A stretch of DNA of 64,000 nucleotides from Lyophyllum atratum (Eukaryota; Basidiomycota; Agaricomycetes; Agaricales; Lyophyllaceae). This document shows positions 1 through 64,000 of this stretch, one piece after another. The stretch is taken from assembly GCA_014905825.1 (NCBI GenBank), contig JACGCN010000035.1, positions 434,001 through 498,000 on the forward strand, in the 5' to 3' direction. The first letter of the stretch is position 1. The number at the start of each line of letters is the position of its first letter. The notes under the pieces are model-generated. The model had not been told where the DNA came from and searched no databases. It saw only the letters and a list, made by a program, of their open reading frames with translations. Position numbers and translations under genes: made by a program.

Positions 1-11
1 TCTGCACCAGC

Positions 12-2779
12 ATGTCGAGTTCCAACGATGCAGCGCAGAGGACAGCAAATGACATGACTACTGCGAGAGCTGGAGCGTCAATAGACGTTTCTTCTACCAG
101 GGATTTCTTGCATAGCGAGTATCCATTCCCTATAGTCGCGTGGATGCCGAAGCGGGGTCAAGAAAGCTGAACGAAATCCCCTCCTAGATGGACACGAAGA
201 GTGGCAAAAGCGGGACAAGATCGTCAGTGTTTTGGAGAACGATCCTGTGTTTGATAAGTCGCGCAGGTGACCGACAAAGCACGTTTGTACGACGAACCTC
301 GAACTCATTCGGTCGTCTTATAGAGAATTTATGACCCGCACCGAACGCTATCAACGCGGGCTTGCCATGACTAACCGTATCTATGAGCTTCAGGAAACAC
401 GTAGATGGTCAAACGAGGATACTTCCCTCGCAATCGCAAGTCTGGACGAAGGTCTTCCGAATGGTCTCCACAACGTCGGTACGTATTGGAAACAACGGAT
501 TCAAAGCGTTATTTGACTCCTCGGACTAGCGTTCCAGCCCGTCTTTTTCTCCCAAGGGTCGCCTTCACTCGTGGCCAAGTATGGCCCACTAATCGCGACG
601 CGCGGGATCCTGGGATGCTACCTCCAGACTGAACTCGGCCACGGAACTAATGTCGGGAAATTAGAAACCACTGCAACCTTCATACCCGAGACGCAGGAGT
701 TTGAGATCAACTCACCCACCCTCACGAGTAGTAAATGGTGGATCGGAGCGCTAGGGAAGACATCAACACATGGGGTGGTTCAAGCGAAATTGATTCTTCC
801 AGATGGAAACGACGTTGGCCCTCATCTCTTCCTCGTCCAGTTGAGGAGTATGGGTAATGGCATTGGTGTCCTTCTACTTATTTTAGTTCCTGACGTCTGC
901 TAGATGATCACAAGGTCCTGCCTGGTCTTGTTATCGGCGATATTGGTCTGCATCGTCTCCTTACAAATTAGCGAAAGCATTGACGGCAGTTTAGGCCCTA
1001 AGGCATTAGCGGGCTATTCCACGACCGATAACGGGTTTGCGCGGTTTGACCATGTCCGTATACCGAAGGAGAACATGCTATCCAAATTTGCGCAGGTCAC
1101 GGATGATGGGCAATACGTTCAACCTCCTCACGCGAAACTCAGTTACGGCGGGGTGAGTGTTTCTTAAACCAGCAGAAATCCAGCAAGCAAGCTCACAATT
1201 TCTCAGATGCTTTACATTCGCGCAAAGTATGTAGTTCTTTTACGCTGTCATCTTACGCGTCTGATGAATCTCATGCTAGCATGGTGACGGGTGCAGGCTG
1301 GCTGATGGCGAAAGGTTGATTCTTGTTCTCGACCATTTCACCATTCGCGCTAATCCTTCCACCAGCCGCCACCGTTTCAATACGATATGCCACGGTGAGG
1401 AGACAAGGTGAAAGAGGCTCCGATGGCCTTGAAAAACAAACCATTACCTACCCGTCTGTCTATATCCGCCTGCTGCCCATCCTATCACATGCCTACGTCT
1501 TCATTCAGCTTGGTCGGACGCTGGTGCGTCGCAGCACAGATGCAGACAACGGTTATCCACATACTAATGACGATGTATCTCAGCTTCAATCCTTCGACGC
1601 TATGTCCAAACGGCTGGCATCAGGGGATACATCATTACTTGCAGAGATGCATGCGACCACGAGTGGTCTGAAAGTCATGGTTTCTTCTTTGGGTGTCCAT
1701 GACCTTGAGGTCGCCAGACGGTCTATGGGCGGCCATGGATACAGCGCGTTCGCTGGCCTTGGTAGGCTTTACGCTGATTACCTCCCAAGTGTAACGTAAG
1801 CCAGCAGTGTTTCCTGCACCTATAACGTCAATAAGTTCAATGATGTCACAGATACGAGGGTGATAACTTCGTGCTGGACCAACAGGTCGTCCGTGCTGCT
1901 CTCAAGTCGTATAAAACCCTTTTCTCCTCTGCAGACCCCCCGGCGTCCTCGTTATCGCCATCTTCACATTACCTCCGCCTCCTACTCCCATCTAACCAGC
2001 CCCCTACGGCAACCGACGCCTCCTGGCAGGATCCCGCCTTTGCCATCAGCCTTCTGGAATGGCGCGCTGCTCTCCTAGTTCAGGAGCATGCGCAGACCTT
2101 TGAAATTCCCGATGCGAGCGTCAACCAGCGTGTGTCCAAGGCAGTTACCGAGGCGTTTATTGCTGTCCAGGTTGGCGAGATCATCGCGAACCTCGTACTC
2201 TCAGCCCCAACTCGGGAGGTTGTTCGTTCTCTGTATACCCTTGTGAGCCGCTCTCAATTTGAGTCGCTGAAATAATTGACAAGCATCGGATATCATAGTA
2301 CCTGCTCACCGTCATCGAAGCGAGCCTCGTTGATCTCCTTTCATCTGGCCTATTGCGATCACTGGATAAGAAGCAATCCGGCTCAAGCGATCCAGCTCGT
2401 CCATTGCGGTTGTATATCAATCAACTTTGTCAAGAGCTACTACCGAATGCTATAGGACTAAGCGACGCCTTCGGTTTTACCGATTGGGAGCTGGATAGGT
2501 ATGATTCGAAGACTATAGCCCTCATATTGTAGTTGTTGACGTAAATACGTAGTGCCCTTGGGGTCTTCGATGGGAAGGTCTATGATGCGTTGTGGGAGCG
2601 CGCGCAAACTGAGCCACTCAATCAGACAGAGGTCACCACGGCGTACGAGGTGGGCCGTGTTTTATTCCTTTTGAGTCTGGGTACGTGCTGATATTTCGTC
2701 GGTAAAGGAATCCATCAAACCCATGCTATTGCGTGGTCGACGACAGGCGAGGCAAGGTCGTGCCGCAGCCAAATTATGA
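12..2779 (+). CDS. Peroxisomal acyl-CoA oxidase
   Basis: Catalyses the first, H2O2-forming step of peroxisomal beta-oxidation (acyl-CoA to trans-2-enoyl-CoA, FAD cofactor). Translating across short introns gives family signatures in order: DPVFDKSRR and TRTERYQRGLAMT near the N-terminus, LQTELGHGTNV, then PKALAGYSTTDNGFARFDHV, IPKENML, the LLPILSHAYVF helix region, RRSMGGHGYSAFAGL and a typical helical C-terminal half. The protein ends in AKL, a variant PTS1 peroxisome import signal, which supports the stop at 2777-2779. Start chosen at the first ATG of an open frame that leads into RAGASIDVSSTRDFLH; a later in-frame ATG at 54 is possible. At least eight introns, for example about 479-530, 852-903 and 949-994. 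The exact splice after DFLH (about 118-190) is unresolved. No intact exon is missing as far as I can follow. Confidence 0.93.
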
Positions 2780-3258
2780 TTCAAACGAACGGCTTGATGT
2801 AAGATGGTCCCTCAAATGTATTTCTATGTAACCTCCGGAAGGATTTACGGGTATTGTACCAATGCATGGTGATCAGAGTCGAGAGTGGTTAGATGTAACG
2901 GTCTCAGAGTGCGCGTTAAGAGGTAGTTTAGCCACGATACTTTGACGATACTGATCTTAATGGCTCTTCAGCACCATGGCACCGACCTCTTTGAATAAAA
3001 TGTACCATTATCAGAACTCTGCAATGCTTTTAAAGTTGGATGGTCCAGATCTTGTCAGCAACCCGTCCCTTTAGCTACTTGTAGTCTCTTCCTGAATGAA
3101 AGCTGGAAGTGTCCGAGGGTTCGGATCGGAAGGCGTTAAATTGCCGGATGCCGACGGCATTGGGCAAACCCTGGCAAACCATTATTGCCGACCCGAAACG
3201 ATGGTAACGATCCAGTAGACAGGTAATTCTCACCACACCCTCTTTGTGATCGACCACC
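2780..3258. other. Intergenic region, tandem genes
   Basis: This stretch holds the presumed 3' end of the acyl-CoA oxidase transcript and the promoter of the next plus-strand gene. I see no credible coding exon, repeat or strong TATA box in it. Confidence 0.5.
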
Positions 3259-5662
3259 ATGTCCTCTTGTCCACCGGACGAGTTGACGACCACCGTGTAC
3301 GATGCGCTGCACTCCCTATCCCAGCACAACAAGGCGAATTTTCTGCTCGACACGTCTCTAGCTCTCATACAGGCTGGAAGGTACGTCCTTATGTTCACAT
3401 TTTTGGCAGCTTTCGAATGCATATTTCAGATATGGACCAGAGGTTGAGAACTATCTGGAGGTGTATCTCAAAACCCCTAACTTGCCGAAGGCGGACGTCG
3501 CGCGCGCCTTGCTTGCGCGCGGTAACGCTCGCAAATGCGGTGGAGAAAGTCTTCTGTCAAAAGCACAACAAGGTAAGCCATTGGTTCTGGGATCGCAAGG
3601 CAGTAGCGCCAGAAAGGGCTTAGAGGTATGGTCACCTGGTGGAGAGGCTCACCACCTATCATCTTAATGTCTCTGCAATGAATGTCTGGAAGTTCATGTC
3701 CGATGTGGAGGATGGTGGCCATTTTGGAAATCAGGCGGAGGCATGACCCTTCGCGTCATACATCCAGGGCTAGGCTACCGGCTTGTTCGGGGATTTATTT
3801 TTGCGCGACGGGTTTCGCTCCCAGTGGAAACTTGTGGTGAATGGGTTGGTCACTCGTCGGCGGTGTCACGTACTTTTCTCTGCCTTTCCTTTTGTGGACT
3901 GCTGATTTCCCTCGAAGTGCTGCTTGTTCCCAGAGCTGACCATGTATCCTCAGACTTCCAAGCAGTGCTGAAATTGGACCCCTCCAATCGCGAGATTCAG
4001 CAACATATACGACGCGACAAGCGGGTGCGTTTCCTGTCCATTGTTCTGTAGGGTTCTCAGTCTCACGCCAAGCAGATCCGTTTTGTAGCGGAACCAGCCT
4101 CACAACGTGCTCCTCTCGAAGTATGGGAACGGATTGCATATCATATCCCACGGCACCACCTGCGTACCTGGCTATTCGTGTCTTCTTTTCACAGAGACAT
4201 CGCCGTTCGACAAATATTCCATACACTTGACCTCTATTTCGGAGAGGACCAAGAAAACCTCAACCGTGGCTTGGACATCTTCGATAGGGCCAAGGCCGAC
4301 CCGGTGTTTGCGAGTCGGGTCAAGTCTCTACGGCTTCATTGGGCATATGAGGAAGGTGACATGCTAGACCTCATGACGCGTGAGTGTAGCTCCGAGTGCT
4401 TTTCCAGTCGCTTACTAACTTTCTTACTCAGGCATCTTCAAAACCGCATTGCCTGAGTTTAAGGCGCTCGTGGACTTTGAATGGATCGGCTATCCGGAGA
4501 TGCGCGCCGAAATGGTGCAGGCAGTCCTTGCGAGCCATCCCCATCTTCGTGGGCTTGGTCTAATGTGAGTTTAACATATGCCTGCCGCAGCACACCCCTA
4601 ATCAATTATGTTTCCAGCGGTTGGCATTTTGACGCTGTTGGTGTATCAGCGTTCCAGAACCTACGGAAGTTCACGCTGCGGGCAGAGGACGATGATGGGT
4701 TCGCGGACATGGGGGAGGTGCGGACTGTGCTGGACCAGAACCGCAATACGCTACGACATCTGATCCTTGGCGCGTATCTTGCACGACATCACTCATGGGA
4801 CTCTGCGTTCCAGTCGGTGACCATCAAGAACCTAACACATCTGGACCTCGTCGACACACGCATCTCACACATCGTGTTCGCGCGGATAGCACACGCACAC
4901 AATTTGCAGAGCCTGACGCTCCATGGGACGTTTGAGGAACCAGCTTCCGCTGCAGTAGTATTCACCAGCGATCAGGTCATTGATGACCAGCACACGTTCC
5001 TCCCGCACCTTGAGGCATTCCGGTTCGTGCTTGTAGGCCATGACGACGAGTACGCACTCTATCAGAGTGTAACACAGTTCTTGAGGCGGAGAAGGCGGCT
5101 GAGACGGCTGGATCTGGGCAACTGTCCATGGGATCTGGTGCTGAACGTCCTTCCGGAACTCTCGGGCCTGCGGGTCCTGGGTGTGCGGATTGCGAATCTC
5201 ACACAGCAGGCTCTGACGTCGCTAGTGAAGGTGATCCCACAGGAGATGGCTGCCATCAACGTCACGACGGTGGTCTCGGACAAAATTCTGAACGAGTACG
5301 CGCAGCATTTTGCGCGATTCTGCTCGCTGTCCTTCCTCCACCTCCAATGCACATCGCAACGGCGGCCGAAGCCGAATCTCATGTCGGAGAAAGACTTCCA
5401 AGTGCAAACTGACATCTGGAACTCCAGCGCGCGCAGCATTGCGACTGCGTTGCCGTCTGTGGATTTCCTTGGGTGGCATGGGGAGCATTATGTTGTCGTG
5501 CGGACGGATGACACCAGTGAATGTGGGAGTGTGGAGCTGAAGGAGCTGCCAGCGAGGCGGCGGCTAGACTGCGGGAAGGGCGTGGATTTGGGCAGTGGGG
5601 ATGCGGCATGGTTGGAGAGGAAGGATGTGCCGATGGATTATGAGATGCCTGGGTTAGACTGA
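3259..5662 (+). CDS. TPR / F-box-like / LRR protein
   Basis: Likely a substrate-recognition protein of an SCF-type ubiquitin ligase, inferred from domain order. The N-terminal ~90 residues (from MSSCPPDELTTTVYDAL) form TPR-like helices ending in FQAVLKLDPSN, a classic TPR motif. An F-box-like stretch follows (PLEVWERIAYHIPRHHLRTWLFVSSFHRD), then LRR-like segments such as LRHLILGAY, LTHLDLVDTRIS, LQSLTLHGTF and LRRLDLGNCPW. The region from about 4620 to 5662 is one long exon. Introns are mostly about 50 bases, but the one from about 3573 to 3952 is roughly 380 bases, far longer than the others in this window. The TPR+F-box+LRR arrangement is common in Agaricomycetes; the substrate cannot be predicted. 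Confidence 0.8.
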
Positions 5663-6559
5663 AGACTGATGGAGGGACGAGTATGGAACCTAACGACAAC
5701 CTCTGACATACGTGTACGAATAGCTGTAGCCCTTTTCTACGTCCTGTATTGTGTTGCCTGCTGTATTTTATGGGTTTTTAGGATATAACGATGGTCTACA
5801 AGGTTTACTGTTGCTCGTTCGGCCTCCAGGCCTCAGGTCTCACCGATGTATCTTACTCGTAGTACCGGAGGCTAAGCCGAATGTTAATCAGAATGAACAC
5901 CCGGGGGAGAGTGCCGCATCACCGACCGTGAATTGGCTCCTCCCGGCACTGAATAGCATAGCATTTCTGTGCAGGTCGGATGAGTTGGGATTCGCTACAA
6001 GCAGGCTACAGAGAGTTCAGACAGGTTGGTGGTCACGGTAGCTAAGCAGCGTCAGGAATGATATGATTTCGAACTCAGCGTACTAAAGAATCAATCTATT
6101 TATGTCGGCCCGGATTCGCCCCCTCACACTGGTTTCCCTTGGTTTCCTGCAAAATTGTGAGTCTGGACTGTATGCAGCTTCTAGCATCGTACTTGTTGCA
6201 TACCGTCGCATCTCGCCGACACACTTCATCCGCGACACGGTTCAAGCGCATCGATAGTATTGGCGGCCTGTGAGCGCGTTGTCAATTCCAAGTCCCCCAC
6301 GGGGGATTTGAGTCACCGTGTCACCAACATTGATCTTCACTTACCGGATAGCTGCGAGCACCCTTTCATAAAAGGCTACGTATACGACTATATAAGTGAA
6401 CGGTCTTCAGATAGCAAGGACTTACGTCTTCTCTGATGGGCGTCACTTTTAGTTCTGTTGACGCGGGCAGGCTGACGATAAAGCTCTCCACTCTTGGACC
6501 ATCGCCTACTTCGACTTCCAGTCCAGACCCCTCCTGTTCCACTTGCAAGCCTTCGCTCA
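5663..6559. other. Intergenic region upstream of hydrolase
   Basis: No coding exon is evident. Two TATA-like elements (CATAAAAGG near 6366 and TATATAAG at 6389-6396) lie upstream of the hydrolase start and probably belong to its promoter. The remainder shows nothing I can name. Confidence 0.5.
6389..6396 (+). promoter_or_regulatory. TATA box, hydrolase gene
   Basis: TATATAAG lies about 165 bases upstream of the preferred ATG (6560) and about 98 bases upstream of an alternative in-frame ATG (6494). Its position fits a fungal core promoter; assignment is by position only. Confidence 0.4.
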
Positions 6560-7951
6560 ATGGAAGACCACATGCAGTTCGGCCAAGTGTCCTGGACAGA
6601 AATAGGGCGCATCGTGCTCATCGTGGCCCAACTGCGTCAGTTCCACGCCAATAAAGCCCGCGCATCTTCCCTAACTTTCGAGGCATTTCCGCAGCCTCGA
6701 TACTCCTATGGAGCTTGTTCAAAGCCAGATTCCTGCCTTCTTCCAAGACTCACAAACGCTGGAAGCGCACCCTTGGAGACACCGCATTTCGTTTCCTCGC
6801 GGATTCGTTGAACATGCGCCAGTTTCAATACTGCCTAGGGACAACATTGCAGATCTACGAAGCATGGGCAAAGCAAAAGGGCCTCCCGGTCCTGGTGGAT
6901 GAGATAGGCGATGACGCGCGATTACTATGGATTGGACCCAGGAGAACGGATGGAGTTGTCCTTTATTTTCATGGTATTGTACCACCGCACTACGACTCTA
7001 AGAAATAATCTAACTTGGCTACACCAGGCGGGGGATATGTAATCCCTATGCAGTACTTTGGAGCATCCTTTTGGAACTATGTACGTCTGGAACTTGGACG
7101 CAACGGCCTAGACGTCGGTATCGCTATTCTTAGCTACTGTGAGTCGGGGGATCGAGTAGAGATGCAAAAAGATGCTTATGCCTCATCTAGCCATTGTCCC
7201 GACGGTGGTATTCCCGACGCAGCTCATGCAGGCTGTCAGAGCACTGCAGCATGTCCTTGGTACCGGTTGCAGTGCTCAGAACATCCAGATAGTGGGCGAC
7301 TCTGCGGGTGCCAATCTAGCACTTGCCTTACTTTCACATATGCTCCGCCCCGTAGAAAGCGTTCCACCCCTCGTGTTGGCATCCCCATTACGCGGCATCT
7401 ACCTCATGTCTCCATGGGTCTCGTTCACTGGCGACACTGGATCTCACGCCGCCAACGATAGAACAGACGTGGTAGGAGCCAGGACCTTCGGCTACTGCGG
7501 TCGAAAGGTATTTGAGGGTGTCCCTGAATCACTCCATGTATACTTGGAAGGTAGTAAAGCCCCAGCATCGTGGTTCAGCGGGGTAGACGGGATCGTGGAC
7601 CGCATCTTGGTCACTGCTGGGGGTGCAGAGTGCTTGAGGGACGATATCGTCAAAGTTGCTGACGGACTTGCTAATCATCATGATGGTGTGAGCCTCTTGG
7701 TGATGGAGGATGGCGTGCACAACGATCCTTTCTACGACTTTCTCGTGGGAGAGACGGATCTCTGCAGCTTGACGCCGATGATCGTCAAATGGGTTAGAGA
7801 CGGGTTCGTAGAGGAAAAAGAAAGGCTGTATGCATATAAAGACCAATGGTGCGCTGGATTCCAAGATTGTGATCTCGCTCCGCAAAATGACTCTGATGTG
7901 TACGCAGTGGTGTCACTGGCATATAAATCATGGACGGTCCACGGCAGTTAG
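6560..7951 (+). CDS. Alpha/beta hydrolase, HSL / steryl acetyl hydrolase-like
   Basis: A serine esterase of the hormone-sensitive-lipase type, perhaps a sterol or xenobiotic ester deacetylase by resemblance to yeast Say1-like proteins. Splicing gives a hydrophobic N-terminal anchor (IGRIVLIVAQLPSILLW), the oxyanion motif HGGGYVIPM formed across the intron that starts at about 6974, the nucleophile elbow GDSAGANLALALLSH, the acid-bearing ILVTAGGAECLRDD and the catalytic His in DGVHNDPF. All triad residues are present. Start chosen at MEDHMQFGQ (6560) because its intact paralogue at 62959 also begins just before the membrane segment; in-frame ATG 6494 would add 22 residues. Three introns of about 50-60 bases are evident. 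The same family appears as a decayed copy at 60257 and an intact one at 62959. Substrate unknown. Confidence 0.85.
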
Positions 7952-8323
7952 AGCACGCCTTGAGTGAATCCTTAGCACCAAATTGACAAAGACGCCGGCA
8001 TCGGTGGCATCCTTTTTTTGTACGACTCAGCATTTTTTCTGGCTTGCATTCGCGCTGGAAACTCACCATAATATTCTATGGTGTCAAGATTCAGCTCGTC
8101 ATTGATATTTAAGTCCTCGAGAAACAAGACACTAACACCGATTTTGAGCAATTATAGGACTACGCTACTAGTATCATATGCACTGGTATATTGGAGCAGT
8201 GGCGTCGACTGCCATGTTCCTCCTGTCCCTCCTTAGAACATCCGAGTTGTATCTAATTCGTATCAGATGAAGAACCGATCGCACAAATTAGAGTGACCTT
8301 ACCATCATCCATGACATATCATT
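7952..8323. other. Convergent intergenic region
   Basis: Lies between the 3' ends of the hydrolase (+) and the small protein (-). No coding signal or repeat seen. Confidence 0.45.
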
Positions 8324-8539
8324 TCAAATTCTCTTCGTCGACTGGGTCGGAAGGGTGACTACGGAAGCGTGTTTCGACGGCTTTTTGGATGATGATTTAG
8401 AGGATGGCGGCAGGATAGGCACTGGACCGGAAAATCCGTATGAGGAAACGAGAGCACCGAATGCAGCCTCGTAGTTTTTAGGCGATTTTTGAGGGGTGAG
8501 GGTCGAGGAGGAAGAGTTGGTTGATCTGGAGGCGAACAT
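8324..8539 (-). CDS. Small Ser/Pro-rich conserved fungal protein
   Basis: A 71-residue single-exon frame, rich in Ser, Thr, Pro and Lys, around a core NYEAAFGALVSSYGFSG. Short mushroom proteins with an AAFGAL-x-SSYGFGG-type core exist as far as I recall, which is the main reason for calling this a gene; no function is known to me. Upstream in gene orientation are CTATAAACC (about 8578-8586) and a pyrimidine-rich leader before the ATG, in line with a real promoter. It has no signal peptide or membrane segment and is probably disordered. It could still be a chance frame. Confidence 0.5.
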   Translation of the reverse strand: MFASRSTNSSSSTLTPQKSPKNYEAAFGALVSSYGFSGPVPILPPSSKSSSKKPSKHASVVTLPTQSTKRI

Positions 8540-9276
8540 CGAAGATAGAAAATTGTGATTGGCAAGACTGGAGGTGGCTGGTTTATAGAAAGCAAATATG
8601 ACAAGGGATGTTTGATTTAATGGATGCTAGGATGGTATATGTTTTTATAGGCCATGAAGACGCCGAATGAGCGGAAGCGAAACGAGAAGAGATTCCCAGA
8701 AACGTGCAATCGAGTCACAAATGCTCCATCCACAGCACTTCACATCACCCAGGACCATCATTCCGAAGGCCATCGTAGTAGGGAGAATGGCTGTGTGAGT
8801 CAGTCCGCAGCCGTCGCAGTTAGCAGATGATCACGGAATCGGAAAAAGCTGATGACCAAAACGTTTTGCTTTATTAGAATTTGGTCAGAAATCATTGTAG
8901 CTAGTTGCGTCTGACAGTCTGACAGTGGAGACCTCACGATGACGGTCAACAAGCTTCGCGCCTGATCCAACCGAAGGGGTAGAGGCAAGAGCTGCCGAAT
9001 ATTTAGGAACCTCGACTTCGCCAAACAACCACCTGCACAATCTATATATAGATCAGCGTAGCAAAACCTCTTGATGAGCATACGACTTCGAAGAGATTCA
9101 CAGATTACAGAATCAGGGCTCGATGCGCACATGGTCCATTCCCTGCTTATCTCCCGTGACCACCGCTGCGCCCCAGTATCATCACGCTCAGGATATCCAG
9201 AATTAGGTTATTGCACTGGTTGGGAAAATCTATGGAGAACATGTGGGCTGTACTTGCTTTCCTTTTACAGATACCT
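8540..9276. other. Intergenic region, no gene recognised
   Basis: Contains the promoter side of the small protein and the downstream side of QCR2. Frames here are short and of unrelated composition. A C-terminal QCR2 exon begins at 9277; nothing else is supportable. Confidence 0.45.
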
Positions 9277-10782
9277 TCACAGCCCAAGGTCATCAGCGTA
9301 TGGCAGCTTGATCACATCTCCGACGGCAACATATGTAGGCTTGCTCTTGATGATGGAAGAGGCAGCCTGGGGTAGATCATTTTAATCAGTAAACTGCTCA
9401 GTGTAGAAAATGCCTTGATGGGAGGCTCTCACCTTCGTGAATGCGGACGACGTCAGCTTGTCAAAGGACGAGAGGGATACCTCGGGTATGGTGGAAGAAC
9501 CAGCCAGAACCTGTCGTACTTGTTTGAACATCAGATTTCAGGAATTACACACTGTAAACGCACCTGCGAGCCCAACACTGTCAACAAGCCTTCCCGGCCC
9601 TCCGTAGCGCTCGCAGCGGCGAACTTGGCCTTTGCCACTGCCTTCCTGAACTCCTCCTCTGGGATACCCGCTGCAGCCTTCTTCAACACGTCGACCGCAG
9701 CCTTTCCAGCCTGCCTCACATCTGCCGCATTCGCGCCCTGGACAAGCAGGCCAACGAGGGTGGCATCCGAGTAGGGCAGGTATACAGATTGCACTGTAGT
9801 GCCATTGGGGATCGAAGAAGCCATGGAGGAGAGACCTTGCGACCACTTGACTGAGGCCTCGGGCGAGAGGTAGGCCGCAAGGGTGGCAAGCTCGACAGAG
9901 GGGGCACCGGTCGCACCGAAGCCAACGAAGACGGTCTGTGGGCCGTTGTGAGACGAGACCCTGTTCTCACCTCCGAAGTAGGTTGACGCTGAGGAGGAGG
10001 CGGTCGCGGAAGGGGGGGTTGAGCCCAGGGATTTCTCCACGAGCTGCGCGAGAACAGCATGATCGATACCCGCACCGAGGACGGCCATGTTGCCTTTCGT
10101 GAATGCAGATTTAGCAAATGATTTGATGTCTTCGGCGGTGATGGTGGTGTGAGAGGGTGCGAAGAGGGACGCGCCGAGGCCAGAGCGGAAGGCAAGGGTG
10201 TGGGCGAGGTCGAGAGCGTACGCTGCGGGATCGGAGGTGGCTATTCTGGTGTCATTCTCAACCAGAGGCTTAACGTACTCGTCAAATTCAGGGCGAGTGA
10301 ATTTGGCCGAGGTGACCCAGGAAGAGAGGACGTCAACGAAGAATTGCCTGCGGGGATTAGGGCTCATTTTTGCAGAATTTGAGTAGAACTCACTCATCGC
10401 CACGGAGGAACTCTGCCGTCAAGGCCAGATGTTCCCGAGTCAAGCTCGCGGACAAAACGCCTCCTAAGAGCTCGCTCTCGCGAACTGTCCTGAGTGCCGA
10501 CCGTTTCGCCGTGCCCTACAGAAACGACACCACACCGCGTCAGAACCAGAGGCGACGATCCATTAGACAGCAACTGACCTTGAATGCAAAGTTTTTCAGA
10601 GCATTAGCCACTCCTGGTTTCGACTCGAACCTGCTGCCTGCTTTAACGAGGATTGTCACCGCAGAAGTTGGCTGGTTGCGGTCAACGGCGGCTACTTTGA
10701 CTCCGGCGCTGTCGACGACAGTGGCAAAGGAGCGCGCGATGCGCTGCGCATTTCGCGCTGTCGGCACTCTAGTAGAGAGCAT
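9277..10782 (-). CDS. QCR2: Cytochrome b-c1 complex core subunit 2
   Basis: Core subunit 2 of mitochondrial complex III, an M16 peptidase-fold protein that has lost catalysis and has a structural role on the matrix side. The start MLSTRVPTARNAQRIARSFA is an Arg/Ser-rich mitochondrial presequence. It is followed by AVDRNQPTSAVTILVKAGSRFE, the M16 N-terminal strand seen in QCR2. Later hallmarks are EHLALTAEFLRGDEQFFVDVL, AFRSGLGASLFAP and the glycine-rich middle. The zinc motif HxxEH is absent, as expected. The C-terminal exon is separated by two short introns (about 9515-9565 and 9374-9431) and ends in LPYADDLGL before the stop at 9277-9279. An upstream in-frame ATG at 10869 is less likely because it would precede the presequence. 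Confidence 0.9.
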
Positions 10783-11275
10783 AGAGTATTTTGGGGGAAA
10801 CGGGTGGAGGTGCGTGCACAAGTTGTTTTCGGACTTGCTGGGCTTCCGGATTATTCCGGGCCCCGGCAATTACTGTCAAGGGCTCCGCACGTTTTCTTCG
10901 CTCCCTCGACGACACCTCCACCACTGTGGCTGGTATTGCGCCCTCCCTACCCTCTTTGAAAAAGTAATCACGACTTTAGAGACATCATGCATTGGATACT
11001 TGTTGCTTGCAGTCCTTGTATTTTTAGAACAACCCTGACGCGTCCTATCGCGCTGCCAGAGTACTAGTACTGTAGATGGCGTCATGTAAATGAGAAACAT
11101 TGCTGAACAATTATTTCCTGGGCACGTGAATATTCGAAGGCCGGTATGAGTAGCCTAGGTATGCAGTCGATTCATACGTATCCTTAGGACTCCTACTTTC
11201 GTACGTGATAACCTCTGTAAATGGGTAGTATTCTAATCTACAGCCTCTGCGCATGCACTGTTGCAATACACTAAT
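10783..11275. other. Intergenic region, QCR2 promoter
   Basis: Holds the QCR2 upstream region and the 3' flank of the methyltransferase gene. The only structure noted is one copy of a 38-39 bp direct duplication at its right edge (11233-11270), described separately. Confidence 0.5.
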
Positions 11276-11309
11276 CTACAGCCTCTGCGCATGCACTGTG
11301 TGCAATACA
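11233..11309. repeat. 38/39-bp tandem duplication over a stop codon
   Basis: Two adjacent copies (11233-11270 and 11271-11309) start TAATCTACAGCCTCTGCGCA and end CAATACAC. They differ by one indel (TGTTGC versus TGTGTGC). The right copy encodes the last residues and stop of the minus-strand methyltransferase; the left copy repeats them just beyond the stop. Confidence 0.9.
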
Positions 11310-12568
11310 CTGACCATCCCACTTACAGTTTTCAGCTCATGGACATACGCGTCAATAATATGACGGACCTCCTCCTCAGATAAGCCAGCCTCCAATAACA
11401 GAGGCTTGACCGAATCTGCGTATCTCAATAGGCTCGCGCGAAAGGCCCTTCCTAGCAGCTTCATCTCTGGTTCTACATGCCAAGGCCCGACTGGCATGTA
11501 GAAACGCCGCGACTCGATGTTCTTGAAACGGCCAGAATCCCTAAGGAATGCAGAAATATCGGTAGCGATTGGCTGAATACCACGGCAGCCGTCCAAGGCT
11601 TTACCGAGGACATCGAAGAAGTGACATGCTGAGGGAGCGTGTACTTCAGGAATCAAACGAAAGCGGGGGTGAAACGCGGGATATCGGCCCCATTCGCAAG
11701 ACAGGAAAAGCCCGTCCGGGCGGAGGACACGCCCGACTTCCTGCAACATAGCCGGATAATCTTGGACCTGGTAGGGTGGTTCGGAGGGTTATAGAGAAGC
11801 CCATGGCCAGGAGGGAAAAGCAACTTACTGCCATCGAGACACTTCTCGCGTGTACAATATCAATCGAAGAGGTACTCCACCGGTAAGGACTATTGACGTC
11901 GTGGACCTCGAATTGCACATTGGAACGCGGGTATCGCGTGGCGATCGGCACTGGAAACAGGTATGAACAGGAGGGAGTCTGTGAAAAGAGGGATGCGAAA
12001 AGAGGATGTAAAGGATCTGACCTATATCAAGGCCTCTGAAAAGAACGTGGGGGAACTCTCTAGCCATGTCCATGACCCTGGTCAGACTGTCAGCATCAAA
12101 TCGAGGGTGCGATGCGCTTCTAAGGTTACGTTACCATTTCCCAGTGCCTGTGCACAGGTCCAATACAAATTTCTGACGTTCTTGCACTGGAGCCAGAACC
12201 GCGGGAACTGGTCCAACGTAATTCGCGCCAATCAGCCGGTTGAGAGCTGCGTGCGTAACGTTTAGCCTCTAATGGAGCCGTCATAAGTTCTTTGTAGTGG
12301 CGTGGAGATCGAGAAAAGTAATATTTACCTGCTGTTCCGGTGTATCGGCGGGCAATGGATATGGCGACGATCTGTGCGAGTGGAATAATCTACCGTCGTG
12401 TTCCGTGAAGTAGTGCGGAAATTCATTCGGGGCAAGTTCGAAAAGAAAAGGCGACGCGTCAGGGATAATTGTAGGAAAGTTTCCCTCCGTTTCCTGGCCA
12501 GACACTAATAAAGCTTCGTCATCGCCGTCAGAGTCGTAACCGTGAGGATCGGGGGACGAAGATGACAT
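11276..12568 (-). CDS. SAM-dependent methyltransferase (class I)
   Basis: A Rossmann-fold methyltransferase of the large fungal group that includes secondary-metabolism and LaeA-like enzymes. The acidic N-terminus (DSDGDDEALL) is followed by a pre-core segment and motif I, DLCTGTGKWVMDMA, in an internal exon. Acidic motif II (FRGLDIVP), the post-II DIVHARSVSMAV and EVGRVLRPDGLFLSCEWG follow; the last matches the post-motif III strand of class I enzymes. The C-terminal half (HFFDVLGKALDG to HTVHAQRL) is one exon. Introns are about 50 bases. The stop lies within a short tandem duplication. Its start faces that of the DNA polymerase gene about 700 bases away. Substrate cannot be told from sequence. 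Confidence 0.8.
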
Positions 12569-13260
12569 CGATTGACGAAGAGGTTTCTGTGTTTAAAACC
12601 TTGGAGGACTTTGCGGGAGATAGGTAAGCGATAAGGCCGTTTCAGCTAACTTCAGTAATATCACTGAGGTATAGATGAAGCGGAGCCAGGATTATTTTGC
12701 TCCTGAATGGCATTTAAGCGCACCAGCGTTACCGTGACCACCAAACGGAGAGGCCACTCCATTCAAGTTCCGCCACAGTCACATCATCAGCATCTGGATT
12801 TCATTGTAACAATATTGGGACCCACAGGTGGGAACAACTGGTACCAATCCGGAGGTAAGCTGTTCAAGGCCGCTGGGAGGCTTAACAAATGAACCTTGTC
12901 GTCTTGAAATATTGCGGAGCAGCTGATAGCAGTTATAGTAGCCCAGAAAAGGCGATTATGACGATTAACACGCAATCAAATAGACATCACAAAAGCCAAA
13001 AGGTTAAAACCCCAGCATGACGGGTAAGTGTGGGTGAAGACGCGACCGTGACAAGTACGTCACAATTGTACATACCACGTGATGTGTGACTCTAGTCCAA
13101 ATCAAACCAGCTCCCGAGTTCCGTTTCCTGTTGTTCCCCGAACCATCACGTCCGACAAGACTTGTGGCTGGACTCGAGATGACTCTGCTGGTAAATGCAT
13201 ACTTATATGCTTGCTAGATTTGACGCAGGATTACCGGAACCCCCAAGCTTACCCTTCACA
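12569..13260. promoter_or_regulatory. Divergent intergenic promoter region
   Basis: Separates the divergent starts of the methyltransferase (-) and the family X polymerase (+), so both promoters should lie here. No clear TATA box or operator repeat seen, and no coding exon. Confidence 0.4.
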
Positions 13261-16200
13261 ATGGACATGGATATCGATGCATTCTACCGAGAACAAGACA
13301 AGCGAATGAATTTGCCTGACGAGGATGTCGACGACTACCTCAACCGGATTGGCGCTAGAAGAATTGTTGCACACACAAGGGATATTCTTACCTCAAGATC
13401 TGAAGAATATGGACGCAGTCGCGAAGTTGAGGCTGCGCCTAGCTTCAGGGCTTCGGCAGTGGCCAGTGATGTGCCTCAACAAGCAGACAGCGTGACCCCT
13501 CGTGTGCGTGAATCAGCTCCGAGGAAGCCAAGTCAATCTATCAATGTCGTCGAACAAGCCCTAAGGTATATCTATTCCGACGCGTTCCAGTGGATGGTTT
13601 GAGCAGCTAGGCTACAGTGAACAGACAGAAGCCGCCCCCGACGACGCAGCTCCGCAACTGCACAAGTGAGGCCATTTTGTCTAAGTCCCTGAATGCATCT
13701 CTAATGGTGAACACTGCTAGTATGGACGCAGCCGTTATACTTGATTGCCCAGCTCCGTTTTCCACCAGCCCAGCAGTTGTAGTAGCAACAAGTCCCAGTA
13801 AGAAACAGCTTGTACCTCGGACCCACAAACGCACGACGGCTACCATCGACAAGCCGGATACTTCACCTCAGAAGAAAAGGAAGACACCTTCGAAGCTAAC
13901 CAAGTCCCAAGAATCGCCCAAGTCCTCTGCATCCAAGTCATCCACGGCCTCTCAGATCGCGGCAGACGCTGTTTCGTAGTAAGAACGTTCAATCACACTA
14001 CATCCACTTCTCATTATGTTCTCACCAGTCACGTTGATGATTCTTCCGGTGGCGAGCCCAGCTCCTTTGAATATGTACCTACTCCTTTCCAAACGAAGCA
14101 AGCTTCGCCACGCAAACATAAACGTAAAGCCCTTGCAGATTCCGAATCCTCGCCACGGCAAAAAAAACGGTCCAAATCTCCCCCAGGTTTATATCGAACG
14201 CCCTCTGTCGAGGAAATCACATCGTTAGGATATTCTACTGAACTATGGAATTCATATCGATTTATGTTTATTACGCTAGCTTCAGGACCAGTCCACGGAT
14301 TCTAAAGAAAGGACTTCCCCCTCTCGGCCCATCCAAAGGCGGACGTGAGGCAAAGGGCGATAAGCTACGAAATATACCTGCTCTGGACTTCAAGACGCTC
14401 GTGCCACCCACTCGAAAAACCTCGGGCGACACTGATCCACCTACTTCTCCTATCGAAGATATCACTTTAAACCCCAGCGCGACTCCTCGCTCTCTACAAG
14501 CCGGTGCTAGTGAACTCTATCTAGAAATTCAACAGCGAGTAGCGCAACACACAAGTGCTAAACGAAGGGACAAAGTCATCAGGAAGTCCACTGAACCAGG
14601 AGATGCGATGGACCATGGTGCTTCAGCTATAATGTATGTGTCGTCGTCGTCCTCTCCGCTGAGCAGTTCGCCCCCCCTCCCTGTCGCAAGCGTCCCCGCA
14701 AAAGGCTCTTCGAAGAAACTGCAGTCCTCATCAACTACACTCCAGAGCAAGAAGAGCACCAAGGCTGCGAAGGGGAAAAAGGAGAAACCCGCGCTCATGA
14801 CGCCCGTCGAATATGCACAACAACTTCAGGATAAAGCCAAGGCCAGAACGGCCGCAGCTGTTGAGAAGGACCATGACCTGCAGCCCTCGCCATCAAAGTT
14901 CTTACACGGCAAGACTATTTTTTACACCGGAGGTGATATGACATATGCCTCTGTGAGGACGCGCGGCCGAATGGATAAAGTAAGCCCATGTCTCTGAGAA
15001 ACTTTACTTCGCTCTCGTTGATGTCGAATTCTTCGCAGATCGTAAGGCACGGCGGAACTCTCGTTCCCCGTTTTGACGCGTCCGTGGTGACCCATATTGT
15101 GACAGACGCACCATATCCTTCTACCCTCCGTGCTCTAGGCCTCAAAAATTTGAGCGACATACCTGACCACATCCCCACAGTCAAGTGGAATTGGATCGTA
15201 ACCTCCATCGGGAGGTCACCGACGTTGACAGAGAAAGGTCTGAGGGTGCGCATGGACGAGGTTTGGCTTTGGGCGGCATTTCTTGAACGAATGGATGCTG
15301 GGACGGAGCCTCGACCACCCTCCCGAGCCAACGGAAAAGGGAAAGGCAAGGCTCACATCCCTGAGAATACGGAGTTCAGCCTTATCTCGTACGCGCCTGC
15401 CCTTGATTGAACACCCGTATCTGACGTTATATCAATAGAGAATTCACACAGGACAGACCGCGCCGAGCAAGCAGCGCAAGGTCCATTCATGAGGCGCCTG
15501 ACACTGAAGACGAAAGCGAGGGAGGCGGCAGCGGTGGTGGAGACGGCCCAAAAGGAGCCCTCCTTTATCCACCCACGTCTCCTGAGCGCCACCGGAAGCG
15601 CGCGTCGAGCTCTTTGTCCAAACTGCCGGTAGCTGGACCAAGTAGTAACGGGACTCCGCAAGAAGACCCTCTGGCTGAATTTTACGACTTGGCTCGTGCC
15701 GAACACGAGATAGGGGTCTGTACATGTTATTTTTATCTTGCGAACCCAAACTCACGGGCCCTGATTCTAGTGGGCGCGCCGGGGTGAGGTCGAGGAGCCT
15801 GAAGCTACGCCTTCCGATTCTGACATCGAAGAACCTCTAGCGGCACCAGCACCGAGGAAACGAGTATGATATGCAGCTCCACTTTACTTATGACTTATTG
15901 TATTGATTGGATGAGCATGCAGGGATGGACGTGCGATAAAAGGGAAGTGCAAAGGCAGACTTGTGTCAACCAGGACATCATCGACAAGGTTAGATACTAT
16001 CCGAGTGTCGGTCAGTGTAAAGTCGCTGAACGGCTTTGAGCGCAGCTTGGAGAGCTCAAGACGCTTCATCAGGCGAAGCTTGGGGATGACGACCGTTGGC
16101 GGGCCTTCAGTTACAGCAAATGTGTGCACCCCGCTCTATCTTCCTTCCTTAATTACAATTTTGATTTGCGTGATCATAGGCATTCCTGCCCTTCGCAATC

Positions 16201-17577
16201 ATCCCAAGCGAATCACGTCCTTCGCGGAGGCGCGCGCGATTCGCGGAGTGGGCGAGAAGACAGCAATCAAGGTATGTCTTGTCCCCCAAGGAGAGCGCTT
16301 CTATCCTCGAGTACTTCATAACGACGATGCTGACCTCCTTGAGCAGATCATGGAGATCGTCAAAACGGGAGAATTGCGTCGGATTGGCTACGAGAAGACA
16401 GAGGACTTCCGTACCACGCAGCTGTTCCAGGGAGTGTATGGCGTGGGGCAATCGACTGGATACCGGTGGTATGCTGCGGGCTGCCGCACTCTGGAAGACG
16501 TGTTAGTTGGGAAAGGTGGTGTTAGCACGTCTCCGGCGCAGGAGATTGGGATTCGCTTCTACGACGGTGAGTGCACGGCCTTGTTTTGTGTATCAGGACT
16601 TAGCGGGATTTGCAGATATCAACAACCGCATGCCGCGTGAGGAAGCTAGGGAAATCTTTGAATTGATTAAGCCAATAGGCAAGGACGATCTACTTGAAAA
16701 TTACATCCTATCTGATCTTGATACGTTTATGCAGCCCTCGATATCGATCCGAAGCTATATGTCGAGATTATGGGGAGCTACCGGAGGTGTGTCCTTTTCA
16801 TTACCACTCTCAACCGGCGTTCATATTCTATCAGGGGAAAAGCGGACTGCGGAGACATCGATATCCTGATAACGCGTCCAACCGATGACGGCAACACGCA
16901 TAAAGGTATTGTCCCCCTTTCCTACTTAATCCAGCTTAGAACGCGAACCCAAATTCCTACGACATCCAGGCGTCCTCTCGCGGCTCCTCAAGGCACTTCA
17001 TATTGCGGGGATCCTCACGGAGGATCTCGCACTACCTGAAAACCCGGATGACCTAGAAGCGATCTATCGTGGGCTGTCCCGTGTCCCTGGCAGGGAAGGC
17101 GCGAGGCGCCGGCGGATTGACTTCTTGACTGTCCCGTGGCACTCTAGGGGTGCGGCTTTGTTGTATTATACCGTAGGTCCTGGGTATACAGGTGCAATGA
17201 GCGGTTCACTGACGTTCACCATCTTTGCAGGGGGACGATATTGTGCGCTCATCATCCTGCCATTATAACTCGTGGAGGTACTGACTTCCTCCCCCTTTTT
17301 GACTTATTTACAGTTCAACCGTGCTATTCGGATGAAAGCAGGCGTACTCGGATATTCACTGAACCAGAAAGGGTTGTTCGCTGGGGTCGTACGCGATCCG
17401 CGCGACCGGCGCATCAAGTTGAACGCAGGTAAGCTCACTTTCCTGCATTTTATACGTGTGGGATGGTTGGGGATGCTGAATGAAATAGGAACGGTCGTGG
17501 CATCGGAGACGGAAGAGGAGATATTCAAGATATTGAATGTCCCTTGGCAGGAGCCTCATGAGAGAGTTAGAGGCTGA
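13261..17577 (+). CDS. Family X DNA polymerase (Pol lambda / Pol4-like)
   Basis: Gap-filling polymerase of base-excision repair and non-homologous end joining. A long disordered Ser/Lys/Pro-rich N-terminus (from MDMDIDAFYREQD, with PSKKQLVPRTHKR and SPRQKKRSKSPP) leads to a BRCT domain (about 14900-15230; FLHGKTIFYTGGDMTYA, VTHIVTDAPYPST, VKWNWIVTSI). The catalytic part has helix-hairpin-helix motifs (IRGVGEKTAIKIMEIV and VYGVGQSTGYRWY). The nucleotidyltransferase motif is GSYRRGKADCGDIDIL, with its two catalytic Asp assembled across the intron at about 16785-16837, and the third Asp is in RRIDFLTVPW. The C-terminus has the Pol X thumb pattern LNQKGLFAGV. More than ten short introns. Start at 13261 preferred over in-frame 13195 because the acidic MDMDIDAFY looks like the protein's beginning. 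All catalytic acids are present. Confidence 0.88.
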
Positions 17578-17806
17578 GATTGCGAAGGAAGGAATTGGGT
17601 GTCGCGGAGAGCTGTGTTTTTTTTGGATTCTGGAATAGAAAAAACTTACGGAGTGCATGCGTGGCCCTGGGCCGATGAGACCCTTGACAAGTTCTTGGGA
17701 GGTGCCGGCCTCTTTCAGAAATATATAGTGTACTCTCTACAGTACGAGATAGGTCCCACAGATCGTGTCCCATAAAACAGTGTGAGAACCAGCTCAACAT
17801 ACTGCT

Positions 17807-19867
17807 CTAGCTATCGAGTACAGATCCGATTTCCTCCGTAGCTGACAATTGCGGGCCCAACGTCCGCTCAAGAATATTCCTAATCTCCCTAATCTCCTCC
17901 GTATGCCCCGGCCTCGCCTCAAACGCCCCCTCCCCCTCCCCCTCCCCATAATACGCCTCCACCGGCCCGACATCAAAAAACCTCAGTACCCCCCCCTCCC
18001 CTTCCCCCACATGTCTCGGATCCCTAAACCCGTCCCGCGCCAGAATAACGTCTTCCCCCGCCTGCCCCGCAGCATGGGGGAAAGGGAACGACCGGCGCTC
18101 CCACACCGTGCCCTGGCCGAATCCGACATGGCATAAGGAGGGGTTGGAGCGGAATAGGGCGGAGACGTCGGCGAGGGTAAGGGCGTTGAGGGTGCGCGAG
18201 GGGGAGCGGTAGATGGTTTGGGTGCCGGGGCGGATTTGGAGGAGGTGGATGTCGGTGAGGTTTGGGAAGTGCGAGAAGTGCGAGAGGAGGGCGGGGGGGA
18301 TGATCTGTCAGTGTGCAGCATGTGAGCTCGGTGTTCGGCTTCGATGGGTAATGAGTAGGTAGACGCACGGAATCTCGGTCGGGGACTTGCCACTTGTATT
18401 GGAATCCGAATTGGGAGAGTTTCTCGGTGGAGCAGCACCCCAACACGAGCCCGACGTCCCGAGCCGACATTGGCCCAAATCCGACGCGGAGGCTCTCCAG
18501 TCTCCCCAGAACGCTCCTTAAGATCGACACCCACTCGCGCTTCCGTGCGTCCTCCTGCGCATCGTCCCCTGGCGCCCACAACTCGCCCACCTCATAGAAC
18601 GCGGGATACTCGTCTGTAGGGCTCCCCCTGGGCATGCACAGCACGTTCTGGTTCACCCACAGGTTCACGAGGTTCGGAAGGAGTCCCTCTCGGATGGACG
18701 CTAGGAACTGGGGAACGAGGCCCCTGTAACATCGTCCGGATTCGTGCCACGCATGCGGATCCCCGGCCTCGTCGGGCCACTTCCACGGCGAGGCGTCGCG
18801 TATGGTGTCTCGGATCTCGAGTCGGGCGAGGGATGGGAATTTGGAGGGGGGGAGGGCGTTGAAGATGCGTAGACTGCATATTGAACTCGGGAATATACTG
18901 TGACTCACGGGCATCAGAGGTGGACTTAACCTCTCGATTCAAAAGCTCATGGGGACGCACCAGGGATCGACGAACAATCCAAGTGATTCAAGGTTCTCCC
19001 AGTTCACCAGGTCCATCGGGCCAGCGCGCTCAGCGCTGATGGTCAAATCGCCAACACGCATCTCTAGTTCTTTCAGCGCGGGGAAACCGAGGTTCGCGAA
19101 CTTGAAATCGGAGGATGCGCCGGACTGCGGGGATCCGGCACCGTTCCAGTCCCATACGCCTTCCATGAGGTCGAGGGAGAGGCGTTCGAGGGAGTGGTAG
19201 GAGGATAGCAGGGCTTTGTGGGTTTCGAGGGCTTTGTATACTTTGAGATTCACCCGACGAAGGTCGAGGTACTTTAGGTTAGGTCCGAGAACAGCGAGGA
19301 ACTCATCAATCCTATATAATCGCGATTATTGAGGATGGATGGTTGTGTGAAGGAGAGAGAGACTTACTTCTTCCAGCTCGTCTCTTCCCAACTCGAATAT
19401 CCACAGTCAACATGCAGCACCTTCAACCTCCCAACGCCCGCAAGAACTTGAATCTGTTGCCTCGACGGCCCGAATTTCCCACACCAATCCAGGACTCGGA
19501 GGTTCCTCGTCACCCGGAACAGCTCAACCAAGCGTCCACGCAGCCTTTGCGTCGATATCGTGCCCGCAGTCCAAAACACCGGAGTCGTCTCAACGACTAG
19601 GTGGCGGAGGGCGCCGACGATGGGGAAGGGCTGGGTGGATGGTGCGGCGCTTGATATGAGCAGATCGAGGATTCGGTTCACGTCGTCCATGGATCGGGCG
19701 GCGGGGCAAGAGAGGGGCCATGGGAGTTGGCAGAGCCGTCGCAGGACTAGAGTGAAGAGGGGGTGGGAGGAGGGGAGGGAGCGGGAGATTGTGAAGAGGG
19801 TTTCGGACTCGTGGATGTAGGAGAGGATGTGGGCGTGCAGATCTTCGTAGAGGACGTCGGCCATCAT
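17807..19867 (-). CDS. F-box-like / LRR protein
   Basis: Probable SCF adaptor-type protein. The first exon begins MMADVLYEDLHAHILSYIHE, a degenerate F-box start common in Agaricomycetes, and is followed by leucine-rich segments: LRVLDWCGKFG, LKVLHVDCGYSSWEE, LKYLDLRRVNLKVY, LERLSLDLMEG, LKELEMRVGDL and LESLGLFVDPW. Later exons continue LRR-like (LVNLWVNQNVLCMP, LESLRVGFGP). A Gly/Glu-rich stretch (GEGEGEG) near the C-terminus comes from a CCCCTCC-type simple run at about 17930-17950. Four or more introns. The gene is convergent with the polymerase gene, with only about 230 bases between stops. No substrate can be inferred. Confidence 0.72.
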
Positions 19868-20619
19868 GCATCAGCGATGAAAGGTTTGCTGTCGAGTTAT
19901 AGGTCTTTGAAAGCGATGCCTCCTGAGCAGCGCAGGGTCAGAATTTTACTAGGGATGGATGCTGGTGAATCGTTTCTTGGCCACGCGCAAATCAGGATGA
20001 GCATGATGAGATGGAGCTCGATGGAGCAAGGCCATATTTGGATATCAGTGGCATAGGTAGACCGGTGACCGTTCCCTCTATGAGACAGGCCTCGATGTTA
20101 TATCGCAGACTTATCTTCATTATGACGGCTGGTCACGAGTCTATGGCATATGCTGAAGGAAATCATTGATTCCCTCCTCCTTACAATTTACGAAGGGAGC
20201 CTTCGATGATGGTAGGAGGGTCGAGGAGAGCCTTCACGTTGTGGTTCAATGTTAGGTGGATGTCATCCAGCATGCTGCCAAACACATAGCGTATCAACCC
20301 TGGCTATACCTTGCAACCCTACCAATGCTTCCAAGACAACCTCCGCACTAACCCCTGCCACCTACCAACCCCCCGCACACTTAGCAAAAAATGGTATACT
20401 CATAAGATATTCTACACATACAGCAAGTAAAAAAAGGTCGGAGTGAGTGAAGAACGGGTGATGATAGGATACGGATTAACTACTATACGATACGGGGTTA
20501 AATAATAGCTTGTAAGTAATACAAAATACACGGAATAAACAAATCAGGATGGGTGGTCAGTAGCAGCACACAAGGGTAAGAGCGGAGGAGGAGGTGAAAG
20601 GCAGAGTCAGGCTGGGTGT
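19868..20619. other. Intergenic region, no gene recognised
   Basis: Upstream of the F-box-like gene and downstream of the HPC2-type gene. AT-rich patches around 20400-20540 may be the 3' untranslated region of the latter. No coding signal or repeat seen. Confidence 0.45.
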
Positions 20620-22913
20620 TTAGAAATCCGGCTCATGCTCGTTCTCCATCGCCTCTTTCTCGAATCGCTTCTTCATCGAGCTCACTACAAATCAATTAGT
20701 GTTAAGCATATACGCGGGAAGGGGGGATGTATGCGTACCATCTCGCGAGATTTGGCCGGACGATAACCAGCCCTCCGGGAAAGCAGCCACGATCTACGCG
20801 AATCACAACCCCATATCAGGCCCACGTAAAGTATACCCAAAACCGTGAAGGGTCCTACGCACCTTCTGGTACAAAACCTTCCGTAGCCCCTGCTCGCTAA
20901 CCTGTATCACCGAGCCCTCCAACGTGCTAAACAAAAACCAAAAACGAACAGCTCAACAACAAGCCTCCCACTCCACAAAAGAAAGACACACGCACTTCTT
21001 CTCGTTCTCCAACCGACAGCACTCATTGCTCAAGAGCACGAGCTGCCACACAATCGCCTTCATCGAGTCCGTCAGTCTGTACTTCTTCCCAGGCGGCTGC
21101 TGCGGGTGCCCGTCCTTGTCCTTGTCCTTGTCTTTATCCTTATCCTTGTCCTTATCCATGGGTACAGCCGCAGACACCGAGGGATCCACATCCATCTCCT
21201 CAGTCGGATGCCGCGTCGGCCCCGTCGAGTCCGTGCCCGTCCCCCCCGGCGCGGGCCCTTCCAGGCGGAGCTTTTCCTGGCGTTTGTCTGCGGCGAAGTG
21301 ATCAGCGGGAAAGGCGGGAAAGCGGTAAAAGGGAAAGGAGAAGGGAGGGGGGAGTACGTACCCCATGCAACGACACTCTTCTCCCACTCCTCCTCGGCCT
21401 TGGGGAAGCCTGCTTTCGCCTGTTCCGCGAGCTCGGCGAGGAGCGCGTCCCCGCGTTCCATGAGGAGCGCCGTGTGTTCTTGAAATACAGTCCTCTTGAT
21501 GAGTTTCTGTGAAGAGAAGGGTCGATTAGGGCATGGAGAGATGTAGTGGTGGTGGTAGGGGGACTGACGCTCATGGTGAACTTGTTGTAGGGGAAGAGCG
21601 TGGGCATGAGGTTGAAGAAGTGCTCATCGTACTCGTCGAGCTTGATGGCGAGGACGGCGAGCTGTGCGAGGGGGGGCTTGAGTGTGGGTGGGAACTTGCC
21701 CTTCTGGTCCCAGTTCTCTATGGTCACTGTCAATGGCGAAGAAGAAACGGAGGTGTGTAATACGTACCCTTGTCAATGGCCTGTTGCAGCCTCTCGACCT
21801 CTTCCTGTATCAGCGGATGGAACGAGTGCTGCACGAAAAACATGAGTGTCGTGAATCCCCGAAACGTCAGGCCCCACGTACCACATCCACGACCTTACGC
21901 TTCTTCCCGCCCTCCACGACCGTCACATACCGCTTCCGCTTATCCCCCGCCCGCGGGTCCCCCACCGTATACGCCCCCGGCCCCGCCCCCACCCCCCCTT
22001 TCCCCTCCTCCTCCGACGCGCTCCCCTCCACCGGCACAGGCCGCTCCCTCGTCCCCGGCTCGTTCTTCACCGCGACCAATTTCTTGCTCGTCCCAGGCAC
22101 GAGACCTCCTTTCTTCGCGGATATAGCGACGGACGCCCCGAGCAGCGGGTTCTTCGACTTGGGCTTCTTGGGCGTCTTGTCCTTGAGCAAGGCGACCTCC
22201 CCGGAGGAGACGTAGAACCCCTGCTGCTTGGTCTGCGCAAAGTACGTGCGCTCGTCGATGGCGAGCTCGGAGTCGTCGATGAAGGGGTCGGAGACGTCGT
22301 AGTGCTCGAATGTTGGGTTTTTCTTCTGTGGACTAGTTAGCATGGTGGAGGGGAGGAGGAGGTGGGGATGAGACAGTCTCCCACGCACCTTTTTCTTTGC
22401 TTTGCCCTTGTCTTTGTCCTTGTCGGCGTCGTCGTCCTCGGTGTCGCTGTGCGCAATGATGCTCACGACGCGGGTGGGGGTGGGCGGGCGCTGCCCGGTG
22501 GCACGCGCGATGTCCGCGATGTCGATGGCGTAGTTGTCCGGCCCGCCGAGCTTGATGTCGAGCCGGATGGTCTGGAGCGGCGGCGGGGGCGGGGCGGGGG
22601 GCGGGGACGGCGACGGTGAGCGCGCCTTCTGTTTGGAGGAGCGGGGTTTGGCGGAGGTGGCGGTGGAGGCGGGTTTGGAGCTGGGCGGGGCTTGGTTGTT
22701 GTTGGTGCTGCCGCCGGCGGCGGGAGGAAGGTCGAGGGGCTCGTCTTCGTGGAGACTGGGTTCGTCGTCTGCTGACAGAGATATCGTGATTGGGTGCCCA
22801 TCGAGGGGGACGACCGACGATTCTCTGCTCGCGGCGGAACTTCGAGGAGGGGTGGTCTCATCATGGTGGCTGGAGGGAGAGAGACCATCACCAGAACGCA
22901 TCTCAAGATCCAT
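20620..22913 (-). CDS. HPC2 / ubinuclein family HIR-complex subunit
   Basis: Subunit of the HIR replication-independent histone H3-H4 chaperone. The decisive motif is the Hpc2-related domain (HRD) at about 22310-22215: YDVSDPFIDDSELAIDERT followed by GFYVSSGEV. In ubinucleins the HRD contacts H3-H4. The N-terminus is low-complexity (Pro-rich SPSPSPPPAPPPPP, acidic DTEDDDADKDKDKGKAKKK). After basic KRKRYVTVVEGGKKRKVVDV comes the conserved helical ubinuclein middle domain (LAQLAVLAIKLDEYDEHFFNLMP, FPYNKFTMSKLIKRTVFQEH). A DK dipeptide repeat, encoded by a GTCCTT-like run near 21112-21165, interrupts the C-terminal part. The protein ends ENEHEPDF. Six or so introns. Start chosen at MDLEMRSGDG (22913). 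Confidence 0.85.
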
Positions 22914-24224
22914 AGTGGAGCCCTGATGCAGAACGGACTGCTGTAACTAGAATTTGAGGCGAAAAAAGCGCAGAAAAAGAGGGGGGGAGGGGGCAGGGGA
23001 GATGGGGGAAGTCTGATGTGGCACCTGTTTCCTCCTTGGCGGAAATCGCCATGTCCGTGCGCCCGCTTTTTCTTTTTCTCTTGCCTTCCATCCACCCGCA
23101 AAAACGAAATTCGCAAAGTCGCGAGTGAGCCACATCGAGCGTTCCCATTGGCTCGGCATTTGCCATCTTCCAACCTCTTTGTTCCCACGGCTAGTGCCTT
23201 CCGAATCTTGGACGTGAAGGGGGAGGAGGAGCACATCTCCCATGCCCTCGTTTTTTTGCGTAGCCTCTAATAGACACCTCTCCTCCCTTCAAAGCCACGA
23301 TCAAGAAGAAAAGGCCGTCCCCCAAGCCCATCTCCAAAAATGACATTTATCATTCTCCCTCTGCTCAATGTGGATGGATTTCTCACCGCGTAACTACCAA
23401 TGCAAGACAACGACGGCTCCTCGGCTTTGTGACCTGATGTCTGTTTCCGTATCCCTATGACGCCTTTTCGAAGTCCTGTCATCAATGGGTGCCGACTATA
23501 TCTGCCCACAATCAGCCACAAGCGGTGGCATCTGGTGGCATACACGCGCATACGCCCAGCATACGCATGGTAGATGGCACTGGAATCTCTATGTACTCAA
23601 GTTCAACTTCAGTCTATGCATATGGGAGCACGGAACACGGCGGGCGCAGTTCCGGGACCAGCCTTCTGATCAAGCATGCCACTGGTAAGCCAACATCAAG
23701 AAGATGCGACCTTTCCCGAATCTTCAGCTCCAGGACACAGATGCCTCGCTCTTGACCACAGCTGGCTCTACTATCTATGAATACGTATCAAAATCGGTGT
23801 AACTGCAGCGTATTTAGAGCTCTTATAGACCGCATAGACTTGTCTAAACCGCGATCCAAAAACTTGCACCCTTCTCCATCTCTACTATGGTTGTTGATAA
23901 ACAGAAAGACCTGAAGCTCGGCGTCATCAGTGCATATAGGCGGCAAAAGCAGGTGGATAGAGATCTAAGGAGGCTGTTGGTAGAATATAGCACGTCACTG
24001 CGAAACTCCTTGGAAGTTCACTGACCCTCGAACGTAACCGGTGCCAGGACCTCAGTACAATACTAAACATTACACCCTTGATGCAGGGAAATCTCTGACT
24101 TCGCTTGCCCGGGGACACGTGGCGTGTCCCACAAGTGAAAGAGGCACTAGCAGTTCATGGGACACGCACTTTTGGCAGGCAGCCCCTCCCAGAGCGTGTC
24201 CCATGAAAAAGGAGGTGTTTTCGA
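22914..24224. other. Gene-poor region left of hAT element
   Basis: The first part is the HPC2-type promoter region. I see no supportable gene. From about 24110 the octamer GGGACACG and its complement recur, two of them as an inverted pair (24112-24119 and 24123-24130). Confidence 0.45.
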
Positions 24225-25430
24225 GTTACAGGTAGTGTTGCCGCGAAGTGAATTGAACTGAATCGAAGCGACAGTTCGTATCCAGTTCCTTAAAACAAAG
24301 TGGAACGAAGTGAACTGGCGAGGCCTCGCGAAGTGGCAGACAAATAAGGCTCAATAGCATCAATAGCCAGATGGAGGAATTTCGAGCGCGAGAAATTGGT
24401 CTTGCGAGTCTGTCCCATGCGCATCTATCGCTTTATACCTCATTTCAACGCTAAATGGTAGTTAAAATAAGAGTAATATAATGTCGATATATCCTAGGCC
24501 TATCCTGAGGCTTTTTGCATTGAGAGAAGGTCGTCATGCTAGAAGGTCGTCATGCTCCCAGCGAGTCCCCAAACTTCAACTGCTAAGCAGCTCCTCGACG
24601 CGGGCCTGCGGCCCAGAGATGACTGGTCATGACGACACTTTCGGAGTGTAGAACGCTCATATGTCTTACGGACAGCTCGATGTGATCTGGGAGGAACATC
24701 GATCATGCTCTTCCTGCAGCAAATAGGCAGCAGCGCGGCTGTCATTCCTAAATGATCAGCTTCAGACTTGAATCAGACAAATATGCCGGATGAATGAGTA
24801 ATAACCATTTGAGCTTGAAGCCATCTCAGGGGGTCTATGTCGCGCAAACCGTCGCAACGAAGCTTGCCGTTCTCCAGAGCTGAGGTGCCGAGATTGACCC
24901 AGTTTGACAATCAATAAAAACAGAAAGAAAGCCGCAGAGTCAGGGAAAGTCAGGTTATTGCTATTTGACCTCCTAGGCTGAGGATGGGACTTGCGACTCG
25001 TGAAACACTAAAGAGCAGGTGTAGAGATGCGCCGATAAGCAGCGCGATCGCTTATCATAGGATTTATCATCATTTGATCAGTTTGTTCCCAGTTCGTGGA
25101 CTTACTTCGATGTCACTTCGTCAAAACAAACTGCAACGAAGTGGCATCATTTTCGAACTGAAGCGAATTAACTTCGAATTCAGTTCACTTCGGCGGCAAC
25201 ACTAGTTACAGGACACGCTGGACCCTTGATGCCGTCTAGATCTCGCTGGATATGATCAACACGAGATAAAAACCATCAATCTATTCCCTAGAGGCTAGGT
25301 GTGATAACGACATGATCGCAGGTGGAAATTCGCCGCCCGACGCGTCGTTCGGCCTCCGCTCGCCTCCCCAAACGACGACTGACCGAGCCCTTCCCGCCCG
25401 CCAGCACAGCCGTCGTGTCCCAGGGACACG
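24112..25430. repeat. Cluster of GGGACACG / CGTGTCCC octamers
   Basis: Exact octamers at 24112-24119 (+), 24123-24130 (-), 24159-24166 (+), 24195-24202 (-), 25414-25421 (-) and 25423-25430 (+). There is also a 7-base match (GGACACG) at 25211. Two pairs form close palindromes. The hAT element at 24233-25204 splits the cluster. They may be protein-binding sites or the remnant of a repeat family. Confidence 0.6.
24233..25204. mobile_element. Non-autonomous hAT-type element, 8-bp TSD
   Basis: A 972-bp element bounded by 12-bp inverted termini (TAGTGTTGCCGC at the left, its complement with one mismatch at the right). It is flanked by exact 8-bp direct copies GTTACAGG at 24225-24232 and 25205-25212. 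An 8-bp duplication with TAGTGTT-type ends is typical of the hAT superfamily. Subterminal regions are dense in GAAGTGAA/TTCACTTC-like motifs on both sides, as expected for transposase-binding sites. No transposase frame is inside, so it is a MITE or deletion derivative. Confidence 0.85.
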
Positions 25431-25544
25431 CTGACGTCATCCCTCCCACCAACCGGATCGGATCGGCCGTGCTGGACTGGCAACGGCGAGCATGAGCAGG
25501 CCGAGACAGAATGCGTTTGCGAAACAGTCTCATACTTACAAGTC

Positions 25545-25790
25545 TCGGGATTTGCCATGCTCCCGCCATCGTCGGCCTCCACATCGAGAACTCTTTCCTT
25601 TCGACTACCATTCGACCCGCGTCGCAATACCACTGCTCTCCTTAAGTCTAACTCGGAGTTAAGACAGTTGTGAGTCTCCCTGTTTTAATTTACTTCTTTC
25701 GCCCCCACCCCTCCCCAGCACTCGATTGTGATTACACCTAAAATATACTTAGACTGCGAACGCTCCTTGCGTTATGAGTCCAAAATTGTA
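25545..25790 (+). repeat. Dispersed repeat, copy 1 (inverted partner at 61765)
   Basis: From TCGGGATTTGCCATGCTCCC through GTGAGTCTCCCTG to GACTGCGAACGCTC the sequence closely matches the complement of 61765-62045. A matching frame in both copies reads SGFA-LPPSSAS-S-TLSFRLP up to a shared GTGAGT donor-like site, which suggests the repeat derives from a coding gene. The family is not recognised. This copy lacks a long open frame. Confidence 0.75.
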
Positions 25791-26298
25791 CCTGGTTATG
25801 AATTGTTTCTGTCCTCTTTTCCATTATCCCTCTGTAGTGGACGTCATGCTTACCTGCTTCCTCAGTATTTTCATCCTTCGAGAAATCCCGCGACGTCGGG
25901 GTTGAGAATTCTTTAGGTGAAGAGCTCTGTCGAAACTACATCGGTTCCCAGCCCCCACTTCTCCCCTGTGTATTGGTTTTATTTGTGTGGGCTCATGTAT
26001 ACAGCACTCAACGAGTCACGCTGCTCGTATATTGGTATTCTTTAGAGTCTGGTCCCAAGTACATCGATGGTACGATACGAGGACGAAAGAGTCGTCGATT
26101 TCAGTGTTAATCGTTGGTTGGGGCGTGATAGCAAGATATAAGGTATATAGCACATTCTACAAAATGTTCGGGGCTAGCAAGGGATACCCGGCTCGTCAAT
26201 ACTCAGTAACGACAGATCTATTGGTATAAAACACCCAATCACCTCCCCTCGCAAAGCAGGCCCCAGGCCCACCCCACCTCACCCCACCTCACCTCACC

Positions 26299-28920
26299 TC
26301 ATCCAACCACCAGCACTCCCACCCCCACCGCCAACACCGTCCACACCACCCCCACAACCCCCACCCCCACCGCCACACCCCCACTCGTACTCCCCGGACT
26401 CGTGCTCCCCAACTCACCCTTCCTAAACCCCCCATTACTCGTCGCCAGCACCGCCGGATCCACCGTCGCCGTATTCCGCGTATTCGTCCTCGCCGTCGTC
26501 GGGAACGTCGTCGCCGGCGCGCCCTCCCCGTTGCTCTGCGCCAGCGCCGCGGGGGAGAGGAAGACGAGGGCGTAGGCGGGCGCGGGGACGGGGATGGTGC
26601 AGAGGTTCGTGGTGGGGTCGCAGGGGATCGTGGTGATGTTCTCGGTGCCCATGGGGCGTCCGTCGGATTGGAAGTTGCCGCCGAATGTCTGTGGGAGAAG
26701 GATTCTATTAGTATGGTAGGGACTTGGAGGGAGGGAGGGAGGAAGGAAGGAAGGAAATGTACCTGGCCTGCCCACGTGTAGTTCCCCTTTTGCGACACCG
26801 AATCAGCCAGCAGATACCTATCCCCACCCAATCAGCAACGCACCCACAACCCCCACACAAAAGAAAGACCCCAAGAGAGCCCACTCACTTGACCTGCACA
26901 CTCGCCGGACTCTGATTCCCCTGCCCAATCCCCGACCCCCCCACCGCAATCTGCACGCTCAAATCGCTCGCCCCCGACGGGTCCGTCACGAAATTCACGA
27001 TCCCCACCCTCACCGGATCCCCGTTCTCGTACACCGCATACGCTGGGGTATGGATGTCCCCGTTGTTCGCGTTGAGGTCCAGGATCTGAGTGGTGTTGGA
27101 GAAGCCGAGGGTCTCGGCGACGGCGAGGGCGGAGTAGTAGAGGGGCCCGACGGTCCATTGGTGGAAGGAGGACTGGTTGGTCGGGGGTGCTAAGGCGGGT
27201 GGGGGGTGTCAGTGTCGGTGTACGAGACACGGGCGATTGGGAGACGAGGAAGGGGACGTACGCGTGAAAGGCTGCGAACGGAGGAGGAGGTCAGCAACAA
27301 GCACCACACAAACAAGAATCAAAAAAACGCACGTTGTAAAACACATTCTGCCCTCCAACATGCATCAACGCCCCCGAAAAATTACTATGCGCCATCTGCA
27401 ACGAATAGTCGATCCCCCACAGCGCCGCCCCAAACGAGTCGCTCACGCCCGGGAACCCACCGCACGACGCCGTGTTCGTCTCGAACATCAGCATCTTCTT
27501 CCCCACAGTCTGCGCGTACGCAGTGGAGTTGAGGAACTTCTGGATGATGCCCTTCCCCGCGTTATGGTCGAGGTAGTTCGGGAAGACGTCTTGGGGGACG
27601 ACGGGCGTGCCGCCTGTGTTGAATTGGGCGGCGCAGTTGTCGGCGGGGTAGCTGGCGGCGGGCGGGGTGGGTTAACGTAGGTATGAGGTATGGTGTAGGG
27701 GGAGGGGAGGGGATGACTTACTTTTCGACGGCGAGGTAGGCTAGGTTCGCGCTGTACTGCGTGACGAAGCCCGTGTTCCAGATTTGCTCGGTCGTCCAGT
27801 CGGCGTACGCGAGGTTGGGCCCGATGAGCAGGTTCATGTTCTTGGCGTTGTCGGTGGTACTCGCCATCGCCGCGACGAGCGTCCCGAATTCGCCGACGTA
27901 GTCGTAGGGGCCGTACGTCTATAGGTTAGGTTGGTTGGCGTCGTTGCATGCATTTTATTGATGGGGGGAAATGCTCACTGAAGGGCGATGGCCGTGGCGG
28001 GCGTAGAGATCGGGCTCGTTGCCGACTTGAAGCCCGATGAGGTAGTCTCCGAGAATGGCCTGGCCTTGCTCTGCGATGTCGAGGCGGAAGTTCGAGGTGT
28101 CGTTGAACGGGATGCCTGCACATAGATATGTTAGTGAGCAACTGGCATAGTGATACGGCATGGCAGAGACGTACCGAGGAACCAACGCACGTTCACGAAG
28201 GACGAGATGTTTCTCATCATGTAGAGCAAGTCGTCGGTGAACACTATCGGTGGAGTTTGGGTCTGGTCTCGCGTGTCATTTCTTCTTTTAAGATCTCAGC
28301 GAGAGAAAGGACTCCGACGTACGGGGTTGGAGGCTCCATTGATATCTTTTTCTATAATTCTGCCATCGGGTGTGCTTTGCACGAGTGCCGCAGTTTCCTG
28401 TGTGTTTCCGCCCACCCGGATGTTAATGCCACCAGAGCGTTGTTGAAGGTTGGCCATGAGGTTGAGAAAGGCAACTTGGATCAAAGTCCTGCATGGGCGT
28501 CAGAAGACGTCGGGCGGGTACTTGAGCAGAAAGACTCACGAGTTCTTCCCCACTAACAAGAAATACGTCAGCAGCAGTGACGACATAGCACAGGGTGGTA
28601 TACGCACAGACTTGGTTGGCCACAGACATTTCTATCGAGAAACCAAAGAACGAGCCCGGTTGTTGTATCGAAACGCCAGGAGTGCCTCCATTTTGCAGCT
28701 GAATAACGAACTGTCTGTTCAATGGGCTTGGAACAGGTGGTGCGAGCAGAGTCGTGGGGTTGTACGCAGCAGCACCAGTATAGCTGGCGGCAGCAGCTGT
28801 GGTGGTAGCTAAAGGGTTCTGACCCTGAGGGTAGTAAACTGTCACCGCTTCAGCCACAAGCGCCCGAAGTATGCCAAGGCCAAAAACATGGGCGACATTT
28901 ATTCGCATTGCAGGTGCCAA
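26299..28920 (-). CDS. GH79 beta-glucuronidase-like, GPI-anchored (copy 1)
   Basis: Secreted retaining glycosidase of family GH79, which acts on glucuronic acid residues (for example of arabinogalactan or proteoglycan). It begins with a signal peptide (MRINVAHVFGLGILRALVAEA, after MAPA), then TVYYPQGQ. Motifs: FFGFSIEMSVANQV, RVGGNTQETA, the acid/base Glu in GNEPDLYARHG, the nucleophile Glu in ETNTASCGGFPG and MHVGGQNVFYNPF. A C-terminal beta domain (SVSQKGNYTWAGQTFGG, YALVFLSPAAL) is followed by a Ser/Gly linker and a hydrophobic tail ending VGVLVVG, as in GPI-anchored proteins. About ten short introns. The start at 28920 could instead be the in-frame ATG at 28908. Its neighbour at 30236 is a diverged tandem duplicate in the same orientation. 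Confidence 0.85.
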
Positions 28921-30235
28921 GTGATGCCAAGCGATTTCTTTCTACAATCAGCGCTTGCGCAGATATCAGCAAGAAATGACGTCGGCGATGCTGGTTTAAA
29001 GGAGGGAACTCGAGGAGATCTGCAAGGTAAGGAGGGGAAGAAATTAGGGAGGGAGAAGGTGATGACTGCTGCGTACGGCGAGGATGGAAGACGTCCGGGA
29101 CCAGTCCGCGGGACTACCTATACCCCAGGACCCAAAGAAGGAACCGTTCAATCACCCCATTTCAAGTGGAGTGCCAACAGCCGTGGTGCCGCACTATAAT
29201 GGCAGTTCTAAAAATACAATGACAATGAATTTCACCACCGCAACCCAGCCATTTTTAGAGCGTCGCGAACCCAAGACATGCGGCAAAATTAAAGCCAGCA
29301 GATTCCAGCAATACATGAGATGCTGCTTATCTGCCGCCTGCGAGGTGCATGGGCTGCAGTCGAGGTAATACTTTTAGCGGCCCACAGCGTCCCACATCAG
29401 AGATGATTGTGTTACCGAACGTCACTCGATGGTGCAATCAAACGTGGAAGCAAAAATATACGTACAGGATGCATATCGCAATCATTCTGAACGTCACACT
29501 GATTCCCCCACCCGCAGCAATGTAGCTTGTGCCTGTTACGTCTTTTTTATAGCTGGAATCACACAAACCAATACTTGACCAGCAGTGGCTTTTGGCTGCG
29601 TCTATTCAGCGCGATTGAATGTCCACGAGATAATCTGCGTAAGAGGACGGGAGAAAAAGGTGGACGACCAGTAGGTAATGAATCAATGAGGTTTCGTGGC
29701 CCTCTATATACAAGAGGAACCGGTCGAAACCTAAATCTAAATTATTGGGACGATATTGGAGGTCCGCATCGTCGATGGGCGATGGGATGTGTCCCGATGA
29801 CGACGAACGACGATCAAGAACGAAAGCGGTATCGTAGGAATAGAGCTCTTATATGCCAAAAATCATGCTGTAGATCTGTTGCACAATATCAAAGCCCGAT
29901 GCAAATGATGCTTGTGGGTTGTGGAATATAATTCAGATCGAATCTCGGAACGCGAGTCTCCAACAACTGTCCGAAGTGCTGGAAGCTTGGCCCACCGGAA
30001 CCTAGTTCAAGCTCAAAGGTCCCTGAGGTAAAAAATATACAAAATCCTATAGCTAGACTAATCGTAGTTCGTAAGGTACACGTAAAAGCACAATAAGATA
30101 TACCCAAATATGTTAGTACAATACATTATCCATACCCATTAGCACCCCCACCCCCCTCAATGTCTACTTCTTCCAGTCAAGTCCACGACAAAAAAACTGC
30201 ATGTCCAATCCACACCCCAACCCAAGTCCAGAATC
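28921..30235. other. Spacer between the two GH79 genes
   Basis: About 1.3 kb containing the promoter of GH79 copy 1 and the 3' region of copy 2. Short frames only; no transposon ends or tandem repeats seen. Confidence 0.45.
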
Positions 30236-32787
30236 TCACCTCCAAACCAACCTCCCCACCACAACAACCACCCCCACCACAACCGCCCACACCGTCCCCA
30301 CCCCCGGCCCCACCCCACCCCCCGCCCCATTCGCCCCATCGCTCGTCCCCCCAAGCTTCCCCTTCCCCCCCATCGCCGTGTGCCCATTCGACGTCGCGAG
30401 CACCGCCGGGTCCACGCTCACCGTATTGCGCACCTGCGTCCTAAACGTCGTGGAAAACGTCGTCGACGGCGCCCCGCCCGTCTCCGTGAACGCGCTGTCC
30501 GTCAGGAACACCAACGCGTAGGAGGGGGCGGGGACACGGATGACGCAGATGGAGTTGGGGCAGGGCACGATGGTGATGTTTTCGGTGCCCATAGGGCGCC
30601 CGTCCGACGCGTAGTTGTCCCCAAAGGTCTATGAACGACAGTGAGGGATTTTTTTTTGTGAGAAGGGTTTATGTCCGGTGAGAACTCACCTGCCCCGCCC
30701 AAGTGAAATTGCCCTTCTGCGCCACAGACCCCGCGAGCAGGTATCTACGATGCCACCAATCAGTGTCTCGTACCACAATATCAGTCCTCTCCAACGCCCG
30801 AAGCTTACTTGACTTTAACCTGCGCCAGCGCCGGCGTCGCGCCCTGCCCCTGCCCCTGCCCAATTGAAATCGACACAGTAAGATCACTCGCCCCCGACGC
30901 GTCCGTCACGAAATTGAACAGCGCCACCCTTACCGGGTTCCCATTCTCGTAGATCCCATACGCAGGCGTATGCAGCTCCCCATCATTCGCGTTCAGGTCC
31001 AGGACCTGCGTGACGTTGGAGGGGCCCATCGTCTCCGCCATAATCAGGGCGGCGTAGTATATCGGCCCGATGGTCCATCCCCGCCATGTGGACTGGTTCG
31101 TCGCGGGGGGTGTGAACGGCTGTAAATGTACATGACACACAAATGTCAGAACCCATCCCAGGGTGGGACGAAGAGCCGACAACGCACGTTGTAATAAACA
31201 TTCTGCCCTCCAACATGCATCAGCGCCCCCGAAAAATTGCTATACGCCATCGTCAGCGAATAATCCAAGCCCCACAGCGCCGCGCCAAACGAGTCGCTGA
31301 TCCCATTGAACCCCCCACACGACGCCGTGTTCGTCTCGAACATGAGCATCTTCTTCCCCTTGGTCTGCGCGTACGCCGTCGAGTTCAGGAACTTGTTCAC
31401 GATGGAGCGGCCGGCGTTGTGGTCGAGGTACGTCGGGAAGATGAGTTGGGGGTTCTGGTACGTTCCTATGCCGAATTGCGCGAAGCAGTTGTCCGCGGGG
31501 TAGCTGTGGCGGCGGCGGACAGTTCTCGTTAGAGGGGATGCAAGAAAGGAAAAGGGAGGAGCGTACTTTTCGACGGCGAGGTACGCAAGATTCGCACTAT
31601 ACTGATCCACAAACCCCGTATCCCACACCTGCTCAGGCGTCCAATCCGCATACGCAATATTAGGCCCAATCAGCAGATCCCGATTATTCATATTAGGGTC
31701 ATTGCCCATCGCATTCACGAGGTTCCCAAATTCACCGACGTAGTCAAAGGGGCCGTAAGTCTACCGAGCCTGTCAGCATGGTCCTGATTCATCATGGGTG
31801 GGTGCGGAAACGAAACACTGACGGATGGGCGGTGGCCGTGCCGCACGTAGAGGTCGGGCTCGTTCCCGGCTTGCAGCCCGATGAGGAAGTCCCCTAGGAT
31901 GGCTTGGCCTTGCTCTGCGATGCCGAGACGAAAGCTGCTCGAATCGTTGAAGGGGATACCTGTCGCGCGCCGTGTGAGGGTGAGGGGTACACGCGAGTCA
32001 TACGAGCAGAACTGTGGACGTACCGAGGAACCAACGCACGTTCACGAGCGACGAAATGTCCCGCATCATGTGGAGCAGATCCGGGGTGAACACCAGCGGC
32101 GGGGTTTGCGTCTACCACACAGTTTTAAGATCATACTCTCAGAATAATAAAGATAAAGACAACACGTACGGGATTCTTGACACCAACCGTGTCCTTCTCG
32201 AGGATCCTCCCATCCGGCGTGCTAGCCACCAAAACCGCCGTCTCCTGCGTATTCCCTCCGACGCGTATATACACGCGCCCCGCCCTCTGCTGGATATTCG
32301 CCATCAGGTTAAGAAACGGCACCTGCAACACAGAACTACACCACATCAGCACCCTAGACCCCCTCTCACCCCCCATAGAAAGACCAACTCACGAGTTCTT
32401 CCCCACTTCAACCCCCAAAGAAAAAACCTCAGCACCCAAAACACAAAAAGGGGCCCAACCAAAAAAAAACTCACAAACTTGATTCGCCACACTCATCTCA
32501 ATCGAAAACCCCAAAAACGAGCCCTCCTGCTGTATCGACAGCCCCTGCGCCGCCCCCCCACCCAGCAGCTCAATTGCAAATGTCTTATTAAACTGCGGCA
32601 CCGGCGGCGGCGTCAGCGTGTTTGGGTTGAACGCCGCCAGGCCCGTGTAGTTCCCCCCGGGCGCGGTGGCGGTCGCGGTGAAGGGGGCCTGGCCTTGCTG
32701 GTAGTACACCGTGACTCCATGTGTGAGGGAGGATAGATGGAGGAGGAGGGTCACGACTCCGAGGCTTAGAATGGGTGTTCGCATCAT
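30236..32787 (-). CDS. GH79 beta-glucuronidase-like, GPI-anchored (copy 2)
   Basis: Paralogue of the gene at 26299, with the same domain order and similar intron positions. Signal peptide MMRTPILSLGVVTLLLHLSSL, then VTVYYQQGQAP and FLGFSIEMSVANQV. RVGGNTQETAVLV is followed by the acid/base motif GNEPDLYVRHG at about 31860-31830 and the nucleophile motif ETNTASCGGFNG near 31330. MHVGGQNVYYN, a beta domain (AQKGNFTWAGQ, YALVFLTDSAF) and a glycine-rich linker lead to a hydrophobic Val-rich tail ending GRLVWR. The final residues are more basic than usual for a GPI signal, so anchoring is less certain than in copy 1. Catalytic Glu residues are intact. Minus strand, upstream of copy 1 and next to a sugar transporter. 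Confidence 0.85.
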
Positions 32788-33030
32788 TTCGCCGAAGGAT
32801 TCTTTGATCCGATATTTCGGAGAGGAGGGACTTGGCTGGCTTGGGGGGTCAAGGGGTCAAGAAGGCAAGCGCGTCGCCTGGAAGGGCGAGGGGGAGGTGG
32901 GTGAGCTTGGCAGGAGAGACTCGAAGATTCAACGCCGGAACTAAAATTATCGTGGGACGTCTCACCCCCAAAACCATCGAAGAGACACGGACAGGAGAGG
33001 TGGTAAAAATACCTACAGCTTTACTAGTAT

Positions 33031-35364
33031 TCAGTTCTTCTCCTCGCTCTCAACGACCTCACTCATCCGTCTCCCACTCTCCAACTCAGCCTTGAGCTTT
33101 TTAAAGTGCTTCTCCTCCTCCCACACGAACGGACTCTTACTCGCAAACAGCAGATCCATCTCCTCCAACGTCCGATTCGCAGTCCTAAGAAAAACACAAA
33201 ACCCCATTCAGCAAAATACCAAACATGAGAGGAAGGGACGAAACACACTCGGGATATAAAGCCCACACCAGCGGAATCGACAAAAAGTTGATCACACCGA
33301 AAATATGGAGCGTACTACGCAAACAGGGGGTGCCAAGATCAAAACTCAGAAGATTGCGGGATTAACGAGCGAGACACGCACTTTTCACCAATCTTGCTGA
33401 ACATCACCGGATTAAGCAGCGTCAACCACCCATTCCCAATACTCCACCCCACCACCCCCCACGCATTCCCTTTCGCTCTCACTTCCAGCGGGAACGTCTA
33501 GCAGCCGCAGATTCAGCGAATTAAAAAAAGATACGCAATATGAAGAGGCGTGCACGCACCTCAGTGGGGTACACCCATGGGATGGTCAACCACGTCGCAC
33601 CAAAGATAGCCGTATACAAGAAAATGAAAAACGCAGCGGCACCGCCGTAAGCCCCCGCCTTCTCCGGCGAGTCAATGAGGAGACGTGAGAACGCCCCAGC
33701 GAGGATCTAGTATGCACCATCAGTTATTTCGGGATCGGAGGCTGAAGAGCGCCCGACGACGTACGAGTGCAATACCCTGTCCCACAGCTCCCCACCACAG
33801 CCCGACGCGGCGGCCCCACCGATCAATAGTGACGACAGCGAAGAGAGTCGCGATCATGTACGTTATCTAGGGTCTACATGAGCTTATGAAGTTATAATGG
33901 GATAGGTTGAATTTGGGTTACCGTGTTCAATCCAGAGAGCCATTGTGCTTTCCTCGCGCTGTATCCAGCGCCAGCGAAGATGGTAGGTGCGTATACCGTG
34001 ATGGCAGCGATGCCGACCCACCTAGATGTCTCTACATCAAAACGAGAGCAGGGGGAAGTAGGAGGAGCAGCACGTACTCCTGGATAATCTGCAGCCAGAT
34101 CGACAACTGCACTCTCCGAGCAATATGCAGATCCCCAGATCCTAAACAAGTAAAAGCATTCAAGTCAATCAAGTGTTCACCCCGCATACAAGCGCATATA
34201 ACGCATACCGATTCCCCAGAACATGTTCCAGTAGCTGTTCATCTTCGAATGCTTCTTCTCCATCTTCACAGCCTCGATGATAGCATCGTATTCCTCCTGC
34301 GCAACCGCATGTTTACTGTCCTCTTCTTCCTTCCCCGTCGGCACAGCGTCCGAACGAAGACGCTGGAGAATCTCCTTGGCCTCGTCTAGGCGCCCGACTT
34401 TGATGAGGAACCGAGGGGACTCGGGCATCCACAGGAGGAGTATCTGCAAACCCAATCAATATCGGGATCAACGGACGTACTGATACGGCGGTCATACATA
34501 CCATGAACACAACGACGGGTACAATCTGGAACGCAATAGGGAACCGCCAGCGAATCGGCGAGCGGCCGTCCCCGATGAAGCCGAGTCCGAACTCGAGCCA
34601 GTACGCGACTACGACTCCGAAGATGTTGAGCGTGAATTCCAACGCGATGAATGCACCTATGCGGCCGAGGGTCTAGGTCTAGACGTGTACGAACCCGAAA
34701 GTGGATGGGGGGACGTACCCCTAGACGTGTGCGTGGCCACTTCGGCACTCCAGACTGGCACGATCGCGTTGAGGTGGCCCGTTCCGATCCCATTGATCAA
34801 TCGCGCGCAGAGCATCCTGCGGGCTGAGTGTTAAAGTGCTGGAGTCCCTTCGGAGGGGAGCGATGCGTACCACGAGATATTTTGTGCAGAGCACTGCAAT
34901 GCTGCACCGAGGATAACCCAGATGCCGCCGATGACCATCGTCTTCAGTCTCCCAATCCTATCACCGATCACTCCGCCCATGAGACACCCCACGAGCGTGC
35001 CCAGATAATAAACTGCCCAGAGGCATCAAACATCAGGACTAGCGGGGCTGTCGGAGGTGGGATGGACGTACTGCTGACTATGCCTCCCTGTCTCGTGGGT
35101 TCGGTGATCGTGACGACGTAGCCCTCCGAGGGGCCTTGGTATGTGGAAAAGCCGAGTTTCATAGTCTCGACGTAGTCTGGCGACGTGTTGACGCCGCCCA
35201 TCATCCCTTGGTCATACCCGAAGCTGCACGAGGAAGGATCGTCATCAATAAGCTGAAAAGAAAAGGTCAGATAGTCAAGACACGCACAAGAATATGGCCA
35301 GGCCAGCCACGAAGTTCAGCAGGTACACCAGTTTCTGTCCCGAGAGGCGCGACTTCATAATCAT
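33031..35364 (-). CDS. MFS sugar transporter
   Basis: Twelve-helix proton-coupled sugar importer of the major facilitator superfamily (hexose transporter group). Motifs in order: GQKLVYLLNFVAGLAIF, GMMGGVNTSPDYVETMK, GVIGDRIGRLKT (loop 2-3), CARLINGIGTGHLNAIVPVW, PESPRFLIKVGR (end of helix 6), ITVYAPTIFAGAGY, DRWGRRVGLWWG (loop 8-9), YPTETFPLEVRAKGNA and YPETANRTLEEMD after helix 12. The tail is charged and ends VVESEEKN. About ten introns of roughly 50 bases. Start at MIMKSRLSGQK (35364) is preferred; an open in-frame extension exists upstream (MSIGEGLF). It lies about 240 bases from GH79 copy 2 on the same strand, so sugars released by the glycosidases could be its cargo (inference). Confidence 0.9.
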
Positions 35365-36149
35365 CGCTGGGCTCGTTTTAGGAGTGGACTGTGGGGTTTG
35401 ACAGTTCTTGCAGACCTCTGCTCTAAATAAGCCTTCGCCAATTGACATTGATGGGCGTGAGCAGCCGCTCCAACGTCTGCCCGAGAGCACATGAGGCGAG
35501 AGCTTCCTTCTGAACTTCGGGCCGGAATTCCATTATGCGGAGAGCGGGGCGACGGGCGTCAAAATGCCCAGCAAAGTGATCCTAGCGATGAGCGGGGTCA
35601 AAGTTGTAGAATTGAAAGGGGTATGGGTATATATTTAGCACATACCTCCAATCCGTTGGTTTGAAGTTGTTCGTGTCGGTGTGGTTGCCACGTAGATGTG
35701 TGAGGGCGGCGATGCGCCATATGCGACGTGCGCTAGGAGACTATGTGAACGGCAGGGCTAAGGCTCGCGAGGCTCGAGTAAGAGGGTTGAAGGTACCTGG
35801 CGATGAGATGAGGATCGCATTGACCACTAGCCAGCACTAGCCCCGCCTACACTTCCCCACGAAGCGAGTGCTTCTTTCTCAACTTCGGCCCGGAGATTTG
35901 AAAAAGCGGGGAAAGGGGTGGGTATGCCCCTATGTCCCGTCCTCTGCCATGCTCTGCCATGCCTTTTTCTTGACGGGCGGGCAGAATCATGGAAGCGAGT
36001 GAAAGAGAGGAAGTCATGGTCCATGAGGTTTATTCAAAAAGTCATTTGGAATGGGAGTGAGCGCGATCAGGCCAAGAGAGGCCAAGTCCCAATCGAGCCC
36101 AAACAAACAATCACCCTCGGATGTGAACAACCTGCTTGACGTCATGCCT
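35365..36149. other. Transporter upstream region with diverged duplication
   Basis: A segment at about 35495-35560 (around CTTCTGAACTTCGGGCCGGA) resembles one at about 35868-35930 (around CTTTCTCAACTTCGGCCCGGA), 370 bases further on. This may be an old local duplication of promoter sequence. No gene recognised. Confidence 0.4.
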
Positions 36150-37026
36150 CTGAATTCCTTCAATCAATGTGCTAGATGCGGCGGCAAGCGCTATACTCTG
36201 CAACTCTGCCGGATTGACACCTTTGAGTTTTCACCGTCTTGCTTGTCGCACAATTGATCTTGCAGTGCTCCCTCTTCTCTACGACGCCATGGCACGAATA
36301 TCTGCCCTCGAGAACTTCTGCGACTACCCACCCACTACCCACAGCACCAGAGGAGGCTACGCGAAGTCTTGAATCAACATACTACCACATCGAAATATTA
36401 TGTGCGGCGACGCCGGCCATGAAAAATCTTTGTTACAAGCTCCCCGGGGAGCTCGAAAAGCATACCTACTATGTAGGTACCTGATCAGGTAGATGGCGAC
36501 GCATAGCTTCCCCAACAGTCTGAAGACGATGAGCCAAAAGTATGCAAGAAAATTCTAATTCCTGTTAACTCTTCTCACTCTTTGCAAGTTTATCACCCTT
36601 GGCTCACAATATGGTCTGCAGGTGAACGGCTCATCGAAGCCACGGAGAATGCCACGTCATACAACGGCTTGACGCACTGCTGAATCCAGCCGAACCACCT
36701 CTTGAGTTTGACTCGGATGAGGATGACGATCCTCGGATGTGCTATGTGCTGTCATCTTCTTTTGGGCGGAGCTGATTCGACGAGTCGATGAAATCACTTA
36801 TCGCCGGGAGTGCGCCCTTTCCATTGTCAACTACGGCTCCGATATCTCATACTCAAAGTGGAGAGAGAAAGGGAGAGTGGCGGTGCCTGTTGTTTTTGAC
36901 GGCCTTTCTCTGACTTACCCCGCTGCCGCACTGATCAAGACGGAGGGACTCAACAGGACGTCGACAGCAACTTCTACAACCGGGGAACTTATACTCACTA
37001 GTCGCTTGCTAAACACACGTTTATAG
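36150..37026 (+). pseudogene. Decayed gene, possibly F-box-like
   Basis: Several frames look once-coding but do not join: FHRLACRTIDLAVLPLLYDA near 36210-36300, then an acidic stretch LLNPAEPPLEFDSDEDDDP near 36680-36735, then ITYRRECALSIVNYGSD and REKGRVAVPVVFDG at about 36800-36905. They sit in different frames with stops between, and no consistent splice path was found. The first piece resembles the LLYDAMARI region after the F-box in mushroom F-box proteins, but this is weak. Confidence 0.35.
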
Positions 37027-37717
37027 ATTGTATATTTAGCCTCCCCTTGCTCTACCGTCGGTGACTACGTAAGTTCTTAAAGACTTCTCCAGTTCTAGCT
37101 ATACTGAAGCACGCCCCAATTAGGCTTTAGGCATGCTTACCTTGGCTTCGGATGCTGACCCTACAGTCGCCAGCAGCTGGACAAAGGTTCGTCTACTCAA
37201 TGAGTCAAGGCAGTCGCGAGTTCTCTTACTTTTTTCTTTAGATACTCCAATGTTATAAAGAACACGGCAGCACGCGTATATGGCCCTAGACGTACTGATA
37301 TACACTCCCACCTGACCCCTCAACGTCCATTACCGCAGTTTCACGTCTCAAAAGGGTACCCATTGCTACTTCGCTTATCATGGAAAGTCAGCACCTGGAC
37401 AAGGGTGCGGCGATCTCAGAACGACGAGGGTACAGCGATTGAGCATCTACCCGGTTTTCCCTGCTGCGCTGGCTCCTGGAGTTGCTCTTTGTGCGGGGCG
37501 TTGTATCATATGATGAGGATGACATGTTCGGCGTGACACTTTCTACGACGACTCTGCCTAATGGAGGCTCGCCACAAGAAAAACGGGCATCGGTGGATCG
37601 ACGAAGACCATGAGCGCTCTTTGTCACCTACTCGTTCGGTCGGGATACAACGGACTGCGTGGGGTCCGCTATTTCTGGGGAAGGGGACTCATCCCCGTCC
37701 CCATATCGTACTTCGAG
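37027..37717. other. Intergenic region upstream of secreted protein
   Basis: No exon or repeat is supportable here. The right part should contain the promoter of the small secreted protein. Confidence 0.4.
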
Positions 37718-37726
37718 CATAAAAGG
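37718..37726 (+). promoter_or_regulatory. TATA box, small secreted protein
   Basis: CATAAAAGG lies about 50 bases upstream of the ATG at 37773. That spacing would give a short leader. Confidence 0.45.
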
Positions 37727-37772
37727 CTGGGATCCTCTCCTACAGAGGGCATTGAATATTGAATCTCTAGCC

Positions 37773-38306
37773 ATGTTCTTTTCTAAATACCTCGTCCTCT
37801 TCACCGCCATCGTCGTCACTTCTGCTTCTCCTGCGCTCAAGCGCCAGGAAAATGCGGGTCCCCTGTGTCACTATACGATGACCCCTGCCACTTCCCCCGG
37901 GGAGATCGGCCTCGAGGCTGAGATGAATTATGGTAAGTAATACAATTCCATAACTCGCGGTCGCAGCACGTTCCATAGACTCATGAGTCCCATTTCTAGC
38001 TTTAGGCCACGAGTTGGCCGTAGAAACCGGCGCTTCCACCTTCGTACGTCTCGTATCCCTCAATCTATCATTTCCCAACGGTCCGGGGATTTACAAGTTA
38101 CTCATGGATTAATCCAGAACCCTGGTTGCACCGTCGATGGTCCGCAAGATGATGGCACGTACAAAACTGAATGCAGCTTGGCTGCTGAGGGCTTGACTAA
38201 CGCTGAGACTGCCGCGTTGATCGAGACTTGGGCTGGGAAAGTCGTCGAGGGTTCTCCGACTAATGGATTCATTGCGTGGACCATCGACGCAGTTGATTGT
38301 GAATAG
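37773..38306 (+). CDS. Small secreted protein
   Basis: Short extracellular protein of unknown role, possibly an effector-like or cell-wall protein. Begins MFFSKYLVLFTAIVVTSASP, a clear signal peptide, and then an ALKRQ site typical of Kex2-type pro-region cleavage. Exon 2 reads LGHELAVETGASTF and exon 3 GLIQNPGCTVDGPQDDGTYK to FIAWTIDAVDCE, with three Cys in all (one before the first intron, two after it). Exon 1 joins exon 2 at a GTAAGT donor (about 37932). The second intron is less clear: donor GTCTCG near 38045 gives a 50-base intron and keeps frame. The TAA-GLTNAETAALIETWAG part resembles mushroom small secreted proteins I recall. Start chosen at the signal peptide; the frame opens further upstream at 37659. 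Confidence 0.65.
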
Positions 38307-38637
38307 GCGTGAAGGGCGTAACATAGTTGGAGGAATTAACTAGGTGGTGAAGGATGTTGTATACGCAATGGACAAATAACCGTTTTTAGTGACTTAATTC
38401 GAAGGGCTTGAAGGCTGCGACAATGAGTAAATACCTACTCGGCTGTATCATTTTCTTCCCGCAGTCCTCGATCTTGGCACGTCATAGTTCCTCCGATAGA
38501 CCGATGTATACAACATGAATACGAGTAAAACGGTAACTCTCGACTGAGAACAAATAAATATCTGAAGTGCAGGACGGTAGTGGACATCATCACATAAGGA
38601 ATATCACTGCATCAGCGAAACGGATCACTGTTGGCGA
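38307..38637. other. Convergent intergenic region
   Basis: Lies between the stop of the secreted protein (+) and that of the hypothetical protein (-). Nothing recognised. Confidence 0.45.
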
Positions 38638-39665
38638 TCAAGAATATGGGGTATCGACCATATTCGCAAACGGATTGTTGGACTTGAATGGACGGCGTGG
38701 TGAAGCCTGCCCCTGAGATACAGGAGGAGCGGTGAAATGGTTCGGCTGCATAGATGCAGAAGACGGCTCGGACTGCGTCGCCGGGACGCCCCACGGGTAA
38801 TCCTCTTGCACCGCATGTGGATTACGAGTCTGAGGAGGCCGATCATGCGTCCTTCGCAGAGCGGCAGTAACCCTGTCGCGCACCATCTCACCGTCTTGGT
38901 ACTGCGCTGAAGGGGCAGGGTATGTGCGTGGCTGCCTCGTGTGAACGGGTCGGCCAGGTGCTGACTGCACGCGTGTGGGAGCATATCGAGGCTGCGCAAC
39001 TGGAGGTGCCCACGCGTCCTCCTCCTGGCTTTCGTAACTTTCCTCCCGTCCTACTCCGTCGTCGAAGCCCTCCGTCTGGTATGGGTCATACGGAGGCTTA
39101 TGCTGGAGAGCACGCCTATAGTTAGGATTGAGGTTCATGCGCGCTTTTGCTGCCTGCATGAATGGATCTTGAGCTTGAGCTAGGTAGCCGCTTGCAGGCC
39201 GCCTGGACTGCTCTAGATAACACGAGGTGAACAAGGTTTAGCGATTTGTGCATTAAGCTGACGTCCTGCGTACCTTGATCTATGCCCATCGCAAACGCAG
39301 CCCGAGGCCCGTAGTGGTTGTCAAAACGATAGTCATTCTCTGTGGAGGTGTTAGCACTTGTGCATCCGGGGGTGAGTTGGGACGAATGACCTACCAGTAG
39401 AGCCAACCTCCACCGACGAATCATTGTATGAGTCCGTGACGGTTTCGTTCTTCGTGTTGTAAGAGTCGACGTTGTGGGTACTGCCATTATAGATGTTGTG
39501 ACTCCCCGCAATATCTTTGAAGTCGCCGTTGTAGATATTGACATCCGAGGCCTTTTCGAAGAAGGGCATTGGGGCGAGGAGAGGCACTGATGGTGGTCCG
39601 ATAACAACATGGCATTCGGGCGCTTTTTGTGCTTTAAGCTGTGCCTTTGGCGCTGAGGCATACAC
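38638..39665 (-). CDS. Hypothetical protein, disordered C-terminal half
   Basis: Not recognised as a known enzyme. Exon 1 begins MYASAPKAQLKAQK and carries an Asn/Tyr-rich repeat-like stretch (NIYNGDFKDIAGSHNIYNGS, then HNVDSYNTKNETVTDSYND) of the beta-helix-like kind seen in many mushroom proteins. Short exons follow (DYRFDNHYGPRAAFAMGIDQ) and then a long Pro/Gln/Arg-rich exon ending NNPFANMVDTPYS. No signal peptide or membrane segment. The first ATG is uncertain; an earlier exon upstream is possible. Confidence 0.6.
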
Positions 39666-41863
39666 GTTCCATCTGACATGGGAAACGGATCATGAGGCAA
39701 GTACAGCGAACTCTATTGGGTCAGAAATAGACTGGGCAGACCAAAAAAGCAGAAGTTCCTCTATCTTTCTCCTGTCATGACAACTCAACGGTTGAACAAG
39801 CGTCGTTTTTTTAATCCAACTCGACCATGGCCTTGGAGGAGAAAGTAAAGGCAAAACCCGTAGCAACGTTCTTGGCTCCGCGGGAAGAAAAGTGGGAAAA
39901 CGCGAAAACGAGCGACCGCCTTGTGTGATGCGAGGCAGATCGAGGCCAGATATACACAAGGTCGATAAGGATCACATTGAACTTCGAAAACGGACAGGCT
40001 TACGCGTGTGGTGATGTCATCCCTGCTGCTCGCCGACGTCGGCCTTCGTGGTGTTTTCAGCCAGGTTCGAAGCCTGCGTCACTGTTGTCAGCGCAAAAGC
40101 CGTCAAACAGCTGTTTGACACTCCATGTTTGACAAGAGTCGTGGCACTCTAGAGCATGTTAACTTTAGCTTCTTGGCAAGCCAACTTCGAGAGAGGGTAG
40201 CGCACCGTAGCGACCACGTACCCACAGTCCAGTCCTCCTCTCCCACAAGTATTGTGCGAGGAAGGGCGCGACTTTGAGGGGCCAATATGAGGGAGATGGG
40301 GTGTCGGCATAGCTTTGTATATCTTTTGCGCAGGATCGGTCACGGAGAGTGGCACATGAGGGTTGGCGGTAGTTGGCCAGCTTTGGACTGTTCCGTTGTT
40401 TGTGCTGCCTCGTCGCAAGCTGTTACAATAAGCGTCCATTCATTCTTGTGATGTATTAGACCTGCCTCATGTTCTATCAAGTACACGCAAGAGAAAGGGT
40501 GTGAAGCGTTATTCATGAAGTTCTGATCAGCCAGCTGGATAAATAGGTTTCTGTCAGAAATTTTCAATGAAAAGTCTGAGCAATCACAAACCAATAACAA
40601 TACATTACGAGGTACTAGAGTTTTCGCGCCACCGAGTTGCAATAAATCGGCATGTCTTCTGATCTTCAGAATCGGGAGTCGCCCAAAGAATGGTCAATAA
40701 CTATTAGGGGAGATCCTTAATTCACGCAATATGAAAGCAAGTTGACGGATTATTGGCGTTTCGAGTTGATATGTTGAAGTTCGAGTCGAAGTCGCGACTG
40801 GCCTGGGCCAGGCCCAGGTACTCAGCAGACACGTGCGTCTCGCGTCGCGCCAAACAAGTGTAAATTTAATTATGAGATTTTGGCGATGCATGTCATCAGC
40901 TCTCCTCTTTCCTCGACCTGACACGTTCATCTGCCCCGCATTTGAAAAATATGGTCATGCATCTCGTGCATCGACGTCCCGAGCTAAACCGTTAACGAAA
41001 AGGCTTCCGGATCCTCCTAATCACCTGCTACTCTGCCCAAATGGCCCAGTCCGATGATCACGGCACCGACGCACATCATGATGACAAAGGAGTGTTAAAG
41101 CAATTTGCAGCTTATCTCGTGGATAAGATAGCGTCTGCCGACGCCGGGAAACGTGCATGGACCCCTGCTTGAAGCCATATCAAACAAGGATCAATTAAGC
41201 AAAGAGAGATGCATGTGGACGGGCTGGGTCGTCTCGCGATGTTGACAAGGACATCGAAAGCAACGGCTTCCATCTCCATCGGCCTGCTCTGACGTCGCAG
41301 TGACGCTTAGGAACGGTTGTAACTTATCTTGATGCGCAATCACTACTGTCAGTCACAAACTCCACCTCGGATCACTAACTTACAATTGGAGGTAATCAAC
41401 TAACTCCCCGCTTTTCTTGTCAGATGAACTGGAATTCGTCTCCTGAAAAGCGCAAAGAGTAAAGTTATCGAGGAGAGTGCGCGGGAGAAGCCCGTCGATA
41501 GCTATAGGCTAAGCAAGGGTCGATACTTATCAACGGGCTGCTCGGACTGTAACACTGGCGGCATTCAGGATTCAAACCATCAAATGTTTGATCACTGGTT
41601 GGCTCATCTAAACCCCCGTTATGGCAGGTCATGGCACTGCCCCCCCAACTCTGCACTTGACGACACTGCGGCAACCCCTAGCGCCGAGGTGATGGGAAGC
41701 TCCTACATAAACCTCCTACCCCCCGTCCCCGTTCTGATCCCCCACTTCTCAGCTGGTCTGGAAAGGTTGCCCACAGCAGTGCGTTGATCGCCCAAGCTCT
41801 CCCGCATATCCATCCAACAACAAACGCAACAACTCATTCCATCTAATTACACACACTCCAATC
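39666..41863. other. Long intergenic region
   Basis: About 2.2 kb with no recognised gene. A short frame at 41041-41172 (MAQSDDHGTDAHHDDKG) is too small to call. The last 150 bases before 41864 are pyrimidine-rich and then CAA-rich, as in leaders of strongly expressed fungal genes; TACATAAACC near 41704 may be a TATA-type element. Confidence 0.45.
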
Positions 41864-42733
41864 ATGAAGTTCACTCACCCCATCGTCCTGGCGGCTTCGC
41901 TCGTCCTCGCTTCCACCTCCCTCGCTCTCCCCGTGAGCGAGAAATTCGAGATCGACATGCGCTCGGTGGAGCTCCCAGCCGGAGTACTCGCCCGCGCCGG
42001 CCTCATCATGGAGCGCGCGCCCAGCGTCTTCAAAGCCGCCGCCAGCTTCGTGCCCTTCAGCAAGCGCTCCGACATTGAACTCGACCTCGACGCGCGCTCC
42101 ATCGTCGACTACGACGAGCTCCATTACACACGGTCCTTCGAAGATGACGAGCTCTTCGCGCGCGAGTACGACGTCGACGCACAAGTCGTCGAGCGCTCCA
42201 TCTTCGGCAAAATCTTCAAGGGCGTCAAGAGTATCTTCGGATTCAGGAGGGACGAGTCCTCGAGCCTTCACGCACGCTCTAGCGAGGAGATTGCTGAGCG
42301 TTCCATCTTTGGCAAGATCTTCAAGGGTGTGAAGAGTATCTTCGGATTCAGGAGGGACGAGTCTTCCTCGAGCCTCCACGCACGTTCGGCGGAGGAGCTC
42401 ATGGAGCGCTCCATATTCGGCAAGATCTTTGGAGGTGTGAAGAAGTTGTTCGGGTTCAGGAGGGACGAGTCCTCGTCGTCGAGCCTTCACGCACGTTCGG
42501 CGGAGGAGCTCGTGGAGCGCTCCATCTTCGGCAAGATCTTCAAGGGCGTCAAGAGTATCTTCGGCTTCAGGAGGGACGCGTCTTCCTCGAGCGTGGCCGC
42601 CCGTTCGGAAGGGGAGGAACTCTCTGCGCGCATGGAGGACGAGGAGCTGTTCGAGCGCTTCGATGAGGAGGAGCTGTTCGAGCGCGCAGTGGAGGAGGAG
42701 CTTTATGAGCGTGATTTCGAGGTCGAGTACTGA
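41864..42733 (+). CDS. Secreted repeat precursor of cationic amphipathic peptides
   Basis: A 289-residue intronless frame with a signal peptide (MKFTHPIVLAASLVLASTSL, cut near residue 22). Residues 112-127, 147-162, 183-198 and 220-235 hold four copies of a 16-residue core. Three are identical (SIFGKIFKGVKSIFGF); copy 3 has three changes and keeps charge +3. Each core is preceded by Glu-Arg and followed by Arg-Arg, then D-E/A, 3-5 Ser, an AR site and an acidic SxEE segment. This matches Kex2-processed repeat precursors (KEPs), where acidic spacers offset basic peptides. The core's 3-4 spacing of Ile/Phe/Val and Lys predicts an amphipathic helix. The C-terminus repeats acidic ELFER-type units. 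Codons favour C in third positions, suggesting high expression. A role as membrane-active, signalling or surface (repellent-like) peptide is inference. Confidence 0.8.
   Translation: MKFTHPIVLAASLVLASTSLALPVSEKFEIDMRSVELPAGVLARAGLIMERAPSVFKAAASFVPFSKRSDIELDLDARSIVDYDELHYTRSFEDDELFAREYDVDAQVVERSIFGKIFKGVKSIFGFRRDESSSLHARSSEEIAERSIFGKIFKGVKSIFGFRRDESSSSLHARSAEELMERSIFGKIFGGVKKLFGFRRDESSSSSLHARSAEELVERSIFGKIFKGVKSIFGFRRDASSSSVAARSEGEELSARMEDEELFERFDEEELFERAVEEELYERDFEVEY
42197..42568 (+). repeat. Four in-frame peptide cassettes (105-111 bp spacing)
   Basis: Core starts at 42197, 42302, 42410 and 42521 (spacing 35, 36 and 37 codons). The unit is core-RR-D[E/A]-Ser run-xxAR-SxEE-xx-ER. The Ser run is 3, 4, 5 and 4 residues, which explains the spacing differences. 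Confidence 0.9.
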
Positions 42734-44807
42734 ACGATCGCGTATATGTATGTCCCCACTACTGCTCCCTTGATTCCACCTAGCTCACGGACATCGTCGG
42801 TCATGCAGCACTCCGTCGATTACCGTGCACGCGAAGCCGATCATCACCACACTCGTTTCTCGCTTCGAGTTCGGTTTTTTCTTTTGGGTGTTGTAATTAG
42901 ATAACGCGATATGTGGAGGAAGTTTGCAGCTTTGACGCTCTGGAGGGAGACCCACCACTGAAAGTGTAACAGCCATCGGATCGAATAGATCTTCAAGGCG
43001 GCGGTGTAACGTGTTGATGGTGTACTACCACTGTAACATGTATAACAAATTCTTTTCCATCACGACCCTGCGCCGCCGAGTGATATCGATGATGGATGTG
43101 AGACACGTCCGTGACGTCGATTCCCTATGCATGACCGTGATGGCCGACCTGTATCGAAGGATATATACGCGTTCTTGGACCATGCCGGTAATATACTACC
43201 ACGCAGGGTGACGCCTCGGTACTGAGTACTGAGCTCTGAGTTCTGATCTGGTTTCTTGGTTTTTCTCCGAGTCTGATGCGTGCATATAAGCCAAGTCCGA
43301 CTAACTTATACATTTCGATGCTAACTTCCTCCATCTTTCATGGAATGCGATCAGGTCGCTAAGATTCGCGAAACAGTCCCACTTTGGTACCTCCTTGCCG
43401 CACGGACGTCCGAGTCTAGACACAACAACTTGACTTGGCCGCCAAGTATGGAACGCGCGTGCTCCGTCGCAGGGCCATACGCTGAACGAACAAGCCGCCC
43501 CACTGTAGGCTCTCGCCATGGCAGGCCAGTTTGTGTCGATGAATTCGCGTTGCGCGCGGTATACCTACTACACCCATTTGGACGTGAGGACGCCCCTCGA
43601 GCGGTGGTGCTTGGAATGTTTACATCGACGATTGCTACCGAGCCCAAAGCAAAGACGCAAAGCTTCTATTTGACCTTCTAGTCTTTTATGAGTAGATCTG
43701 CGGACTCGTTACATCATGTCTTTCTGTCTGCGATGCCAGACTGACAGCGATCCATCCAGGAGCGAGAACGCGGTACTCAGGAGGTGCGACTCGGAGAGTG
43801 TAGCACCAGCACTACGGGCCTGCTGATGTTGGGTACTCTGACCATATCTCACTGAGGGAGAGTGCTAGGGGTGAAGAAGAAGAGAGAGAGAGACAGAGAA
43901 GCCAGCTTGAGGCACATATTGCCATGTCATAATTCATGAGCATGGTTTCTCGGGGGCTGCTCCTGATAATGTGGTAAACGTACCCGCGTACCAGTGTCTC
44001 AAGGCCCCGGCCGACGAGTGAAAACGCGGTGGGCGCTGAGAGGTCATATGCCGAGACAGGATACGATGGCCATGGGGTCGCGGAAGAGTGGTCACATGGG
44101 AGAAGCAGACCATTTAGATTTAGCCATCCTGACTAGCAGCGATAAGGGTTGTAGATGAGTACTGGCGATTCGCCGGGATGTACAGGATAGCACGACATAC
44201 CCATAGAACGCCACTGATATCATTACTGAGAAATTGCTGGGGCAGGGTCGAGAGATGAGGCGATACTCACTGTACATAATGCGGAAGAGCCACTGGGACT
44301 ACGGGCAGGTAGACCCAGGAGCGGGGGCCTGAGCAGACGTACGTGTGAGAGTTCCTGTTCGTGTCCAAGCTTGTCGGTCCTTGTACAGCGTCGAGTCCAA
44401 GAGCAGCAGACACATCTTCCCGTTCGGGAATAGAGCCGTCGGAGGCCACGAGCGCTCGGAGCGGAACACAGTACGTGTTTTGTGTCTGGGAAACTACTAT
44501 AAGGCTGCGGTGCATCCTCTTTGACCTTGACCTTGACTGATTAAGCCGCCAGAATACCGAGGAGGAGATAGAGTGCGAGGAGAGGTATGACGGGCTGGAA
44601 CTTGAAGGTCAGTTTGTCAGTGACAATACCAGTACGCGATCAGTCAACGGTATGGGAAGAGACTCGAGGGGGTTCATGGTGCACGAGACGGATGCATCAA
44701 GGATCCGAAAATAGCTCTAAATTCTCGTAGTAGGGCATGCACGGGTATATTCCAGCACCCCGCTATCCACAATCCAAGGCATACACGAAACGACCCAACC
44801 TCGCCAC
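42734..44807. other. Intergenic region with a possible gene relic
   Basis: About 2 kb with no intact gene. On the minus strand near 44600-44545 a short stretch reads FQPVIPLLALYLLLGILAA and then a stop, like a membrane segment, with ATG-led MNPLESLPIP just upstream. It may be the decayed 5' end of a membrane-anchored enzyme. A GA-rich simple run lies near 43875-43905. Confidence 0.35.
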
Positions 44808-46067
44808 CTACACCCGCCTCATGCTCAAACGCACCATCCACACGAACCACACGACAAGAAGCAGCAAATTCGACTTGGGCAACATCATCGCCGAGTTCCC
44901 TTGGCTCGACGAGGAGGGTGGTGATGTAGGGGCGGAAGAGCCGTTCACCTGGCGGGGCGCATACACCGATGGCACCGTCACGACGATGCTATCCAGATCT
45001 ACCAACCAACCAACCCCTCAGCACCACGACACCCCACACTGCGCAAAGACACACTTACCGAAGAACGACCGATTCACCCCCGCAACATTCTCAATCCTCA
45101 GCGTATGCACCCCCCCATCAAGGTTCGACCCAAAGTACTCCAGCGTCGGCTTCTGCTGCTCACACGTCCCACCGAACGCCCCGCCGCACCCCGAGATCCC
45201 GGAGTACATTTCCGCGGTGCGGTTGTCGAGGGTGACGCGGTATAGCCCGTGGTCGTTCTTTTTGTCGCCGAAGACGTATATGGCGGTGCCTGGGGGTGCA
45301 TCGACTTAGTAAGGGAAAGGAAGGGGGGAGGGGGAGGGGGGGAACGCACCGTGGAAGGAGAGGGAGACGGAGGCTTTGTCCTGGTTGGTATATGCCGAGC
45401 CGCCCCCGCTGAAGTTCGACGACTTGTTCGAGTCCCACTCTCCCGAATAGGTGAGCGCGGGGTTATCCTCCTCGTACGTCGTATTCTTCACCGTAGCCCT
45501 AAGTACACAAAGTCATCAGGACTCTCCGGACACCCAAAACCCAGAAGCATTCTGCATACCCAGCAGGCGCAAGCTGCACCGTCGTCTGCAGGTAATCGAA
45601 GAACAGCGCGTTCCCGCCTTTGTCGCCTTCTTTCGCGCCGAGGTTGAGGAGGGTGAGAGTGTGGGGGGCGTATGTGAGGTTGCTGGCGGCATAGAGGAGG
45701 GAGGGGCCGGAGGCGTTGGTGGGTGCGTACGCGCTGGACGTGGTCGTTGTCGAGTCGAGCTGGACTTCGTACGAGCCGTACCCGGGGCCTGAGTGTCCGT
45801 ATATGTATAGAGCTGGGCCTGTTGACGCGTTCAGAGAAACGGTGTGTACATGGTTGAGTGGGGAGGATACGCACCGGTGAAGTTGAACGTCACAGACGCG
45901 CCTATGGCGTCGGTTTGGTGGTAGGTTCCCATCCACCATGGCGTGGTGCTCGGGTCGAATGATGGGCTGGAGGGGTCGGGGGTTTGCCAGAGTGATTGGT
46001 CGGGGTAGGAGAGGACGCTGTCGAAGTCGTCGACGGTTACGTTTGTGTTTACGGCTGAGGTGTCCAT
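44808..46067 (-). CDS. GPI- or membrane-anchored surface protein, two beta domains
   Basis: A mushroom-type cell-surface protein of unknown function. Two related beta-rich modules can be seen. The first reads FDSVLSYPDQSLWQ, GASVTFNFTGPALYIYGHSG and LTLLNLGAKEGDKGG. The second reads NPALTYSGEWDSNKSSNFSG, VSLSFHGTAIYVFGDKK, RVTLDNRTAEMYSGISGC and HTLRIENVAG. A Ser/Pro linker (GSSAPTSPPSSSS) and a hydrophobic segment (NLLLLVVWFVWMV) with basic tail end the protein. Many N-glycosylation sites. No signal peptide is seen at the chosen Met (46067); the upstream frame runs into a local duplication, so the true 5' exon may be lost or displaced. Confidence 0.65.
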
Positions 46068-46120
46068 GTTGATTCTGATACTATTGATTGCGGGGTCCTT
46101 GGGAGGAGCTTGTACCAGTA

Positions 46121-46545
46121 AGGTTGGCGGGAAGGCCGTGGACAAAACGTCGCACGTTGCACAGGCCATCATTTGATCGTCTGCATCTTATCTTCCAACT
46201 GTCATCACTTCGTGCTGAATTCACTACAATACTCGCGATCTTCACTACCTTACATGCCAGCCTAGCAAGCTCTTGTATCTTATCTGCAGCTATTGAAGCA
46301 CATATCGAGAGAAGTACGTTCATCTACGCATACTAAGGTTGGCGGGAAGGCCGTGGACAAAACGTCGCACGTTGCACAGGCCATCATTTGATCGTCTGCA
46401 TCTTATCTTCCAACTGTCATCACTTCGTGCTGAATTCACTACAATACTCGCGATCTTCACTACCTTACATGCCAGCCTAGCAAGCTCTTGTATCTTATCT
46501 GCAGCTATTGAAGCACATATCGAGAGAAGTACGTTCATCTACGCA
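46121..46545. repeat. Tandem duplication, period 215 bp
   Basis: 46121-46330 and 46336-46545 are near-identical direct copies beginning AGGTTGGCGGGAAGGCCGTG, separated by TACTA. The second copy ends just before the left target duplication of the 11-kb transposon. A diverged third copy of the first ~100 bases lies inverted at about 59440-59537. Confidence 0.9.
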
Positions 46546-46555
46546 ACATAGCAGT

Positions 46556-46667
46556 ATGGCAACAGGGACTGACCAGCTCCCTAACCGACGTGCCGAGCCG
46601 TAATTTGAGCTCCGCCATCAACCAAACAAATCCACGACTCAGGACCCCGGATGTATCAATCTAATCT
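46556..46667 (+). repeat. Left terminal inverted repeat of the 11-kb element
   Basis: Starts ATGGCAACAGGGACTGACCA and ends CAATCTAATCT. Matches the complement of 57448-57559 over the full 112 bases with mismatches clustered in one 14-base window. Confidence 0.93.
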
Positions 46668-46788
46668 GCTGATCAGTCAGCCATCCCGGCCAATTCAATC
46701 GCTCAGTCAGCTACTTGAAATTTATTTTGTATTTATTGCTCCTCACAATGACATCCCCTTGTGTCTGCTCATCTCATCTGCTACTGCC

Positions 46789-49025
46789 ATGCCTGAATTT
46801 GGTGAAGGAGTCCTTGATGGTTTTCAAATCCAACATTTCCTAGAGGAAACTCCGGCAGAAGATCTCATTCTAGAGGCTGTCTGGGGTGACGCCACATCAA
46901 AGGAGAAGGGAAATCACCCACCGGGTTCTTTGGCTGCTGAAGGACATGTATACCCTGTTCCTTCCTCAACTATTGTCCAACGGGGCCTTTTCCCTCCTAA
47001 ATACCACTCCCTAGAAAATGTTCCAATCTCAAATCACAAGCTCCAACTCGTCGTAACTGAACCATCACCTCGCAATGTTATTTTGAAGTTCCGGGATGGA
47101 AATGGCGAGGATTACTGGACTCAGGTATGTCACACATTCTATCAATGCGTGTGATTCACTAATTTTCGTAAACCCTCAACTTTAGATTCAGTTATTCAAA
47201 CATACATCCGTTCAAATATACTCGAAGGAAGAATGGCATGATGCAGTTTGCAAGGTTGACAAAGATGTACGCTTTTTAACTTGGCAGGATTTCTAAATTA
47301 CTGACAGCTTGATAATAGCGCCGAGGCTTTAAAATTGGAATCGCATTCGAATTCAAGACACACGTCCTCGCGCTACCAACAAATGATCTTTTGATTCAAG
47401 TAAGTCATTGTTTTTTGCTGCTGACATGGTTCTGTTGGTCTGATATCTTCTTTTTAGGTTCATTGGGCGTACTGCCGCAAGGATTTGCCTGCACAGCAAG
47501 CAAATATTTATACCGACTATTCTGCATTTTTGGCCGAGTTAGTAGCCTGGATGCGTTTGCGGAGAGCATCGCGTTCGAACCGTACCGGCCTGGCTATGAC
47601 TGCTATCAGGAAGGAGTCGAGTATATTCTATGGAGCAGGCGTCTATACTACACAAGAGATATTCCATAAGGCTGGTGCGTCGGATTTCTTTTTCCCACCC
47701 TTGAAGCGTGCTAATTTCATATAACAGGTTTATCCCCAAATGTTACAGAGAGAGAAGTGTTTGACTGCCCATCGCGAACCGCCCGACTTGTTGCGGCCTG
47801 GTATGATCTCGCTGCAGAGATGTACGAGTCACTTTGGTACGCCTGCTGCTTCTCATTTATTTCCGATTCTAATCTCACATGCCCCAGGTCCTTTATGAAG
47901 CCGTTTTTGCGCGGATTCAAATTCGCCTGCCATCGTACAGATCGCCTGCGATATGCGGAGCGCCTGCTTGTCTATCGGAAGGACCGCACAAACCTATCAC
48001 TCCGATTTAAAGAACAACTTAATGCGTTCAAGGTAAGACTGCTTGCTCAACTTTAGTAGTATTTAATGTCCTCATCTCGCCTTCAGGTATCAAATACTGC
48101 TATGCAGGACTCTGCTGAGCTATGTCCTCGGAAGCATGGTGCGCCTGCAGTGCCTTTTGACGTGTTTGAGCCCGATCATGTCAAACGCGCCTTGATCAAC
48201 GAGAATGTCGGCCTTGGCTCGCTGATCTTTGGTAACAGTCTGTGGGAAGTCCTTCATGATAAGGCAGGACTTCCAATAGGATGTCTCACCCCCCAAAATT
48301 GCTCGTAGATTATTTCTGTGATCCATCCTGTGAGTTTTCTACGCCTTTATCATTTTCTTCCTAACTAACAGACAATTCAGTTGACCATTCAACCTGGCTC
48401 TATCCGAATGGATATAGCTTTCTGTTCAATGAAGCTGCGGGTCGCCAAGGCATGACTGCTTGGGCAAAGACCCTGTTATATAGGATTGCTAACACCCACG
48501 TATGGAACATCATTCCAACGTACCCCTGTAACTCCTGTCCGGATATGCCGCCTTCGAAATCAGTGGGGCGATCAAGCCAATCCTCAAAATTAAAGGTATC
48601 GAACTCTGATCAGGAGTCTACCAGTGTTTCACTGATAGAAGGACAAGAACGGTCGCGTCTATTGATGCGGAATGTGACCCGGCATTCAGACATCATGACT
48701 GTAGGTCCTCTTGATTTCTGTGGCACTGCAGAGATCGTCCATGGGCAAGGAGGAAAGGAACTGTGAGTACCTTGTTTCGTTCACAGGTTATTCATCTGTT
48801 CTGACTGCCGTCACCCATACCCTGCTTAGAGTTATGGTGTGCAAGCTAGACCCTCGACATTCAGCTTTGTCACTCAAAAGACAGATTCTTGGAGCAGCAG
48901 CTGCCAAGCTGAAGGGCAAGGGCCTTGATCGTATTGGGATTCGTCCGAACGAGCGGAAAAGGCTACTCAGCAGTTTAGAGGTGGCTGACTTGGCTGACCA
49001 CCGGCGAAAAAGACACCATCTATAG
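46789..49025 (+). CDS. Unrecognised transposon gene, likely frameshifted
   Basis: I do not recognise this protein. From MPEFGEGVLDGFQIQHFLEE it runs through about nine exons: HSLENVPISNHKLQLVV, IQLFKHTSVQIYSKEEWHD, FKIGIAFEFKTHVLALP, WAYCRKDLPAQQANIYTDY, NVTEREVFDCPSRTARLVAAW, HRTDRLRYAERLLVYRKD, GLGSLIFGNSLWEVLHD, WLYPNGYSFLFNEAAGRQGM and a basic end (RRKRHHL). All junctions give good GT-AG introns except near 48289-48310. There a six-C run is followed by a stop (TAG) in the current frame, while the frame one base off continues LLVDYFCDPS into the next exon. A lost base in the C run would explain this. No signal peptide or zinc motif seen. The role in the element is unknown. Confidence 0.6.
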
Positions 49026-49309
49026 CAATATTTTGTTATTTACACGTTCTAGTAATACCTCTAATGAATTATGATACTATTTTCACCTACACGCCTATGG
49101 AGCACCCTCAGAAATAGCCAGCACGGAACAACCTCATGCAACGAACCTCATGCAACTCCCTCGGGTCCCGCGGGCCCGTTCCTCCTTATTCCTACCTAGA
49201 CACTGACCCGCCTTGTTCCGGCTCCCCTCGTTCCTCCCTCATTCCTCCTCCTCCTTAGGCAGAGGAACAGCCTGAGCTGATGTCATGATTCTTCCAGGGA
49301 CCGCATTCT

Positions 49310-50235
49310 GACTGGCTTCGATCTCGACGCGAGACTCGGCGTGGGGATGGGGGCGTGGATGGGGTGTCCGGGTCGTCGTCATGAGATGGTGTTGGGATGG
49401 GGCGTGGATGGGGTGTCCTGGTCGTTGTCATGAGATGGTGGAGGTTGTGGCATGTATCTTGGGGAGGGCCGCTTTTTGTCAGCTCGGCGAGACTCGGAGA
49501 CTCGGCGTGGGGATGGGGGCGTGGATGCGGGCAGATCATGTCGGTTGAATGGTTGGCCTAGTGAGCGGGATGGGAGCTCAGGGAGTCGTCGATGGTGCTA
49601 CTCGTTGTGGGGTTGGGATTGGATGTGCTGTGGGCAGTTCAGGGCGACATAGGTGTGATAGACCTGTGGAATCAGTGGCTAGGTAGGAAGGGAAGGGAGA
49701 AGAGAGCAAGGGAGAGGATACTCACGAATTTACAATAGAGGCTGCAGGTGGCGTTGCACTCGCCTCGACGCGAGACTTGGTTGCACTCGCCTCGACTGCA
49801 CTCGCCTCGACGCGACTTGGCGAGACTCGGTGAGACTCGGCGTGGGGATGGGGGCATGGATGGGGTGTCCTGGTCGTCGTCATGAGATGGTGTTGGGATG
49901 GGGCGTGGATGGGGTGTCCTGGTCGTCGTCATGAGATGGTGGAGGTTGTGGTGGCATGTATCTTGGGGAGGGCCGCTTTTCGTCAGCAAAGCGGCGGTTC
50001 TGCAGAATACAGTGGGCATACCAAGTCGGCTCCCCCCACCAGGCGTCTGCCGTCCTTCCCTCGATGGGTGTCCTGGTCGTCGTCATGAGATGGTGGAGGT
50101 TGTGGTGGCATGTATCTTGGGGAGGGCCGCTTTTCGTCAGCGGCGGTTCTGCAGAATGCAGTGGGCATACCAAGTTGGCTCCCCCTACCAGGGGTCTGCC
50201 TTCCTCGCCGTCTCGGCATCCCTTTTTGAGGGGAG
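49310..50235. repeat. G-rich minisatellite-like array in the transposon
   Basis: Interleaved imperfect repeats. One unit contains GGGGCGTGGATGGGGTGTCC then TGGTCGTCGTCATGAGATGG. Another contains GGTTGTGGTGGCATGTATCT then TGGGGAGGGCCGCTTTTCGTC, at about 49441, 49941 and 50096. A third covers GGTTCTGCAGAATACAGTGG to ACCAGGCGTCTGCC, at about 49994 and 50145. Short GACTCGGCGAGACTCGG units surround them. The G-rich strand has many runs of three or more G. Confidence 0.8.
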
Positions 50236-50491
50236 GAGGGCGTTGTTACGTGTTTGGAAAAGAGAATAGATCTAACTTGATCAACGAAGTTATAGTTGAG
50301 AAAAGAATCGAAAGAAAACTCACCTAGAAAGAAAATTCCTGGGCATGCGCAGGACGGCCAAGTAGTGGTAGCGGATTGAGAGATGAGAGATATGCACAGC
50401 CGCAACATCTGATCTTGGGTGATGTCATTGTTATCATCCGCTATATTCACTGATCTGGCTTTCCGGGTCTCAAGACCTGAAGATTTTGAAG

Positions 50492-51136
50492 GTTTTTAAA
50501 GTTTGAGCTTGGGAATAGGACCAGTAGGCATATGCCGGCTAGCTTGCAAAAGGATATCCATTTAAAAACCACCCATTTGAAGTTATAGGTAGGACGATGG
50601 GAGAATGACCATTTTTGGGCATCAGACGGTGTACGCCTTTCCAAGTTACACCATTCCTAGTTTTTTAAAGTCTGAGCTTGGGAATAGGACCAGTAGACAT
50701 ATGCCAGCCAGCTTGCCAAAGGATATCCATTTAAAAACCACCCATTTGAAGTTATAGGTAGGACGATGGGAGAATGACCATTTTTGGGCATCAGACGGTG
50801 TACGCCTTTCCAAGTTACACCATTCCTAGTTTTTTAAAGTCTGAGCTTGGGAATAGAACCAGTAGACATATGCCAGCCAGCTTGCCAAAGGATATCCATT
50901 TAAAAACCACCCATTTGAAGTTATAGGTAGGACGATGGGAGAATGACCATTTTTGGGCATCAGACGGTGTACACCTTTCCAAGTTACACCATTCCTAGTT
51001 TTTTAAAGTCTGAGCTTGGGAATAGAACCAGTAGGCATATGCCAGCCAGCTTGCCAAAGGATATTCATTTAAAAACCACCCATTTGAAGTTATAGGTAGG
51101 ACGATGGGAGAATGACCATTTTTGGGCATCAGACGC
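50492..51136. repeat. 169-bp tandem repeat, about four copies
   Basis: Copies start near 50501, 50670, 50839 and 51008 (GTYTGAGCTTGGGAATAG...). The last is truncated after GGGCATCAGACG. Copies 2-4 are nearly identical; copy 1 is slightly more diverged. Lies between the repeat array and the alpha-kinase gene, noncoding as far as seen. Confidence 0.93.
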
Positions 51137-51400
51137 AGTATCTCAAACTAGGAGACTAGGTAATTGATGATTGACATTAAAGCATTTGAATGTATTGTAT
51201 CTAGACTGTGTTGTAGTAACAATGTGAGGTAGCTATTGGATTAGGGTTGGAGGTGGCTAGTAGATTAGGGTTTGGGACGATGGTATGAGGAGATGAAGGT
51301 AAATAAAGGAATGTTGGCCCATTCAAAAACTGAGGGGAATTGATGTAAGGTTGGATTTAGGGCTGGACGCAGAAGGAAGAACCGAAGGGTAAGGTTGGAT

Positions 51401-54400
51401 TTAGGGCTGGGCTGGACGCAGCACCGAGCCTTGTGATTCCCAGAGGTCGTAGTCAGTCGGAACCTCAAACCATTCACAGAAATAATTGCATCTGTGGTTG
51501 GGCTCAAGATTTGTATGGCCGGAGGGATGGTTGCCATCAGCGAAAATAACACCAAGGGCACTGGGGAGATAGGGCGTCAAGTTCCATGCAAATTTTCAGA
51601 TTTTTAACAGGTACCCACCTGTCGGTTATGATCTGAGGATCACTAAGCAAAGAGTTTCCCCCTATATAAAGGTATTAGATGAGTGGTAGCCGGCACTGAT
51701 ATTCCGAGCATATACCTTGGTAGTCAGATACAAACACCAGCTTCCTTGTCTTGAAGTACTGCACATGTTGACTGAAGGCGAGAAAGAGTGCGCGCTCCTG
51801 GTCTTCCTTGTCTGATAATGGAAGTGGGACTGGTGACACGTTGTTCATATACTTCCTGAAAGCCCCTTCCCTTTCGCCACCAATGACTTCTTCAAGAAGG
51901 AATACTTGACTCTCCTTAGCGCTGTCTGCATGCTCAACAGCTAGAGCGGCGTCGACGAATCTGAGCTGAGGAATATAGAAAGGTGGGGGTTTCCCTTTCG
52001 CCTGGATGCCCTTTTCGACAAAGGCATAAACAAGGTCAAGCAGCACGCGCGCCCAAGCAAGGCATGCAATCTCCATCGTTAGATTCTGGGCTTGTGTTCG
52101 TCCATCGTGTGGAATGTTCTGGGTTACCTGTATCTCTTTGCCCTTGCTTCGAACGGAGCCAGATTTCTCATAGTACGTCTGCTTTGCACAAACATCTCTG
52201 CTTTGACCAAAAAGGGGGCGGCTGGCTGTCCCAAATGACGATAGCTTGAAACCGCCTTTCTTCTGCTTCTTAGATGAAAGCTCCAGCTGCAATGTGGCTT
52301 CGCCTGGTGGTCCAAGGTATGCTTTATGGTTAACCAGGTTCTTCCCAGAGCACATCTCGAGCAGCTGGCTCAGCGTGTGATGTTCGACGGGATATATGGT
52401 AACATGAATTGCCTTTAGGTCGACTAGGAGTGCGCTTTAGTATGTTGTAAGCAATTTCTTTGGATTAAAGACATACATAATGATTGAACGTCCTTAGCTG
52501 TGGGCAGCTGCTGTGAACGGAGTGCATCCCCAAGTCTTCTTGTGGTCGGTGACAAGTCATAACTAGGACCAGCTTTGGGACGCTTCGAACTTCGCCCTGG
52601 AGTCTGTGGTGTATCCGAGACCAGGTTCGTCCTCATGTCTACGAGAACACCAGATGTGCGGTGGGTTTGCTCTGGTTCTGGTGACGGTGACCTGTAGCGT
52701 TTTTTAGTGATTTAAAGTCAGGTCAAGTCCGGTTTTTTGGCCAAATTAGGCGAGACCGGACTGTAACCGGTCACATGTGACCCCCTGGATGTCAAAAAAC
52801 TGGACTGGACTGATGGTGACCAGTCACGATCAGTCGCAATCAGTTCTATGACCAGTTATGACCGGTTTTATGAAAACCGGTCCTAAACCGGTTATAACCG
52901 GCGATAACCGGTTATACATGTAACATATAATGTAGTGTACTATTCCAGCTTCCGAATGAACCCTGGATCGTGAGATTCTGATAAGATCTGACTGAGATAT
53001 GAGCTGATTAAGATGACTAGTATAGTCTGTATCCAAACTTGATGTCCCGAAATTGTTTTGGCCATAGCACATTCAATTCTCATCTGATTTGTTTGACCCA
53101 AGGACCGATTTAAAGCCCTATGGCGGGGCTAAAAGGTGGTTCATAGTACATGTAAAAATAACCGGTCACAAACCGGTCATGACTGGTTATTTCCAGTTAC
53201 GCAGAATTTCAGATTATGAAAATAACTGGACTGGTGCACCAGTCATTCCAGGACGACTGGACTGGAAGTCCGGTCATTATCAGTCACAGATCAGTTACAG
53301 TTCAGTCATTTTCAGTCACTGTGACTGGACTTTTAAACACTAGCGTTTTTTGCCCTGTTTCTTGCCCTGAGTTCGGGTCGGTGTCATCACCTCCTGTCGC
53401 TCTGACTGCTATATTATACAGTCAATACAGCTGTAGATATGAAGACGAAGATTCACGAACCTTTGCAACCTGAGCATGCAACCGCTCCTCCTCCCTCTGC
53501 TCGCTCCAGGTCAAATACTGATTGTAAATGGGATTCGGGACATGGAAGTTGATGATGCATCGACCCTCTTTGAATACTTGACCACCCTTGGCAGTCTTGA
53601 AGAATGGCTTCGAGATCACATCACGATCTGGAGTATTTGATTTAATCCTTGCTCCATCTTTATCTCGCATGACAAAGTCATGGATACTGATGTGAAACCC
53701 CTCCGTGTATTCTTGCCAAGAAGGTAAGATCTCATCATATAAAATCTTCTTCAGCTCCGTCGCCCCGATATGAACAGGAATGTTATTGACGGCCTCGACA
53801 ATGTCCTATCACATATTGAGTCCAAGCACTTAGTCTGGAGATTTGAAAACGTACCCCGACTAATAAAAACTTGACTCCCCCAATGGGCTTGCGAACAGCC
53901 CGGACTTCGACGGTTACAACATTGCCGCCATTGGTGGAGAATGCCTTCTGGGCCAGTGATTGTGTGGCATACGCCTTTTGCGCCAGTGATTGTCGTGTCG
54001 CATGGTACACAGCATGATTGCCTGTATACCCAGAACCCCCCTGTGGTCCAGAATGAGAACTTGCTGATATCTGGCCCATACTGAATTGGGGAACAAAACC
54101 AGGTAGCTGCACTGAGGGCCCAGCTGGGGCTGCCATGCGCATCGGACCATTTGACGTCCCGATGACATAGCCTGCCTGAAACGATGGCACATATGCAGTG
54201 GGGCCTACTGCTTGGACCACATTTGTTACTTCTATACCCGGCCCTGAGCAATCCATGTCAAGAAACATATGAGGGCAGACTCACGACCTCTTTGCGCACT
54301 CGAAATTTGTCTATGAATTTCCTTCTGATGATCCGCTCTGGGTAAAGCCATAGACGTCCTGCGTACTGTCGTCTTCTTCTGCATGTAGTACTGATAGCAC

Positions 54401-54567
54401 CCCAAGCAGAGCATCCTGCCAGGCTCATTGGGGTTGTTGCTGTGAAGGAAGTGCAACTTTGTGCCTGCCGGAAATGTCGCCGTGCATGATTCGCGCGCAC
54501 AGTGTACCACAGCAGTGTTGTCAACGCCAGTAAAGTCAGCAGCATACTGGGTGGTCTCTTCAGACAT
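51401..54567 (-). pseudogene. Alpha-type protein kinase, split by a hAT element
   Basis: Atypical (alpha-kinase/EF2-kinase fold) Ser/Thr kinase. Exon 1 (MSEETTQYAADFTGV) has a Cys-rich zinc-binding-like stretch (CARESC, CLGCYQYYM). Middle exons hold a Gln/Ala/Gly-rich region and a conserved linker (ISIHDFVMRDKDGARI, EGRCIINFHVPNPIYNQYL). The kinase domain reads KAYLGPPGEATLQLELS, AKQTYYEKSG, MEIACLAWARVLLDLVYAF, VFLLEEVI, KYMNNVSPVP, LAFSQHVQYFKTRKLVFVSDYQG, GNSLLSDPQIITDR, FADGNHPSGHTNLEPNHRCN and YFCEWFEVP. This is the expected order, including the C-terminal GxN and HxCNxFC-type zinc site. A 638-bp hAT-like element (52705-53342) sits inside the exon that encodes GKKQGKK followed by SPSPEPEQ; one copy of its duplication is part of the original frame. 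Function is presumably lost unless the insert is spliced out. Confidence 0.82.
52705..53342. mobile_element. Non-autonomous hAT-like element in kinase exon
   Basis: 638 bp with 15-bp inverted ends (TAGTGATTTAAAGTC versus TAGTGTTTAAAAGTC, 13 of 15 match) and exact 8-bp direct copies GCGTTTTT at 52697-52704 and 53343-53350. The interior is packed with ACCGGT, AACCGG and CCAGTC/GACTGG motifs on both strands. No transposase frame. Its ends resemble those of the element at 55082 (both continue GTCCGGT), so the two are relatives. Confidence 0.85.
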
Positions 54568-54689
54568 GACCAAAGAACAAATGGTGACGGAGGAGGCGCG
54601 TGAGTTGGCAAGCAGCGGAGGTTTAGAACATGGCAAAAAGAGTCAAATTTGCAATCGAGAATGTGACAAGTGTGATATTAAGAAATTGG

Positions 54690-57079
54690 CTAATCACTGA
54701 AGTCCGCATATTCTCGGAGGTCGATGTTGCTCTCGTCCTCACTCCCATCGTCTCCACCATCTACAAGTCCTGCAGGTAAAACAGGATCATCTAAGCCACC
54801 CATGTATACATAACCATATGGCCCCACGACGTTATCACCGTGTCGCAGCTCCCGGAGGCCAGCCATGACAGGCACATCATGCTCCTCACCTTGATCTGCC
54901 ATAAGCAGGGCAGCTGCGAAGGCAGGATCATGAGGAAGTGCAAGAAATGCCTCCAACAAATCTGAATACACGGCCCAGAATGTGAGAGATGATACTGCAG
55001 GACTTCCAATAGACACATATAAGGCCGAGGCTTGTTCACCAAAAGTTGGTGGTACGAGCTGGAAAACAGGGTCATCAGGGGTAGTGTTTTAAAGTCGTGT
55101 CGGGTCCGGTCTTTCGACCGTTTTTTCAGCAACCGCAACCGCAACCGGTTGCTGCACATTCCCAAATGTAGCAACCACGACTGCAACCAGTTGCAACCGG
55201 TTGCAACCGAGTTGCAACTGATTTAGATGAATTACGATGAATTAACGCGTATTTACATGTAAATTGCTTATTTATTGCGCATTTTCGACTAAAAGCACTA
55301 AAGTTCACCTCTGACCATTGCTACAGGCAGTTTTGCATATCTTTCACGGTGATTTGCACTCTTGGATCTCCTAAAATGGCCAAGAATTGACAAAGATATG
55401 ACTAAAATAGTGCATGGATGTCATTTTGGACCATGCCAATACTATTTTGATTATAACTTCTTCAGTTCTCAACCGTTTTTGATCATCCAGGAGTCAATTT
55501 CAAGCGTTTTTGAAGGGCTATCTGCTGCCCGGAACCCCCGGGCCGCGACCGGTCGCAACCGGTTGCTAGCAGTCTTTGTACTTATTTCAAATCCTAGCAA
55601 CTGCAACCTGAAGTCGTAGCAACCGCGGTTGCAGTCCGGTCTTTTTGCGGTCTTTTGCGGTTGCTGCGACCCGACCTCCTAACACTAATCAGGGGGAGCC
55701 CACTCCTTTTCCACCTCGTCAAAGAGTTCTGGAGATATCACAACCTTGAGAAACTGCATTCAGGAGATGTGTGGTGTAGAACTTGGCATGAAACCTACCA
55801 TGAAGTTTTTGGACCCATTGAACTGGTGAGGCTTTGCGTGAATCAAATCAGGAATTCCATGTGGCAAAATTTTGTGCTTGTCGGCGCGGCGAGGACTGGA
55901 GTTGTACCGCGAGGTCCAAAGGTCAAGCTCTGCCTGCAGCCAAGGGATGGCTAGCCATCGAAACACAAGCCTGATAAGCCAAAATCAGCGACATATAATA
56001 TCTAAAATGATATCCGTACTTTTCAATTGGGTCATTAGGGTCATACCATCCATTATTCAAGCCTTCATCCAGGATGTTCTCAAAGCCAGGCGTCCACTGG
56101 TGCCGAAGCTGTGACCAAAGTGCCTCGGGCTTGATATTTTTCTTGTCAATACACCATCGATGCTGCAACGTATCGCTCAGGCTGGGGTCTAAACGGTGGC
56201 GAAGTGAGGTGTGCATGTTTGCCACACCGTTGTTCTCCTTTCCACGATCACTTTGAGTGATGAGGGGAATGCCTGACGCAAAAGGGTAATGATGGAACTG
56301 AAGAGCTATTCAGCAAGAGACCCACCGCCAACCTTACGTCCTGCAGAAATGTAGTAGCCATTGATAAGATGTGTGTTCCGGTCACACCACCAGATTTTCA
56401 GCCAAGCCACCCGACCAGGATAAGGATCTATCGAACAATGCATCCACAATCCAAACCTCTGCCATTTATCGTGTTGATCAATGGCCCATATATCCATGAC
56501 ACCAGCGGCCCAAAACCGTTTCCGCCGGAATTTCTGAGACTTGCGCGCAGCTACAGCATCTGGCTCCGTCTCCTTAAAGAAGTCTAACAGCTGCTGCCTG
56601 TGTAACGGGTTAATGAAGATCGGTTCATGTGCATATCCTACTCACTCGGGAACCTTCAATTCATAATCTTGACGTAGTAGAGTTACCATCCCGCGAGCTC
56701 CCATTGTGGGAAATCGTGTCCGTATTTTGTCTACAAGCGGCTTGATATCCTCAAAAGATGTGGTCTGTTGGCGAGCACCCTTAAGTCCCAACTTTGTGCG
56801 AAGTCGTCTCAGCGATGTTATACTAAAAGTAGTGGTTCAGCCCAGGTGGCCATGCCAGCTGTCAGCGTCACTCACCTGAAACCGTACTGTGCCTTGTCAA
56901 AGTGATCAAGTACATGCTCGACAATCTTTTTCTCTGACAAACCAAGGCGCCAATAGTACCGAACCCACTTATGAAGTTCTTCCTCTGGCGCTGCTACACA
57001 TTCAGAACTATTAGTACCAGGTATTCATAGCAATAGTGCACAACATACGAATTGGCTTGTGTTGATTAGGCTTAGGCAT
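54690..57079 (-). pseudogene. Integrase-core (DDE) transposase, split by a hAT element
   Basis: Likely transposase of the 11-kb element. Start MPKPNQHKPI, then a helical N-terminal region (EEELHKWVRYYWRLG, EKKIVEHVLDHFDKAQYGF, ITSLRRLRTKLGLKGARQQT, RTRFPTMGARGMVTLLRQDY) as in fungal integrase-core proteins. The RNase H-fold core follows: RRKRFWAAGVMDIWAIDQHD with catalytic Asp, WLKIWWCDRNTHLINGYYI and IPLITQSDRGKENNGVAN with the second Asp. TSLRHRLDPSLSDTLQHRW, WTPGFENILDEGLNNGWYD and RWLAIPWLQAELDLWTSRYN come next; the third acid is not assigned with certainty. The frame continues to EYADFSD. A 606-bp element (55082-55687) interrupts the codons for EWAPPD and DPVFQL; without it and one duplication copy the frame is continuous. 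Thus the copy is probably inactive now. Confidence 0.8.
55082..55687. mobile_element. Non-autonomous hAT-like element in transposase exon
   Basis: 606 bp, ends TAGTGTT(TTAAAGTCG) and, inverted, TAGTGTT(AGGAGGTCG), flanked by exact 8-bp direct copies ATCAGGGG at 55074-55081 and 55688-55695. Subterminal arrays of GCAACCGCAACC and AACCGGTTGC occur at both sides. No transposase frame. Ends are similar to those of the element at 52705. Confidence 0.85.
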
Positions 57080-57447
57080 GGGTCCCCTTTGTCGAAGACC
57101 AAGAACCCTACCACTGACTAATCAACAAGATATAGTAAATGGCCACGCGGTGGGGGTGCACCCAGCAGCGTGTATGATGGACAATTTCCATGATGAAATT
57201 ATGCTGCACACATGCCTTCAATGAGGCACTAGTAACATACATGTGTTGGCGTTCTCTGAATCTATTTCTGAATTCTGAAATACAGCAGATGCTCCGAGAT
57301 GAAAAGACCAGCCCACTCTAAGATAAACAGATTGATACAACTGTAAGTAAAGTACTCAACCCGGCTTCAGAAACTTGCAGAGATTGTCACTGGTGTTGTG
57401 CAGAATACTTGGCGGTGGGTGGGAGGAGACAGAAATACGGTGAGGAG

Positions 57448-57559
57448 AGATTAGATTGATACATCCGGGGTCCTGAGTCGTGGATTTGTTTGGTTGATGG
57501 CGGAGCTCAAATTACGGCTTTGACCGTTGGTTAGGGAGCTGGTCAGTCCCTGTTGCCAT
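57448..57559 (-). repeat. Right terminal inverted repeat of the 11-kb element
   Basis: Complement of the left terminal repeat, ending CCTGTTGCCAT directly before the second ATAGCAGT copy (57560-57567). Confidence 0.93.
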
Positions 57560-58102
57560 ATAGCAGTCTGGTACAAGGGTTTTGGTGCTTATTCTCGTCT
57601 GCCACACTCTTTCTGTAGCCGGGAACAGCGTCCGTAGTCGATGGTAGGCTATAGCTGTTTTTGCATGCCTAAAACCCGTGAAATACATCAGGTGACAGGT
57701 GTATCCAACAAGACGGTGCATGTTGATTTATCATACTCCACTACATAGAGACGGCGCTCTCGTGGCATGTCGCCCTTGCTGAGTAACACCAGCAAGATGG
57801 GCCGTACCATGTCATTAGAAAGTTAACGAGGTAATGCGGGGGGAAGAAAGTCGAGTCCCGTGTTTGGCTCACCGGCAGTCTAAGTTACGGGAGTGCAGGA
57901 CAACGCAAGTTATCTGCTCCCGCTATGAGCCAGAATAGATCTACACTGACTCATGAGACTCTTGTACAAAAAAAAAATACAGAATATCTCCAACTGTGGC
58001 GAGTTACATGATGATGATCAGCGGCGAGTGGCGTATGGGGTTGAATGGCCCGAAATCGGTGTAGGTGTAGCATAGAAGTGTGTAGTAACAGTAAATTTTA
58101 GC

Positions 58103-58127
58103 AAGGTTCTGCGTGACGCAGAACCTT
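58103..58127. repeat. Perfect 11-bp-arm hairpin
   Basis: AAGGTTCTGCG, a TGA loop, then the exact complement CGCAGAACCTT. Found in a noncoding stretch; function unknown. Confidence 0.8.
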
Positions 58128-59439
58128 TTCAGAGTGTAGCGTAGACGTATTCTATCTGCCTCGTCGTCGGAATCCTACCACGAGAGCGTGACGAATGCTT
58201 CTGAGCTAGCAGGCGGCATCATACGATGTAGCAAAGGTGGTGAGTTGTCGTAATCATCGACGATCATGGCTCTGCGTCATTTGCATGTGGAGAATATCGG
58301 GAAGGCATTGAGGCATTCGCTGATGCCGTCGTCGAAGTTGGGCACGAGAAATGAGGCCCGAAGAAAAAAGGCGACATCGTAGACGCCGCAGTTGATGCAG
58401 CCCAATAGTAGCTTGCTGCCGAGATTACTGTCAGGGCAGAGGCAACATATATAAAGCCGTAGTCATAGTTGAAGTTGGATCGTATGATGTTCGAGTCCCT
58501 GGTATAGCGGTCCTCGATGCCGCTGGAGAGGAACACGGCGACGAATGTATCGTCTTGAGCTGCCGTCATAGTCCGAGCGCCGTGGACGGAAGCCTTCACC
58601 TACCAAAGAGGGAGCGACGAACTGCAGCACCCGGACAGTGAGCACAGTCCCCTCAAGTGTTGCTGTGCATCCTACAACCGTGCTGAGCCCTGGTGTGGGC
58701 GGAGCTCCATTGTGTCCAGAGCGTCGTGGAGGCATCCAGAGGTCTACCAAAGGTGTAGTCGATGTCGAGGAAGAGGATTGAGGGTGCAGTTGAGCCGCCG
58801 AGTTTGCTGTCTGAAATCCAAGGCAGCGTGGAAGATGCCGCCGTTGCTGTTGACATCGAGTCCAGCGACGTTCGAGCGGCCGTTATCGAGGTCGCGGGAG
58901 AGAAAGGGAGGCGACGGATGAGCTGTCGCCGCTACCGTTGTGGCCAAGCGCGAACGAGGCCGCCCGTTTGTTGAAGCACGACGTCGATACGCGATACGCG
59001 GTGGTCGTCGAGTTGGCGATTCCAGTGAGGCCAAGGGTCCAACACCAATTGGACGGCAGGAAGGCAGTGACGAAGGTGTATACTCATACCATGCCCCTTC
59101 GTCGAGACACATGGTAATGCTGTGCGGAAGGGGCGAGTTTTGTTGCAAAAGAATTCGGGGATGGCTCGCGCGTGATGCGATGGCCAGTGTACCATGGATG
59201 GCGTCAACGATGTCACCCCACAATTAACAGAGGTGTCACATACCTCTGGAGCTTCACCCATCGTGTTCAATAAAACCCGACAATCCTTCCCGGAGATCGC
59301 AGTTCCCACCTCCAATGGCCGGCTTGTGGCCAGACCTGTGACACTGAGGACGCGTTTGCACGTCCTCGTGTGGAAGGGTCTCGCTTGAGAGCGGTGCAGG
59401 TGACGTGAAAAGAGAAGAACACGACTATTGCTGTGGCAT

Positions 59440-59537
59440 CCAGCGTGAAGTGATAACAGTTGGAAGATAAGATGCAGACGATCAAATGATGGCTGGGCAA
59501 CGTGCGACGTTTTGTCCACGGCCTTCCCGCCAACCTT
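59440..59537 (-). repeat. Inverted partial copy of the 46.1-kb repeat
   Basis: The complement begins AAGGTTGGCGGGAAGGCCGT and follows 46121-46220 with a few changes and small gaps, through CATCATTTGATCGTCTGCAT and TATCTTCCAACTG. Similarity fades beyond. Confidence 0.85.
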
Positions 59538-60256
59538 ATACCAGTAGGGTTTACGACGAGGGTGGTCGCTGGAGAAGTCGTGGTATAAGATGACGTTGGG
59601 GTCATGTTCAGGAATGGGATGAACGTGGGGAAAGCCGCCGAGCGAATAATGCGGAGGCTGAAACGAGCTCGACGTCCGTGACGCTCATCATGCATCATGC
59701 ATCCTGCCCTTTGCACTGGCGAGATGGCTGCGCATTTCGCTTGTGATGACCTTGTAGGGTCGTTTGAAGAAGACGTTTGATGTCGCGTAGCTCAGGCTGC
59801 AGGTGAGTATAGTCTTCAATGACCTTTCTACTGCAGAACTGACGCGTTGATATTCAGGACTATTACCATTCGTTTATATATACTGCATATATGGGTTTCA
59901 GGAAAAACATCCTACAAGAAGCTGCATGAAAAAGTGGTCGGAAGTCGGTGGTCTGCCAAAGCACCGACGAAGTCACGGTGTCCATACCCTGCGTCTGACT
60001 TGAGTTAGAGGAACGCCTGCATTCTTGCCGATCCTGTTGCCCGCTACTGTGATCAAGGGCATTACACCCAAGCGCCAGATGGTCTCTCAATTGTCATGTC
60101 GCTAGCCATACCCCACCCGGCTTAATTCCGTCATGCAGCGCATTCAAGTCTGTAAATTCTTTCGAATACCGAATAGGTAAGCTCACTTGTTGTTCGCTGC
60201 TGCTTTGCGTTTGCATATTCACAACCTATTAGGAGACCCCCTTCGTTGCTCAGCAA

Positions 60257-60860
60257 ATGGCCGTTCTGAGCGGTTACGGCCAAGATCGAGTTATCACACA
60301 CGCCTTTCCGCCACCGCCATCAAGTGATTTACCGCACTTTCGAGAGTGTGTGGAGTACGTTCAGGCTTTTCCCATCGAATTATTTTCTCTCTCGTGTAAG
60401 GAAGCTGGGGTCTTCTCACATCGCCTTTTCACCCCCACAACCAGCAAGACGTGAAAGAGAGTACTCATTTATTCCACCAGTTCGGCGAGGCGCTCAACAT
60501 CAAGCAGCTGGACTGTGTCGCCCGAACCGCGTACGAAAATTGGTTGGAAGCCCAAGGCCTTCCTCCGATCATTGACGGGTCTGACGGGAACGCGCCGCGA
60601 CTGCTGGGCGTGTGTTAGGAAGAGACCCGGGGATCGAGCGATTTGGTACTTCCACGACGGGATTTTCGCGTCGTACCGATTATCAGCCATTCTTAGTACA
60701 TGCAGTGGTGATCTACCATCTTCCAACCTGGCAGCATATCCAAGACCGACCGAGGCGCATATCCATCCTAAATGAACGCCTCAGCACCGCCGCCTTTCCC
60801 ACCCAAGCCGTCCTCGCCGTCCCGTACCTCTCCACCACATCACCGCGTCGGTCTTGTATC
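60257..60860 (+). pseudogene. Decayed alpha/beta hydrolase (HSL-like)
   Basis: A broken copy of the family at 6560 and 62959. Matching pieces occur in order but in different frames with stops between: FGEALNIKQLDCVARTAYEN WLEAQGLPPIID (compare FNVKQLQWALGDTRDVYEGW), RAIWYFHDGIFASYRL (the oxyanion region, HDG instead of HGG) and ILNERLSTAAFPTQAVLAVP (compare FPTQLKQVVLAVQ). No GDSAG elbow or catalytic His region was found downstream, so the 3' half is missing or too decayed. Confidence 0.7.
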
Positions 60861-61136
60861 TCGTACTGCAGCTCCTCCATCGACAGGGACACATGTAGAC
60901 ATCCACCCACATCTTGCTTGGCCCAAAACCCTCCCTTCGGGAATACACTCCGCCACCTCTCCTTGACATCCGTACACCCGAATGATCTGCCAAATAGACA
61001 TACCTTTTTATGTGGTGGCCACACTGAGCAAGTTCGGAGAAGGCCGCGACTATCTCCAATAAGCCTGCGCGAGCACCAGGGCCACCTCATGAACAGGAGA
61101 CGGGCATTAGCCACAAGCCTCACATAATGCGAAGAA
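60861..61136. other. Relic flank, nothing recognised
   Basis: Short frames only, between the hydrolase relic and a tandem repeat. Confidence 0.4.
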
Positions 61137-61364
61137 CAACGTGCGCCACCAACAGGGCAACACGGTCGACACATAAAATAGACCACCGCACATAAACAAA
61201 GCAGACGTGGCTGGAAGACAACATGCAGCTGCACGCGCTTCAGGACAGGACAACGTGCGCCACCAACAGGGCAACACGGCCGACACATTAAATAGACCAC
61301 CGCACATAAACAAGGCAGACGTGGCCGGAAGACAACATGCAGCTGCATGCGCTTCTCATAATAT
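61137..61364. repeat. 114-bp tandem repeat, two copies
   Basis: Both copies begin CAACGTGCGCCACCAACAGG (61137 and 61251) and continue through CACCGCACATAAACAA and AACATGCAGCTGCA with few differences. Noncoding context. Confidence 0.9.
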
Positions 61365-61764
61365 GACCCATAGATGACTCGTGAAGCACTGGGAGGGGGG
61401 ATTGGGGGTGTGGAAGCTAGTCTTGACAGAGTTCTTCTGATAGTGCTCCTTCCTTGGTGCAATGACCATGTACGTAGAAGGCCTGGAAGGTTGCGCTCAT
61501 AAGTAGTCACCGCTGACATGGAGAAACATACCCGTCGAGCCTCCATAAGCGCTGCGCATGGGCCCAGGAACTGAGATGGACACTGTCCGCGCACGCACAT
61601 CCAACCCACAGGTCAGTGAGCCCGCCTTCACCTTGAAAAGAATTCATAACCCAACGTCGAAGGATTTTTCGAAGGATGAAAATACTGAGGAAGCAGGTAA
61701 GCACGACGTTCACCACGGAGGATGACAGGAAATAAAACAGAAATGATTCAGCTACAGAATATGT

Positions 61765-62045
61765 AGAATTTTGAACTCATAACGCAACGAGCGTTCGCAG
61801 TCTAATTAAAATTTTTGGTTGTAATCACGATCGAATGTCGGGGAGGGTGGGGGTGAAAAAATGAACAGGGAGACTCACCACCATAACTATTCCGTCTTTA
61901 CTCCAGTTAGAAAGGGGAGCGGTGGTGTTGGGCATCGCGTGATGTGTCGGACTCGACGAGTCGCATGGTGGTAGTCGAAAGGAAAGTGTTCCCGATGCGG
62001 AGGCCGACGATGGCGGGAGTATGGCAAATCCCGAAACTGTACAGG
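61765..62045 (-). repeat. Dispersed repeat, copy 2 (partner at 25545)
   Basis: Inverted relative to the copy at 25545-25790. Here the minus-strand frame 61825-62262 stays open for 145 codons and includes VSGFAILPPSSASASGTLSF. The copies share GTGAGTCTCCCTG and the GACTGCGAACGCTC tail. Origin not recognised. Confidence 0.75.
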
Positions 62046-62262
62046 ACCATTTCACAACCGGCGATCGCTCATTCCATCTCGTTGACACGGTCTGCTCCTC
62101 CTCGACCCTGCTGCCAGGCTGCTGGTGCAGGCCTCCGAAACGTGAATGTATCTTCCTTTGAACGATAGTTTCTGGCGAGCACACACGATATAAGCACCTG
62201 GCTCGTTTTTTGGAATCTCTTTCAACCCAGCCAAATGTATTTTCAGAGGTACCTTGCTTCAA

Positions 62263-62958
62263 CAGGGACTCTGAAGGTCTCTAAACTCGAACGCGCATCG
62301 GCCGAGGAAGCGTACATCAGGCGGAAAGGCTGACAGACAGCATGGAGGTGTCATTTTGAGGAATGTCATGATGCTATAGGATGCTATCTCCATTGGTCTC
62401 ACAGATTCCTGGACCTAACTTTCACAGCTGACTGTATCAGGTGAGTTCACATATTGCTGAGAGAGTGCTTATCTGACGGCCGCCATCGTTCACACAGTGT
62501 TTTGAGCAGTCACGAATGCTTCACCCGATCAGCATAGTGCGACCAAGCGCTACGTGGCCCTGCTTCGACCAGTGCCGACCCATGATCATTTCCTTCTTTT
62601 AGGCGACCTCGAAAACCACCGCGCCGATAGGAATTACCATGCGTTCTGAGCGCATCTTATCTGTCATCTTCGTCTATCGTTGTCCTTTTGACGGCAATTC
62701 TTAACGTCGCACCATGATTGGAAGTACCAGGAGGCAGCCGACCAAGCACTCGATGTGCCCTTGGAACATTCTTTTCGGAAGTTTCTCATTGACAGTCTTG
62801 TCACGCACGTAACATCCTGTCGAGGTCGGCCCTAATCCGGCGAACCTCTTTAGACTGACGCATGAGGTGAGAATCGAAGCTCTTATATTGGTCCATAAAA
62901 TGAACAGCAGCTCGCTCTCACAGTCTGCCCCTTCACCTTCATCGCACCACTGGTTAAA
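62263..62958. other. Intergenic region upstream of hydrolase paralogue
   Basis: No gene recognised; the promoter of the hydrolase at 62959 should lie in its right part. Confidence 0.45.
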
Positions 62959-64000
62959 ATGGCAACGATAAAGGATAGATCGTACGGAAAGCCATCGATC
63001 CTCGAGAAAGCGGGTCTAGCTGCGTCTCTGGTCTTCCACTTGCGTGCGTAGGCCCACCTCTCCGTCTTATCCCCATGCTTACCCTTCCGCCATTATAGCT
63101 TTGGTGCTGGGATGGACTCTCATCACAAAGCCTTTCCACCAGACCAACAAGCACAAGAGCTTGACGAGGGTGCTCGGAGACAAGACGTTCCACCATCTCA
63201 CAAAACGCTTCAATGTCAAGCAACTGCAGTGGGCCTTGGGTGACACTCGCGATGTCTACGAAGGCTGGATGAAGAGCCAAGGTCTTCCCCTCGTTATCGA
63301 TGAGTTGGGCGAGAACTCGCGGATTCTCTGGATCGGGGAACGCCGCACTGACCGCGTGATCCTGTATCTGCATGGTACGTCCCCGCCTAGCAATCTACAG
63401 CGCCACTCCCTGACACACGTCTGATATAGGCGGAGCGTATCTCCTTCCCATGCAGTTTTTTGTTCCGAATTTCTGGAAATACGTTCTTGACGAACTCAAG
63501 TCCAAGAATAAAGAAACCGGATTCGCCATCGTCCAGTATTGTACGTCCCCGCACCCAGTCCCCACCAAACATCCTGACACCCTCGTGCAGCCCTCATACC
63601 CACCGCTCCCTTCCCCACGCAGCTCAAGCAAGTCGTGCTAGCCGTGCAGCACCTCATCTCCCAGGGCGTGCACCCGCAGAACATCCAAATCACAGGCGAC
63701 TCTGCCGGCGCCAACCTCGCACTCCAACTCTTTTCCCACCTCCTCCACCCCGTCCCCTCCGTCCCGCGCCTCACCCTCTCCGCCCCCCTTCGCGGCGCAA
63801 ACCTCATATCCCCCTGGGTCTCGCTCACAAGCAAAACAGGGTCCATGCTCTCGAACGACAACAGCGACGTCATTGGCATCAAGTGCCTCACGTACTGGGG
63901 CCGGGAGGTGCTGGATGGCGTCAAGGAGGAGGAGATCCCGTACCTCGAGGCGAGCAAGGCGCCTGACGGGTGGTTCGACGGCCTGCCGGAGGTGGTGGAT
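62959..64000 (+). CDS. Alpha/beta hydrolase, HSL-like (partial, runs off window)
   Basis: Paralogue of the gene at 6560. MATIKDRSYGKPSILEKAGL leads to a membrane-anchor-like segment (ASLVFHLPLVLGWTLI) assembled across a ~58-base intron. Then FNVKQLQWALGDTRDVYEGW, LWIGERRTDRVILYLHGGAY (oxyanion site HGGA rather than HGGG, spliced at about 63375), FPTQLKQVVLAVQHLI, the nucleophile elbow GDSAGANLALQLFSHLL and NLISPWVSLTSKTGS. The window ends after GWFDGLPEVVD, before the Asp and His of the triad, so completeness cannot be judged. Likely a serine esterase or deacetylase at the endomembrane; the substrate is unknown. Confidence 0.85.

Follow-up and report, generated by a model that had tools for sequence, protein, structure and literature searches.

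An IS3EU-type DNA transposon of about 11 kb, which carries a DDE transposase, an alpha-kinase and a predicted Fpg/Nei-like DNA glycosylase, is present in the window, a stretch of 64,000 nucleotides from the mushroom Lyophyllum atratum. The glycosylase may counteract the silencing of the element by DNA methylation, most likely by excising a modified cytosine or a damaged base. The element is real, its bounds are positions 46555–57560 of the window, and it was compared with related sequences throughout the genome (64.8 Mb in 151 contigs; labels such as C1 or C65 designate contigs).

Structure of the element and its target site

The features of the element and of its immediate flanks are as follows (window coordinates).

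46549..46554, no strand: left copy of the target-site duplication, TAGCAG (from copy comparison; single in the empty site)
46555..46667, plus strand: left terminal inverted repeat, 113 bp, begins TATGGC
46789..49025, plus strand: gene 1, Fpg/Nei-like DNA glycosylase (from fold and profile), predicted start MPEFGE, approximate exon model
50490..51135, no strand: non-coding tandem repeats with a period of 169 bp, also retained in derivatives of about 3 kb
51401..54567, minus strand: alpha-kinase gene including an N-terminal region with cysteines (model of the C65 copy mapped to the window; PF02816; fold)
52705..53342, no strand: hAT-like insert within a kinase exon, TAGTG..CACTA, 8-bp duplication GCGTTTTT, not in C65
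54690..57079, minus strand: IS3EU-type DDE transposase gene with an integrase core (model of the C65 copy mapped to the window; PF24764; DDE motifs)
55082..55687, no strand: hAT-like insert within the last transposase exon, TAGTG..CACTA, 8-bp duplication ATCAGGGG, not in C65
57448..57560, minus strand: right terminal inverted repeat, ends GCCATA
57561..57566, no strand: right copy of the target-site duplication, TAGCAG (from copy comparison)

The initial annotation had proposed inverted ends of 112 bp, an 8-bp target duplication and three genes in between. The three genes are found as announced, gene 1 on the plus strand and the kinase and transposase on the minus strand. The ends are indeed inverted, but they measure 113 bp, start with TATGG and are complementary at 108 of the 113 positions. 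The duplication is the 6-bp TAGCAG and not an 8-bp sequence: the window-type end is present at seven genome loci, more than expected by chance, and the 8-bp match, seen at the window alone, includes the element's terminal T/A plus two bases of the flanks that agree by chance. Six of these loci show exact 6-bp duplications (TAGCAG in the window, CAAGAT in C65, GTTTCG in C80, GTCCAG in C108, ATCCTC at C1:3405k and CATGCC in C102), whereas the seventh, C2:842578, lacks a duplication and is altered at its right end. When all 12 end-checked copies are considered (seven transposase-bearing elements and five short copies), 11 have an exact 6-bp duplication and 11 have TATGG..CCATA termini on both sides, the exception being the right end altered in C2. 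Membership of hAT or KDZ, which would involve a duplication of 7–8 bp, is ruled out by this comparison.

The joined flanks of the window element match C119:1612459-1612754 without interruption (93% identity), TAGCAG being present only once, and have a second match (83%) in C150. The C119 locus is a paralogous empty site, and the element is inserted into repeated sequence. Beside the left end, the same repeated flank includes an exact 31-bp direct repeat (46300-46330 and 46515-46545, 215 bp apart).

Transposase and assignment to the IS3EU superfamily

The models of the transposase and kinase were taken from the C65 copy, which lacks the two small inserts found in the window. The transposase model (473 aa) matches PF24764 with a score just over the cut-off (6.8e-6; 26.4 bits for a cut-off of 26) and carries the motifs DQHDKW, TQSDRGKEN and NIKPEALWS, DDE motifs being seen in six models. 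The HHCC zinc motif is missing ahead of the DDE core, as no cysteine precedes the first catalytic aspartate in the window-type model or in the predicted proteins P0004 and P0005. Together with the bounded ends, this DDE transposase bears out the view of a cut-and-paste DNA transposon encoding an integrase-core protein.

According to the passages of Kojima 2023 that deal with IS3EU/GingerRoot (PMC10045372), these transposons have TA..TA termini, usually generate 6-bp duplications and are devoid of the HHCC motif before the DDE core. Those of Kojima 2025 (PMC12730594) describe TET-carrying IS3EU families that encode a transposase and an alpha-kinase, have TAYGG..CCRTA ends and are flanked by 6-bp duplications. 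As IS3EU elements with an alpha-kinase are thus already known, in the TET-carrying families reported in that part of the paper, the initial statement that no named superfamily pairs such a transposase with a kinase fails. The element fits the IS3EU superfamily, because its ends, the length of its duplication and its transposase-kinase pairing agree with those published for the TET-carrying families. This agreement with the description of Kojima 2025 led us to set aside a new superfamily, which appears most improbable although the PF24764 score is barely over the cut-off.

Related elements of the same genome

A search with a 128-aa piece of the transposase retrieved seven loci (counts based on it are lower bounds). 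All seven lie in bounded elements, each flanked by an exact 6-bp duplication and containing a kinase match. Besides the window element and the C65 copy, these are the following.

C71:457882-479133: bounded element, duplication CAATTT
C64:2906616-2917819 (C64a): bounded element, duplication ACTGGT
C64:3146151-3157403 (C64b): bounded element, duplication CGATCC
C1:3381062-3392303: bounded element, duplication CGCATG
C86:1113957-1138932: bounded element, duplication GCTTCC

An eighth locus (C60:752014-753284) has fragments of a transposase and a kinase. The seven elements belong to four families, whose transposases are 36–63% identical. Transposase and kinase have the same direction in the window family, are divergent in C64a and C71 and are convergent in C1. 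Gene 1 is present in five of the seven elements (window, C65, C71, C64a and C64b); no match to it was found within the C1 and C86 elements, which counts against the model proposed below. The pairing of transposase and kinase is conserved, as it is seen in all seven bounded elements and in joined predicted proteins from five other genera.

Two further observations concern individual elements. Just inside its ends, the C1 element has long inverted arms of 161-bp tandem repeats (C1:3381534-3383152 and C1:3390911-3391897). The joined flanks of C64a (C64:2906610-2906615 and C64:2917820-2917825) seem, by eye, to form one open frame, so that this element may sit in a host gene.

The alpha-kinase

The kinase model (733 aa, from the C65 copy) matches PF02816 over the cut-off (2e-14), and all 40 Foldseek hits of its predicted fold at E<=0.001 are alpha-kinases; the mean pLDDT of the model is 53, with confidence mainly in the kinase part. 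The alpha-kinase domain had been claimed to be full-length, and this is supported by the fold of the whole domain and by the presence of the C-terminal HxCNxxC motif, the PF02816 match itself spanning profile positions 70–185 of 185. The motifs SDxQG, DPQIxT, xDGN and HxCNxxC are retained in the window-type, C64b and C1 kinases. The C64a model has SDFQG and has lost the other three at its 3' end.

The kinase and gene 1 could be host passengers, captured by chance and without function for the element, in the same way as TET genes were repeatedly captured by fungal DNA transposons according to part of Kojima 2025 (PMC12730594). This is highly unlikely in view of the occurrence of the kinase in 7/7 elements and of gene 1 in 5/7, despite the divergence of the families, and of the kinase catalytic motifs that are intact in three of the four families, the exception being the C64a model, which loses motifs at its 3' end. 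As a guess, the kinase might regulate the transposase or silencing proteins of the host.

Six of the 18 database homologues of the kinase are predicted proteins that also hold a transposase segment (P0002, P0003, P0004, P0005, P0014 and P0015). P0003 corresponds to the host's own C65 copy, while the other five originate from Crassisporium, Tricholomella, Tricholoma, Amanita and Arthromyces. A true transposase-kinase fusion protein was considered and rejected; these fusions are probably annotation artefacts, because the junction differs among the six joined predictions and a stop lies between the two genes in the window.

The kinase is 89% identical to its homologue of Crassisporium (P0002), which belongs to another suborder (Agaricineae), and 66% identical to that of Tricholomella, a member of the host's family; gene 1 is 83% identical in Crassisporium (P0019). 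Horizontal transfer is possible, and different subfamilies would also fit these identities.

Gene 1, a putative DNA glycosylase

The gene 1 model derived from the window has 589 aa. None of the 14 family members compared with Pfam gave a match at E <= 1, and a profile search against PDB sequences gave none either, both results counting against a glycosylase. The family was reached through the predicted fold and then by profile comparison, which point to Fpg/Nei. The best of five structural models has a pLDDT of 75 (54–66 for the other four), and its fold alignment with Fpg/Nei (VIA-align, spanning model residues to about 489) shows about 11% identity and large insertions. Comparison with an Fpg profile by hhalign gave a probability of only 63.8 over 78 columns (10.5 with E 0.003 for a three-sequence Fpg profile), and the H2TH motif aligned by profile has a score of 44.1 versus at most 25.9 for controls. 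An H2TH-like motif, GxGxY[ST]xxE, occurs in 16 of 18 gene 1 proteins. The N-terminal MPExxE, with Pro-Glu after the initial Met, occurs in 15 of the 18, the exceptions being P0020 and P0031 (start missing or different) and P0028 (MPK); it is present in the C64a and C64b models downstream of the modelled start. No counterpart of the Fpg pocket lysine or of a complete zinc finger was identified; the family has two invariant cysteines, and the C-terminal part of the model has low confidence.

Gene 1 therefore shares with the Fpg/Nei glycosylases (MutM, Nei, NEIL1-3) a predicted fold, an MPE N-terminus, an H2TH-like motif and a VYGR-like segment, but it differs from them by its identity of about 11%, its large insertions, a finger that is not confidently matched and its location on a transposon. 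That it encodes a divergent member of this family is well supported by the modelled fold and the family comparison, whereas from fold and N-terminus we infer a glycosylase/AP-lyase activity.

H2TH is a DNA-binding motif. Gene 1 could thus have kept the Fpg/Nei fold solely as a DNA-binding module that helps the transposase to pair or process the ends and is devoid of glycosylase activity. Its strong divergence, its large insertions and the lack of a Pfam match would agree with this. Such a reduced role seems unlikely, as the catalytic MPExxE, which binding does not need, is retained in 15 of 18 proteins and as the C1/C86 family has no match to gene 1.

Proposed role of the cargo genes

The following model can be proposed. 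The DDE transposase would excise the element at its TATGG..CCATA ends, a role deduced from its family, and insertion involves a 6-bp staggered cut, as shown by the anatomy of the element and its paralogous empty site. The alpha-kinase and the Fpg/Nei-family glycosylase would travel as accessory genes. The glycosylase would most likely remove a modified cytosine, such as 5-carboxylcytosine, or another damaged base from the DNA of the element, after which base-excision repair would restore cytosine, so that the element would escape methylation-based silencing. The same role is proposed for the TET gene of the IS3EU elements of rusts. In this model, glycosylase activity and an anti-silencing role are deduced, and modified cytosine as the substrate is speculative.

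The proposal of this substrate arises from three observations. TET genes carried by fungal transposons, including IS3EU, are proposed to counter methylation, and the TET/JBP gene of IS3EU elements lies between a transposase and an alpha-kinase of opposite orientations, as stated in the relevant part of Kojima 2025 (PMC12730594). At that very position, between transposase and kinase, the C1 element has a TET-like frame (C1:3385614-3387330) with matches to PF13640 (E 0.0083) and Tet_JBP PF12851 (E 0.14) that are both below the cut-off; no TET match was found in the window element, whose transposase and kinase adjoin in the same direction. Lastly, NEIL1 excises 5-carboxylcytosine but not 5-formylcytosine, according to PMC5566547. 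A single kind of element seems to carry an oxidising enzyme in some cases and a base-excising one in others. A bolder version, in which gene 1 is a demethylation factor and a candidate for an excision step not known so far from fungi, agaric IS3EU elements removing modified cytosines and supplying the TET and glycosylase halves as interchangeable cargo, can be put forward only tentatively.

Fpg/Nei enzymes chiefly repair oxidised bases. An active glycosylase might accordingly serve repair, acting on oxidised or deaminated bases or on transposition gaps and not on methylation marks. Kojima 2025 (PMC12730594) discusses in one passage that transposons undergo C-to-T hypermutation in certain fungi, but also cites that hypermutation was not detected in Agaricomycotina, and the TET-like frame of the C1 sister family points, weakly, to cytosine marks. 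A pure repair function is thus rather doubtful, and removal of modified cytosine or of another damaged base against silencing is retained as the main proposal.

Degenerate copies and state of the window copy

Among the seven loci with a window-type end, only the window and C65:501487-533886 have full elements (96.7–99.8% identity in aligned parts). Two inserts, each about 11 kb long, break up the C65 copy; one of them is an LTR element (10,987 bp, identical 205-bp ends). In four derivatives of about 3 kb, the two ends are preserved together with the beginning of gene 1 and the tandem repeats of the centre, and each has 1.0–1.8 kb between the matched parts without a counterpart in the DNA of the window element; the remaining locus is a 183-bp stub. 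The initial annotation would regard ends that recur elsewhere without these genes as refuting it; taken literally, this applies to five of the seven loci, where transposase and kinase are absent, but all five are shortened versions of this element. The window copy itself is probably inactive, because the two hAT-like inserts (about 0.6 kb each) split its kinase and transposase exons and a frameshift probably interrupts gene 1 near 48.3 kb, as judged from its relatives. All three genes are therefore damaged in this copy, and copies free of these defects exist.

Contribution to the alpha-kinases of the host

A six-frame Pfam search of the genome gave 14 alpha-kinase hits and missed five IS3EU kinases (window, C65, C71, C64a and C64b). 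Two of the 14 hits are in bounded IS3EU elements (C1 and C86:1131096). One more (C64:634960) shares 55% identity with the C1 kinase and has no transposase match nearby. Kinase-domain matches at C64:621173 and C64:634969, the second of which shows the same 55% identity with the C1 kinase, have opposite orientations about 14 kb apart, again with no transposase match nearby. Seven hits form another multicopy family, found in C93 (245590-252475), C2 (508645-515477), C86 (1864306) and four C46 loci about 22 kb apart. In their longest shared stretches, the C93, C2 and C86 copies are 92–97% alike, they are about 94% identical to those of C46, and the C46 loci are 99.8–99.97% identical to each other. 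Two copies examined with their flanks share a block of about 6.9 kb (93.8%), and inverted ends were not found in the pieces read around them. The last four hits (C79, C141, C98 and C90) do not match IS3EU kinases at E 0.01.

The initial annotation viewed transposition as the mechanism of an alpha-kinase expansion. This holds for the IS3EU kinases, which are cargo (two of the 14 hits plus the five that were missed), but not for the family of seven hits, two copies of which, examined with their flanks, lie in a duplicated block of about 7 kb without inverted ends; a purely transposon-driven expansion is not supported. The extra alpha-kinases of this genome thus come from at least two sources, one of them IS3EU. 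Our literature search found nothing on the great expansion in Agaricomycetes that the initial annotation took as its premise; expansion is reported for rusts in part of PMC4469406, and an alpha-kinase is listed in a domain table of PMC5295586.

Comparison with known elements and significance

As far as described in PMC12730594, the TET-carrying IS3EU elements of rust fungi and Tuber resemble this element by their 6-bp duplications, their TAYGG..CCRTA ends, their transposase and alpha-kinase and an accessory DNA-modification gene. They differ in that an Fpg/Nei-like gene replaces TET in five of the seven elements found here, in that their transposase and kinase are opposite whereas those of the window family are co-directed, and in their hosts, since section 3.2 of that paper gives none for Agaricomycotina. 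The C1 sister element shares their layout (opposed transposase and kinase, with the weak, sub-cut-off 2OG-Fe(II)/Tet_JBP frame in between). For IS3EU/GingerRoot in general, PMC10045372 mentions no kinase, in contrast to the element described here. Kyakuja and Zisupton (KDZ) are likewise DNA transposons of Agaricomycetes bearing a DNA-modification gene (TET), but they have duplications of 7 or 8 bp and another transposase, as indicated in PMC12730594, and the element is not one of them. Our searches of the open-licence literature retrieved neither a report of a transposon of this kind with a glycosylase nor one that connects IS3EU with the expansion of alpha-kinases.

Transposons carry some of the alpha-kinases of this mushroom as cargo. 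The transposon-borne Fpg/Nei-like protein, with its catalytic N-terminus, is a concrete candidate glycosylase; if its proposed role is true, the anti-silencing genes of transposons would extend from oxidation, as with TET, to base excision.
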